Source of the DNA: a virus
Length of the DNA: 37,993 bases
IMG/VR virus record: IMGVR_UViG_3300033886_000045
Span: 1 to 37,993 of that record
Direction: 5' to 3' (one strand)
The translations under genes were made by a program, and so were the position numbers. Positions within the stretch are counted from its first letter, which is position 1. Each line of letters begins with the position of its first letter. Positions 1 through 37,993 of this stretch are shown one piece after another. The notes below the pieces were generated by a model. That model did not search any database. It worked only from the letters and a program-made list of their open reading frames with translations, and had not been told where the DNA came from.

Positions 1-133
1 CAAGCGGGTTCGCCAGCATCCGTGCTGGCTCAAGCGGGTTCGCCAGCATCCGTGCTGGCTCAAGCGGGTTCGCCAGCATCCGTGCTGGCTCAAGCGGGTT
101 CGCCAGCATCCGTGCTGGCTCAAGCGGAGTGTT
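1..133. repeat. Terminal tandem hairpin array, left copy
   Basis: Four identical 30-bp units (1-120) are followed by a partial fifth (121-127). Each unit carries the inverted repeat GCCAGCA-TCCG-TGCTGGC, a 7-bp stem with a UNCG-class tetraloop. Bases 8-133 are identical to the last 126 bases of the window, so this is the circle join or terminal redundancy. The array forms the leader of the major capsid gene and its last partial unit contributes the GGAG ribosome binding site. The true copy number cannot be known because assemblers collapse such arrays. Confidence 0.9.
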
Positions 134-140
134 CCAAACT

Positions 141-1283
141 ATGGCTGTATCGCTTGAACAACTGCTCAGTTCGCATGTAATCACGCGGGTAATCTCTCGA
201 ATCAAGACGCCGCAGTCCGCGCTGCAAAGCTGGTTCGGGATGTTGCCTGGTGGCCCGAACGTCAATCCTGTTGGTGGCCGACGCACGGGCTGGGACATTT
301 TCGACCGTACCCGGCTGTTGGCCAAGGGCCGCGCGCCTGGCACTGGGCCCGCCAGCAGCGCCCCGCAGGTAATCGGCCACGTGCTGGCCACCATTTACCG
401 CAGCCACGAAAAGATACTGCTCCAGGACGAGCGTCTGTTCCGCACTCGACCGCTGGGACGCGGCTGGGGCGAGGTGGACGTCATGGGCCAGCGGTACGTC
501 GCGGCACAGCAAGCCATGCTGGCGCAGAAGTTCTACAACGTGCGGGAGTTCATGATTAGTCGTATGCTACGCGGCGGCTTCTACCTGCACGCTGTAGGCA
601 ATGACGACCTGTTGCCGTCGGACGTAGCTACCGGCTCTCTGATGACTGTCGATTACCGGGTGCCGTCGGGCAACAAAGGTCGGCTGGATATGCTCGGCGA
701 GGGCAACATCCTCGACACCACCTGGTCCGCCGCCAACACTGACATACCCAAACATCTGTTCTCTATTAACCGTGCGTTCGAGCAACTGCATGGTCGTCCG
801 CTGCGGCATGTGTGGTTGAACAGCAAGATGTTCGCCCACGTGCTGAACAACAACGCTGTCAAGGGGCTGTCCGGTACGGCAAACGTTGTGTTCAGCGAAT
901 GGGCGGCCTCGCCGTACACCAGCGCCGAGGGCGTTCCCGACACAGGCCACACAGTTGTCCTGCGCGGTCTGCCCTGGCTGACCTGGCACGTGTATGACGC
1001 CGGGCTGGAGGTGTGGAACGGCTCCACGTTCGCCTTTACCCAGTTCTTCCCGGACAACTACGCTGCGTTCCTGCCCGACCCAGGCAACGACTGGGTGGAA
1101 TTGCACGAGGGCAGCGAGATTGTACGCGAAAATCTGATGGACCCGGGCACCGAGCGGTACGGACTGTTCGGGTGGAGCGAACCGACCACACAGCCCGCCG
1201 GGTTCGAGTTGATTATGGTCGATAACTGCCTGCCCGCGCTGTACGTACCCAAGTGCGTGGCATGGGGCAACATTGTATTCTGA
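141..1283 (+). CDS. Major capsid protein (lambda gpE-like family)
   Basis: The 380-residue product is the best candidate for the HK97-fold major capsid protein. Size, position directly after the protease/scaffold and decoration genes (across the circle join), and the lack of other large soluble head proteins all point this way. The sequence has the pattern of the phage major capsid protein E family: an N-terminal helical arm, a central region around VDVMGQRYVAAQQAML, and a C-terminal half rich in Trp, Asn and Gly where the gpE-type axial domain would lie. I chose ATG 141 because GGAG at 126-129 sits 11 bases upstream. A GTG at 129 is in frame but overlaps that ribosome binding site. The leader consists of tandem hairpins, which may stabilise this highly expressed mRNA (inference). 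The family assignment is by overall pattern, not a single diagnostic motif. Confidence 0.75.
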   Translation: MAVSLEQLLSSHVITRVISRIKTPQSALQSWFGMLPGGPNVNPVGGRRTGWDIFDRTRLLAKGRAPGTGPASSAPQVIGHVLATIYRSHEKILLQDERLFRTRPLGRGWGEVDVMGQRYVAAQQAMLAQKFYNVREFMISRMLRGGFYLHAVGNDDLLPSDVATGSLMTVDYRVPSGNKGRLDMLGEGNILDTTWSAANTDIPKHLFSINRAFEQLHGRPLRHVWLNSKMFAHVLNNNAVKGLSGTANVVFSEWAASPYTSAEGVPDTGHTVVLRGLPWLTWHVYDAGLEVWNGSTFAFTQFFPDNYAAFLPDPGNDWVELHEGSEIVRENLMDPGTERYGLFGWSEPTTQPAGFELIMVDNCLPALYVPKCVAWGNIVF

Positions 1284-1304
1284 TACACAACTGTGGTAGA
1301 TGCC

Positions 1305-1589
1305 ATGCTGCGGGCTGCGTTGCTAGGCTGTGGGCTGGCTGTTTGTCTGTTCGGGCAGGCCGTACCGCTCGACAACGGCCTGGGGCCACTGAAAGACATG
1401 GGCCTGGGCATAGCCAGTCTGTGCTTCATGGCCTGGCTGTGCAAATACTTCATTTCTGTAGCGCTGCCTGCGAAAGACGCACAGCTTGAACGGCTGTTCA
1501 ACGCCCACCGGCAAGAGGTTACCTTGCTGCTGGAAGAGATACGCGGATTGCGGGAGGCGATAATCGCCCACAAGCACCAGGAGCAGTAG
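1305..1589 (+). CDS. Small membrane protein with C-terminal coiled coil
   Basis: This is a 94-residue product. Residues 1-20 are hydrophobic, a second hydrophobic segment lies near 33-55 (MGLGIASLCFMAWLCKYF), and the last 35 residues are charged with heptad-like Leu spacing (ERLFNAHRQEVTLLLEEI). One or two membrane spans with a charged helical tail resemble small holins or envelope-associated phage proteins, but it lies in the head operon and has no diagnostic motif. An in-frame GTG at 1293 would add four residues. Neither start has a clear ribosome binding site, so the start is uncertain. Only four bases separate its stop from the next gene. Confidence 0.55.
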   Translation: MLRAALLGCGLAVCLFGQAVPLDNGLGPLKDMGLGIASLCFMAWLCKYFISVALPAKDAQLERLFNAHRQEVTLLLEEIRGLREAIIAHKHQEQ

Positions 1590-1592
1590 CCC

Positions 1593-1886
1593 ATGTTCCT
1601 GTCTTCTGGCCTTACGGCAAAGAGCACAACCAACAACGACCCGGTGGAACTGATTGCCGTTCCGGCTGGCTACTACACCAGGCTGATTGTGGCGAACACC
1701 GGTACCAGCCCAGGCTACATCGCCATTGGCCTAACGGCTCCGGCTGCCGACAATGCCTGGCTCTATCTGGAAGGCGGCGGGATAATCGGGCTGGACGGCC
1801 TTCAGATAATCGGCCCGACCAAGGTATGGCTGAAGCGGGTTCCTGACGGTACAGACGTTACCGGCGTCTACGCTGCCTTGTACTAG
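1593..1886 (+). CDS. Small beta-rich virion protein, unknown
   Basis: A 97-residue protein without charged runs, rich in Gly, Thr, Val and Ile in alternating patterns (PVELIAVPAGYYTRLIVANTG), as expected of a small beta-barrel. Its position between the capsid gene and the connector genes suggests a virion component such as a head decoration or fibre-base protein. The start ATG has GGAG about ten bases upstream, overlapping the end of the preceding gene. Residues 37-62 (a TSPGYIAIG-like strand, a turn, then AWLYLEGG) resemble the receptor- or fibre-type domains often found next to the downstream gene's family. No enzymatic motif is visible. Confidence 0.55.
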   Translation: MFLSSGLTAKSTTNNDPVELIAVPAGYYTRLIVANTGTSPGYIAIGLTAPAADNAWLYLEGGGIIGLDGLQIIGPTKVWLKRVPDGTDVTGVYAALY

Positions 1887-1892
1887 ACAACC

Positions 1893-2684
1893 ATGTTTGC
1901 TTACCCAATATCATTAGTTCGTCGCGGCAGCGTCGGCCACCTGGGCCAGCGCAACCGGTACAACCTCGTCTGGGAAGGTGCAGCCGGGCCGCCGCCCGAC
2001 CCGCGCGGCGAATACTCAATCGACCTGCAGACGCACCGCCTTTACCCGAGCAGTGTTCCTATTGCCAGCCGCCAGTATCCGACCCGCGAGGCTTGGGGCG
2101 GCATCTGCATTGGCCAGAACAACGCCGCTGGCGACTGGGCGACAGCCATCGGCTACACGAACGACTCCTGCTACGAAGCCTCCTTCGGTTGCGGCTGGCA
2201 CACGCACGCATACACATCCGGCATGTTTGCCTACGGCAGCGGGGCTTTTGTCTCTCCCGGCGATTGCCAATGGACGTTGACCGTCCTGAAGGCCCAGACC
2301 ACCGACGCCACACCGGCAGAAGTCACTACAGGGGCCTATCTGCCCCATTCACCCAAGACGCGCATCTTGTGGGGAACAGGGCGAAAGACCTACGATTGCC
2401 TCATCCGTATCGTCGGTCGCCGGGTCGGTACTGCTGAATGCGCGTCGTTCTGGCGACGTTGCCTGGTAACGCAGGACAGTGCCGTGGGAGGACAGATGAT
2501 TGGCAGCATCCAGACGGTTGGCACCGATTACAACCCGAATGGCTTCGGGACGCCTAGCATCGACGTGACCGCTGACCCGCCGCACAATGCCTGGCGCATC
2601 CGCGTACAGGTTACTGGCAAGGCGGGCGCCACTGTCCGCTGGACGGTGGCGATGGAGATACTGGAAGTAGCCGATACTCCCTAG
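1893..2684 (+). CDS. Virion appendage protein with YadA-like head repeats
   Basis: A 263-residue probable fibre or appendage protein. Residues about 70-120 show trimeric-adhesin-head-type periodicity (AxAxGxxSxA: GDWATAIGYTNDSCYEASFG, then SGMFAYGSGAFV). They are followed directly by a C-terminal module beginning GDCQWTLTVLKAQTTDATP and ending in the strand AWRIRVQVTGKAGATVRW. That combination, a beta-helical or head-repeat stalk followed by the QTTDATP module, recurs at the ends of phage tail-fibre and capsid-appendage proteins in my knowledge of these families. Several Cys residues (C72, C93, C99 region) are unusual for a phage fibre. Placement right after the head genes suggests head-associated fibres, though a tail location is possible. 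Confidence 0.6.
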   Translation: MFAYPISLVRRGSVGHLGQRNRYNLVWEGAAGPPPDPRGEYSIDLQTHRLYPSSVPIASRQYPTREAWGGICIGQNNAAGDWATAIGYTNDSCYEASFGCGWHTHAYTSGMFAYGSGAFVSPGDCQWTLTVLKAQTTDATPAEVTTGAYLPHSPKTRILWGTGRKTYDCLIRIVGRRVGTAECASFWRRCLVTQDSAVGGQMIGSIQTVGTDYNPNGFGTPSIDVTADPPHNAWRIRVQVTGKAGATVRWTVAMEILEVADTP

Positions 2685-2705
2685 CTGGCTGACAGGATTG
2701 CGGCT

Positions 2706-3194
2706 GTGGCCGTCTACACGTCCAAAGAAGAGATTGAAACCCTGTTCGGCATTGCTGGTGTGGTCAACCGGGCAAACGATATACCACGGGAGAAAGCAGA
2801 CCAGTTCTGGGCCAGTCTATGCGAAACCGCTTCCAGAGAAATCGACCTGTATCTGGAGCGTTTCTACGCACCCGAAGACCTGGCTACGCACAGGCTGGTT
2901 CGCTACTGGACGACGCTCGTCGCCTGTCATCTGCTGTCCGAACGGCGTGGCAATCCGGCCCAGTTCGCCGCCCGCTACGAACGTATACTGGACATGCTGC
3001 AGCAGATTTACCTGGGCATACGGCAGGTTCCTGGCCTGCCGCTGAAGGCCGAACTGGCTCCGGCCATGTCCAATCTGCGGATAGACGACCGGTTTGCTGT
3101 CCACAAAATCCGCGTCGTTCCGCAGATTTCCGTAGGCCGCTCGTACCCTGGCCAGCAAATAGACCCCTCCTACTTGTGGGAGATGTACTGGTAG
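2706..3194 (+). CDS. Head-tail connector, Mu gp36-like (DUF1320)
   Basis: The 162-residue product begins with the typical adaptor pattern: a YTSKEEIETLFG opening, then helices with REIDLYLERFYAPEDLATHRLVRYWTTLVACHLL. DUF1320/gp6-like connectors bind the portal and form the ring between head and tail, and this family has the same helical core with a buried R..D.YL motif. The start is GTG with AGGA eight bases upstream; no upstream ATG is available. The gene follows the appendage gene and precedes another neck-type gene, which matches the order connector, tail completion, tail terminator in Mu-like and siphovirus modules. Family membership is inferred from the opening motif and position. Confidence 0.6.
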   Translation: MAVYTSKEEIETLFGIAGVVNRANDIPREKADQFWASLCETASREIDLYLERFYAPEDLATHRLVRYWTTLVACHLLSERRGNPAQFAARYERILDMLQQIYLGIRQVPGLPLKAELAPAMSNLRIDDRFAVHKIRVVPQISVGRSYPGQQIDPSYLWEMYW

Positions 3195-3207
3195 ACCGCA
3201 CTGTGCT

Positions 3208-3861
3208 GTGCCTGCTTATCAGCATATTACGGTATACCGCACACGGCCTGGCCGCAGCCAGGCGTATGTCTGGCGTTACGTACTGGCCAGGGCAGTGGCC
3301 AATCTGCTAGACACTATCTACAAGCAGGCCTGCGCAAAATCTCTTGGCCAGCCCGACATCGCCGATATACGCTGGAAACAGCTGCTACCGCAGACGAAAG
3401 CCTACCGACCGGACGTTCCCCGCTACGGGCCGAACAAACGCCGCCCGCTGTTGACCCGCGCCCAGGACGCACTGTGGCGTGCTGTGTTCGCCAAACACCT
3501 GGTACGCTGCGAAGACCCGACCGAAGCCGCTCGACTGGCCTGGGGACTTGTCAAGTCCCGCGGTGGCCAGACGTTGATTGGGCTGTACGGCAACCGGTTT
3601 GTACCAATCATGTACCGCACAGGCCGGTTGCTGGGCAGCCTCAAGCCTGGTCAGGTCATTGACGACCGTTATGTACCGCCTACAGTTGACCAGCACGTAC
3701 GGCTGACCGGCCAGCAGGCGCAAATCACTTTCCGCGTCCCTTATCTGCTCTATCAGCACAAGACCCGTCCGTTGTGGCCTGCCGACCTCAGCCCCTGGAT
3801 GGCCGACGCCATGTCGCGTGCGATGGCCGATGCTTTTCGCGCCGGGCTGGTGGTAGAATAA
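3208..3861 (+). CDS. Putative tail completion or neck protein
   Basis: A 217-residue basic protein starting at GTG 3208. The N-terminal half is helical and rich in Arg and Lys, and the C-terminal half has beta-type segments (HVRLTGQQAQITFRVPYLLYQHKTRPLWP) ending with a short helix. The C-terminal pattern, a strand followed by PYLLYQH..T.PLWP, resembles the end of Mu gpG/HK97 gp10-like virion morphogenesis proteins, in which an xPYAxxHQFG-type signature precedes the last strand. Location between a gp36-like connector and a probable terminator supports a neck role. I could not recognise it with certainty. It ends just before an inverted member of the dispersed hairpin family. Confidence 0.45.
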   Translation: MPAYQHITVYRTRPGRSQAYVWRYVLARAVANLLDTIYKQACAKSLGQPDIADIRWKQLLPQTKAYRPDVPRYGPNKRRPLLTRAQDALWRAVFAKHLVRCEDPTEAARLAWGLVKSRGGQTLIGLYGNRFVPIMYRTGRLLGSLKPGQVIDDRYVPPTVDQHVRLTGQQAQITFRVPYLLYQHKTRPLWPADLSPWMADAMSRAMADAFRAGLVVE

Positions 3862-3878
3862 AGGTTAGGTACAATCCA

Positions 3879-3903
3879 ATGAGCTAGCGCGGATGCTAGC
3901 CAG
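3879..3903 (-). repeat. Dispersed hairpin repeat, inverted copy
   Basis: Read on the minus strand, this is GCTGGCTAGCATCCGCGCTAGCTC-like, the family consensus in opposite orientation. It lies between the stop of the neck gene (3861) and the ribosome binding site of the next gene. It is the only copy seen in this orientation. Confidence 0.7.
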
Positions 3904-3925
3904 CACCTTCCGGAGCACTGTGGCG

Positions 3926-4450
3926 ATGAGCATGAGAGCGCTGCTAACGGCAGTCAAAGACGTGCTGGCTGAACGGCTGATGCTCACCCATTGGCAAGAC
4001 ATCGGCATACACGAGGACGGTATGCCGCCGCCCTTGATGGGCCAGCGGTACGTAGCCGTACATCCGATGGGCGAATCTCCTTTTGCAACGTTTGAACTGG
4101 CCACAGCCGTAGCCTACCATTTCGCCGTTACCGTTACGTGGCGCATTGCGGCGTATCCGAAAGACTGGCGGTTTGCTAACCTGCTGGGAGACGTTGAACC
4201 GTTTCTCAGCAAAATCAGACATGCAATCGACGACAGCTACCAGGTGCTGATGGCAGCCAACGATAACATAGACGATATGGAGGAAGACGAGCACCCACAG
4301 GGCTTCATTACCCCGCCGCGCTGGCTGGGAACCGACGCCCCTGTGATACAAGGCAGCGACTGGCTGCTGTCGCCCAGCGTTCCGCAAGACAACGCTTTTC
4401 TGGTAGTCAGAATGAACTTTGGAGAGGCCAAGCGTATTTTCCCGCACTAA
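3926..4450 (+). CDS. Putative tail terminator / minor tail protein
   Basis: A 174-residue product. I chose ATG 3926 because GGAG at 3912-3915 sits ten bases upstream. An in-frame ATG at 3893 lies inside the hairpin repeat and would only translate repeat sequence. The protein opens with the helix MRALLTAVKDVLAERL, as tail terminator and DUF1834/gp37-type proteins do, and continues with mixed alpha-beta segments (TAVAYHFAVTVTWRIAAYP) and an acidic loop (IDDMEEDEHPQGF). Its place directly before the tail tube gene is the classical location of the terminator gene. No motif proves this. Confidence 0.45.
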   Translation: MSMRALLTAVKDVLAERLMLTHWQDIGIHEDGMPPPLMGQRYVAVHPMGESPFATFELATAVAYHFAVTVTWRIAAYPKDWRFANLLGDVEPFLSKIRHAIDDSYQVLMAANDNIDDMEEDEHPQGFITPPRWLGTDAPVIQGSDWLLSPSVPQDNAFLVVRMNFGEAKRIFPH

Positions 4451-4462
4451 AGGAAGACGGTC

Positions 4463-5011
4463 ATGTTTGTTGCCGGCCCATACACAATTCGAGCCTGTTA
4501 CGCCAGCGCGTTTCCTGCCGGGCTGAAGCTGTTGGGCGTAGTAGAAAGCGGCTTTGAACTGGACTTTACCCACGACGTGGAACCCGTTGTCGGCGACAAT
4601 CTAGGTACGTCAATCCAGGACGGCATTTACCGCGGCACAAACTGTTTCCTGCAGTTCCAGTTGAACGAGTACCACCAGACGTCGGACGCTAACCATTTCG
4701 GGCTGAACGCACTGGCCTGGCCGTATGGCCAGCCGTCCGGCGGATTGCCGCTGTGGGGTTCACTGGGGATACTTGGCAATCTGGCCAGCAACTTTTCTCT
4801 GGCCCTTCAGTTGACCGCTCTGCCTGGCAGTCCGGCGGAAACCGCTGGCCCAGTGGTGGTACGCGCCAAACGGGCTATTCTGGCCCCTGGGTTTCCGATA
4901 CGTCTGTTGTTCGCCACTACGTTGCGAACCATACCGCTGCGGTTCCAACTGTTGCCCTACTTGAACCAGGGCGAAAACTTCCTCCGCTTCTTCCAATTCG
5001 ACTCCCAGTAG
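4463..5011 (+). CDS. Major tail (tube) protein
   Basis: A 182-residue beta-rich protein with the layout of tail tube proteins: an opening strand, then FELDFTHDVEPVVGDNLGTS followed by IQDGIYRGTNCFLQFQLNEY. In tube proteins a D..G...D.I..G motif precedes the strand that builds the inner beta barrel, and the match here is good. It lies directly before the tape-measure candidate and after the terminator candidate, as expected. AGGAAGACGG precedes the ATG. A tube protein implies a long-tailed virion (sipho- or myovirus). No sheath gene is visible, so siphovirus is the simpler inference. Confidence 0.65.
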   Translation: MFVAGPYTIRACYASAFPAGLKLLGVVESGFELDFTHDVEPVVGDNLGTSIQDGIYRGTNCFLQFQLNEYHQTSDANHFGLNALAWPYGQPSGGLPLWGSLGILGNLASNFSLALQLTALPGSPAETAGPVVVRAKRAILAPGFPIRLLFATTLRTIPLRFQLLPYLNQGENFLRFFQFDSQ

Positions 5012-5021
5012 CTGGCTCTGT

Positions 5022-6125
5022 ATGGCTGAGCAGAAGATTGTTGTCGAATTGAAAGGCCCGCTGGCTGCCCCACAGGAATACGCAGCCCCACGAGGCGTAT
5101 GGAAAGATTTTCCCTACCGCACGTGGCGCTCAGAGGTTCGGCGGTACCACAAGCAACAGTACGAAACCGAGTACCAGGAAGCGCTTGAGTCCATCCGTCA
5201 ACAGTGGATTAAAGCAGGACTGGTAGGCGACATCGCCCACGAGGACATTATAGCCGAATTGCTTCGCCGCCGGGGCATACGACAACGGGATATTCCCCTG
5301 CCAGAAAAACCGGTCATGGCCGAACTGGCCGAACGGCGCGGGATACTCGGTACGCTGGCCAGCACCGGGGCTATGCAGGGCGCGTTCCAGCAAATCGTAC
5401 AACAAATGTTGCATACCGCCCCGACGGCTGTAGCGGCTGGCGTCGGTGCGGCAACCGGCTCGCCACTGCTCGGCTCGATAGCCGGTACAGCAACTGGCGG
5501 TCTTGTGCAAGCTGCGGCCGGCGCTGGCCCGATTGGCATGGCCGTTGTCGGTGCGATTGGCGGCGTGGTGTTCGCAGCCAAGGCGTTGAAGGAAGTCTTT
5601 GACACGTTGCGTGCCACAGCCAGCCAGCTAGCCAGCAGCATCGCATCCGTTTCCGGCCCGGTGGCAGCGGCGTTCGCCCAGGCCGAAGTTACACAGTTCG
5701 CCGCCATACAACGGCGCAGCGCCGTGCTGGGTACAACGGCCGCCGGGTACATTGCCGCCCAGGCAAGACAGGAGGCGGCGTGGGAAGACTTGAAAACCAG
5801 CGTCGGCGAGTTGCTGATACCGATTGCCCGCGATGTCGAGAAGTCGATACGCGGATTGTGGCTGTTGTTGAAAGAGGCCGTCGAGTGGCTCAAAGACACG
5901 TGGAATACAGAACTGGCCCGTGTTGTCTTCAAAGCGCTACAGCTTGTGTTCCCCGCCTACGGGATACTGAAGAATATACTGGACGGACTCAAGTGGGTAG
6001 CTGAAAAACTGGGGAAAGAAAAAGAAGAAGAGGCAGACATAGCCAACGTGCGGCTGGTGTTCGCAGCGATTGAACAGGGCGTACGCGGCGTAAAAGAGCG
6101 GCGGCAGGGTGGAGGGGTATTCTAA
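5022..6125 (+). CDS. Short tape-measure-like protein
   Basis: The 367-residue product has a charged helical N-terminus (about 1-100), a long hydrophobic Ala/Gly-rich central segment (about 115-215, for example GATGSPLLGSIAGTATGGLV), and a helical C-terminus ending in Lys/Glu runs. Tape-measure proteins carry exactly such a central membrane-active region and follow the tube gene. At roughly 1.5 angstrom per residue, 367 residues would set a tail of only about 55 nm, short for a siphovirus. Alternatively the protein is a minor tail protein and the tail is short. Stop TAA and the next ATG overlap by one base (TAATG), suggesting translational coupling. Confidence 0.55.
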   Translation: MAEQKIVVELKGPLAAPQEYAAPRGVWKDFPYRTWRSEVRRYHKQQYETEYQEALESIRQQWIKAGLVGDIAHEDIIAELLRRRGIRQRDIPLPEKPVMAELAERRGILGTLASTGAMQGAFQQIVQQMLHTAPTAVAAGVGAATGSPLLGSIAGTATGGLVQAAAGAGPIGMAVVGAIGGVVFAAKALKEVFDTLRATASQLASSIASVSGPVAAAFAQAEVTQFAAIQRRSAVLGTTAAGYIAAQARQEAAWEDLKTSVGELLIPIARDVEKSIRGLWLLLKEAVEWLKDTWNTELARVVFKALQLVFPAYGILKNILDGLKWVAEKLGKEKEEEADIANVRLVFAAIEQGVRGVKERRQGGGVF

Positions 6126-7939
6126 TGCCCACAGGCATCGACACAGGCAACATTGTCGAATACGCCGGGTTCCGCTTTCCGCCCGCCTCGCGTGTCAACT
6201 TGTCTGTGGAACCGGTCTACGATACATCGCAACGTTGCGTCAAGTACTACAACTACAACCTTCAAGTATCCGCCTTTCTGACTGTGCATGACCTGCCCAA
6301 CCCGCTCAGCCCGGACATGGGGTTGTACGAAATCCAACAGCGGCTGCTGCGGGCTGGCCAGCTACTGCGTCTGTCGCGCGGACTGGGCGTATATCCAGTC
6401 CCGATTAATGAGGTCTACCCTGACCAGGTAATCGGCTTCGGCCCATTGCCTCGACATCTGCACGTCCAGCCGCTTGGCTCTACGCTGGCTTTTCTGCTGA
6501 CGTGGGAGTGCCAGTTCGCCTTGCCACTGCTGGAGGTCAACCGCACCAGCGGCGACGGGTTGCTGGAAGGCACCTACATGGTTTCCTGGGGGATAGACCA
6601 CCGTGGGCTGACAACGCGCACCGTATCCGGCCGGATAGAAGTATGGGCGTATCGGCACCTGGCGAACTTCAACGTCGAGCGGATAGCCGACGCTTTGCGC
6701 GAGCGTATCAGCATACCCATAGCCAGCGGTTTTCGCCGACAGTCGCAATCCTTCCAGATGAGCGAAGACCGCCGCTGGTTGCACTTCACCATTACAGACG
6801 TGGAGTTGCCCAGCCGGTGGGCCTTTCCGCCGGGCGTTGCCAATCTGCACGTCGAGCATCGTATCTACAACTACCAGCCCAGTCAGTTGTTGCCTTCCAG
6901 CGGAGCGATTATCTGGCGCGGGGAAATCAGCGCTTCTGCGGAACTGTGGCCCAATGAAGCCCCGGCCAGTCTGTGGGCGATTCTGTGGGGCGTCATACGC
7001 AGCCGACTGGACGCTATAGACCATTGGGCGCAGACGCACCAGGTAGAAGCCCCGGCGGGCGGCAAGACAGAAGGCAGGCCGGAGGAGTATACACGCCAAC
7101 GCCCCTTGTTCCTGATACGCACCATGTCGCTGGCCGAACAGGTCTACGAACTGGCTGGCTCCATGTCAATCGCTTACGACCTGCAGGCCCCGCTGGGCGC
7201 GGCGTGGGAAGCCAACGCGCTGTCCACAGAGCCGAAAGGCAAAGACGGCAAGCCGCTGACGTGGGATGACTGGTACAACAGCGCGGCTGGCCGCCACCGC
7301 GCCTGGAGCATCCGTGGCATAGCCGGTGCGGGCACCTACAGCCGACAGGACGGCATCATCTACCCAGGGTATCCGGGTCTTGTGGGGCCGGAGTTGTTCA
7401 GTCATGGGCTGATTACGGAGTTTTTCAAACGGGAGCGAGAGCGTACGCTGCGGCCTTTCCGACCGCCTCCAAAAGACAGCAGCTACTGGCACTATGAACT
7501 GGTGGTGAAGCTGGACGAACAGGCCAAAACAATCGACCACCCGATTCTGTCCGAGGTACAGAAGCAGATACGTGGAAACGCTATCTGGAATGACCTGGGG
7601 AAACGACCGGGGCATATTGTCTTGATAGGTGAGGCCGAGCGAGTCGGATACGATATACCAGACAATGAAAGGGCTATTATCAAGCTCAGCGTCAATGCGC
7701 CGAATAACTGTAGGCTCCAGCTAGTGTATGGCCACGTTTCCCCCTTGCCCAAACGCACTACGTTGTCTGGTACAATGAACCGTGTGTGCTGGCTACGCAT
7801 CTACCTGGCAACCGGGCCGTTGGAGAGGCTCAACACGTTGGGGGACTTCCTGGAGCTAGACCAGTTACCAACGCAACACGCCGCCCGGTTTGCCAACATG
7901 TTCAACCAGTATGCAATACCCAACACGTGGAAACGGTAG
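6125..7939 (+). CDS. Large tail/baseplate protein, unknown family
   Basis: A 604-residue protein translationally coupled to the preceding gene. It contains many beta-type segments and few motifs. The region around 20-60 (RVNLSVEPVYDTSQRCVKYYNYNLQVSAF, shortened here to RVNLSVEPVYDTS) and 270-290 (ASAELWPNEAPASLWAI) suggest repeated immunoglobulin-like or hub-type domains. Its size and position after the tape-measure candidate fit a distal tail, baseplate hub or tail-tip protein. I do not recognise the family. An alternative is a virion enzyme with a divergent fold, but no catalytic signature is visible. Confidence 0.5.
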   Translation: MPTGIDTGNIVEYAGFRFPPASRVNLSVEPVYDTSQRCVKYYNYNLQVSAFLTVHDLPNPLSPDMGLYEIQQRLLRAGQLLRLSRGLGVYPVPINEVYPDQVIGFGPLPRHLHVQPLGSTLAFLLTWECQFALPLLEVNRTSGDGLLEGTYMVSWGIDHRGLTTRTVSGRIEVWAYRHLANFNVERIADALRERISIPIASGFRRQSQSFQMSEDRRWLHFTITDVELPSRWAFPPGVANLHVEHRIYNYQPSQLLPSSGAIIWRGEISASAELWPNEAPASLWAILWGVIRSRLDAIDHWAQTHQVEAPAGGKTEGRPEEYTRQRPLFLIRTMSLAEQVYELAGSMSIAYDLQAPLGAAWEANALSTEPKGKDGKPLTWDDWYNSAAGRHRAWSIRGIAGAGTYSRQDGIIYPGYPGLVGPELFSHGLITEFFKRERERTLRPFRPPPKDSSYWHYELVVKLDEQAKTIDHPILSEVQKQIRGNAIWNDLGKRPGHIVLIGEAERVGYDIPDNERAIIKLSVNAPNNCRLQLVYGHVSPLPKRTTLSGTMNRVCWLRIYLATGPLERLNTLGDFLELDQLPTQHAARFANMFNQYAIPNTWKR

Positions 7940-7954
7940 GAGGCGGTACACAAC

Positions 7955-8269
7955 ATGACCACACCAAGGCTGGTTCAATTGGACGACTGGACCGTAGAGA
8001 TACGTACCAGTTCCGGACAGAGCGTAGCAGTCGATTGGTTCGAGATTGTATTGATGGTCAGTCGGCTGGAAACCCCGCTGGCTGGCAGCACTGAACTGCG
8101 TCCGTTTCCACAGTGGTGGCCGGAGCTACAGGCCTGGCTGCGCGAACGATACAACCTTGACCTGTCGGCAGGCGAGGTCTACCAGCTATACACAGCGGTG
8201 ATGAACCTGTGGGAGGCTAAAAAAAACAATCCCGGCAGCACGCCGACGTTGCCTTCTGGTACAAACTGA
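7955..8269 (+). CDS. Tail assembly chaperone, short form (gpG-like)
   Basis: This 104-residue frame is preceded by AGGAGG with ideal spacing. Near its 3' end, 8221-8227 reads A AAA AAC in register, a canonical -1 slippery heptamer. The -1 frame then stays open for 87 codons to 8490. A short protein plus a -1 frameshifted extension is the hallmark of siphovirus tail assembly chaperones (lambda gpG/gpGT), which bind the tape-measure protein during tail assembly. The sequence has the small acidic helical character of these chaperones (SAGEVYQLYTAVMNLWEAKK). It is odd that it lies after the tape-measure candidate and directly before the portal rather than between tube and tape measure. Confidence 0.65.
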   Translation: MTTPRLVQLDDWTVEIRTSSGQSVAVDWFEIVLMVSRLETPLAGSTELRPFPQWWPELQAWLRERYNLDLSAGEVYQLYTAVMNLWEAKKNNPGSTPTLPSGTN

Positions 8270-8490
8270 ACCCGTGGCGGCTGGAAGACTGGCAACTGAA
8301 GCTGCTACATGATGAATTGCCTCGACTGATTGCCTGGCAGAAGCTGGAACAGCTTGAACGCCCTGCTGACGAAAACCGCCTATATGACCTGGTGTTGCTG
8401 GCCACAGGCGACAAACAGGCGGCGGAGAAGGCCCGCCTGGCGTTTCTGGACTACCTGGTACGGGTGTCAACAACAAAGACTGCCCTCTAA
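7955..8490 (+). CDS. Tail assembly chaperone, -1 frameshift product (gpGT-like)
   Basis: Reading 7955-8227, then slipping back one base on A AAA AAC (8221-8227) and continuing at C8227 gives a 178-residue fusion ending with TAA at 8488-8490. The -1 frame has normal codon use and encodes a compact helical domain (residues ADVAFWYKLNPWRLEDWQLK and RPADENRLYDLVLLATGDKQ). It has no start codon or ribosome binding site of its own near its beginning, which supports expression by frameshifting. Without this product the 220 bases between the short form and the portal gene would be unused. Frameshift efficiency is unknown. Confidence 0.65.
8221..8227 (+). promoter_or_regulatory. -1 ribosomal frameshift site A AAA AAC
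   Basis: The heptamer is in the correct phase of the upstream frame (codons AAA then AAC), within a run of eight A residues at 8219-8226. The zero-frame stop lies 42 bases downstream. Confidence 0.7.
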
Positions 8491-8519
8491 CGTGGGTTGC
8501 CAGTTCAAGGTGGCAGACG

Positions 8520-9731
8520 ATGACACGGACTGCCGATACTATTGACTTGCTGAAAACGTATACAGATGACTACATGCCGACGGCCTATTGGAGCGGCTTC
8601 CACCCTTACCGCCGCTTCCCTGGGTTTTCGCTGGGCGTTGTGCTGGCCATGTTGACTGACCCCAGAGTACTGCTGGGCCTGGGCATTATCAAGGGCGTGC
8701 TGCTTACGAAAATGAAAATCCGTATTGATTGCGACAGTCAGCCAGTACAGGATTTTCTGGAGCGGCAGTTGACCCGCTTTCTTTCTCGCGACGCCCCGAT
8801 AGCCTTGAAGGCGGTTGAGTGGGGCTATAGCTGTTCGGAAGTGTTCTACAAAATCGTAGACGGCCAGTTGCACTACTGGGGACTGCGGGACTTGCACCCG
8901 ATGGACTGCCGCTGTCTGGTGGCCGCAGGTAAGGTCATCGGGGCCAGGATACGGGGGCTGAAACGCGGCTCTGCTACGGACTACCACAGCAGCGACCCGT
9001 TGCTGGTGCCCAAGATATTCTGGCATGTCCAAAGTCGGGACTTCCACCCGTGGTATGGCCGGAGCCGTTTGTTCGGGGCCTTTATCCCCTGGAACGAAAC
9101 GTGGAGCGACGGCGGGTTCCGTGATATACGCCGCTTGTGGTTTTACAAGTACGCCTATGACGGCGGCATCGGCTATCACCCGCCAGGCACTACGCGGATA
9201 GCGGAAACCGGCCAGGAAATCAGCAACCGCGACCTGATGCGTGAGATAATGGAGAAACGACGCACAGGCGGCATCGTTGTGTTGCCCGACAACCCAGAAG
9301 GCGGCAAGCGAATGTGGGAGATATTGCCACCGACGCCCATGCCACTGCCGTCCGGTCTGATGGAATATGGCGAGCAACTGCGCGTCGAGATACTGGAAGG
9401 CATGGGCATACCGCCGGAAGTAGTCCAGGCGGCCCAGGTCGGCAGCGGTTATTCTGGCCGCCGTGTACCGGAAGAAGCCTTCTACTGCTCCTTGCAACAA
9501 AATGCCAATGAACTGATAAATGACTTGGACCAGCAGGTGCTACGGTTTCTGGTACGCTTCAACTTCAAGACCGACGTGCCATACGAATTGACGGTGTACG
9601 GTTTGCTGGCCGAAGAAGAAACGCCGGAGCGTGTTCCGGAACCAACGCTGGCGGAAACACAGCCTGGTCTGACTGAACCACTGCCGCTGGCAGAGCGTCG
9701 CCTCCAGGAGATGCGTACAACCGGTGGCTGA
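8520..9731 (+). CDS. Portal protein (DUF935 / Mu gp29-like)
   Basis: The 403-residue product has the layout of DUF935-type portals. There is an N-terminal helical region, then the segment IALKAVEWGYSCSEVFYKI followed by LRDLHPMDCRC, a central block KIFWHVQSRDFHPWYGRSRL, and EQLRVEILEGMGIPPEVVQA near residue 280-300. The W..GYS..E..Y pattern and the PYGxS-like HPWYGRSR segment are typical of gp29-like portals, which form the dodecameric DNA gate at the capsid vertex. AGGTGG lies six bases before the ATG. It sits about 12.6 kb (circular distance) from the terminase, separated by all head and tail genes, an uncommon order because portal usually follows terminase directly. Confidence 0.7.
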   Translation: MTRTADTIDLLKTYTDDYMPTAYWSGFHPYRRFPGFSLGVVLAMLTDPRVLLGLGIIKGVLLTKMKIRIDCDSQPVQDFLERQLTRFLSRDAPIALKAVEWGYSCSEVFYKIVDGQLHYWGLRDLHPMDCRCLVAAGKVIGARIRGLKRGSATDYHSSDPLLVPKIFWHVQSRDFHPWYGRSRLFGAFIPWNETWSDGGFRDIRRLWFYKYAYDGGIGYHPPGTTRIAETGQEISNRDLMREIMEKRRTGGIVVLPDNPEGGKRMWEILPPTPMPLPSGLMEYGEQLRVEILEGMGIPPEVVQAAQVGSGYSGRRVPEEAFYCSLQQNANELINDLDQQVLRFLVRFNFKTDVPYELTVYGLLAEEETPERVPEPTLAETQPGLTEPLPLAERRLQEMRTTGG

Positions 9732-9732
9732 A

Positions 9733-9760
9733 CTTTATTTCACCGTCTGGACTTTATTTC
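9733..9760 (+). repeat. CTTTATTTCAC direct repeats
   Basis: CTTTATTTCAC occurs at 9733-9743 and 9750-9760, again at 10071-10081, and in reverse complement at 10602-10612, close to the start of the 10620 gene. The copies flank the non-coding switch region around 10 kb. They could be operators or processing sites; the function is not shown. Confidence 0.5.
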
Positions 9761-9782
9761 ACCATTTCGACCGGTGGCCGTT

Positions 9783-10061
9783 ATGCGACGACGTGTGCGG
9801 TATCAGACCACAAGACGCAAGTGGCGGTGGGGGCCGTTGAGCATTATCGACTACCGCTACAAGGTCGGTTCTCCTGGCTGGTACAAGATGCCCTGGAAGG
9901 CACAGCGGCTAAGCGCGTGGCGATACATGCATCTGGTGGCCCGTGGACATCCGCCTGTACACAAATACGGATTGCAGCGTGGTTATACTACCGCAGCCCG
10001 ATTGCGACAGCGCGAGGTGCTGGACTGGCTGGCCAAACGCAAGGCTCTGTACGGCCAGTAG
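9783..10061 (+). CDS. Small basic protein, unknown
   Basis: A 92-residue, strongly basic protein (MRRRVRYQTTRRKWRW at its N-terminus, ending LDWLAKRKALYGQ) with many aromatic residues. It is the last plus-strand gene of the late operon before the 10154-10191 hairpin. Possible roles include nucleic-acid binding or a minor virion protein, but nothing diagnostic is visible. An in-frame GTG at 9774 could add three residues. I prefer the ATG because GGTGG lies just upstream. The 50 bases before the gene carry two copies of CTTTATTTCAC. Confidence 0.45.
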   Translation: MRRRVRYQTTRRKWRWGPLSIIDYRYKVGSPGWYKMPWKAQRLSAWRYMHLVARGHPPVHKYGLQRGYTTAARLRQREVLDWLAKRKALYGQ

Positions 10062-10153
10062 GCCCGGAACTTTATTTCACATCTAGGACCCCCAGTATAT
10101 GGCCAGAAATCTGGGCAACCTCATTTTGGGGGATTTATCCTAACCCAATTTTA

Positions 10154-10191
10154 AAAAACATATATTTTCCCTTAGGAAAATATATGTTTTT
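10154..10191. terminator. Perfect 17-bp AT-rich hairpin, likely bidirectional terminator
   Basis: Arms 10154-10170 and 10175-10191 are perfectly complementary with a 4-base loop (CTTA). The stem begins with A5 and ends with T5, so transcripts from either strand would end in a U-run. It lies between the convergent genes ending at 10061 (+) and 10282 (-), the expected place for a shared terminator. Its stem is AT-rich with only two GC pairs by the loop, so strength is uncertain. Confidence 0.6.
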
Positions 10192-10281
10192 AGACTAATA
10201 GAATCTAGCCTACTTGTGTCTTCTATCCCCAAAAAAGCCACTTGGCCAAACTATGAAAGAAAGGAAGTGAAAGAAAGCCGC

Positions 10282-10452
10282 CTACCGACTGCGCCTTGCC
10301 TTGAGCACTTTGCGCTTGATAGCAGCGGTGGCTTGGGCAGCAGCAGACTCTTTTGTCGCTCCCCGCTCTTGTGCGGACTGGAAAATATGCTTCCACATCC
10401 GCTTTTCTTTCGGTGTGTACTTCCTACCGTAAATCGAACATGTGCGCGGCAT
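10282..10452 (-). CDS. Small basic protein with KYTPKEKRMWKHI-type motif
   Basis: A 56-residue minus-strand protein. I chose the ATG at 10452 because GGAGG lies six bases upstream, an ideal site; a longer in-frame version would start at 10521 without one. The sequence runs YGRKYTPKEKRMWKHIFQSA then ATKESAAAQATAAIKRKV. This pattern (basic turn, E+RMW..I..SA..RG.s...A...A...+) is shared by a family of very small bacterial and phage proteins of unknown function that I recognise only by pattern. It is isolated on the minus strand between two plus-strand operons. A DNA-binding or host-takeover role is possible but not demonstrable here. Confidence 0.6.
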   Translation of the reverse strand: MPRTCSIYGRKYTPKEKRMWKHIFQSAQERGATKESAAAQATAAIKRKVLKARRSR

Positions 10453-10619
10453 ACATGACCTCCAACCTGTCCTGGTACACGAGTGTTTCTTCCAGTATAC
10501 TTCAACAGCGCTGTTGCCCAAACCAGCTTGTCTGTACCACTGCGTACCACCCGTTATAGTGGAATAAAGAAAATGGGTATATAGTGGGTATACTGAACGT
10601 GAAATAAAGGTTTCTCGCT

Positions 10620-12503
10620 ATGCAAGGGCGTGTGAGGATTGCTAGAGGTGGCAAGTCTGTTACTTGTGTTCCGTCTGAAGTCTTGCGCGAGCAGGCCGCC
10701 GAACTGGGCTATCGTACCGACTTCTGGCAGCAGGCCAACAGCCTTACCTTCGAGCGCGGGCTAGGCTATGCCTACGGGCTGTTTCTCCTCACGCGCGAAA
10801 ACCTGGACTTGCTCGAATCGCAGAGCGGCCCATACGGCATATGGTTTCTTTGCGACGGACTGACCGACCAGCAGCAGGCTGTGTACTGTGGTTGGCTGCA
10901 ACCGTTGTCTGTTACGGCCTTGTACGCCACCAGCGCCGCCAGCCCACCAGAGGACTCAATCTATTTGCTGGAACTGGTTAGTACCAGCTTTAGCAACTGG
11001 CACTTTAGTGGTACCTGCCCTAGGGATTACAATGTGGTCAACCCGGCCAAAGCCCTGTTGTCTGGGGCCGACCGATACTACAACTACCAGTCATACGTCT
11101 GGAACTGGTATGACGTCGCAGGACTGGGACGGCTGGAACCACCGCCGCCTTCTTTCCCTCCAGAAAACCTGCTGCTGTACGGGTTGCCGCGTACCAAAGC
11201 CATGCTGCTGGCACTGCGGGCCATTGGGTATGAACTGGTGCTGGACAGAGCTACTGGCAGCTGGTGGGGCGTTCGGCCTGGTACCCAGCAAGCCGGTCTT
11301 GCCGACCTGCTGGAACAGGCTTCTGGTTACTTTCGCTCGGCCACCGTTCCGCGCCCGAACATGGCCACTGCTGTACGTGCGGGCAAGGTGCGTACCGTCT
11401 TTCCAGTGCTCTACCCTTATGAGGCGTTTGCACATCGGGACTGGTTTTCCGAGCAGCCACACCAGGTAAATTGGCGTCGCAAGTACTATATTGATGTTGA
11501 CACTGGCTACGGCGGCGATGGCATTCTGGTAGTCCACGATACAACGCTGGCCTTGCGCAGCGGAGGCCTTGATGACCAGGTACTTAACTTTGCTACGCTC
11601 CAGACCATTGCTAACTACCACAAAGACGTGTACAAGGAGCGCGTTGATTGTCCCTACAACTGGCAGCATTACTTGTTCCTGGGCTTCTGGCCTTTCGAGC
11701 TGGGTGCTGCGGTACGCCGCATACGATGGTCGGACGTCGGCGGCGCGACAACAGAGGTCGAGCTAGGTTGTTTCCCCACCCCCAGTGGACACGGGCCTCA
11801 ACAGCCGTCAAGTGGCTGGCCCGCGCCGCTGGCCAGTCGTGTAGCGGAAATCTGCCAGGCCTGGAACGAGCACTTCTACAATCCTGTAGGTTTCAGTCAT
11901 CGGGCTGTTGGCGTCAAATTGGACGCTTCCGGGCAGTACATGCCTGTACCGTCGGATAAAACGCTTCCTGGCAAGATTGTACGCAACAGGAGAGGGCCAG
12001 ACGGCGGTTTTGTTTATGACGGTGACGAGTGCTGGGTACATTGCTACACCAATGGGCCAGTTTATGCCGCCCCGCTGTTGCCAGGCGTCGCAGGCGGTAT
12101 TCTGGAAAAAGAGGGGCAGTCGCTGCCGCTTGTACACTTGGCTTCTCTGGTGGACTTGACCCTGGCTCGGGCCGTAGAAACCGAAGGGCGGGTGGCTGTG
12201 ACTGGCGCGGAGTTCACTCCGTCAAACCCACTTGGTTTGTTCTACCTTCCGGACGACTATGTGCTGGTAGGACGGACGTCGCAAGACGTGTGGACAGTCC
12301 TGGCCGTCCAGGGTACTGTCCTGGCGGGTACGGTGGTGGCAACGGGAGGGGGGTGGGCGACAGTCCAGCTAGCCGCCGGGGTCACCAAAAATGCGGAGAA
12401 CGTAATGGGCCTGGAGCTTACTGTTGGTCAGACCGTTTTCATCACCCGCGACAGGGATGGCTGGTGGAAGGTTGTATCGGCCCCGCCGCCTCCACAACCG
12501 TAA
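10620..12503 (+). CDS. Large putative virion / receptor-binding protein
   Basis: A 627-residue protein with no recognised enzymatic motif. It is rich in aromatic residues, Gly and Pro and has a C-terminal domain with repeated beta strands (PDDYVLVGRTSQDVWTVLAV, then a GGGWATVQLAAG turn, ending with the Pro-rich tail SAPPPPQP). The order of mixed N-terminal domain, large central domain and small beta C-terminal domain with proline tail is common in tail-tip or fibre proteins. The gene is a single transcription unit separated from the late operon by a terminator-like hairpin. Its ATG is preceded by AAAGG, which overlaps an inverted CTTTATTTCAC element. A tail-associated host-binding function is inference only. 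Confidence 0.5.
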   Translation: MQGRVRIARGGKSVTCVPSEVLREQAAELGYRTDFWQQANSLTFERGLGYAYGLFLLTRENLDLLESQSGPYGIWFLCDGLTDQQQAVYCGWLQPLSVTALYATSAASPPEDSIYLLELVSTSFSNWHFSGTCPRDYNVVNPAKALLSGADRYYNYQSYVWNWYDVAGLGRLEPPPPSFPPENLLLYGLPRTKAMLLALRAIGYELVLDRATGSWWGVRPGTQQAGLADLLEQASGYFRSATVPRPNMATAVRAGKVRTVFPVLYPYEAFAHRDWFSEQPHQVNWRRKYYIDVDTGYGGDGILVVHDTTLALRSGGLDDQVLNFATLQTIANYHKDVYKERVDCPYNWQHYLFLGFWPFELGAAVRRIRWSDVGGATTEVELGCFPTPSGHGPQQPSSGWPAPLASRVAEICQAWNEHFYNPVGFSHRAVGVKLDASGQYMPVPSDKTLPGKIVRNRRGPDGGFVYDGDECWVHCYTNGPVYAAPLLPGVAGGILEKEGQSLPLVHLASLVDLTLARAVETEGRVAVTGAEFTPSNPLGLFYLPDDYVLVGRTSQDVWTVLAVQGTVLAGTVVATGGGWATVQLAAGVTKNAENVMGLELTVGQTVFITRDRDGWWKVVSAPPPPQP

Positions 12504-12509
12504 TCAGGG

Positions 12510-12538
12510 TTGACGCTGTACCTTGCTATGTTTAAAAT
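12510..12538 (+). promoter_or_regulatory. Sigma70-like promoter TTGACG-N17-TAAAAT
   Basis: The -35 TTGACG (12510-12515) and the -10 TAAAAT (12533-12538) are separated by exactly 17 bases. Transcription would start about 30 bases upstream of the HTH gene at 12578. It shares the -35 TTGACGC with the three early promoters further down. Confidence 0.7.
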
Positions 12539-12577
12539 GGATATAGACGACTGTCATATCCACGGGGAGGTACATTT

Positions 12578-12853
12578 ATGCGGTTCGACGGTTTATTGAC
12601 CACAGGACAGGCGGCTGCGATACTTGGGCTGACTACGGTACGGGTATGGCAGCTTGCCAAGAGCGGGCTGTTGCCGCCGGTTGGTCGGATTGGTACCACC
12701 GGGTGCAAACGCTCCGGCACGCTGGTCTTTCTGGCCGAAGACGTACATCGGCTGGCGGGTACTCGCGCCCGACGCCATACCGCTGCCAAAGTGGGCGGTG
12801 GTCGATTACGTGGGAAAAGGAAAAAAGGCCAGGCCCTGGTCAGTCAGCCTTAG
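12578..12853 (+). CDS. MerR/excisionase-like helix-turn-helix protein
   Basis: The 91-residue product begins with the winged-helix signature LLTTGQAAAILGLTTVRVWQLAKSG (positions 6-30), the pattern of MerR- and excisionase-type DNA-binding domains: an alpha-turn-alpha with Q-A-A-x-x-L-G followed by V..W...G.LP. LVFLAEDVHRLA at 48-59 would form the wing and following helix. The C-terminus is highly basic. It has its own strong promoter and a GGGGAGG ribosome binding site, so it is probably a regulator of the lytic programme or a recombination directionality factor. No integrase is seen, which favours a regulator. The last 48 bases overlap the minus-strand nuclease gene tail to tail. Confidence 0.75.
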   Translation: MRFDGLLTTGQAAAILGLTTVRVWQLAKSGLLPPVGRIGTTGCKRSGTLVFLAEDVHRLAGTRARRHTAAKVGGGRLRGKRKKGQALVSQP

Positions 12854-13258
12854 CTGGTACCGCTTCAACTGCCACGTCCGCTTCTGTCTGTTCCAGCACC
12901 ACACCTGTACCTGGTTCCCCGCCTCCAGGATAATCCGCAGCTGCTTCTCGAATTGTAGTATCTTCTGCTGCCGCTGTTGGGCATGGTACTGCGCCGTTAC
13001 TTGAATCAGCAGACAGCCGGACTGCCCAGGCACAATGGCCAGTATATCGGCAAAGCCGAACAGGTCTTGCCGTCGCTTTGCCCACGGGTTCCAGTGTTCC
13101 ACCTTCTGTGCCAGCCAGCCCATTCGGCGGCACAGTGCCAGGCTCCTGGCCGTAACCCGGTAACCAGGACTGGTCTGCGAGCGGCTTGCCCGTGCGCGGG
13201 TCGGCGGGCAGTCCGCCAGCGGCGTATCGTCTTGAAGGCGGTTTCGGCGGTCGGCCAT
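12806..13258 (-). CDS. Divergent PD-(D/E)XK nuclease (VRR-NUC/resolvase-like)
   Basis: The 150-residue product starts at ATG 13258, with GAGGGG nine bases upstream. After a basic N-terminus comes RSLALCRRMGWLAQKVEHWN (a helix followed by a strand), then RRQDLFGFADILAI and CLLIQVTAQYHAQQR. The D in FADILAI followed ten or more residues later by a Q-V-T strand corresponds to the D...(D/E)XK core, with the usual E-x-K replaced by Q-V-T. Variants of this kind (FxDILAI...GIQxT) are familiar in phage and plasmid proteins of the endonuclease fold. The family may resolve or restrict DNA. The gene overlaps another minus-strand ORF in a different frame over almost its entire length. Confidence 0.6.
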   Translation of the reverse strand: MADRRNRLQDDTPLADCPPTRARASRSQTSPGYRVTARSLALCRRMGWLAQKVEHWNPWAKRRQDLFGFADILAIVPGQSGCLLIQVTAQYHAQQRQQKILQFEKQLRIILEAGNQVQVWCWNRQKRTWQLKRYQLRLTDQGLAFFPFPT

Positions 13259-13538
13259 TGGTGTAATCCCCTCGATTGTATGCGTACCGCAGTTGCTGGA
13301 CTCCGTACCGGCGGGCCACAATCTTTTGCACCAGCTTCGAGTGGGGGAACTCCGCTGCCAGAATATCCTGTAGCTGCTGGTCGGTCAACCGTTGCGTCGG
13401 CGGCAACTGCTCATTGGCGCGGAACAGCCCTACGATAAACGTGCGGAAGCCGACGCCGGTTGTCTTGCCCCGAACCCTGGCCCGCCTGTCGCGCTTCTGG
13501 TCTGTGGGTACTGTTATCCGTAGCTGGCGCATGGTCAT
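12840..13538 (-). CDS. Unknown minus-strand protein, 3' half overlapping the nuclease gene
   Basis: A 232-codon frame starting at ATG 13538. The first 105 residues look like a genuine protein: MRQLRITVPTDQKRDRRARV at the N-terminus, then LTDQQLQDILAAEFPHSKLVQK and RRYGVQQLRYAYNRG, basic and helical as in small DNA-binding proteins. From about 13250 onward the frame is low in complexity and is fully overlapped by the well-supported nuclease frame (+1 relative to it). The true 3' end is therefore doubtful: a late stop, a long overlap or a frameshift fusion are all possible. The promoter region on its 5' side contains the 13558-13582 inverted repeat. A regulator role is a guess. Confidence 0.5.
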   Translation of the reverse strand: MTMRQLRITVPTDQKRDRRARVRGKTTGVGFRTFIVGLFRANEQLPPTQRLTDQQLQDILAAEFPHSKLVQKIVARRYGVQQLRYAYNRGDYTNGRPPKPPSRRYAAGGLPADPRTGKPLADQSWLPGYGQEPGTVPPNGLAGTEGGTLEPVGKATARPVRLCRYTGHCAWAVRLSADSSNGAVPCPTAAAEDTTIREAAADYPGGGEPGTGVVLEQTEADVAVEAVPAKAD

Positions 13539-13557
13539 CTAGCCACCCTGTTTTGCC

Positions 13558-13582
13558 GATTACGTTTGTCAAAAACGTAATC
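13558..13582. promoter_or_regulatory. Perfect 10-bp inverted repeat, candidate operator
   Basis: GATTACGTTT (13558-13567), a 5-base spacer, then AAACGTAATC (13573-13582). It lies 20 bases upstream of the minus-strand gene starting at 13538, in the divergent control region facing the early promoter. A dyad of this geometry is typical for a dimeric repressor. Confidence 0.55.
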
Positions 13583-13644
13583 CCTTTCCCTACCCACCAG
13601 TATATTCCGTCTGGTTCCGCTGCACAGTACTGCGGGTCGTCAGG

Positions 13645-13667
13645 TGTTCGCCAGCAGCCCGCTAGCT
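13645..13667 (+). repeat. Degenerate member of the hairpin family
   Basis: GTTCGCCAGCA, three variable bases, then GCTAGCTT. It keeps the arms of the dispersed hairpin family but the loop differs. It lies in the otherwise non-coding control region 13539-13830. Confidence 0.45.
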
Positions 13668-13745
13668 TATCCGCAAGTACCCCTATTTAATTATTACTAA
13701 TCCGATAATCAATTGACCTATCCAAGATTTTTTTCTTTAAAACTA

Positions 13746-13774
13746 TTGACGCAAAGACCTATTTTAGATATATT
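13746..13774 (+). promoter_or_regulatory. Early promoter P1 TTGACG-N17-TATATT
   Basis: The -35 TTGACG (13746-13751) and -10 TATATT (13769-13774) have a 17-base spacer ending TTTTAGA. The same core, including the spacer end and the following AAG.NTAGTGG, is repeated at 15038-15066 and largely at 15481-15509, so this is a promoter family for the early genes. Confidence 0.8.
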
Positions 13775-13830
13775 AAGCATAGTGGTTTTGGTGGTCTATC
13801 CAATAAACACCTAGCAGAAGGAGTAATGTG

Positions 13831-14106
13831 ATGAAGGCCTTTAAGCCCAAGCCCAAGCCTGAGGTAGTAACCTTCAGGCGACCAATTCGGCTGCGCCGCT
13901 GGAAAGAGGGGGTGGAAATCATCCCCTGCCGCAAGGATGTAACGTTGCGGAAGCCCCGCGTGCTCACCGAGGAGGAGCAGATACCGTACAAGTCTGTCCT
14001 CCCCTGGCCCTTCCTTGTGCCTGTTACAAGGGGAGGGCGCTGCGTCCGTGGCGTTTACCTCGTCCAGTGGCACGAATACTACAACAACATTGGACGGTTT
14101 GAGTAA
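13831..14106 (+). CDS. Small basic early protein, unknown
   Basis: The first gene after early promoter P1. The 91-residue product starts at ATG 13831 with AAGGAG seven bases upstream; an adjacent in-frame GTG at 13828 is possible. It is basic at the N-terminus (KAFKPKPKPEVVTFRRPIRL), then has charged segments and a C-terminus VRGVYLVQWHEYYNNIGRFE. No motif is recognised. Its position, size and charge fit an early host-takeover protein. Its stop codon TAA overlaps an ATG at 14106, followed by paired inverted repeats before the next well-supported start. Confidence 0.55.
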   Translation: MKAFKPKPKPEVVTFRRPIRLRRWKEGVEIIPCRKDVTLRKPRVLTEEEQIPYKSVLPWPFLVPVTRGGRCVRGVYLVQWHEYYNNIGRFE

Positions 14107-14123
14107 TGCTTTTCCGCACAAAG

Positions 14124-14191
14124 CCCCTCGTACCTGACCCAGGCGAGGCCGGGTACGAGGGGCGGCGCGGAGCGCCGCAAGACAATTTTTT
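14124..14191 (+). terminator. Tandem hairpins with trailing T-run, attenuator candidate
   Basis: CCCCTCGTAC (14124-14133) pairs with GTACGAGGGG (14153-14162). Next, GCGGCGC-GGA-GCGCCGC (14162-14178) is followed seven bases later by T6 (14186-14191). The second hairpin plus T-run resembles an intrinsic terminator, but the gap makes it weak, so partial termination between the two early genes is likeliest. Alternatively the region is coding, because an in-frame ATG at 14106 reads through it. Confidence 0.45.
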
Positions 14192-14207
14192 AGGAAAGGG
14201 TTTGCCA

Positions 14208-14939
14208 ATGCACACGACTGCTCTTTACATCCCGGTTGTAACAACCCCAGACCGCCGAGAGTGCTATTCTAACGACCGGTGGTACATCATCGCACTGCCC
14301 TGTCGGTGGGCAGCGCTGTGGGTCTTTCCGAAAGACCCACCTGCACCTGTTGCTGCCCCCGGCGACAAGGAGACGGACTGGATTTATCAGGTGCTCGAAG
14401 ACTTTCAGACCAGTTCCTTCAAACCTGGCCCTGGCGAGTCCGGATATGACCGCCGCCGGCTGGAAGGCTTCGACCTGGACGCAATGCGGCCTACGGCCCG
14501 TACCGAAAACTGGATATGCCTGCAACCGGCTGGACGGGCAGCTGCCTTGTTTGATGTGCCCGATTACTTGTTTGTGAGAGCTGTCCGGGTTGTGCCCCAC
14601 CCGGAAAGGCGGAAACGCTGGTCTGTCGGACTGATGGACCGGCAGGACGAGGAGGCCTGGGCGCGTGTCCAGGCGGCTTTTGACGCTGACGGCCTGGTCA
14701 TCTCCAATGAAGCCCTTCAGCTGGCAATGCCTGGCTGGAAGCGGATTGTCTACCAACTGTACGGCCTGCTCGACCTGGAAGAGCGGCCGAAGGACAAAGA
14801 CTGCCTGGACTGGGTGTTCGACCATGACCAACCCAGCAGGCCCACAAACGTGGAGCCTGACGAGGCCCTGGAAGCTACAAGGCGGCTTCTCGCCTTGTAC
14901 CGGCAGCAACTAAAAGAGCGATGGGCGGACTCTGTGTGA
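14208..14939 (+). CDS. Early protein, unknown
   Basis: The 243-residue product starts at ATG 14208, preceded by AGGAAAGGG, the same ribosome binding site style as several other early genes. It contains no recognised domain. Segments include WYIIALPCRWAALWVF, FKPGPGESGYDRRRLEGFDL and a C-terminal helical region ending LLALYRQQLKERW. An in-frame ATG at 14106, coupled to the upstream stop, would add 34 residues. That extension carries PDPGEAGYEGRRG, clearly similar to the internal PGPGESGYDRRR, so the longer form or an internal duplication deserves consideration. It shares promoter P1, possibly attenuated by the preceding hairpins. Confidence 0.55.
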   Translation: MHTTALYIPVVTTPDRRECYSNDRWYIIALPCRWAALWVFPKDPPAPVAAPGDKETDWIYQVLEDFQTSSFKPGPGESGYDRRRLEGFDLDAMRPTARTENWICLQPAGRAAALFDVPDYLFVRAVRVVPHPERRKRWSVGLMDRQDEEAWARVQAAFDADGLVISNEALQLAMPGWKRIVYQLYGLLDLEERPKDKDCLDWVFDHDQPSRPTNVEPDEALEATRRLLALYRQQLKERWADSV

Positions 14940-15037
14940 GCAACCTTGCCTGCGCTGTGCTTTAGTGGAATATAGAAAAAACATCACTATCCCGATAAAC
15001 ATTTGATATAATATAAAAAAAAATTATTCCACGGGTA

Positions 15038-15066
15038 TTGACGCGCTGACCGGCTTTAGATATATT
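15038..15066 (+). promoter_or_regulatory. Early promoter P2 TTGACG-N17-TATATT
   Basis: -35 TTGACG at 15038-15043 and -10 TATATT at 15061-15066, nearly identical to P1 including the spacer end TTTAGA. It lies in a 165-base AT-rich intergenic region and is followed 25 bases later by an AGGAGGT ribosome binding site. Confidence 0.8.
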
Positions 15067-15105
15067 AAGTGTAGTGGGATTGGTAATACGACTAGGAGGT
15101 GACTC

Positions 15106-15492
15106 ATGGAACGCTGGATACCAACACTCGACATTGTAAGCGGGGACGTAATCCGCTGGACAGAAGCCGTCTGGCCGCCGGACTCATGGTCATTGGGGAA
15201 AAAGGCCAGACCTATCGGCACTCGAACCGTGGTGGCCCGCGTGACCAGCGAGAGCTACGGCCAGAAAACCCAGCAACATACCTTCACCCTGATAGTGGTG
15301 GCCAGCGACGGCTGCGAGCCGCTGACGCCGGGCCAGCGCATTATGCGCAAGGGCCGCAACCTCTACCGCGAGGTGCCGCAACGACTGTTGTGGGATGATG
15401 AGCAGCAGCGTCAGCTTGTCGCCCAGGAAAAACACCAGCGCGGCGACGCAGCGCGCCGGAAACGACAAGAGCGACAGCTGTTGACGCAATAG
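15106..15492 (+). CDS. Small early protein, unknown
   Basis: A 128-residue product with a strong AGGAGGT ribosome binding site. The N-terminal part looks like a small beta barrel (IVSGDVIRWTEAVWPPDSW, then VVARVTSESY and FTLIVVASDGCEPLTPGQRI). The C-terminal 45 residues are a highly charged helix (DDEQQRQLVAQEKHQRGD). Such SH3- or OB-like small domains with a helical tail are common in early phage proteins, but no family is recognised. Early promoter P3 overlaps its last codons, so the following genes are transcribed both by read-through from P2 and from P3. Confidence 0.55.
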   Translation: MERWIPTLDIVSGDVIRWTEAVWPPDSWSLGKKARPIGTRTVVARVTSESYGQKTQQHTFTLIVVASDGCEPLTPGQRIMRKGRNLYREVPQRLLWDDEQQRQLVAQEKHQRGDAARRKRQERQLLTQ

Positions 15493-15509
15493 CTAGTTTT
15501 AGACATATT
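15481..15509 (+). promoter_or_regulatory. Early promoter P3 TTGACG-N17-CATATT
   Basis: -35 TTGACG (15481-15486) and -10 CATATT (15504-15509), with the same spacer end TTTTAGA as P1. It overlaps the stop codon of the upstream gene, so the last codons encode both protein and promoter. Confidence 0.7.
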
Positions 15510-15564
15510 AACCATGATGGTTGGGCAATCTAACCGTTAACCCTTGAACGATTGGAGGTGGTCT

Positions 15565-15966
15565 ATGTTCTTCGCTACATGTTCCCTGCTGAGGGTGGTC
15601 AGGACTCTGCGGTGTGTAAAACCGAATTATGTGATTATCTGTGGTACGGGCAAGGAAAAAGAAGTGCGTTTCATTGCCGTATCTGAGCAGGGCCGCATGG
15701 CCGAAGTGATGCTGCGAAATGTTTGCTACTGGCCACGACTGTGGGTCAAGGTTCCTATGCATGTCCTGGAACTGGTTGTTAAAGTCAAGGGCCAGATTAC
15801 CGTAACGCTCGAAAACAATGAGCGGTACGGGCTGCACCTCAATTTTGAGGGCGAAACCCACGGTGTTCGGCACCGCCTGAGAGCTGCCGACCTTGGTGAA
15901 GAAGTCCTGCCTCTCCTGGCTGACCTGCGGAAGCAGGGTTTTTCCGCATCGACTCGCAGGCGGTAG
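15565..15966 (+). CDS. Early protein, unknown
   Basis: The 133-residue product starts at ATG 15565 with GGAGGT five bases upstream; an in-frame TTG at 15544 is not supported. It appears beta-rich (PNYVIICGTGKEKEVRFIAV, then ELVVKVKGQITVTLENNERY) with a helical C-terminus rich in Leu and Arg. The layout resembles a small nucleic-acid-binding or inhibitor protein but no family is recognised. It lies under promoter P3 and is followed by an 86-base leader before the clamp-like gene. Confidence 0.5.
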   Translation: MFFATCSLLRVVRTLRCVKPNYVIICGTGKEKEVRFIAVSEQGRMAEVMLRNVCYWPRLWVKVPMHVLELVVKVKGQITVTLENNERYGLHLNFEGETHGVRHRLRAADLGEEVLPLLADLRKQGFSASTRRR

Positions 15967-16052
15967 TAGCGCCGCAAGGACGAACAGCGGCTTGGTTTGG
16001 GTTGGGTACGGGGCCTGTAACGGCTTTTCACTCTTGCTAAAAGGAGGAAGCT

Positions 16053-17306
16053 ATGCTGTGGTTTCAAACTGATGCGACTTCGCTGCGTAAGCTGACTCGC
16101 GTCATGCAGCGTGTCCTGCCTGACAGAAAAGGCGAGGTAGTGGTCGAAACCGGCCAGGACGGCATCGAGTTTTCTGCCCTGAACCCCGATACCGGGGTGT
16201 ACGCAAAAGCAGCATTGTCTGCCCGCCCTTTTGAGCAACGGCGACAGGCAATGCTGCCAGTCGCGTTCCTGGAAAACCTGCTTGGGGAACTCGGCCGCGG
16301 CTCGGTAGCCGTTAGCGTGATGACCGACAATGGCGGGGAAGTCCTGCTGGTCGAGCCCCAGACGACTGGAAGGCAGTCCCGCTTTTATCTGTCTGACAAG
16401 CCGGTTGGCCAGGGACTGGCTCCGGAACTGACTGATACGCCCAATTGGCACAACGGGGTTTTCTTCCGCTCGACCTGCCCGCAGGACGCAAGAGAGCCGC
16501 TGGCTGCCGCCTTGTGCTGTGCCATGCGTGAAACAGATGTGAGGTTATGGGCGGAGCGCCACCTGCACATGATTCTGCTGGACTTCGATAGCCTTGCTGC
16601 TGATGGCATGGTGGTCATTGCCGGTAGCGATGGCGTCCGGCTGTCGGCGGCTGGATGGCCTGTGGAGGTCGAGGGCCAGCGTGATGGCCTCAGACCGGCA
16701 GCAATCACGCGCGACTGTGCCCAGGTGTGGAAGGAGGTACTTGACCTGCGGCCCAACCTTATCCAGTTCGGCTTCACCGAAAGGGCAGAACAATCCCACC
16801 TGACCTTCATCACCAGGCTAACCGGCCCGGTCAGCCGGGTTGATTTTGGCCAGCTTAACGTGCGCCGCAACTGGGCGCGCTGGCGGCTTCTGCTGTACGA
16901 TGCCGACCTGGAACTGGTAGTACCGGTCAAGCCGCTGCTGGAACTAGCCACGGCGGCAAAGCGCCTGGAGCGACAAGACAACCAACTGGCGTCGATGCTG
17001 GTACTGATGCCCCAGGCGAAGCAGGGCGACTACAGCCTGGTCGCCTGGCCTGTGACGTCCCCCCGGCAGAAACTGACGCTCCAGGCAACGCTGGCCAACC
17101 CTGGCAAATCCAGGCCTAAGAAGCTGCCGGATGCTGTCTACCTGCTGCCGAGAAACTTGCTGCCGCTTCTCAGGCACCTGCCCACAGAGCGCGTTACTCT
17201 TCTGTTCCGAGAAAGGCAACGTTGCCTGAACCTCCGGGCCTACGGTTTGGAGAAGGGATGGTTCCAGGGCGTCATTGCCCTGATAGATGCTGATGCTGTT
17301 TCCTGA
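16053..17306 (+). CDS. Sliding clamp-like protein 1 (DnaN fold)
   Basis: The 417-residue product has the three-repeat pattern of beta sliding clamps, which encircle DNA as processivity factors for the polymerase. There is an N-terminal helix SLRKLTRVMQRVLPDRKG followed by a strand with DGIEFSALNPDTGVYAKAAL; a middle domain with DGMVVIAGSDGVRLSAAGWP; and a third domain with PVKPLLELATAAKRLE and late LLPRNLLPLLRHLP. In each, a helix is followed by a D/E-G-I/V strand, as in DnaN. The family is usually about 370 residues, so this one is slightly long. Divergence is high and no single invariant motif exists, so this is a pattern-based call. The AAGGAGG site is ideal. A shorter relative follows directly. 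Confidence 0.55.
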   Translation: MLWFQTDATSLRKLTRVMQRVLPDRKGEVVVETGQDGIEFSALNPDTGVYAKAALSARPFEQRRQAMLPVAFLENLLGELGRGSVAVSVMTDNGGEVLLVEPQTTGRQSRFYLSDKPVGQGLAPELTDTPNWHNGVFFRSTCPQDAREPLAAALCCAMRETDVRLWAERHLHMILLDFDSLAADGMVVIAGSDGVRLSAAGWPVEVEGQRDGLRPAAITRDCAQVWKEVLDLRPNLIQFGFTERAEQSHLTFITRLTGPVSRVDFGQLNVRRNWARWRLLLYDADLELVVPVKPLLELATAAKRLERQDNQLASMLVLMPQAKQGDYSLVAWPVTSPRQKLTLQATLANPGKSRPKKLPDAVYLLPRNLLPLLRHLPTERVTLLFRERQRCLNLRAYGLEKGWFQGVIALIDADAVS

Positions 17307-17330
17307 GTCCCATAAGAAAGGGGGTCTGCG

Positions 17331-18122
17331 ATGCGTTGGTTCACGGTAGACTGTGCGTCGGTGAAACGGGCGACAACCCTGTTGCGTACGGTATTGTCTG
17401 AAAAGAGCAAAGGCACTCCTAGCAGCTACCAGGTGGTGGTGGAGAGCAACTACGACACTGTGGAGTTCGCGACGTACGGCCAGCTGCCCTTGCGTATTGT
17501 GGTACAGACCGACAACGTTGCCGTGCCACGGTTGCGGGCTGTGGTACAGATAGAAGACCTGCTTGCTGTCAGGCGGCGCTGCTGCCGTGGCAGCAAGCTG
17601 ACCGCCCTGGTTCCTGTTGACAAAGACGGGTGGGGAGAAGCAACGCTGCCCTTCCGTAGTGAGCAGGGGTCGAAAAGCATTACCGCCTTTACGGGCGTTT
17701 ATGCCGATGACGTTTCTCATCATACTGTACCGCGGCTGTGGTGGGAGAGCTACTTCCAGGTCGAGAAGCCGCGCCTGCTGGCTGTATTGCTGGATTGTCT
17801 GCTCAAGCAACCGGCCGAAGCGTCCCTTAGTATGGGCCTTGATGTAGCCGGCCAGCGCATACGGCTGGCTGCGGACGGGTGCTGTCTTGGGCGTTGCAAA
17901 GCGGCAATCGTAGGGGAACCCCGTGCAATCGATAACTGGGGGCTGTCGCGGGGCTTCCTGCTAGCCTTGCGCTGCATCCTGGACAACAAACCGGGCGTGC
18001 TGCATATCGCGCTGCGGGAGTCTTTCGACGGCAGCAAACACATGGCCGTTTCAGCGTTTTCCGACATACCGGTCGAGCGTATCGACCTGTGCCAGGTGGG
18101 TTTGCCCGCCACAGGTGGCTGA
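17331..18122 (+). CDS. Sliding clamp-like protein 2, shorter paralogue
   Basis: The 263-residue protein opens with MRWFTVDCASVKRATTLLRTVL, which aligns with the start of the previous gene (MLWFQTDATSLRKLTRVMQRVL). Both then continue with a strand pair around YDTVEFATYGQLPLRIVV. It has room for only two clamp domains, so it might form a differently sized ring, a heteromer with the larger paralogue, or a modulator of it (inference). The genes are 24 bases apart with a GAAAGGGGG ribosome binding site between them, so they are co-transcribed. The alternative is an unrelated protein that shares only an N-terminal helix. Confidence 0.5.
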   Translation: MRWFTVDCASVKRATTLLRTVLSEKSKGTPSSYQVVVESNYDTVEFATYGQLPLRIVVQTDNVAVPRLRAVVQIEDLLAVRRRCCRGSKLTALVPVDKDGWGEATLPFRSEQGSKSITAFTGVYADDVSHHTVPRLWWESYFQVEKPRLLAVLLDCLLKQPAEASLSMGLDVAGQRIRLAADGCCLGRCKAAIVGEPRAIDNWGLSRGFLLALRCILDNKPGVLHIALRESFDGSKHMAVSAFSDIPVERIDLCQVGLPATGG

Positions 18123-18138
18123 GGGAAAGGAGCCTGCC

Positions 18139-18654
18139 ATGACTGTGAAACACTGTGCTGGTTGCCGCTGGGCCGGAGGCCCATGCGTCATAGGCCGCGG
18201 CAATCCGCAAGCGCCGCTGGCCCTGCTGGGTGAGGCCCCTGGTACTGTGGAGATACAAAGGGGCGTAGCCTTCACTGGCCCCAGCGGCCAGTTGCTCGAC
18301 GACCTGTTACATCGGGCGGTTGCCGCCGCTGGTCTATGCGGCAAACTGTCCTTTTCCGACTTCTGGATTACCAACTGTGTCTGCTGCGATACCCGTGGGC
18401 AGACTCCCACGCTTGCCGACTGCAAGCTGTGCTGGCCCCGGCTGTCGAAAGAGCTAACGGGCAAGTACGTCATCGCCCTGGGCCGTGTGGCAGAGCGTAA
18501 TCTGCGGCATCACCGCTGGCCGCTGAACCGTGCCTTGTTTGTGTGGCACCCGGCATACATACTGCGGAACCCACTGGCTGCCGGCGGGTGGGTAATGCGT
18601 GTGCGGGACTTCCTTTCCGCCGTGTACCCGGAGCTACAAGGAGCTACAAGATGA
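18139..18654 (+). CDS. Uracil-DNA glycosylase, family 4
   Basis: The 171-residue product matches family 4 uracil-DNA glycosylases, which remove uracil from DNA and carry an Fe-S cluster. Motif 1 reads GEAPGTVEIQRGVAFTGPSG (31-50), and the second active-site segment WHPAYILRN lies at 136-144. Cluster ligands are available as Cys6 and Cys9 (CAGC) and as the NCVCC...CKLC group at 80-98. The length is slightly short of the usual 180-200. The start is ATG 18139 with AAAGGAG upstream. The stop overlaps the next start (ATGA), so the nuclease gene is coupled. A glycosylase in a replication module suggests repair of deaminated cytosine, perhaps at high temperature, or clean-up of host DNA. Confidence 0.85.
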   Translation: MTVKHCAGCRWAGGPCVIGRGNPQAPLALLGEAPGTVEIQRGVAFTGPSGQLLDDLLHRAVAAAGLCGKLSFSDFWITNCVCCDTRGQTPTLADCKLCWPRLSKELTGKYVIALGRVAERNLRHHRWPLNRALFVWHPAYILRNPLAAGGWVMRVRDFLSAVYPELQGATR

Positions 18655-19724
18655 AACCTACCTCCAGGAAACAACCGACCAAGACCGGGCGTAAACGGCC
18701 GGGCTGTGGTACCAGACGAGAGCGTCCGGACTGTAGTGCCAGACGAGAGCGTCCGGACTGGGTGTGGAACTGGCAGGACGGGGCAACGCAATCGGCGCTG
18801 CGATTGTTCCGCACCTGTCCACACCAGTTCTGGCTGACCTACTGCCAGGGATGGCGGGCAATGCTGACCAGTACGGCAATCGAACAAGGCAGTGCGTTCC
18901 ACCACCTGCTGGAAGGCGGCCTGGCGGAAGGCTACATACTGAAACGACGGCTGGAAACACCGCCTGCGGTACGAACGGCTGACTGGACAGACAATCTGCA
19001 TTGGGCCGTGGCTATTGCCGAGTGGTCTTATCAGCACTATCAGGTGTTCTGGGAAAAACACCCGATTGAAAACAAAGTATCCGAGGCCGTATTCGACATA
19101 GACGGCCCGGCGGGCTTGCGGCTGCGGGGGAAAATCGACGGCTACGGGCAACTGAAAGACGCTCGCTCGGGCCGCACGCTGAATGTGGTCATCGAAACCA
19201 AATACCGCAGCCAGATAGACGAGGAAACCACCAAAGCCGCCCTGCCCTACCAATTCCAGCCTTTGTTGTACGCCTACGCACTGCAACGTTTGACTGGCAT
19301 TGTGGTGGACGGCATCGTGCTGGACGTTGTACGTCGGCCTGCACTGCGGCCCAGGCAATCGGAAACCGTAGTCCAGTACCTGGACCGCCTGACGGAAGAC
19401 TACCATGAACGGCCTGCCTGGTACTTCATGCGCTGGCTGGTACGGCTGGAACCGGGCGACATAGACCAATGGGTATCCCGATGCCTGGAACCACTGGCCC
19501 GTCGGTTGCGGGAGTGGTGGCGCAGCATCGTCAAGTATGACGACCCGTTCCAGTCGCCGCTGCACTACCTGAACGACGACGCGCTGGTGGACGGCTTTTC
19601 TCGCTGTGCGCTGTTTCACCTGATTACGGACGGCTCGACGTTCGGGCTGTACCGCGTAACGAAACCGTTTCCGGAGTTGGAACCAATCGAGGACGCCGAG
19701 TCCTCACAGCAAACCTCTTGTTAG
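18651..19724 (+). CDS. PD-(D/E)XK nuclease, Cas4/RecB-like
   Basis: The 357-residue product contains the nuclease core GKIDGYG (160-166), then VVIETKYRS (179-187) with D163, E182 and K184, and a QxxxY-type motif YQFQPLLYAYAL (200-211). That is the arrangement of the PDDEXK_1/RecB-nuclease/Cas4 group, which processes DNA ends by exonuclease action in recombination. The N-terminus includes a 27-bp tandem duplication (TRRERPD repeated, 18705-18760). Four Cys (19, 28, 56, 65) lie in the N-terminal part, compatible with a cluster as in Cas4, but no C-terminal Cys trio is seen. I chose ATG 18651, coupled to the upstream stop. It is the likely end-processing partner of the Sak4-like ATPase that follows. 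Confidence 0.75.
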   Translation: MKPTSRKQPTKTGRKRPGCGTRRERPDCSARRERPDWVWNWQDGATQSALRLFRTCPHQFWLTYCQGWRAMLTSTAIEQGSAFHHLLEGGLAEGYILKRRLETPPAVRTADWTDNLHWAVAIAEWSYQHYQVFWEKHPIENKVSEAVFDIDGPAGLRLRGKIDGYGQLKDARSGRTLNVVIETKYRSQIDEETTKAALPYQFQPLLYAYALQRLTGIVVDGIVLDVVRRPALRPRQSETVVQYLDRLTEDYHERPAWYFMRWLVRLEPGDIDQWVSRCLEPLARRLREWWRSIVKYDDPFQSPLHYLNDDALVDGFSRCALFHLITDGSTFGLYRVTKPFPELEPIEDAESSQQTSC

Positions 19725-19738
19725 AAAGGGCGTATGTC

Positions 19739-20650
19739 ATGAGCAGAACCGAGAAACTGACTGGTAGCAGCCGCAAAAAGACGGCACCGACGGTGGCCTT
19801 GCCCACCGCAAAAAACACGCCGCCCCAGCGGCTGGAGCAGTACCACGTGCTGCTCTACGGCGTCAAGGGCATTGGCAAAACGTCGCTGGCGGCCTGTTTT
19901 CCCAAATCACTGGTCTTCCAGTTCGAGGAGGGGCGGTTCAATCTGCCCATTTATCAGATACCAGGCCCGTGTAACCAATGCCGTGGCCGTGGCTGCAAAG
20001 ACTGCGACCACACCGGTCGGGAACCACGACTGACCTGGGAGCGTTTCCTGGGCTACGTCGATTTGCTGGTCGAGCAGCGGGCCAAGCGGCAGTGGGACAC
20101 TATCGTAATCGACAGCCTGGACATGGCCGTCGAGGCTGCCGAACGCTATATCTGCCAGCCCAAGGGGCTGCTATCCGCTACCGAAGCCCGTGATTATGGC
20201 TTCACCTGGCGTGAGGTGCGGGAGGAACTCGACACCCAGTTGACCGAACTGCGGCTGTCGGGTTATGGGCTGCTGCTGGTATCCCACGCCAAGCTACGGG
20301 ACGTGGAACTGAAGGTGGGCGGCAACCTGACGCAAATCATGCCCACTGTCCAGCAGACGGTGCTCGACAACTATGTACGGCCCAAGGTAGATGTAGTCAT
20401 CTACTACGGCTACCACGGTCGGCAACGCATACTGACCACTACGGGCACCGAGCAGCTGTTGGCAAGCTGCGGCCCTGCGGGGCACTTCCGCACCGAAGAC
20501 GGGCGTCCGATACCGGCCTTTCTGGCTGGCGACAGCCCTGAAGAAGCCTACAAACGACTGCTGCTGGCCTGGGAAAACAAACTGCCTGAGAAGTATGTTA
20601 TCCCTGCCGACCAGTTGGACTTCGGCCAGCGGCAGCCCGACGACAAATAG
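19739..20650 (+). CDS. Sak4-like RecA-fold ATPase with CXXC insertion
   Basis: The 303-residue product has Walker A GVKGIGKTS (41-49) and Walker B WDTIVIDSLD (119-128), followed by a segment GYGLLLVSHAKLRDVELKVG. This is the layout of the AAA_24/Sak4 branch of phage single-strand annealing and strand-exchange proteins, a RecA-like core without the C-terminal domain. A four-cysteine group CNQCRGRGCKDC (78-89) sits between Walker A and B and looks like a DnaJ-type zinc ribbon; zinc-finger insertions at this place occur in some Sak4 relatives. The start is ATG 19739, with GAAAGGG upstream. It probably works with the Cas4-like nuclease and the SSB encoded on either side. Confidence 0.75.
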   Translation: MSRTEKLTGSSRKKTAPTVALPTAKNTPPQRLEQYHVLLYGVKGIGKTSLAACFPKSLVFQFEEGRFNLPIYQIPGPCNQCRGRGCKDCDHTGREPRLTWERFLGYVDLLVEQRAKRQWDTIVIDSLDMAVEAAERYICQPKGLLSATEARDYGFTWREVREELDTQLTELRLSGYGLLLVSHAKLRDVELKVGGNLTQIMPTVQQTVLDNYVRPKVDVVIYYGYHGRQRILTTTGTEQLLASCGPAGHFRTEDGRPIPAFLAGDSPEEAYKRLLLAWENKLPEKYVIPADQLDFGQRQPDDK

Positions 20651-20661
20651 CCACTCTGTGT

Positions 20662-20717
20662 AGCGTTGTCGGCTGTATCAGCGGCAACGGCCGACAACGC
20701 TGTTGCTGATTGCCGCT
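20662..20717 (+). promoter_or_regulatory. Leader structure, possible H-type pseudoknot before the SSB gene
   Basis: Stem 1 pairs AGCGTTGTCGGC (20662-20673) with GCCGACAACGCT (20690-20701), a perfect 12-bp stem. Its 16-base loop contains AGCGGCAA (20680-20687), which is complementary to TTGCCGCT just downstream (20710-20717). Both stems can form together only as a pseudoknot. The structure lies 31 bases upstream of the SSB-like start. In T4 the gene 32 SSB leader also carries a pseudoknot used in autoregulation, so a parallel is possible. Confidence 0.55.
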
Positions 20718-20748
20718 ACGAAACACCTTGTGTCTTGGAGGTCTAACT

Positions 20749-21228
20749 ATGTCACCGCGGAAACCGCAGAACAAGTCGCTTGCACAACTTGAGGCGGCCT
20801 GGCGTGCTGCCCGAGAGCAGGCCAGTAAATCCCGGCTTGCCAGCAGCACCAGCATCCCAGACGGCAATTATCTGGCCCGGCTGACGGATGCTGCCAGCGG
20901 CGAGTCCAACGGCGTCCAGTGGATACGACTGGACTTTGTGGTCGAGAGCGAAGGGTACGAAGGGGAACGGCTGGCCCGGTTCCTCCGCCTGGAAGAAAAC
21001 GGGCTTCAGTTGCTGGCCCGTACCTGCCAGGCCCTTGGGCTGGACGTAGCGTCGCTTTCCACTGTGGCCGACGAACTGGCTGCTGTGGCGGCCCGACAAC
21101 CGTTGTGCCGCATACGTGTGCTCACCCGCGACACGGACGCCGGCACGTTTACCAACGTGTACGTTAACGGACTGGCCTCGACGGACGCGCCGTCTGGCCA
21201 GCGCGGGCGCAGTCGGCTGCGCCGCTAA
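20749..21228 (+). CDS. Single-stranded DNA-binding protein, DUF669-like
   Basis: The 159-residue product shows the DUF669 pattern: a charged N-terminal helix, IPDGNYLARLTDAASG, then QWIRLDFVVESEGYEGERLA with the bulge typical of an OB-like strand pair, FLRLEENGLQLLARTCQALGL as a helix, and CRIRVLTRDTDAGTFTNVYV as a final strand. Proteins of this family serve phages as SSB. The start at ATG 20749 has GGAGGT six bases upstream. It is flanked by the Sak4-like ATPase and DNA polymerase, the usual place for a phage SSB. The C-terminus is basic (RGRSRLRR) rather than acidic, unlike many SSB tails. Confidence 0.7.
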   Translation: MSPRKPQNKSLAQLEAAWRAAREQASKSRLASSTSIPDGNYLARLTDAASGESNGVQWIRLDFVVESEGYEGERLARFLRLEENGLQLLARTCQALGLDVASLSTVADELAAVAARQPLCRIRVLTRDTDAGTFTNVYVNGLASTDAPSGQRGRSRLRR

Positions 21229-21243
21229 CCAGTGTGCAAAAAA

Positions 21244-21276
21244 CCCCACCCTGTTGCCTCATGCAACAGGGTGGGG
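21244..21276 (-). terminator. Strong intrinsic terminator facing the minus strand
   Basis: CCCCACCCTGTTGC (21244-21257) and GCAACAGGGTGGGG (21263-21276) form a perfect 14-bp stem with a 5-base loop. The A-run lies on the plus strand before the hairpin (A6), so on the minus strand the hairpin is followed by T6, a textbook intrinsic terminator for leftward transcription. On the plus strand it lacks a T-run and would act only as a structured leader of the polymerase gene. It may stop antisense transcription into the recombination genes. Confidence 0.75.
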
Positions 21277-21333
21277 GTCGCCACTGGGCGCTGGCTGGCG
21301 TACGGCCAGCTCAACAGGAAAGGGGCTACTACC

Positions 21334-23025
21334 ATGATAATCGACACTGAAACCATTGGCCTAGGCGGGCCTCCGTTTGCCGTATGTTTGCTGGACGCTG
21401 GCGGCAAGGTGGTCTTGTTCCACCAGTCAACGCCGGACTGGACGCGGCGGGTAACATGGCCCACCGACGTGTGCCAGCGTATCCGGCAGCTTGTTGACCA
21501 GGACAACGTGCTGGTCTTTCACAACGCCAAATACGACATACAGGCACTGCGGCGTATCGGCATTGACGTCCCCTGGCAGAAGGTCGAGGACACCATGTTG
21601 CTGGCCCATGCCGTAGACAGTCAGATGACCGTAGCACTGAAGCCGCTGGCCGAACTGTGTCTTGGTTTTCCACAAGACGACCTGCGGCAACTGTCTGATG
21701 CTGTCCGGCGGGCGCGGCGCATCGCTGCCTCCCAGGGTATCCAGCTTGCCGACAATCCAGCCGAAGACTGGTGGATGGTCAAACCCCTGCTGGGCACCGA
21801 TGAACTGAAGGCCTACAACGTTAACGATTGCCGCCGGACGCTGCAACTGTGGTTGTACCTTCACCGTATCGCCAATGACCAGCAACGCAGGGCCTACTGG
21901 CAACAACTGCGTCTGTTGCCTGTGCTAGACCGTATGGAGCAGTGGGGCGTAACGATACGCCCCGCTGTGCTGGAGCGTCGCATTGCTGCCCTGGAGCGAA
22001 AAATCCAACTGCTGTCCAGCCAGGTTGAGCGGCTTGCGGGTCAACCGCTTAACCTGAACAGCCCTGTGCAAGTCGCCGGGCTGCTGGAACGTTTCGGCAT
22101 CCGCAGCCCGTACACGACGGCCACCGGACGCAGCAGCGTAAGCGAAGAAGCCCTGCAAGAGATGTTTGCCGCATACACCAGCGGCAAACGGCGTCAACTG
22201 CTACAACTGCTGCTGGAACACCGGGCCGCTACGAAGGCCTGTGGGATGTTGAAAGAATATCAGCGGCTGTTGCGTATCGACGACGGCATCGCACGTCTGT
22301 ACCCCGCCTATCATCCGGTCGGTACGTCCACCACACGACTGTCGAGCAGCCACCCGAACGTCCAGAACATACCGCTTGACCAGCGGTCGGTGTTCGGCCC
22401 TGCTCCTGGCCGTGTGTGGGTCGGCGCGGACTACAGCCAACTGGAACTGCGGGTAATGGCCACACTGGCCGGAGAAACGCGGATGCTGGACGCCTTCGCC
22501 AGCGGCGAAGACATACACAACCGCACCGCCCAGTTGTGCGGCATAGACCGCTCCCAGGCAAAGGCGGTCAACTATGCAATGGTCTACGGTGCGGGCACCC
22601 GTCGGCTGGAAACCCTGTCGGGCCGTCAGGACATAAAGCAGGTCTTCTTTCGTGCCTACCCGAACCTGGCCTCCTGGCTGCGTCGCATATCCGACCAGGC
22701 CGCGCAGGACGGCTGTGTGACGACGGCTGGCGGCTATCCGCTGCGGGTTCCGCAAGACCGTACCTATGTAGCGGCCAACTACATGGTACAGGGCAGCGCG
22801 GGCGACGTGCTGAAACGTGCGATGTTGATGCTGCACGTGGCCCTGCCGGACTCTTGTCGGCTGGTCTTGTCTATCCACGACGAACTGGTGGTGGACGTAC
22901 CTGACTGCCGCAAGACGATTGTGTACGTCAAACGGCTGTTGCGCGGTGCGATGGTGGACGCTGGCAAAGGGCTGGGGTTCGATACGCCTGTGGATGTTTC
23001 CATATACAGAAAGGGGTGGAGATGA
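21334..23025 (+). CDS. polA: DNA polymerase I-type (family A) with 3'-5' exonuclease
   Basis: The 563-residue product has all exonuclease motifs (DTET at 4-7, FHNAKYD at 62-68, YNVND at 161-165) and polymerase motifs A (ADYSQLELRVMA, D366), B (RSQAKAVNYAMVYG, R406, K410, Y414) and C (SIHDELV, H515-D516-E517). There is no 5'-3' exonuclease domain. Tyr414 aligns with E. coli Pol I Phe762, where Tyr gives low discrimination against dideoxynucleotides (established for T7). I chose ATG 21334, with AGGAAAGGGG upstream. The stop overlaps the primase start (ATGA). It is the replicative polymerase, probably assisted by the clamp-like proteins. Confidence 0.95.
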   Translation: MIIDTETIGLGGPPFAVCLLDAGGKVVLFHQSTPDWTRRVTWPTDVCQRIRQLVDQDNVLVFHNAKYDIQALRRIGIDVPWQKVEDTMLLAHAVDSQMTVALKPLAELCLGFPQDDLRQLSDAVRRARRIAASQGIQLADNPAEDWWMVKPLLGTDELKAYNVNDCRRTLQLWLYLHRIANDQQRRAYWQQLRLLPVLDRMEQWGVTIRPAVLERRIAALERKIQLLSSQVERLAGQPLNLNSPVQVAGLLERFGIRSPYTTATGRSSVSEEALQEMFAAYTSGKRRQLLQLLLEHRAATKACGMLKEYQRLLRIDDGIARLYPAYHPVGTSTTRLSSSHPNVQNIPLDQRSVFGPAPGRVWVGADYSQLELRVMATLAGETRMLDAFASGEDIHNRTAQLCGIDRSQAKAVNYAMVYGAGTRRLETLSGRQDIKQVFFRAYPNLASWLRRISDQAAQDGCVTTAGGYPLRVPQDRTYVAANYMVQGSAGDVLKRAMLMLHVALPDSCRLVLSIHDELVVDVPDCRKTIVYVKRLLRGAMVDAGKGLGFDTPVDVSIYRKGWR

Positions 23026-25028
23026 GCAACGACTTGACGACGGCTGCTTCTCTCGGCTCGCTGGTAGAGCAATTGCTTGGCCAGCGGCCTCGACGGTCGG
23101 GCGGCCAATTGATATTCCACTGTGTGTTGTGCGACGACCAGACCGGGCACTTGTACGTGGACGCCCAGCGCGGTGTATGGAAGTGCCACAAATGTGGTGC
23201 CGAAGGCAACCTGCTGACTCTGATGCGTACCTGGTACCAGCGGTGCCTGGAGCACACGACGCCGCGGCACTACAAACAACTGGCCTCGATGCGGCCTGGC
23301 ATCCCGGCTGGCGTGCTGCGGCGGGCCCGGCTGGCCCTGGACGGCCAACGGTGGCTGATACCCTACTGCAACCTGGACGGCGCCGTGGTCAGTCTTCGCT
23401 GGTGGCAACCCGGCGGCAAGGTGCGCAATTTTCCTGGTTGTACCAGTCTGCTGTTCGGGCTGGAACGTCTGAACGGCCAGGGCCCTGTCTGGCTGTGCGA
23501 GGGGGAATGGGACTCGCTGAGCCTGGAAGGACTGGCCGACGCGACAGACCAGAAACTGTCCGTTGTCGGGCTGCCCGGCGCGAATGTCTTTCGCGACGAG
23601 TGGTTGGACTTCCTCCGCGGTCGCGACTGTGTCCTGGCTCTGGACAATGACCAGGCTGGTCAGTCAGCCACCGCCCGCCTGGCCGAACGGCTCCAGCCGG
23701 TCTGCCAGCGGCTTTCGGTGCTCCAGTGGCCTGCCGACCTGCCTGCGGGCATCAAAGACATACGTGATTACGCCGCCGCGGCCCGTACTCCTCGCAAGGC
23801 CTGGTATGGGCTGCTAAAATTGCTTCAACCGCTGGCTGGCGGCCAGAACACGACTCCTCCCACCAGGAAACTGCCGCTGGTACGGCGTTTTTCAGACGTG
23901 CTGGCCACGTTCCGTAAGACAATCTACTGTGATGAACATACGGAAACCGCCCTGGCGTTGGTCTGTGCCGTTGTGTTGTCGGCCTACTACAAGGCGGAAC
24001 CACTGTGGCTGTTCCTGGTGGCTCCGCCTGGCGGCGGCAAAACGCTGTTGCTGCGATGTCTGGACGGACTGGAGCACGTGGTTTACGTCTCCACGATTAC
24101 CCCTCATCTGCTGGTATCCGGCTACGGGACTCAAGCCGATGACCCTTCACTGTTGCCGCTGCTGGCGGGCAAGTGCCTGGTCTTGAAAGACTACACCGAA
24201 GTGCTCTCCATGCCCTGGGCGGTTCAGGAGGAACTGTTCGGCGTGCTGCGGGGCTGTTACGACGGCCACGTCTACCGCCGTTACGGCAACGGCATTGTGC
24301 GGGAATACAAAGACTGCTGGTTTTCGCTGCTGGCCGGTACGACGCAGGCTATCGAAACCACCCGGCGGGCCTCGCTGGGCGAACGTTTCCTGCGGTACAA
24401 CATGGTACCGCCGACCGACCGGCCGGAACGCCGTATCCGCGCGGCCATGCGTTTCGACACTGGCTGTCTGGTACAACTGTCCGACTGCCTCCAGGGCTTC
24501 CTGAAACACCTGCACGACAGTCTTCCCGACCGGCTGCCACCGCTGCCGACCTGGTTCCGCAACCGCGTCATATTGCTGGCCCAACTGGTGGCATACCTGC
24601 GGGCCGAGGTCTCGCGCGACAGCGGCGGCGGGCTGACCGTCCGACCACAGCCGGAGGTGGCCACGCGGCTGGCCAAACAACTGTGTCGGCTGGCCCAACT
24701 GCTAGCGGTGGTTTACGGCACCCGTCGCATTACCCACCAGGTCTACGGCGTCTGTCGCCAGGTGGCCCTGGACACCTGCGGCAGTTGGGCCGTAGACATC
24801 GTAGACGTGCTGGCCAAGACCCACCAGCCGCTATCACGCGAACAGTTGGCCGAGCGTATCAGTGCCTCGCCAATCACTGTGTGGCGCGTCCTGCGGGACT
24901 TGGTGGAACTGGGCGTTGTGATACCAGCCGGCAAACAACAGACCGGCGGACGGCCTGCCGACCTGTACCAACTGAGTAAAAAGGCACTGAGCTTCTACAA
25001 AAAATCCCTTGAACAAGGTGCTCGTTAG
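23022..25028 (+). CDS. Primase (zinc ribbon + TOPRIM) fused to AAA+ helicase
   Basis: A 668-residue replication protein. A zinc ribbon (C34, C37, C55, C58: CVLC...CHKC) is followed by a TOPRIM domain (LCEGEWDSLSL 159-169 with E160, then LALDNDQAG 205-213 with D208 and D210). It continues with a nucleotide-binding domain having Walker A APPGGGKTLL (334-343) and TTQAIETTRRA further on. The C-terminus ends with a winged-helix-like segment LSREQLAERISASPITVWRV. This architecture differs from T7 gp4, whose helicase is DnaB/RecA-type; here the motor looks AAA+ or SF3-like. It is coupled to the polymerase. The last residues GAR and stop derive from a hairpin repeat at 25018. Confidence 0.85.
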   Translation: MSNDLTTAASLGSLVEQLLGQRPRRSGGQLIFHCVLCDDQTGHLYVDAQRGVWKCHKCGAEGNLLTLMRTWYQRCLEHTTPRHYKQLASMRPGIPAGVLRRARLALDGQRWLIPYCNLDGAVVSLRWWQPGGKVRNFPGCTSLLFGLERLNGQGPVWLCEGEWDSLSLEGLADATDQKLSVVGLPGANVFRDEWLDFLRGRDCVLALDNDQAGQSATARLAERLQPVCQRLSVLQWPADLPAGIKDIRDYAAAARTPRKAWYGLLKLLQPLAGGQNTTPPTRKLPLVRRFSDVLATFRKTIYCDEHTETALALVCAVVLSAYYKAEPLWLFLVAPPGGGKTLLLRCLDGLEHVVYVSTITPHLLVSGYGTQADDPSLLPLLAGKCLVLKDYTEVLSMPWAVQEELFGVLRGCYDGHVYRRYGNGIVREYKDCWFSLLAGTTQAIETTRRASLGERFLRYNMVPPTDRPERRIRAAMRFDTGCLVQLSDCLQGFLKHLHDSLPDRLPPLPTWFRNRVILLAQLVAYLRAEVSRDSGGGLTVRPQPEVATRLAKQLCRLAQLLAVVYGTRRITHQVYGVCRQVALDTCGSWAVDIVDVLAKTHQPLSREQLAERISASPITVWRVLRDLVELGVVIPAGKQQTGGRPADLYQLSKKALSFYKKSLEQGAR

Positions 25029-25042
25029 CATCCCTGCTAGCC
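25018..25042 (+). repeat. Dispersed hairpin repeat at the primase 3' end
   Basis: GTGCTCG then GTTAGCA-TCCC-TGCTAGC, a 7-bp stem (one G-T pair) with a TCCC loop. The repeat encodes the last residues and the TAG stop of the primase-helicase gene. Downstream, 25044-25080 is a GT-rich run without a clear feature. Confidence 0.75.
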
Positions 25043-25113
25043 GGGGGTGTGTGTATCGTATGTGTGTGTATGTGTTGGTCTTTCACCTACATCTTTCTGA
25101 AGGAGGTCTTGCT

Positions 25114-25767
25114 ATGCTGGTACGTGTTACACTGCGTTTGACCAATTACATCGCCAACCCTTACTGGCCCCAGAAGAACCGAGTCATCGAAATCGAGAAG
25201 AAGAGCGGCGTCGCCCGCCAGCGCAGTGAAGACAAGCGCATAGCCGCGCTGAAATCCGAGTGCTCTCGACAGGGCATCACCTACGAAGACTACCTGCGGC
25301 TGAAGCGCGAGGCTGAAGAACAATGGTACCGCTCCAAAACCGACGGCACAATCATAATCCCCCGCCACCAGCTTGCCGGAGCGGTAGTCCAGGCCATTGG
25401 CCAGTCCCCCAAAGCACTGCGCGGCCCGTTTACCGTAGACAACTTCCGCGCGCTGGTGGGCGTCGGGGACTTCACCACCGGGCTGAAAGAAGCCACCGGC
25501 AAGTTCGAGCGGTTTGTGAAGCTGGAAGGCAGCAATCAACGCAGCTTCCAGTCCAATGAGTTTATTGGTCAGTATCTCGACCAGGGCGAGCCGTTCGAGG
25601 CCACCGGATACCTTACCGTACCTGACGACAAGACGGAACGCTACGTCAAAGACCTGCTCAACGTAGCTGTAACCACGATTGGCATTGGAGCCTGTCGGAA
25701 AATGGGCTTCGGACGTGGCGTCATAAAAAGCTGGGCGGTTGTACCCCCAGGAGAAGTGGAGGGCTGA
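25114..25767 (+). CDS. RAMP-like protein (Cas7/Csm3-type glycine loop)
   Basis: The 217-residue product opens with a beta strand LVRVTLRLTNYI. A mid-protein segment IIIPRHQLAGAVVQAI resembles the IPGSSLKGAIR helix of RAMP proteins, and it ends with VTTIGIGACRKMGFGRGVIK, closely matching the glycine-rich loop G-x-G-x-x-R-x-x-G-F-G-R that defines RAMP (Cas5/6/7, Csm3, Cmr4) folds. RAMP proteins bind RNA in type I and III CRISPR effectors. No other cas gene or CRISPR array is present, so its role here is unknown: RNA binding, an effector mimic or a replication-associated protein are possible. It has an ideal GAAGGAGGT site. AEEQW..SKTDGT and the charged middle segment are unusual for Cas7. Confidence 0.55.
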   Translation: MLVRVTLRLTNYIANPYWPQKNRVIEIEKKSGVARQRSEDKRIAALKSECSRQGITYEDYLRLKREAEEQWYRSKTDGTIIIPRHQLAGAVVQAIGQSPKALRGPFTVDNFRALVGVGDFTTGLKEATGKFERFVKLEGSNQRSFQSNEFIGQYLDQGEPFEATGYLTVPDDKTERYVKDLLNVAVTTIGIGACRKMGFGRGVIKSWAVVPPGEVEG

Positions 25768-25770
25768 CCA

Positions 25771-25917
25771 ATGTTGCCACAATCCGAAACACCGGCTCTA
25801 ATGGAACCAATGGCATTGGCATTGGTTTTCGTCTTGTTCCCCGCAGCGGCAGCGGCCTGGGTGCTGGCAAGACTGTCGGCAAGCCTGGTGCTGGCGACGG
25901 CGGCGGCGCAGACGTAG
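25771..25917 (+). CDS. Short hydrophobic peptide at the head of a repeat block
   Basis: A 48-codon frame, too short for standard ORF calling, starts at ATG 25771 three bases after the RAMP-like stop, with GGAGGG seven bases upstream. After MLPQSETPALMEPMALALV it continues as a probable membrane helix (FVLFPAAAAAWVLARLSA). It runs into the first unit of the TGGC-rich repeat block and ends at a TAG that recurs once per 60-bp unit. A good ribosome binding site and hydrophobic composition support translation. The alternative is that this is simply the repeat's Ala/Leu frame. Confidence 0.4.
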   Translation: MLPQSETPALMEPMALALVFVLFPAAAAAWVLARLSASLVLATAAAQT

Positions 25918-26235
25918 CTGTCGGCGTTGGCGGTGTCAATGGCAGTGGCTGTGGCTATGGCGTTGGCGTTGGCGACGACGTAGCTGCTGGCGCTGGTTAT
26001 GGCCGTGGCTCTGGCTATGACTTTGGCGCAGACACAGACATAGCTGCTGGCGTTGGCTTGGGCGCTGGCGAAGGTACTGTTGCTGGTACAGTCATAGACG
26101 CGGCTGTTGGCTTTGGCTATGGCACTGGCAGCGGCAATGGCCTGGGCGGCGACAAAGACGTAGCTCCTGACCTTGACTATGGCACTGGCATTGGCATTGG
26201 CTTTGGTGGTGGCAAAGACGCGGCTGCTGGCGATG
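25911..26235. repeat. TGGC-rich repeat block 1 with 60-bp units
   Basis: GACGTAGCT-like starts recur at 25911, 25977, 26037, 26097, 26157 and 26217, i.e. one 66-bp and four 60-bp units. Within a unit TGGC recurs about every 6 bases. One plus frame is open throughout (Gly-rich, D-V-A-A-G at each unit start), a second plus frame reads Ala-Leu/Val/Met repeats broken by TAG in most units (CGG in two), and a minus frame is also open. The Gly-rich frame has no start codon at its beginning. Coding status is undecided; a DNA or RNA structural or binding function is equally plausible. Confidence 0.75.
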
Positions 26236-26293
26236 GACTTCCAGGGCACTACCATGTTTTGTCATAACACAAACAAAGGAAAGGGGCTAACCG

Positions 26294-26578
26294 ATGAACT
26301 ACCGCAAACTATGCAAACGATTGATTACCGCATTGCGGCTGGAGCGAGAAGACCGCAAAGAACAGGTAGCGAAGCTACAGACGGAGATGCGGTACCTCCG
26401 CGAGGATTTTCAGCAAGAACGTCATTGGTGGCGGCAGCAAGAGGAAGACCGCGAAGCCAGGCTGGATGTCCTCGTGCAAAAACTCATCGCTGCCCACCGG
26501 CGCGGCGACAACCACGAGGTCGAAAGGCTCGCTGACCTGTTGACCTCAGTGTATAGGTGCCGGGCGGGTGCTCGCTAA
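26294..26578 (+). CDS. Small coiled-coil protein, unknown
   Basis: The 94-residue product is almost entirely helical and charged (ALRLEREDRKEQVAKLQTEM then LREDFQQERHWWRQQEEDRE), ending with LADLLTSVYRCRAGAR. The heptad pattern suggests a coiled coil. AGGAAAGGGG precedes the ATG. It lies between the two repeat blocks and its last residues GAR and its stop TAA come from a hairpin repeat at 26568, exactly as for the primase gene. A structural or DNA-bridging role near the repeats is conceivable, but nothing in the sequence shows it. Confidence 0.55.
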   Translation: MNYRKLCKRLITALRLEREDRKEQVAKLQTEMRYLREDFQQERHWWRQQEEDREARLDVLVQKLIAAHRRGDNHEVERLADLLTSVYRCRAGAR

Positions 26579-26594
26579 CATCCGTGTTAGCTCG
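26568..26594 (+). repeat. Dispersed hairpin repeat before repeat block 2
   Basis: GTGCTCGCTAACATCCGTGT then TAGCTC: stem GCTAACA/TGTTAGC with loop TCCG. It supplies the stop codon of the preceding gene. Confidence 0.8.
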
Positions 26595-26599
26595 ACTGA

Positions 26600-27040
26600 C
26601 GTTGGATATGGCGATAGCGGTGGCATTGGCTGTGGCGGTGACATTGACATTGGCAGCGACAAAGACGCGGCTGCTGGCCTTGGCACTGACTGTGGCGTAG
26701 ACGTAGCTGCTGGCGTTGACAGTGGCTTAGACCGTGGCCGTGTCCCTGGCATTGGCATTGGCATTGACGACGCTAATGGCTTTGGCTCTGGCACTGGTTA
26801 TGCCGCTGACACAGGCGACGCTGACGCTCCTGGTTATGCCCATACGGCTGCCGTTGGCTATGACGTTGGCGACGGCTTGGTCGGTGGCATTGGCCCTGGC
26901 GCAGACAAAGACGTAGCTGGCAACACTGGCGATGGTCATGGCCTTGACGTTGACCTTGGCGTTGTTGAAGATGTAGCTGCTGACGATGTTATTGGCACTG
27001 TCGCTGTCAGCGACACAGCCCTTGACAGACAAGGTTGCTG
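26600..27040. repeat. TGGC-rich repeat block 2 upstream of the methyltransferase
   Basis: The same 6-bp TGGC periodicity as block 1. GACG(T/C)(A/G)GCT unit starts occur at 26664, 26700, 26910 and (as GATGTAGCT) 26970, all at multiples of 6. The Gly/Asp-rich plus frame is open from GTG 26568 and runs in frame into the methyltransferase gene, so a 159-residue N-terminal extension cannot be excluded, although the enzyme itself starts cleanly at 27045. A second plus frame again contains TAG at several unit starts. Confidence 0.7.
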
Positions 27041-27044
27041 GTAT

Positions 27045-27944
27045 ATGTCACGCAACTATTTGCGTGCTCCGCTGAAGTGGTTTGGTGGCAAGGGCCAGAT
27101 GATTGCCAAGCTGATGAAACACGTGCCCCTGGGTGGACGTCCGTACTGTGAACCATACATGGGTGCTGCCAACTTGTTCTTCGCCCGCCCACCAGCACCG
27201 GTCGAGGTGCTGAACGACCTGGATGGCGAACTGGTCAACTTGTTCCGCTGTCTTCAGAACCCGGAAACGTTTGGCCCGTTGAAACATCGGCTGCTCTACA
27301 CGTTGTATTCACGAGCCGAGTTCGCTCGCGCGCTGGAAATCCTGCAAGACCCTACAGTTACCGACCCTGTGCTACGCGCATGGGCCTTCTACGTCAAATG
27401 GAACCAGGGCGTCACAGGAGAAGTGCGCACACCAGGCAACTGGAGCCGCAGGTTTGTGTCGGCGTCGGGTATAGCCGGAAATGTGAACAGCTGGATAATG
27501 CGGTTGACGATGCTTGATGACTGGCACAAACGCTTGCTGGTAGCCCAAATCGATAACCGCGACGCTATCGAGGTCATCAGGTACTGGGACACACCGGAGG
27601 CCGTTTTTTACATCGACCCGCCCTATCACCAGGAAACCCGCAGCGAGCACCATGCCTACATGTACGCGGCGGAAACAGACCATTTTCACCACGTGCGGCT
27701 GGTACGCGCGTTGCTGGGCTGTCGCGGCGCGGTTGTCTTGTCTTGTTACGACCATCCGGTCTACGCGCCGCTGCTGGAAGCGGGCTGGCACAAGACAGAA
27801 TACAAGACGGCTTGTCATGCCGCCTGCCGTGGGCGCGACTCTGGCTTGCAAGGCGCTGGGGCAGCGATGCAAAAGGTACCACGGACGGAGGTGGTATTAG
27901 CGAATCCGAAAGCCGTCGCGATGGTCGAGCACCAGAGCAGCTAG
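27045..27944 (+). CDS. DNA adenine methyltransferase, D12 class (Dam-like)
   Basis: The 299-residue product carries the D12 N6-adenine methyltransferase motifs in order: LRAPLKWFGGKGQ (SAM-binding FxGxG-type motif I), CEPYMGAANLFF, NDLDGELVNLFR, and the catalytic AVFYIDPPYHQ (DPPY motif IV). Such enzymes methylate adenine, often in GATC, to protect DNA from restriction or to regulate packaging and expression. ATG 27045 has only a weak AAGG upstream, so translation may instead be coupled to the open repeat frame. The ParB-radical SAM gene lies a few genes downstream. Target site and activity cannot be read from sequence. Confidence 0.85.
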   Translation: MSRNYLRAPLKWFGGKGQMIAKLMKHVPLGGRPYCEPYMGAANLFFARPPAPVEVLNDLDGELVNLFRCLQNPETFGPLKHRLLYTLYSRAEFARALEILQDPTVTDPVLRAWAFYVKWNQGVTGEVRTPGNWSRRFVSASGIAGNVNSWIMRLTMLDDWHKRLLVAQIDNRDAIEVIRYWDTPEAVFYIDPPYHQETRSEHHAYMYAAETDHFHHVRLVRALLGCRGAVVLSCYDHPVYAPLLEAGWHKTEYKTACHAACRGRDSGLQGAGAAMQKVPRTEVVLANPKAVAMVEHQSS

Positions 27945-27951
27945 CAACACA

Positions 27952-27977
27952 GTGTTCGCTAGCATCCGTGCTGGCTC
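27952..27977 (+). repeat. Dispersed hairpin repeat after the methyltransferase gene
   Basis: GTGTTCGCTAGCATCCGTGC then TGGCTC: stem GCTAGCA/TGCTGGC with one G-T pair and loop TCCG. It lies eight bases after the TAG of the methyltransferase gene and directly before the duplicated promoters. Confidence 0.8.
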
Positions 27978-27994
27978 AACACGAACGGCCTGGC

Positions 27995-28090
27995 CTTGCG
28001 GGGGAATCGTCGCTCGGATATACTTATACTCATGCTGACCTCACTGTGTAAAGACTGTATCTTGCGGGGGAATCGTCGCTCGGATATACT
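27995..28090 (+). promoter_or_regulatory. Duplicated promoters TTGCGG-N17-TATACT
   Basis: A 30-bp sequence occurs twice, at 27995-28024 and 28061-28090, 66 bases apart. Each copy contains TTGCGG, a 17-base spacer and TATACT (27996/28019 and 28062/28085). Identical duplicates with exact promoter spacing, placed in front of the lysis-like genes, make tandem promoters likely. They differ from the early TTGACGC family, so a different timing is plausible. Confidence 0.65.
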
Positions 28091-28138
28091 GTAAGCTGTC
28101 ATATCAGCCTTGTGTACCATAGACGAGGGAGGCCTGTC

Positions 28139-28465
28139 ATGGCTGACTGGAGAAACATTGTTGTGGCTGTTGTTCGGGTACTGGCTACCGCCTTTCCCGT
28201 GCCTGTCTGGACAGACCGCGCCCAGGTATCCAACTGGCTTGAGCGGCTGAAAGACCCACTGGTGGACTTGATTGTATCTGTGGCTATGGTGCTGTCCGGC
28301 CCCTTGTGCGGCGCGGCCCCGACACGCCAGGAAGTGATGGACTGTCTGGCCCAGGAAATGGCCCGCCAGAACGTGTCGGCCTTGCCTGGCTGGCTGGTAC
28401 AGCTAATCATTACACTGCTCACGGTGTTGCTGCCACTGCTGCGCAGAGGGGGCTCTACCGCCTGA
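28139..28465 (+). CDS. Holin-like membrane protein
   Basis: A 108-residue product with hydrophobic segments at about 7-20, 42-60 and 84-101 (WLVQLIITLLTVLLPLL) and a basic C-terminus (LLRRGGSTA). Two to three short transmembrane helices in about 100 residues, with a charged tail, fit a holin that permits lysis at a set time. It is the first gene after the duplicated promoters, and a lipoprotein and a peptidase follow. GGGAGG precedes ATG 28139. No holin family motif exists to confirm this, so the call rests on topology and context. Confidence 0.5.
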   Translation: MADWRNIVVAVVRVLATAFPVPVWTDRAQVSNWLERLKDPLVDLIVSVAMVLSGPLCGAAPTRQEVMDCLAQEMARQNVSALPGWLVQLIITLLTVLLPLLRRGGSTA

Positions 28466-28487
28466 CCGTAGCGAAGGAGATATACCT

Positions 28488-28916
28488 ATGCCCAGGTTTC
28501 GCAAGACGATTGCCGTCTGCCTGGTACTGGTGTTGCTGTCCGCGCTGACCGGATGCCCACAGCCACAGCCGCCGTTGCCGAAAGAGCATCTCCGCGTGCT
28601 GTTGCTGGAGGAAACTGCACAGCGCGACAAGCTGTCGGCCGGTCAACTGGACATCCTGCTGGCCACCGGCGACGGTTCCGTACGCAGTTGGCTGGCCAGG
28701 CACAACGTCCCCTATCGTCTGTTTGACCAGGATGCCGACCTGTCGCTTCAGGACGCGGGCTGGCAGTGGCTGCGCAGCGAAGCCCGTGCCCGCAACCTGG
28801 CTGTACCATGCTGGATTATCGGCTACTGGCCAGAAAAACGTGTGCTGGTGGCCGAACCGTTGCCTGCCAGCATGACGGACGCTATCCGACGACTGGAATC
28901 GCTGCCCCGCAAGTAG
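28488..28916 (+). CDS. Phage lipoprotein
   Basis: The 142-residue product has a signal peptide and lipobox: MPRFRKTIAVCLVLVLLSAL followed by TGC, so Cys23 is a strong lipidation site, placing the mature protein in the envelope. The rest is soluble, starting PQPQPPLPKEHLRVLLL. Candidate roles are an outer-membrane spanin subunit (in a diderm) or superinfection exclusion. Its place between the holin-like gene and the peptidase favours lysis. The ribosome binding site AAGGAGATATACCT is extraordinarily strong. No partner inner-membrane spanin is obvious apart from the holin-like protein. Confidence 0.7.
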   Translation: MPRFRKTIAVCLVLVLLSALTGCPQPQPPLPKEHLRVLLLEETAQRDKLSAGQLDILLATGDGSVRSWLARHNVPYRLFDQDADLSLQDAGWQWLRSEARARNLAVPCWIIGYWPEKRVLVAEPLPASMTDAIRRLESLPRK

Positions 28917-28945
28917 CAACAAACCCGAAGGGAGAGTCTTCAGCA

Positions 28946-29788
28946 ATGGAACCGAAACTGCTTGGGTCAGAGTGGTACTTTGACGACACGAATATCGACA
29001 CGCTGGTAGCCTATGCCCGCCAGCACTACCCGGACGGGCTGTTGCCACGTGAAGACCACCCGTGGTATGCGGACTACGGTTCCGCGCCGTTCGCTCGACC
29101 GATAGAGCAGTTGGGTATCCGGAAAATCCCGCGCAGCGAGTGGCCGGAGCGTATCCGCCGTATGGAGCAGTTGCGGGCCAGGGTATCTGACCACTGTGAT
29201 TTTCCCTGCCGCGACCAGGGACGTACCAACTTCTGCTGGGCCAACGGCCCATGTGCCGCGCTGGACATGGCCCGCCGTGTAGCCGGTCTGCCGTTCGAGG
29301 AAACCTCTGCGGCCAGCGTGGCCTGCAAAATCACAGGCTTTCGCAACATCGGCGGTTGGGGCATAGATGCCGTCCGCTATCTAGTCCAGTACGGCGGTGT
29401 GTCTTCTCGCCTGTGGCCGAACGATGCTATCGACCGCCGGTATGATACGCCGGAAGCTAATGCCGACCGCCCACGCCGCCAGGTTGTCGAGTGGTGGGAT
29501 GTGCCGCCGCGCGACTTTGACTGGCTGGCTACACTCTGCCTGCTTGGTATCCCTTGTTCGGTGGGTTATATACGGTGGGCACATGAGGTAACGGCCTGCG
29601 ACCTGGTCGAGCCGTCGCCAGGCCGGTTCGGTATCCGCATCCGCAACAGTTGGGGCAAGTGGGGCAGCCAGAACAGCCGTGGCCAGTGGGGCTTTGCCGT
29701 ACTGGCCGAGTCCGAGGCCACGCCGGACGAGTGTCTGGCCGTCCGCGTAGCGACGGCCTACGGCACGGGCCTGGACGCATCACTGTAG
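28946..29788 (+). CDS. Papain-like cysteine peptidase (C1A fold)
   Basis: The 280-residue product has the complete papain triad: the oxyanion glutamine and active cysteine in RDQGRTNFCWANGP (Q91, C97), a histidine in RWAHEVTAC (H213), and an asparagine in RIRNSWGKWG (N234) followed by the classic GQWGF. The N-terminal 80 residues could be a propeptide or targeting region. C1A peptidases are rare in phages. Its position after the holin-like and lipoprotein genes suggests a lytic endopeptidase attacking peptidoglycan crosslinks or envelope protein, with no other endolysin in sight. Alternatives are a virion protease or a factor acting on host proteins. The ATG 28946 has AAGGGAGAG upstream. Confidence 0.75.
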   Translation: MEPKLLGSEWYFDDTNIDTLVAYARQHYPDGLLPREDHPWYADYGSAPFARPIEQLGIRKIPRSEWPERIRRMEQLRARVSDHCDFPCRDQGRTNFCWANGPCAALDMARRVAGLPFEETSAASVACKITGFRNIGGWGIDAVRYLVQYGGVSSRLWPNDAIDRRYDTPEANADRPRRQVVEWWDVPPRDFDWLATLCLLGIPCSVGYIRWAHEVTACDLVEPSPGRFGIRIRNSWGKWGSQNSRGQWGFAVLAESEATPDECLAVRVATAYGTGLDASL

Positions 29789-29808
29789 CCGTTTGACCGC
29801 AAGCAGCC

Positions 29809-31500
29809 ATGAGTGCCGACAGCCAGTTTCCTGTCCTCCAGGGCAAACGCCCGCGCAAGCCGAAGGCTGCTGTTGTGGGCAAGCAGCATTTCCCCGTGCG
29901 CATCACGGGAACCGGTTATGCTGCTCCTGAACAGCTTATGCCTCACCCGCTCAACTGGCGCAAGCACCCCCAGTTCCAGCGCGAGAGCCTCAGGGCCATT
30001 CTGGAGCGCATCGGCTGGGTGCAGAACGTCATCGTCAACCGCCGCACGGGCCGCTTGATTGACGGCCACCTGCGCGTGGGGCTAGCGCTGGAACTGAAAG
30101 AGCCGCAAGTTCCGGTGCTCTACGTTGACCTGTCCGAGGAGGAGGAAAAGCTGGTGCTGGCCAGCCTCGACCCGATTGGCGACTACAGCACCGCCGACCT
30201 GTCCACTCTTACCCAGTTGTACGAAGGGATTATCGAGGGCAAAAGCATCCTGCAAAGTGCATCGGCCGACGACAGCCTGCTGGCATTTCTCCAGCACGAG
30301 GCCGACATCAGCATCAACCGGGGGCGCGGGCTGGACAGCCGTATCAGGGTCGGTACTGAAGAGCCTGGCCTGGAAACGAAAGATGTCCCTGAAGACAAGC
30401 GGTACAACGGCGAGGTCTGTGCGGCATCCAGTGGTATCTGCCCCTGGAAGGTGAGTGTGGATATTAGCGTAGGCAAATGCCCGTGCCAGTGTGCGTACTG
30501 CTTCACGGAGGCTGTTCGCCGCAAGGACTACTACTATGCACGGGCCTACCCGGCCTCCGCGCCAACGCTCCGCCGGGCAGTTAGCCTTGCCTCCCGCACG
30601 TCGCAAATAATCTTGACTGGCAACAACCTGGAACCGACAACGACCCCGGACAGCCTGAAACTGCTGCTGAAGCTGGCTGCCGAGGCCGACGTGGCTGTCA
30701 AGGTCAATACAAAGAAACCCAACTTGCTCCTGGAGATAGCACAGGCAGCGGGGTTTCCCTTGTCCAAGCTGTTTGTGTGTGTCAGCATCTCCTGCCGCAA
30801 ACCGCCGTCGGAAGACTGGGAACCGAAAGCGGAATCTGTGGAAAAGCGGATTGCTGGTATCGAGAAGCTAGTCAAGGCAGGAGGGTCGGCCATCTTCTTC
30901 TTCGCACCTGCTGTGCCCCACCCCTTTTTCCTGGAGCAGGTGGAATGGCTGGCCCAGAAAACTGCGGCTGCCGGGGCAGAACGACTGCTGCTGTACCCGC
31001 TGCGCGTGTATCAGCTTGGCCCTGCTGGTTGGATGCGACGGTTGCAAGATGCCCTCCGGGCAGTAATCCCCGACCTGCGGCAGTGGATTGACCGTACCTG
31101 CTACCCGCCCGGTTCCGGATTCAGGCTGGTATCTGGCTCCTATTGCTACAACAATGACTTCCTTCGCCAGGAACTGCTTGTTCCGGCCCGCGACACAGCA
31201 CACCGGCATGGTATGCAATTCAGCATCCTGGATGACCCGTATGGTATTGCCAACCTCGACTTGCAGGACGGGCCGTTTTGCTGCTCCTTCAAAAAAATGT
31301 TACAATGCACGAAACCGGACAGGGACAGCATTATCATGCGGTACTTTGAAGGTCGATTGAAGGAGTTGGCGTTCACTCCTCTTCGACAGACACTGGCTAA
31401 TGAAGAACAGGAGACTGTGATAAACCAGCTTATGTTTGTGAACAATCCAAAGGTGTACCAACGGTATAGCCCAGAGGTACAACGTGCGTTCGGTTGGTAA
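29809..31500 (+). CDS. ParB-like domain fused to radical SAM enzyme
   Basis: The 563-residue product combines two domains rarely seen together. Residues about 25-125 form a ParB/sulfiredoxin-like domain (PHPLNWRKHP, then TGRLIDGHLRVGLALEL with the ParB-type box DGHLR, and LYVDLSEEEEKLVLASLD). Residues from about 210 form a radical SAM domain with the canonical CX3CX2C cluster (C224, C228, C231 in GKCPCQCAYCF), followed by a barrel with AVKVNTKKPNLLLEIA and two further Cys groups near the end (GSYCYNN; DGPFCCSFKKMLQC) that could hold an auxiliary cluster. ParB-type domains bind or cut DNA; radical SAM enzymes can modify nucleic acid or protein (spore photoproduct lyase is one relative in style). 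A DNA or nucleotide modification role is inference. Confidence 0.75.
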   Translation: MSADSQFPVLQGKRPRKPKAAVVGKQHFPVRITGTGYAAPEQLMPHPLNWRKHPQFQRESLRAILERIGWVQNVIVNRRTGRLIDGHLRVGLALELKEPQVPVLYVDLSEEEEKLVLASLDPIGDYSTADLSTLTQLYEGIIEGKSILQSASADDSLLAFLQHEADISINRGRGLDSRIRVGTEEPGLETKDVPEDKRYNGEVCAASSGICPWKVSVDISVGKCPCQCAYCFTEAVRRKDYYYARAYPASAPTLRRAVSLASRTSQIILTGNNLEPTTTPDSLKLLLKLAAEADVAVKVNTKKPNLLLEIAQAAGFPLSKLFVCVSISCRKPPSEDWEPKAESVEKRIAGIEKLVKAGGSAIFFFAPAVPHPFFLEQVEWLAQKTAAAGAERLLLYPLRVYQLGPAGWMRRLQDALRAVIPDLRQWIDRTCYPPGSGFRLVSGSYCYNNDFLRQELLVPARDTAHRHGMQFSILDDPYGIANLDLQDGPFCCSFKKMLQCTKPDRDSIIMRYFEGRLKELAFTPLRQTLANEEQETVINQLMFVNNPKVYQRYSPEVQRAFGW

Positions 31501-31534
31501 TATCTATTGGTGAAACACACAGAGGAGTACTGGT

Positions 31535-31666
31535 ATGGCCTGCAAGAGCCCACCCCCACCTGGACCAGCCCCGACACCGACACCGAAACCGACACCGACA
31601 CCGGCGCCGAAACCGAAGAAGAAGAAGAAGAAGAAGAAGGCTTCTCCGAAAAAGAGGGCCCGGTAG
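31535..31666 (+). CDS. Proline/lysine-rich micro-protein
   Basis: A 43-residue frame, missed by length cut-offs, starts at ATG 31535 with AGAGGAG seven bases upstream. It reads MACKSPPPPGPAPTPTPKPT, then Pro-Thr-Lys repeats and a run of eight Lys, ending KKRAR. The very basic, unstructured sequence suggests a DNA- or RNA-condensing tail, comparable in style to small basic phage proteins, or an artefact of a repeat. Two other frames over the same bases are open but lack this start signal. It is followed immediately by four tandem hairpin repeats. Confidence 0.6.
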   Translation: MACKSPPPPGPAPTPTPKPTPTPAPKPKKKKKKKKASPKKRAR

Positions 31667-31672
31667 CCAGCG

Positions 31673-31797
31673 AGGTGCTCGCTAACATCCTTGTTAGCTC
31701 GGGAATGCTCGCTAACATCCTTGTTAGCTCGGGAATGCTCGCTAACATCCTTGTTAGCTCGGGAATGCTCGCTAACATCCTTGTTAGCTCGGTCGAT
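31673..31797 (+). repeat. Four tandem 30-bp hairpin repeats
   Basis: Four units at 30-bp period, each with GCTCGCTAACATCCTTGTTA in its core: stem GCTAACA/TGTTAGC, loop TCCT. The unit length equals that of the terminal array although the arm sequence differs (GCTAACA versus GCCAGCA), showing compensatory change that conserves pairing. There are no spacers, so it is not a CRISPR array. Confidence 0.9.
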
Positions 31798-31853
31798 TGA
31801 CGGCGCTCTGGGATTGCTTCGGGGCAGGTGCTTGGCAAGCTGAAGGGTTAGCC

Positions 31854-31919
31854 ATGCCCGGAAGTGGCGAGCGACAGAGAACCGTCCCTCAAACAGGTAC
31901 AGTTCCTCTGGTACTATGA
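31854..31919 (+). CDS. Possible 21-codon leader peptide of the small terminase
   Basis: ATG 31854 is preceded by AAGGG at ideal spacing. The frame reads MPGSGERQRTVPQTGTVPLV, one more Leu, and then TGA, which overlaps the ATG of the small terminase gene (ATGA). That gene has no good ribosome binding site of its own, so coupling to this leader would explain its translation. No sequence conservation can be tested here. Confidence 0.4.
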   Translation: MPGSGERQRTVPQTGTVPLVL

Positions 31920-32410
31920 GCGCTGGCGGTAGAATACCGGCCTTCGAGCGCTTGACGCCGGAGCAATACGGGCAGTTGATTGCTCTGATACGTGCCGGTG
32001 CCTATGACCACGTGGCTGCCCAGGCTGTCGGTGTTACGCGGGAAACGTTTGCCCGCTGGCTGTCCATTGGCCAGCGGGCCCGCGGCGGCAAGTACCGTCA
32101 ATTCTATCTGGACGTTCAGCAGGCCAGGGCATTTGCCCGCGCGCGGGCCGAAGTAAAAGTACTGGAACTCGACCCGCGCTTCTGGCTCCGCTACGGCCCA
32201 GGCAAAGAGGACTGGACGGAAGAGTCGTCCGTCCGCGTTACGTCCACCGTGGAGATAGACCAGGAAGAGGTGGAACAGTTCGAGTCGCTGCTGGGTCAGG
32301 CCGAAAGCGTCTTGACCGTGCTGGAACAGGCTGGTATCTTGCGTCTAAGTGGCCCAACCCCGACGGCTGGGCCGCCGGATGCCGCGCCTGTGCCGGACAC
32401 TGATGGCTGA
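31916..32410 (+). CDS. Terminase small subunit
   Basis: The 164-residue product has an N-terminal helix-turn-helix of the terminase small subunit type: LTPEQYGQLIALIRAGAYDH then VAAQAVGVTRETFARWLSIG, followed by KYRQFYLDVQQARAFARARA, the usual linker helix. The C-terminal part is acidic and helical (EIDQEEVEQFESLLGQAESV), for oligomerisation and large-subunit contact. The small subunit recognises the packaging site and stimulates the large subunit. It overlaps the start of the large subunit by eight bases, which implies coupling. Nearby repeats (31673-31797) could be part of the packaging region, but no evidence shows it. Confidence 0.8.
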   Translation: MSAGGRIPAFERLTPEQYGQLIALIRAGAYDHVAAQAVGVTRETFARWLSIGQRARGGKYRQFYLDVQQARAFARARAEVKVLELDPRFWLRYGPGKEDWTEESSVRVTSTVEIDQEEVEQFESLLGQAESVLTVLEQAGILRLSGPTPTAGPPDAAPVPDTDG

Positions 32411-33896
32411 ACGACCGCTGCGCGACTACCTGACCGACAACCCTCATCTGGTACAGCAACTGGCTGTACCGCGTCTGCCGCGTTTGTACGTGCCACACCG
32501 ACCGACGGTGCGCCAGGCTGCCTTCTTGAACCTGTGGCATCTGGAAGCGCTGTTCGGCGGCGCGGCGGGCGGCGGCAAGTCCGACGCGCTGCTGATGGGC
32601 GCGTGCCAGTACGTCCACGTCCCCGGATACTCCGCGCTCATACTGCGCCGCAGTCTGACGGAGGCCGCCGAATCCCAGGCCATACTGGCCCGTGCGATGG
32701 AGTGGTGGGCAGGCACCGATGTGGTCTGGCGCGGCAATACAGCCCATTTCCCCTCCGGCGCCCGCATTAGCTTCGGCTATCTGCGTACCTATCTGGACTG
32801 CTATCGGTACCAGTCCGCCGAGTACCAGTACATCGCTTTTGACGAACTGACCCAGTTCTACCAGGACGATTACGAATACCTGTTTTCCCGCCTGCGGCGT
32901 CCGCGCTGCCCGCATCATGTGCCGCCTCGACCGCCGGACTTGCAACGCTGTCTGGACTGTATCCGCGTGGCTGCCTTGAGCCGCGTGCCGCTGCGTATGC
33001 GGGCGGCCACCAACCCTGGTGGCCCAGGACACGGCTGGGTGCGCCGTCGGTTCGACATCCGCCGCGTTACGATGCCGGATGGACGGGTGGCCTGGCTGGG
33101 GCACAACCCTGACCGACCGTATTTGCCTGCTACGATTGTCGATAACCCCTATCTGGACCAGGAATCCTACATCCGCAGCCTGTCCCGCATGGACCCGGTA
33201 ACGCGGGAGCAATTGCTGCGCGGCGACTGGACTATCAGCGCCGACGGGCGTATCAAGTCCCATTGGGCGCGATACTACACGGTCGAGGGCAACGCAGTCT
33301 TTCTGGACGGACGGGCCGTCTGTATCAACGAGTGCTGGTGCTTCCAGACCGTTGACCCGGCGGCCAGCAGTCGCGAGGGGCCGGGCGACCCGCACATCTG
33401 GCGTCGCCCGCCTAGCTGGACAGTTGTTTCCACATGGCTGGTTACGCCGACCGGCGACCTGGTGTGGTGGGACGTGCTGCGGTTCCAGCGGGAGGTGCCC
33501 GAAACCATTGCCGCTATCGTAGACAATTACCGCCGCCACACATCCAGCGGGCTGCGTATTGACTTCATCGGTATCGAGTCCGGCGGTCTGGGCATCGGCG
33601 TCTACCAGATGCTGTGCCGCGCTGGGCTGCCTGTCCGTCCGCTGCACCCCCGCAGCCAGGACAAGCTGGTACGCGCGACGGACTTCATCAACCGTTTCGA
33701 GCAGGGCCGCGTATGGCTGCCGCAATCGGCCCCGTGGCTAGAAGACTTGGAAGCAGAGTTGTACAATTGGACTGGCGACCCGAAAGGCCAGACCGACCAG
33801 ATAGACACAGCCGCCTACGCCGCGCTGGTTGTTTCCAGCCATGCGGCAGGCGTCGGCATCGCTAGCTACCAGGATTTACCCGCAGCATGGGCATAG
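32403..33896 (+). CDS. Terminase large subunit
   Basis: The 497-residue product is the packaging motor and headful or site-specific nuclease. The ATPase part has Walker A FGGAAGGGKSDALL (about 51-64), Walker B YIAFDELTQF and a C-motif-like AATNPGGPG. The RNase H-like nuclease domain shows FQTVDPAASS, DFIGIESGGLG and DQIDTAAYAAL, each with the conserved acidic residue. ATG 32403 overlaps the end of the small subunit gene. The stop overlaps the start of the next small ORF. The protein resembles terminases of the gp17-like superfamily with a single chain of about 500 residues. Confidence 0.9.
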   Translation: MAERPLRDYLTDNPHLVQQLAVPRLPRLYVPHRPTVRQAAFLNLWHLEALFGGAAGGGKSDALLMGACQYVHVPGYSALILRRSLTEAAESQAILARAMEWWAGTDVVWRGNTAHFPSGARISFGYLRTYLDCYRYQSAEYQYIAFDELTQFYQDDYEYLFSRLRRPRCPHHVPPRPPDLQRCLDCIRVAALSRVPLRMRAATNPGGPGHGWVRRRFDIRRVTMPDGRVAWLGHNPDRPYLPATIVDNPYLDQESYIRSLSRMDPVTREQLLRGDWTISADGRIKSHWARYYTVEGNAVFLDGRAVCINECWCFQTVDPAASSREGPGDPHIWRRPPSWTVVSTWLVTPTGDLVWWDVLRFQREVPETIAAIVDNYRRHTSSGLRIDFIGIESGGLGIGVYQMLCRAGLPVRPLHPRSQDKLVRATDFINRFEQGRVWLPQSAPWLEDLEAELYNWTGDPKGQTDQIDTAAYAALVVSSHAAGVGIASYQDLPAAWA

Positions 33897-34267
33897 CCGC
33901 TCGCCGCTACACGGCCGTCCGCATCACACCGGAACTGCATGGCTGGGGCTGTTCGCCTGCCGACGCCCTCAATCTGCTCCAGGACGCGCTTGACCGCATC
34001 AGCGCGGCAGGTGGCCAGTTAATCCAGGTACTAAGCGAGGTCAACGGGTATGTCATTGTCTATCAGTCCGGACAGCCCGCTGGGCGAGCCGCAGACACCG
34101 GAACAAACAGCCCAGTTCTACCACATTCTGCAACAGCGGATACAGCAGATACGGCTGAAACGGGGACTGCTCAATCTGCTAGACCGTCCGTGGCCTGCCG
34201 ACGGCATCGGCGCACAAGACCCGACAACGGACTTGCCGCTGGAACTGCCGGCAGTCCGCAGCCGTGA
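33887..34267 (+). CDS. Small protein overlapping the terminase end, 3' half doubtful
   Basis: A 126-codon frame starting within the terminase stop region. The first 55 residues look genuine (RYTAVRITPELHGWGCSPAD then LNLLQDALDRISAAGGQLIQ). From about 34050 the frame becomes low in complexity (Ala/Thr/Asp) and is overlapped by the next, better-looking frame in +1 relation. Either a long overlap, a truncated gene or a frameshift joins them. No family recognised. Confidence 0.45.
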   Translation: MGIAARRYTAVRITPELHGWGCSPADALNLLQDALDRISAAGGQLIQVLSEVNGYVIVYQSGQPAGRAADTGTNSPVLPHSATADTADTAETGTAQSARPSVACRRHRRTRPDNGLAAGTAGSPQP

Positions 34268-34277
34268 TATTCGCTAG
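34050..34277 (+). CDS. Small helical protein, unknown
   Basis: The 75-residue product starts at ATG 34050 with GAGGT upstream. It contains the helical segment PEQTAQFYHILQQRIQQIRL followed by KRGLLNLLDRPWPADGIG and ends DIR. Its stop TAG is part of a hairpin repeat (34268), as for two other genes. Position between terminase and the protease region fits a minor head protein, but nothing is diagnostic. Confidence 0.45.
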   Translation: MSLSISPDSPLGEPQTPEQTAQFYHILQQRIQQIRLKRGLLNLLDRPWPADGIGAQDPTTDLPLELPAVRSRDIR

Positions 34278-34294
34278 CATCCCGGCTGGTTCAA
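34268..34294. repeat. Dispersed hairpin repeat between convergent genes
   Basis: ATTCGCTAGCATCCCGGCTG then GTTC. Arms GCTAGC/GCTGGT allow a shorter stem. It lies between the convergent ends 34277 (+) and 34291 (-), overlapping both, so a terminator function in both directions is plausible. Confidence 0.65.
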
Positions 34295-35637
34295 CTCGCC
34301 CACTCTTCCAGCATGTTTGGCTGCTGGCTACCGGGTAGCTGGAACCCGTATAGCTTGCGGAAAAACTCGGCGAACCGGCCAGTCTGGACGCGCGAAACCG
34401 TCAACCGATATTCATCATCGTCGGCTGCATCGTCGGCCCCAGGAAAACAGGCCACCCACACGCCGCCATGCCACCAGACCGGCAGCAGCCGGACGTCGTC
34501 GACCAGCAACCGTGCGCCGGAGGGACGCTGGCCGTCCAGCAACAGCCGGAAACTCAGCCCTTGCGGGTTGACCGGCGCGACGGCGGAAACCCAATAATGC
34601 CCCCACTGTTCGGTCGGTATGTTGTTGACAGTCAACACGATTTGCTCCCCCATACCGGGCGTGTACCCGGTGCCTTCCAGCCCAATATATAGCTTTGTCG
34701 CTGTGGGCCACTCCACCTGGTTCCGCCTGACCCACAAGCCCAGCGCATAGCGACGCAGCGGCGTAAGCGACGGCGACTGTTGCAATTTGACTGTGCCTGT
34801 GTTGCCGTCCCCGGTAAACGCCAGAGCGGACTGGCCGCGTAGCTTGTCTGCCGTATATCGACTGATTATGCCGCTGCCGCCTGTGATTGTCCAACCCACC
34901 GGCACACCGTCCGTCCAGTCCTCAAAACCACCGCCCGCTAGCAGTGTATCGTCATAGGGCAGCCATCCACCGGAGTCCGAGCCTTCGCTCTCCGCGCTGT
35001 AGCCCATGTCGCCTGGATTGCCACATACCTGGAACCCGTGGCCGCTAGTGCTGTACCGCAGCGTGATGATGTCCGTCGGACAGGTCAGGCCGCTTATCGG
35101 CGCCGTGTAGCTGCTTCCCTCGCCCGGCCACAGACTGTTGACAAAATCATAAGCCCAGTAGCGGAACGGTCTTACGCCGCGGGCCGGACTGCTGTATCCG
35201 TCCAGGTGCCGGTCATAGGCAATGCGCCAACTACCTTTCGACCAGGACATCTTCTGCCCGGTTACCTGTGGGACGTTGCGCAGCACCGTGGCCTGGTTCC
35301 GCAGCATTTCCTCGTAAATCCGTTCCAGCACTTCCGTTACGCTGGCTCCTGAAGACAATCCCTCGATGTTCTGAATGACCTGGTTCCGGTCAGTCAGCAA
35401 CTGCTGGGCCTGTGCGGCAACGGCCCCGATGCCGCTGGTCAACACTGTCCTGCGTAGCTGCAAAAACCGGCCTGGCAACCCGTCCGCCGCGCTGTGCCAC
35501 CCGGTCGTGGCCATTTGCTCGGCGGCCTCTTCCTGCAATTGGGCCAATGTAGTCTGGCACCAGACGGCTGTGGTATCGGCAATCTTGACCAGCTTGCCCA
35601 GGTTCTGGAACAACTCCATCAGTTTGCTTAACATCAT
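34291..35637 (-). CDS. Minus-strand structural-type protein with jelly-roll (CBM-like) domain
   Basis: The 448-residue product starts at ATG 35637 (an adjacent ATG at 35634 is possible) with AGGAG nine bases upstream. Residues about 1-150 are helical with a coiled-coil look (LAQLQEEAAEQMATTGWHSA). Around 225-400 lies a jelly-roll domain: GGFEDWTDGVPVGWTITGGS, then QSALAFTGDGNTGTVKLQQS and RYALGLWVRRNQVEW, ending RLLVDDVRLLP. This is the CBM4/9-like carbohydrate-binding pattern. Binding host surface sugars as a virion appendage is plausible. Being on the minus strand inside the head operon means separate control; it may also be a transferred cargo gene. Confidence 0.6.
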   Translation of the reverse strand: MMLSKLMELFQNLGKLVKIADTTAVWCQTTLAQLQEEAAEQMATTGWHSAADGLPGRFLQLRRTVLTSGIGAVAAQAQQLLTDRNQVIQNIEGLSSGASVTEVLERIYEEMLRNQATVLRNVPQVTGQKMSWSKGSWRIAYDRHLDGYSSPARGVRPFRYWAYDFVNSLWPGEGSSYTAPISGLTCPTDIITLRYSTSGHGFQVCGNPGDMGYSAESEGSDSGGWLPYDDTLLAGGGFEDWTDGVPVGWTITGGSGIISRYTADKLRGQSALAFTGDGNTGTVKLQQSPSLTPLRRYALGLWVRRNQVEWPTATKLYIGLEGTGYTPGMGEQIVLTVNNIPTEQWGHYWVSAVAPVNPQGLSFRLLLDGQRPSGARLLVDDVRLLPVWWHGGVWVACFPGADDAADDDEYRLTVSRVQTGRFAEFFRKLYGFQLPGSQQPNMLEEWAS

Positions 35638-35674
35638 ACAACGCTTCTCCTGCTGGCTGTGGCATGTGTGTGTT

Positions 35675-35703
35675 TTTGTTCTGCCCCCTTGAACTGTTAT
35701 ACT
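35675..35703 (+). promoter_or_regulatory. Weak promoter candidate before the protease gene
   Basis: TTTGTT (35675-35680) and TATACT (35698-35703) are 17 bases apart. The -10 equals that of the duplicated promoters at 27995-28090. It lies in the divergent region 35638-35761 between the minus-strand gene and the head genes. Confidence 0.3.
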
Positions 35704-35761
35704 GGAAAGTAGTGCTGATAACCAGCTTTGTTACGCACTGAGAATCAAGCGGCGTGCGGCA

Positions 35762-35860
35762 ATGTGCGAAAAAAGCAGCAAGACACGAAAGACGGCGGCC
35801 TCGCGCAAGCGGTTCCGTACAGTTGCGTTTACCCGTCGTCAGCGTCCAACGGCCCGGTGA
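35762..35860 (+). CDS. Short basic peptide upstream of the protease gene
   Basis: A 32-codon frame from ATG 35762 to TGA 35858-35860. It encodes a strongly basic peptide (KTRKTAASRKRFRTVAFTRR) and stops six bases before the protease ATG, which has a poor ribosome binding site of its own. The arrangement suggests translational coupling. The evidence is position and charge only. Confidence 0.35.
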   Translation: MCEKSSKTRKTAASRKRFRTVAFTRRQRPTAR

Positions 35861-35866
35861 GCCTGT

Positions 35867-36991
35867 ATGCCCGCGTTTGTCAAAGACATACTGCGGCCTG
35901 GCGTCTACTACGCCCGCAGCCCGGACGGCCAGCCCGTCCAGGTTCACATAACGCCGGAACGACTGGCCCGCTGGGCTGACCAGTTCAACGTTATGCGGGC
36001 TGCCGGGCTGCGTATCCCCGCGCCCTGGAAACATGACAACAGCTGCCCGCTGGAACCAGGGGGCCAGGACGCGCGCGACAACGCTGGCTGGTGGGATTGT
36101 TTGTGGTTCGACCCGCGGTCTGCTACACTGAAAGGCAGGCTAGAGGTTCCCCGTGAAGAGGACGCCGACCGGCTGGGCAAGACCGTCTGTGAGGTCAGCC
36201 CGCTGGTATTGCCCGAATGGGTAGACGGCCACGGCCGTCGGTGGCAAGACTGTATTGCCCATATCGCGCTGGTAACCCACCCGGTGGCCAGCAATCAAGA
36301 CAACTTTGTACCGATGGGTTATGCCTTCGGGTTGAACAGTTTGATTGGAGAGTTCCAGATGGCCGACGAACCGGTGAGAAAGGCTGAAGACCTTCCTGAA
36401 GACACAAGCGACTTGACAATCCAGGACGTACTGAAGGCGCTGGCTTCCGTTGGGTTAGTCCTCCCAGAAGATACGACGCTGGAAAATCTGGCGGAGCGTA
36501 TCATCGTAGCAGCAAAGGCCATCCTAGCGGCGATGAAGGCGAAAGACCAGCTTCCCGTCCCGGCGCCCGCGGAAGCCAGCGCTTCAGAAACCAAGGAGCA
36601 GTCGCCGCCCACGACGCTCAGCCAGGACTTGCTAGCCCAGGCAAAAGGAGCCATTGCGTTTGCTACCGATCTGGCCAGGCGCGACCTGCAACGGCGTATC
36701 GACGTGCTGGTGGAAACCGGCCGCTGCACAAAGCAATACGCCGACACGCGGCTGCGTCCGCAGTTGCAGTCTTTCCAGTTGGCCATGTCCGCTGCTGGCA
36801 CGCCGGCGAAAACGCCGCTGGAAGCGCTGGTTGAGGCGCTGGAGGATTTGCCGGAAAACCCGCTGCTTGTTCCACGCACGGCGATGAGTGCGATGGAGCC
36901 TCGGCCGCCGTATCCGTCCAACACTGCGTTTGACGCTGAAGAGGTTGCCGAGGAAGTATTGAAAACATCCGGACTGCATTACCGTACTTGA
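35867..36991 (+). CDS. Head maturation protease/scaffold, Mu gpI-like
   Basis: The 374-residue product has the pattern of Mu gpI-type head proteases with a C-terminal scaffold part. The N-terminal half holds VQVHITPERLARWADQFNVM, RIPAPWKHD (candidate catalytic His in PxPxxH), LGKTVCEVSPLVLPEWVDGH (candidate Ser in EVSP) and CIAHIALVTHPVASNQDNFV (second His). This is the standard order of the S-H-H serine protease family. The C-terminal half is helical, acidic and low in complexity (VPAPAEASASETKEQSPPTT), as in scaffolds that are cut away. It precedes the decoration and capsid genes, as in Mu-like and lambda-like head modules. Confidence 0.75.
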   Translation: MPAFVKDILRPGVYYARSPDGQPVQVHITPERLARWADQFNVMRAAGLRIPAPWKHDNSCPLEPGGQDARDNAGWWDCLWFDPRSATLKGRLEVPREEDADRLGKTVCEVSPLVLPEWVDGHGRRWQDCIAHIALVTHPVASNQDNFVPMGYAFGLNSLIGEFQMADEPVRKAEDLPEDTSDLTIQDVLKALASVGLVLPEDTTLENLAERIIVAAKAILAAMKAKDQLPVPAPAEASASETKEQSPPTTLSQDLLAQAKGAIAFATDLARRDLQRRIDVLVETGRCTKQYADTRLRPQLQSFQLAMSAAGTPAKTPLEALVEALEDLPENPLLVPRTAMSAMEPRPPYPSNTAFDAEEVAEEVLKTSGLHYRT

Positions 36992-37012
36992 TACACACAC
37001 GTGAGGTAAATC

Positions 37013-37825
37013 ATGTCTATCGGTTTCAGCTACGAGGGCGTCAATCTGGTTCCTGGAATCAGCGAGGCGGCGGAAACCATTGCCGGTGTGATTGCCTGGG
37101 GGCCAGTACGCCAGTTGCTTCAGACACACGCGGTCATTGCCAGCACAGCCCGTGATGCGACCACCGCAGGCCACAGCCCGACCGACCTGCTACGGCCTGG
37201 TCTGTTAATGGGCAAAATCACTGCCACAGGCAAGTACAAAGAGTGGAACCCGACGGCCACCGACGGCAGCCAGTTTGTGGCAGGCATTCTGCTGGCCGAA
37301 CAGAAAATGCAATCCCTGGGCGGCGACGTTGACCGCTGGGTTGGGTATCTGCTGGTAGGCGGCCCGGTAAAGGCTGCGGCCCTGAAACGCGGCGCGCCGT
37401 CTGCGGACGCTTTCACCAACTTTGTCGGCGACAAGTATGAGTTTCTCGCCCGCCACCAGATGCGTGGCCAGTTCCGGTTCGACGACTATGACGCGGTGGA
37501 GTTCCCACAGTACCGTGCTATCATCAACCGGACTAGCAACTATGTGGTATCCCGCAACGACGAGGGCTGTCTGATTACCAATGCCGGTGCGGGAGCTGCG
37601 ATTACCATGACGTTGCCCGCGCTGTCCGGCGTCGTCGGCGCGCACTACGCCTTCTCCTGTGTGGCCAACCAGAACATCGTGATAGCCGCTGCTGGCGGGG
37701 ACGCGGTATACGGGCCAGGCACGCTTGGCGGCAGCAGCTACACATTGACCCCTGCCAACGGCAGCGCCATTGTACGGGCCGTCTACCACCCGACACTAGG
37801 AGCTATCTGGCATATCGCAATCTAA
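37013..37825 (+). CDS. Head decoration protein (gpD-like) with extra C-terminal domain
   Basis: The 270-residue product has an N-terminal lambda-gpD-like decoration domain: ETIAGVIAWGPVRQLLQTHA leads into KITATGKYKEWNPTATDGSQ followed by FVAGILLAEQ, the beta-tulip core signature (x-TGKYxxYxPxAxDGSxxAxGIL). It should trim the capsid and stabilise it. After about residue 150 comes an added beta domain (LITNAGAGAAITMTLPALSG, GGDAVYGPGTLGGSSYTLTP and IVRAVYHPTLGAIWHIA), which resembles fibre-type C-terminal modules. Lambda gpD is about 110 residues, so this is a fusion with an outward-facing domain (inference). GTGAGGT precedes the ATG. Confidence 0.7.
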   Translation: MSIGFSYEGVNLVPGISEAAETIAGVIAWGPVRQLLQTHAVIASTARDATTAGHSPTDLLRPGLLMGKITATGKYKEWNPTATDGSQFVAGILLAEQKMQSLGGDVDRWVGYLLVGGPVKAAALKRGAPSADAFTNFVGDKYEFLARHQMRGQFRFDDYDAVEFPQYRAIINRTSNYVVSRNDEGCLITNAGAGAAITMTLPALSGVVGAHYAFSCVANQNIVIAAAGGDAVYGPGTLGGSSYTLTPANGSAIVRAVYHPTLGAIWHIAI

Positions 37826-37830
37826 GACAA

Positions 37831-37858
37831 AGTGTCTGCTAGCATCTGTGTGCTAGCT
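37831..37858 (+). repeat. Dispersed hairpin repeat after the decoration gene
   Basis: GTGTCTGCTAGCATCTGTGT then GCTAGCTC: stem GCTAGCA with GTGTGCTAGC (one-base slip) and loop TCTG. It lies directly after the stop of the decoration gene and before the terminal array. Confidence 0.7.
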
Positions 37859-37860
37859 CA

Positions 37861-37993
37861 CCACTGTGTTCGCCAGCATCCGTGCTGGCTCAAGCGGGTT
37901 CGCCAGCATCCGTGCTGGCTCAAGCGGGTTCGCCAGCATCCGTGCTGGCTCAAGCGGGTTCGCCAGCATCCGTGCTGGCTCAAGCGGAGTGTT
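37861..37993. repeat. Terminal tandem hairpin array, right copy
   Basis: One divergent unit (37861-37890) and three identical 30-bp units (37891-37980), then 13 bases of the sequence following the left array. Bases 37868-37993 equal bases 8-133. The array separates the decoration gene from the capsid gene when the ends are joined. Confidence 0.9.

Follow-up and report, generated by a model that had tools for sequence, protein, structure and literature searches.

The virus record IMGVR_UViG_3300033886_000045, analyzed here as one stretch of 37,993 nucleotides that we call the window, contains an open reading frame (ORF) at positions 29809 to 31500 (+ strand) that encodes a ParB domain, a linker, and a radical SAM domain in one chain of 563 amino acids. 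Sequence profiles and predicted folds identify the two-domain fusion as real, in agreement with an earlier note, made from the sequence alone, which had placed both domains in a single chain. The gene appears to be a fusion of two genes that recurrently lie together in phages, those for ParB and for a spore-photoproduct-lyase-like (SPL-like) radical SAM protein. We give a probability of roughly 0.45 to the reading that, in this fused pair, radical SAM chemistry serves to modify or repair a phage DNA base, the exact reaction being left unspecified. To our knowledge, no characterized protein combines ParB with radical SAM; the earlier note had said the same of this exact combination, and we found no such protein in the open-access literature, nor any mention there of a neighborhood of ParB, methyltransferase-like, and SPL-like radical SAM genes. 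Both domain families were already known, and what is new is the fusion and the recurring three-gene neighborhood.

The ORF is present as previously described, its 563 codons being uninterrupted by a stop and its frame staying open across the domain junction. Both halves resemble the other genes of the record in codon usage more closely than the two alternative frames do, with a score per codon of 0.08 for the radical SAM half versus 0.20 for the ParB half, and GC3 values of 0.66 and 0.79, respectively, compared with 0.69 to 0.77 for the record's other genes. Such values are compatible with a single gene that acquired its second half, and they give no hint of an artifact. An error of assembly or annotation might be suspected, as the sequence comes from an uncultivated virus and the fusion was found nowhere else in the viral, phage, plasmid, and GTDB collections. 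However, the 563-codon frame spans the junction of the two halves, both halves are nearer to the record's genes in codon usage than the other two frames are (more weakly so for the radical SAM half, as its GC3 indicates), and the gene is placed ahead of the terminase genes, where other phages have ParB genes. We consider it very improbable that such an error accounts for the fusion. The Stenotrophomonas phages QH16 and StM171, for example, carry ParB genes between their lysis and terminase genes, the same stretch as that of the fusion gene in the window.

The ParB/Srx domain is N-terminal, at about residues 31 to 129 of the fusion protein. A profile search for the ParB fold, which the earlier note had set as a check, matched the PHROG profiles phrog_498 (E 4e-16) and phrog_620 (E 1e-13) to residues 37 to 145; at the nucleotide level, the phrog_498 match covers 29917 to 30246 (+; residues about 37 to 146) with an E value of 8e-19. 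This profile is named "DNA methyltransferase" and aligns over its ParB part alone (model positions 37 to 148). The ParB box TGRLIDGHLR is indeed present, at residues 80 to 89 (30046 to 30075, +) rather than 81 to 89 as first reported, and N77, R79, T80, D85, G86, and H87 are invariant across seven aligned ParB sequences. In the AlphaFold2 model, which is weak over the whole chain (mean pLDDT of 53), the ParB part reaches a pLDDT of about 57 to 89 and aligns with ParB-N structures at Z scores of 10 to 12 over 92 to 102 residues (VIA-align; 5k5a, Z 12.1). The protein thus displays the feature of the ParB/Srx superfamily, a GHxR-type nucleotide-binding box in a ParB-N fold. In the canonical partition ParB, a CTPase clamp, ParB-N is followed by HTH DNA-binding and C-terminal dimerization domains. 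None of the ParB partition family models matched the window protein, in which ∼65 poorly modeled residues separate ParB-N from the radical SAM domain.

By sequence, the ParB domain belongs to the subtype that is usually N-terminal in phage ParB-DNA methyltransferase fusions. Its closest relatives are ParB domains of phage proteins with 45 to 60% identity, among them three such fusions (L002, L004, and L005). The phrog_498 fusions share this N-terminal subtype at that identity over ∼110 residues but continue into a C-terminal DNA methyltransferase, in whose place the window protein has a radical SAM domain. PADLOC labels the window ParB merely as part of a type II methyltransferase. In a census of the best 80 ParB loci, which hold 82 ParB ORFs, a recognizable DNA methyltransferase lies behind ParB in 32, 47 are short ParB proteins, and two of the remaining 3 fuse ParB to a methyltransferase but contain a threonine-dehydratase-like insert; a radical SAM domain was absent from all 82. 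ParB-methyltransferase fusions containing a threonine-dehydratase-like (PLP enzyme) domain were seen at L141:3989-6331 and L148:2611-4935.

The C-terminal half (residues 195 to 563; 30391 to 31497, +) is assigned to the radical SAM domains as a divergent, distant relative of SPL-like (PA0069/Rv2578c) proteins, a weak match to which motif, profile, and fold contribute jointly. The cluster motif C224-X3-C228-X2-C231 (CPCQCAYC; 30478 to 30501, +) was evident from sequence and alignment, with its three cysteines exactly where the earlier note had put them and one further cysteine, C226, inside it. These three cysteines, together with Y230, align with and are invariant across the phage SPL-like proteins. 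The Pfam Radical_SAM model PF04055 matched with an E value of 0.012, or 2.8e-5 when this record alone was searched; its score of 19.0 bits does not reach the curated cutoff of 29.5, which is a threshold of the model and not a biochemical feature, and motif and fold still give the superfamily placement. NCBIfam matches were marginal and named the SPL-like families PA0069 and Rv2578c.

Comparison with the phage SPL-like proteins by hhalign gave a probability of 94% (E 1e-7). Identity is 16 to 25%, and the window half has in common with these proteins (phrog_13321) the cluster cysteines, a TK pair, a WEP-x-A...R motif, and the TIM-barrel fold. The phage proteins are separate and 230 to 280 amino acids long, whereas the window half is ∼120 residues longer, with extra C-terminal cysteines at residues 431, 446, 491, 492, and 500 (31099 to 31308, +) in a stretch mostly with a pLDDT under 50 and outside the coverage of every relative. 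The earlier note had suggested that C-terminal cysteine groups could bind an auxiliary cluster, a proposal that the model and the relatives leave unsupported. In databases of ORFs from the fetched loci, the best E values of this half were 0.001 to 0.03, and all of its top matches among 9,118 ORFs from fetched viral loci were SPL-like radical SAM proteins. The whole protein had no match in a phmmer search of the PDB; a profile combining the window half with the phage family, and built mostly from the phage sequences, had spore photoproduct lyase as its first PDB match (E 7e-4).

We modeled the radical SAM half with ten phage SPL-like relatives, obtaining a mean pLDDT of 56, with 80 to 94 in the best barrel blocks and weak values outside the barrel. 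All 50 of the top 50 structurally matching chains were radical SAM enzymes (Z 12.1 to 14.4, root mean square deviation 2.9 to 4.6, 186 to 232 residues), including RlmN, BlsE, spore photoproduct lyase, NifB, LipA, viperin, and MoaA. A previous model, made without relatives for this half, had matched PqqE, NifB, viperin, and SPL at Z 8.5 to 9.8, among other TIM barrels. The half has the superfamily feature: strand 1 of a (partial) TIM barrel is followed by a loop that carries the CX3CX2C motif. As the ranks among radical SAM enzymes are tied, the fold gives the superfamily and not the substrate.

These ties leave room for substrates other than DNA. The radical SAM domain could modify a protein or RNA, with ParB serving as a regulatory nucleotide switch or a partner-binding domain: RlmN, which acts on RNA, and RiPP maturases equal SPL in structural rank, and a methyltransferase-like family found beside SPL-like genes in other phages (see below) weakly resembles Trm1, a tRNA methyltransferase. 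We hold this to be improbable, given that the ParB subtype otherwise accompanies DNA methyltransferases and that no peptide substrate gene was noticed beside the fusion. Somewhat more doubtful is an action on the nucleotide pool, in which ParB would bind a nucleoside triphosphate and the radical SAM domain would make a modified or chain-terminating nucleotide, as viperin does. Canonical ParB-N domains bind CTP, CTP- or CDP-bound ParBs occur among the structural matches of the window protein, and viperins are found among those of the radical SAM half (Z 12 to 13), where numerous other radical SAM enzymes rank equally. However, the likeness to viperin is one of fold, by predicted structure alone, the sequence similarity is to the SPL-like group, and the ParB subtype is tied to DNA methyltransferases.

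The relationship to the SPL-like group also raises repair of DNA photolesions in the manner of spore photoproduct lyase, with ParB loading the enzyme on DNA. The lyase (PDB 4fhc) is distantly related to the radical SAM half in sequence and fold, and the PHROG matched by one relative, described below, bears the name "DNA repair photolyase." In photoproduct lyase, catalysis depends on an H-donor cysteine (C140/C141) that follows the second strand. The window protein has no cysteine at residues 232 to 323, hence no counterpart of C140/C141, models of the photoproduct lyase family gave zero matches, and the lyase has no ParB domain. Identity as a spore photoproduct lyase was rejected on account of the missing catalytic cysteine, and we judge a repair function of this kind to be a rather poor candidate.

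A second ParB-radical SAM fusion was not found in the viral, phage, plasmid, or GTDB collections scanned, nor was a close relative of the radical SAM half found in IMG/VR, GTDB contigs, GenBank phages, or plasmids. These scans used short exact peptide patterns or tblastn, which miss divergent relatives, and for the radical SAM half they retrieved a single distant phage protein, L010. The nearest relatives of this half are the SPL-like phage proteins of the L010 family, present in 72 loci. No relative of the window terminase was found in IMG/VR.

A ParB profile scan of the SPL-like loci revealed ParB genes in many of them: 32 of 50 whole records bearing an SPL-like gene contain ParB (phrog_620), as do 21 of the 33 such phage records of at least 20 kb. 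In 18 of these 21, ParB lies within 3 kb of the SPL-like gene, compared with 4.9 expected from uniform placement (0 of 20,000 permutations reached the observed count), and within 1.5 kb the numbers are 15 observed versus 3.0 expected. In L054 and L083, the two genes are near opposite contig ends and would adjoin if the genomes were circular. Thus, the phage SPL-like gene (phrog_13321) is often found near a ParB gene, the same pair that is fused in the window. Being neighbors in some genomes and fused in another, the ParB and radical SAM proteins probably work together.

The commonest order is ParB, a gene of ∼200 codons, and the SPL-like gene, with frames that overlap or nearly touch (L029, L068, L060, L042, and L037). 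Between ParB and the SPL-like gene, this middle gene encodes a class I methyltransferase motif (VLDLFCGxGE...) as well as the conserved sequence DLDAYGSPW, and its product matches methyltransferases and Trm1 weakly; no confident Pfam, PHROGs, or NCBIfam model covers this family. Such a gene of ∼200 amino acids accompanies the ParB/SPL-like pair in about 30 loci (for example, L068:2321-2923 and L042:2191-2943), whose SPL proteins are at least 34% identical, with a median of 47%, showing that the arrangement does not belong to a single recent lineage. The window has no homolog of this intervening gene. In the annotated record of Dulem virus 36, ParB, a hypothetical protein, and a "PA0069 family radical SAM" protein are consecutive, and in L056 a ParB-methyltransferase gene directly follows the SPL-like gene.

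The link is seldom seen when ParB is the starting point, an SPL-like gene being found in the fetched stretch of only 1 of the 80 nearest ParB loci (L152, IMGVR_UViG_3300031669_000042), which suggests that ParB has other partners, mostly methyltransferases. L152, retrieved via ParB and not via radical SAM, has in the same direction a ParB-methyltransferase fusion, a lone ParB gene, ∼0.15 kb, a gene for an SPL-like radical SAM protein of 405 amino acids, and a NUDIX gene. This radical SAM protein was the top non-self phmmer match of the window half (E 0.001 among the 9,118 ORFs), is placed by blastp behind L015 and L010, and is the relative that matches the "DNA repair photolyase" PHROG. Another ParB locus, L132, shares its contig with the SPL-bearing L083. 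Isolated Bacteroidales phages have the SPL-like gene without an annotated ParB beside it. Separately, Bacillus phage 035JT001 (L087, 51394 to 54683) has ParB, a PAPS-reductase-domain protein, a methyltransferase, and a second ParB clustered together, possibly another ParB-linked modification cluster.

In the 16 records in which a large terminase gene was detected, its distance from the SPL-like gene is at most 3 kb in 8 and at most 5 kb in 12. A shared tendency to lie near the terminase may thus explain part of the closeness of ParB and SPL-like genes. In the window, the fusion gene is 0.4 kb upstream of the gene for the small terminase subunit (31916 to 32410, +; phrog_4102, E 1e-10) and 0.85 kb upstream of that for the large subunit (32349 to 33896, +; phrog_979, E 9e-62). 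A more specific proposal is a phage system of ParB, methyltransferase-like, and SPL-like proteins encoded near the terminase, in which ParB would direct radical chemistry onto DNA, so that a new kind of base modification would be made before packaging or while it proceeds; we regard this as unlikely, if worth stating.

Other features of the region were also reconsidered. The fusion gene is not next to an adenine methyltransferase gene, as had been claimed: three ORFs and 1.9 kb intervene, so that this D12-class (Dam-like) gene (26568 to 27944, +; domain in residues 160 to 415) is in the region and not adjacent. Low-complexity repeats make up the first ∼150 residues of its ORF, which may lie outside the translated part. 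Low-complexity repeats coding for Gly, Asp, and Ala, with 18- and 60-bp periods, occupy 25923 to 26056 and 26568 to 27030, before the methyltransferase domain. Directly upstream of the fusion gene, 28943 to 29788 encodes a papain-like (C1) cysteine peptidase (DQG..FCWAN...NSWG; ficin, E 2e-4), which is unexpected in a tailed phage.

The repeat block said to lie beside the fusion gene was found directly downstream, as four tandem 30-bp units (31676 to 31792, +) between the fusion and small terminase genes, each forming a perfect hairpin with a 7-bp stem and a 4-nt loop. The 18-nt hairpin motif GCYARCATCCKTGYTRGC occurs 16 times in the window, compared with 0.02 expected, at 12-119, 3883-3900, 25024-25041, 26574-26591, 27958-27975, 31681-31788, and 37872-37979, mostly in intergenic positions and in arrays of 30-bp period. 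Stem bases vary in pairs (GCCAGCA/TGCTGGC versus GCTAACA/TGTTAGC), so the hairpin pairing seems to be kept. A search of other viral contigs did not retrieve the hairpin sequence. We considered these repeats as the target of the ParB domain and found no evidence for it. The same 30-bp repeat array is present at both record ends (1 to 127 and 37868 to 37993), with a phase mismatch across the join, so that either a circular genome or an assembly break inside this array is probable.

For the reading that we prefer, a fused ParB and SPL-like pair acting on a phage DNA base, the following course can be envisaged. The SPL-like radical SAM domain would stand in for, or supplement, the methyltransferase usually found behind ParB domains of this subtype, and the ParB domain would bind nucleotide or DNA and bring the radical SAM domain to its target. 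C224, C228, and C231 would, from the motif, hold a 4Fe-4S cluster that cleaves S-adenosylmethionine, and the resulting 5'-deoxyadenosyl radical would modify or repair a base of the phage DNA late in infection, around packaging. A modified base would perhaps let the DNA escape restriction, or mark it. Site-directed modification of DNA or of a nucleotide, as the earlier note had suggested, gains indirect support from the methyltransferase-associated ParB subtype and from the ParB/methyltransferase-like/SPL neighborhoods, but nothing that we saw points directly to a modified base. Like the window protein, the isomerase of 5-NedU phages such as Pseudomonas phage M6 is a phage radical SAM enzyme, one considered to act on a DNA base. 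The 5-NedU pathways use a thymidylate-synthase-family gene to make 5-hydroxymethyl-dU, whereas the window record, which may be incomplete, has no match to this family (PF00303), making the known route of thymine hypermodification unlikely; a pathway of that kind was left unsupported.

Uncultivated phages frequently carry SPL-like radical SAM genes, for which we know of no role. The fusion and the recurring ParB and methyltransferase-like neighbors tie these genes to DNA handling, and the link between ParB and radical SAM suggests a phage system that modifies DNA or nucleotides. This raises the testable hypothesis that phages apply radical SAM chemistry to DNA by means of a ParB module, which, if true, would add a route of DNA modification and hence, possibly, of restriction evasion.
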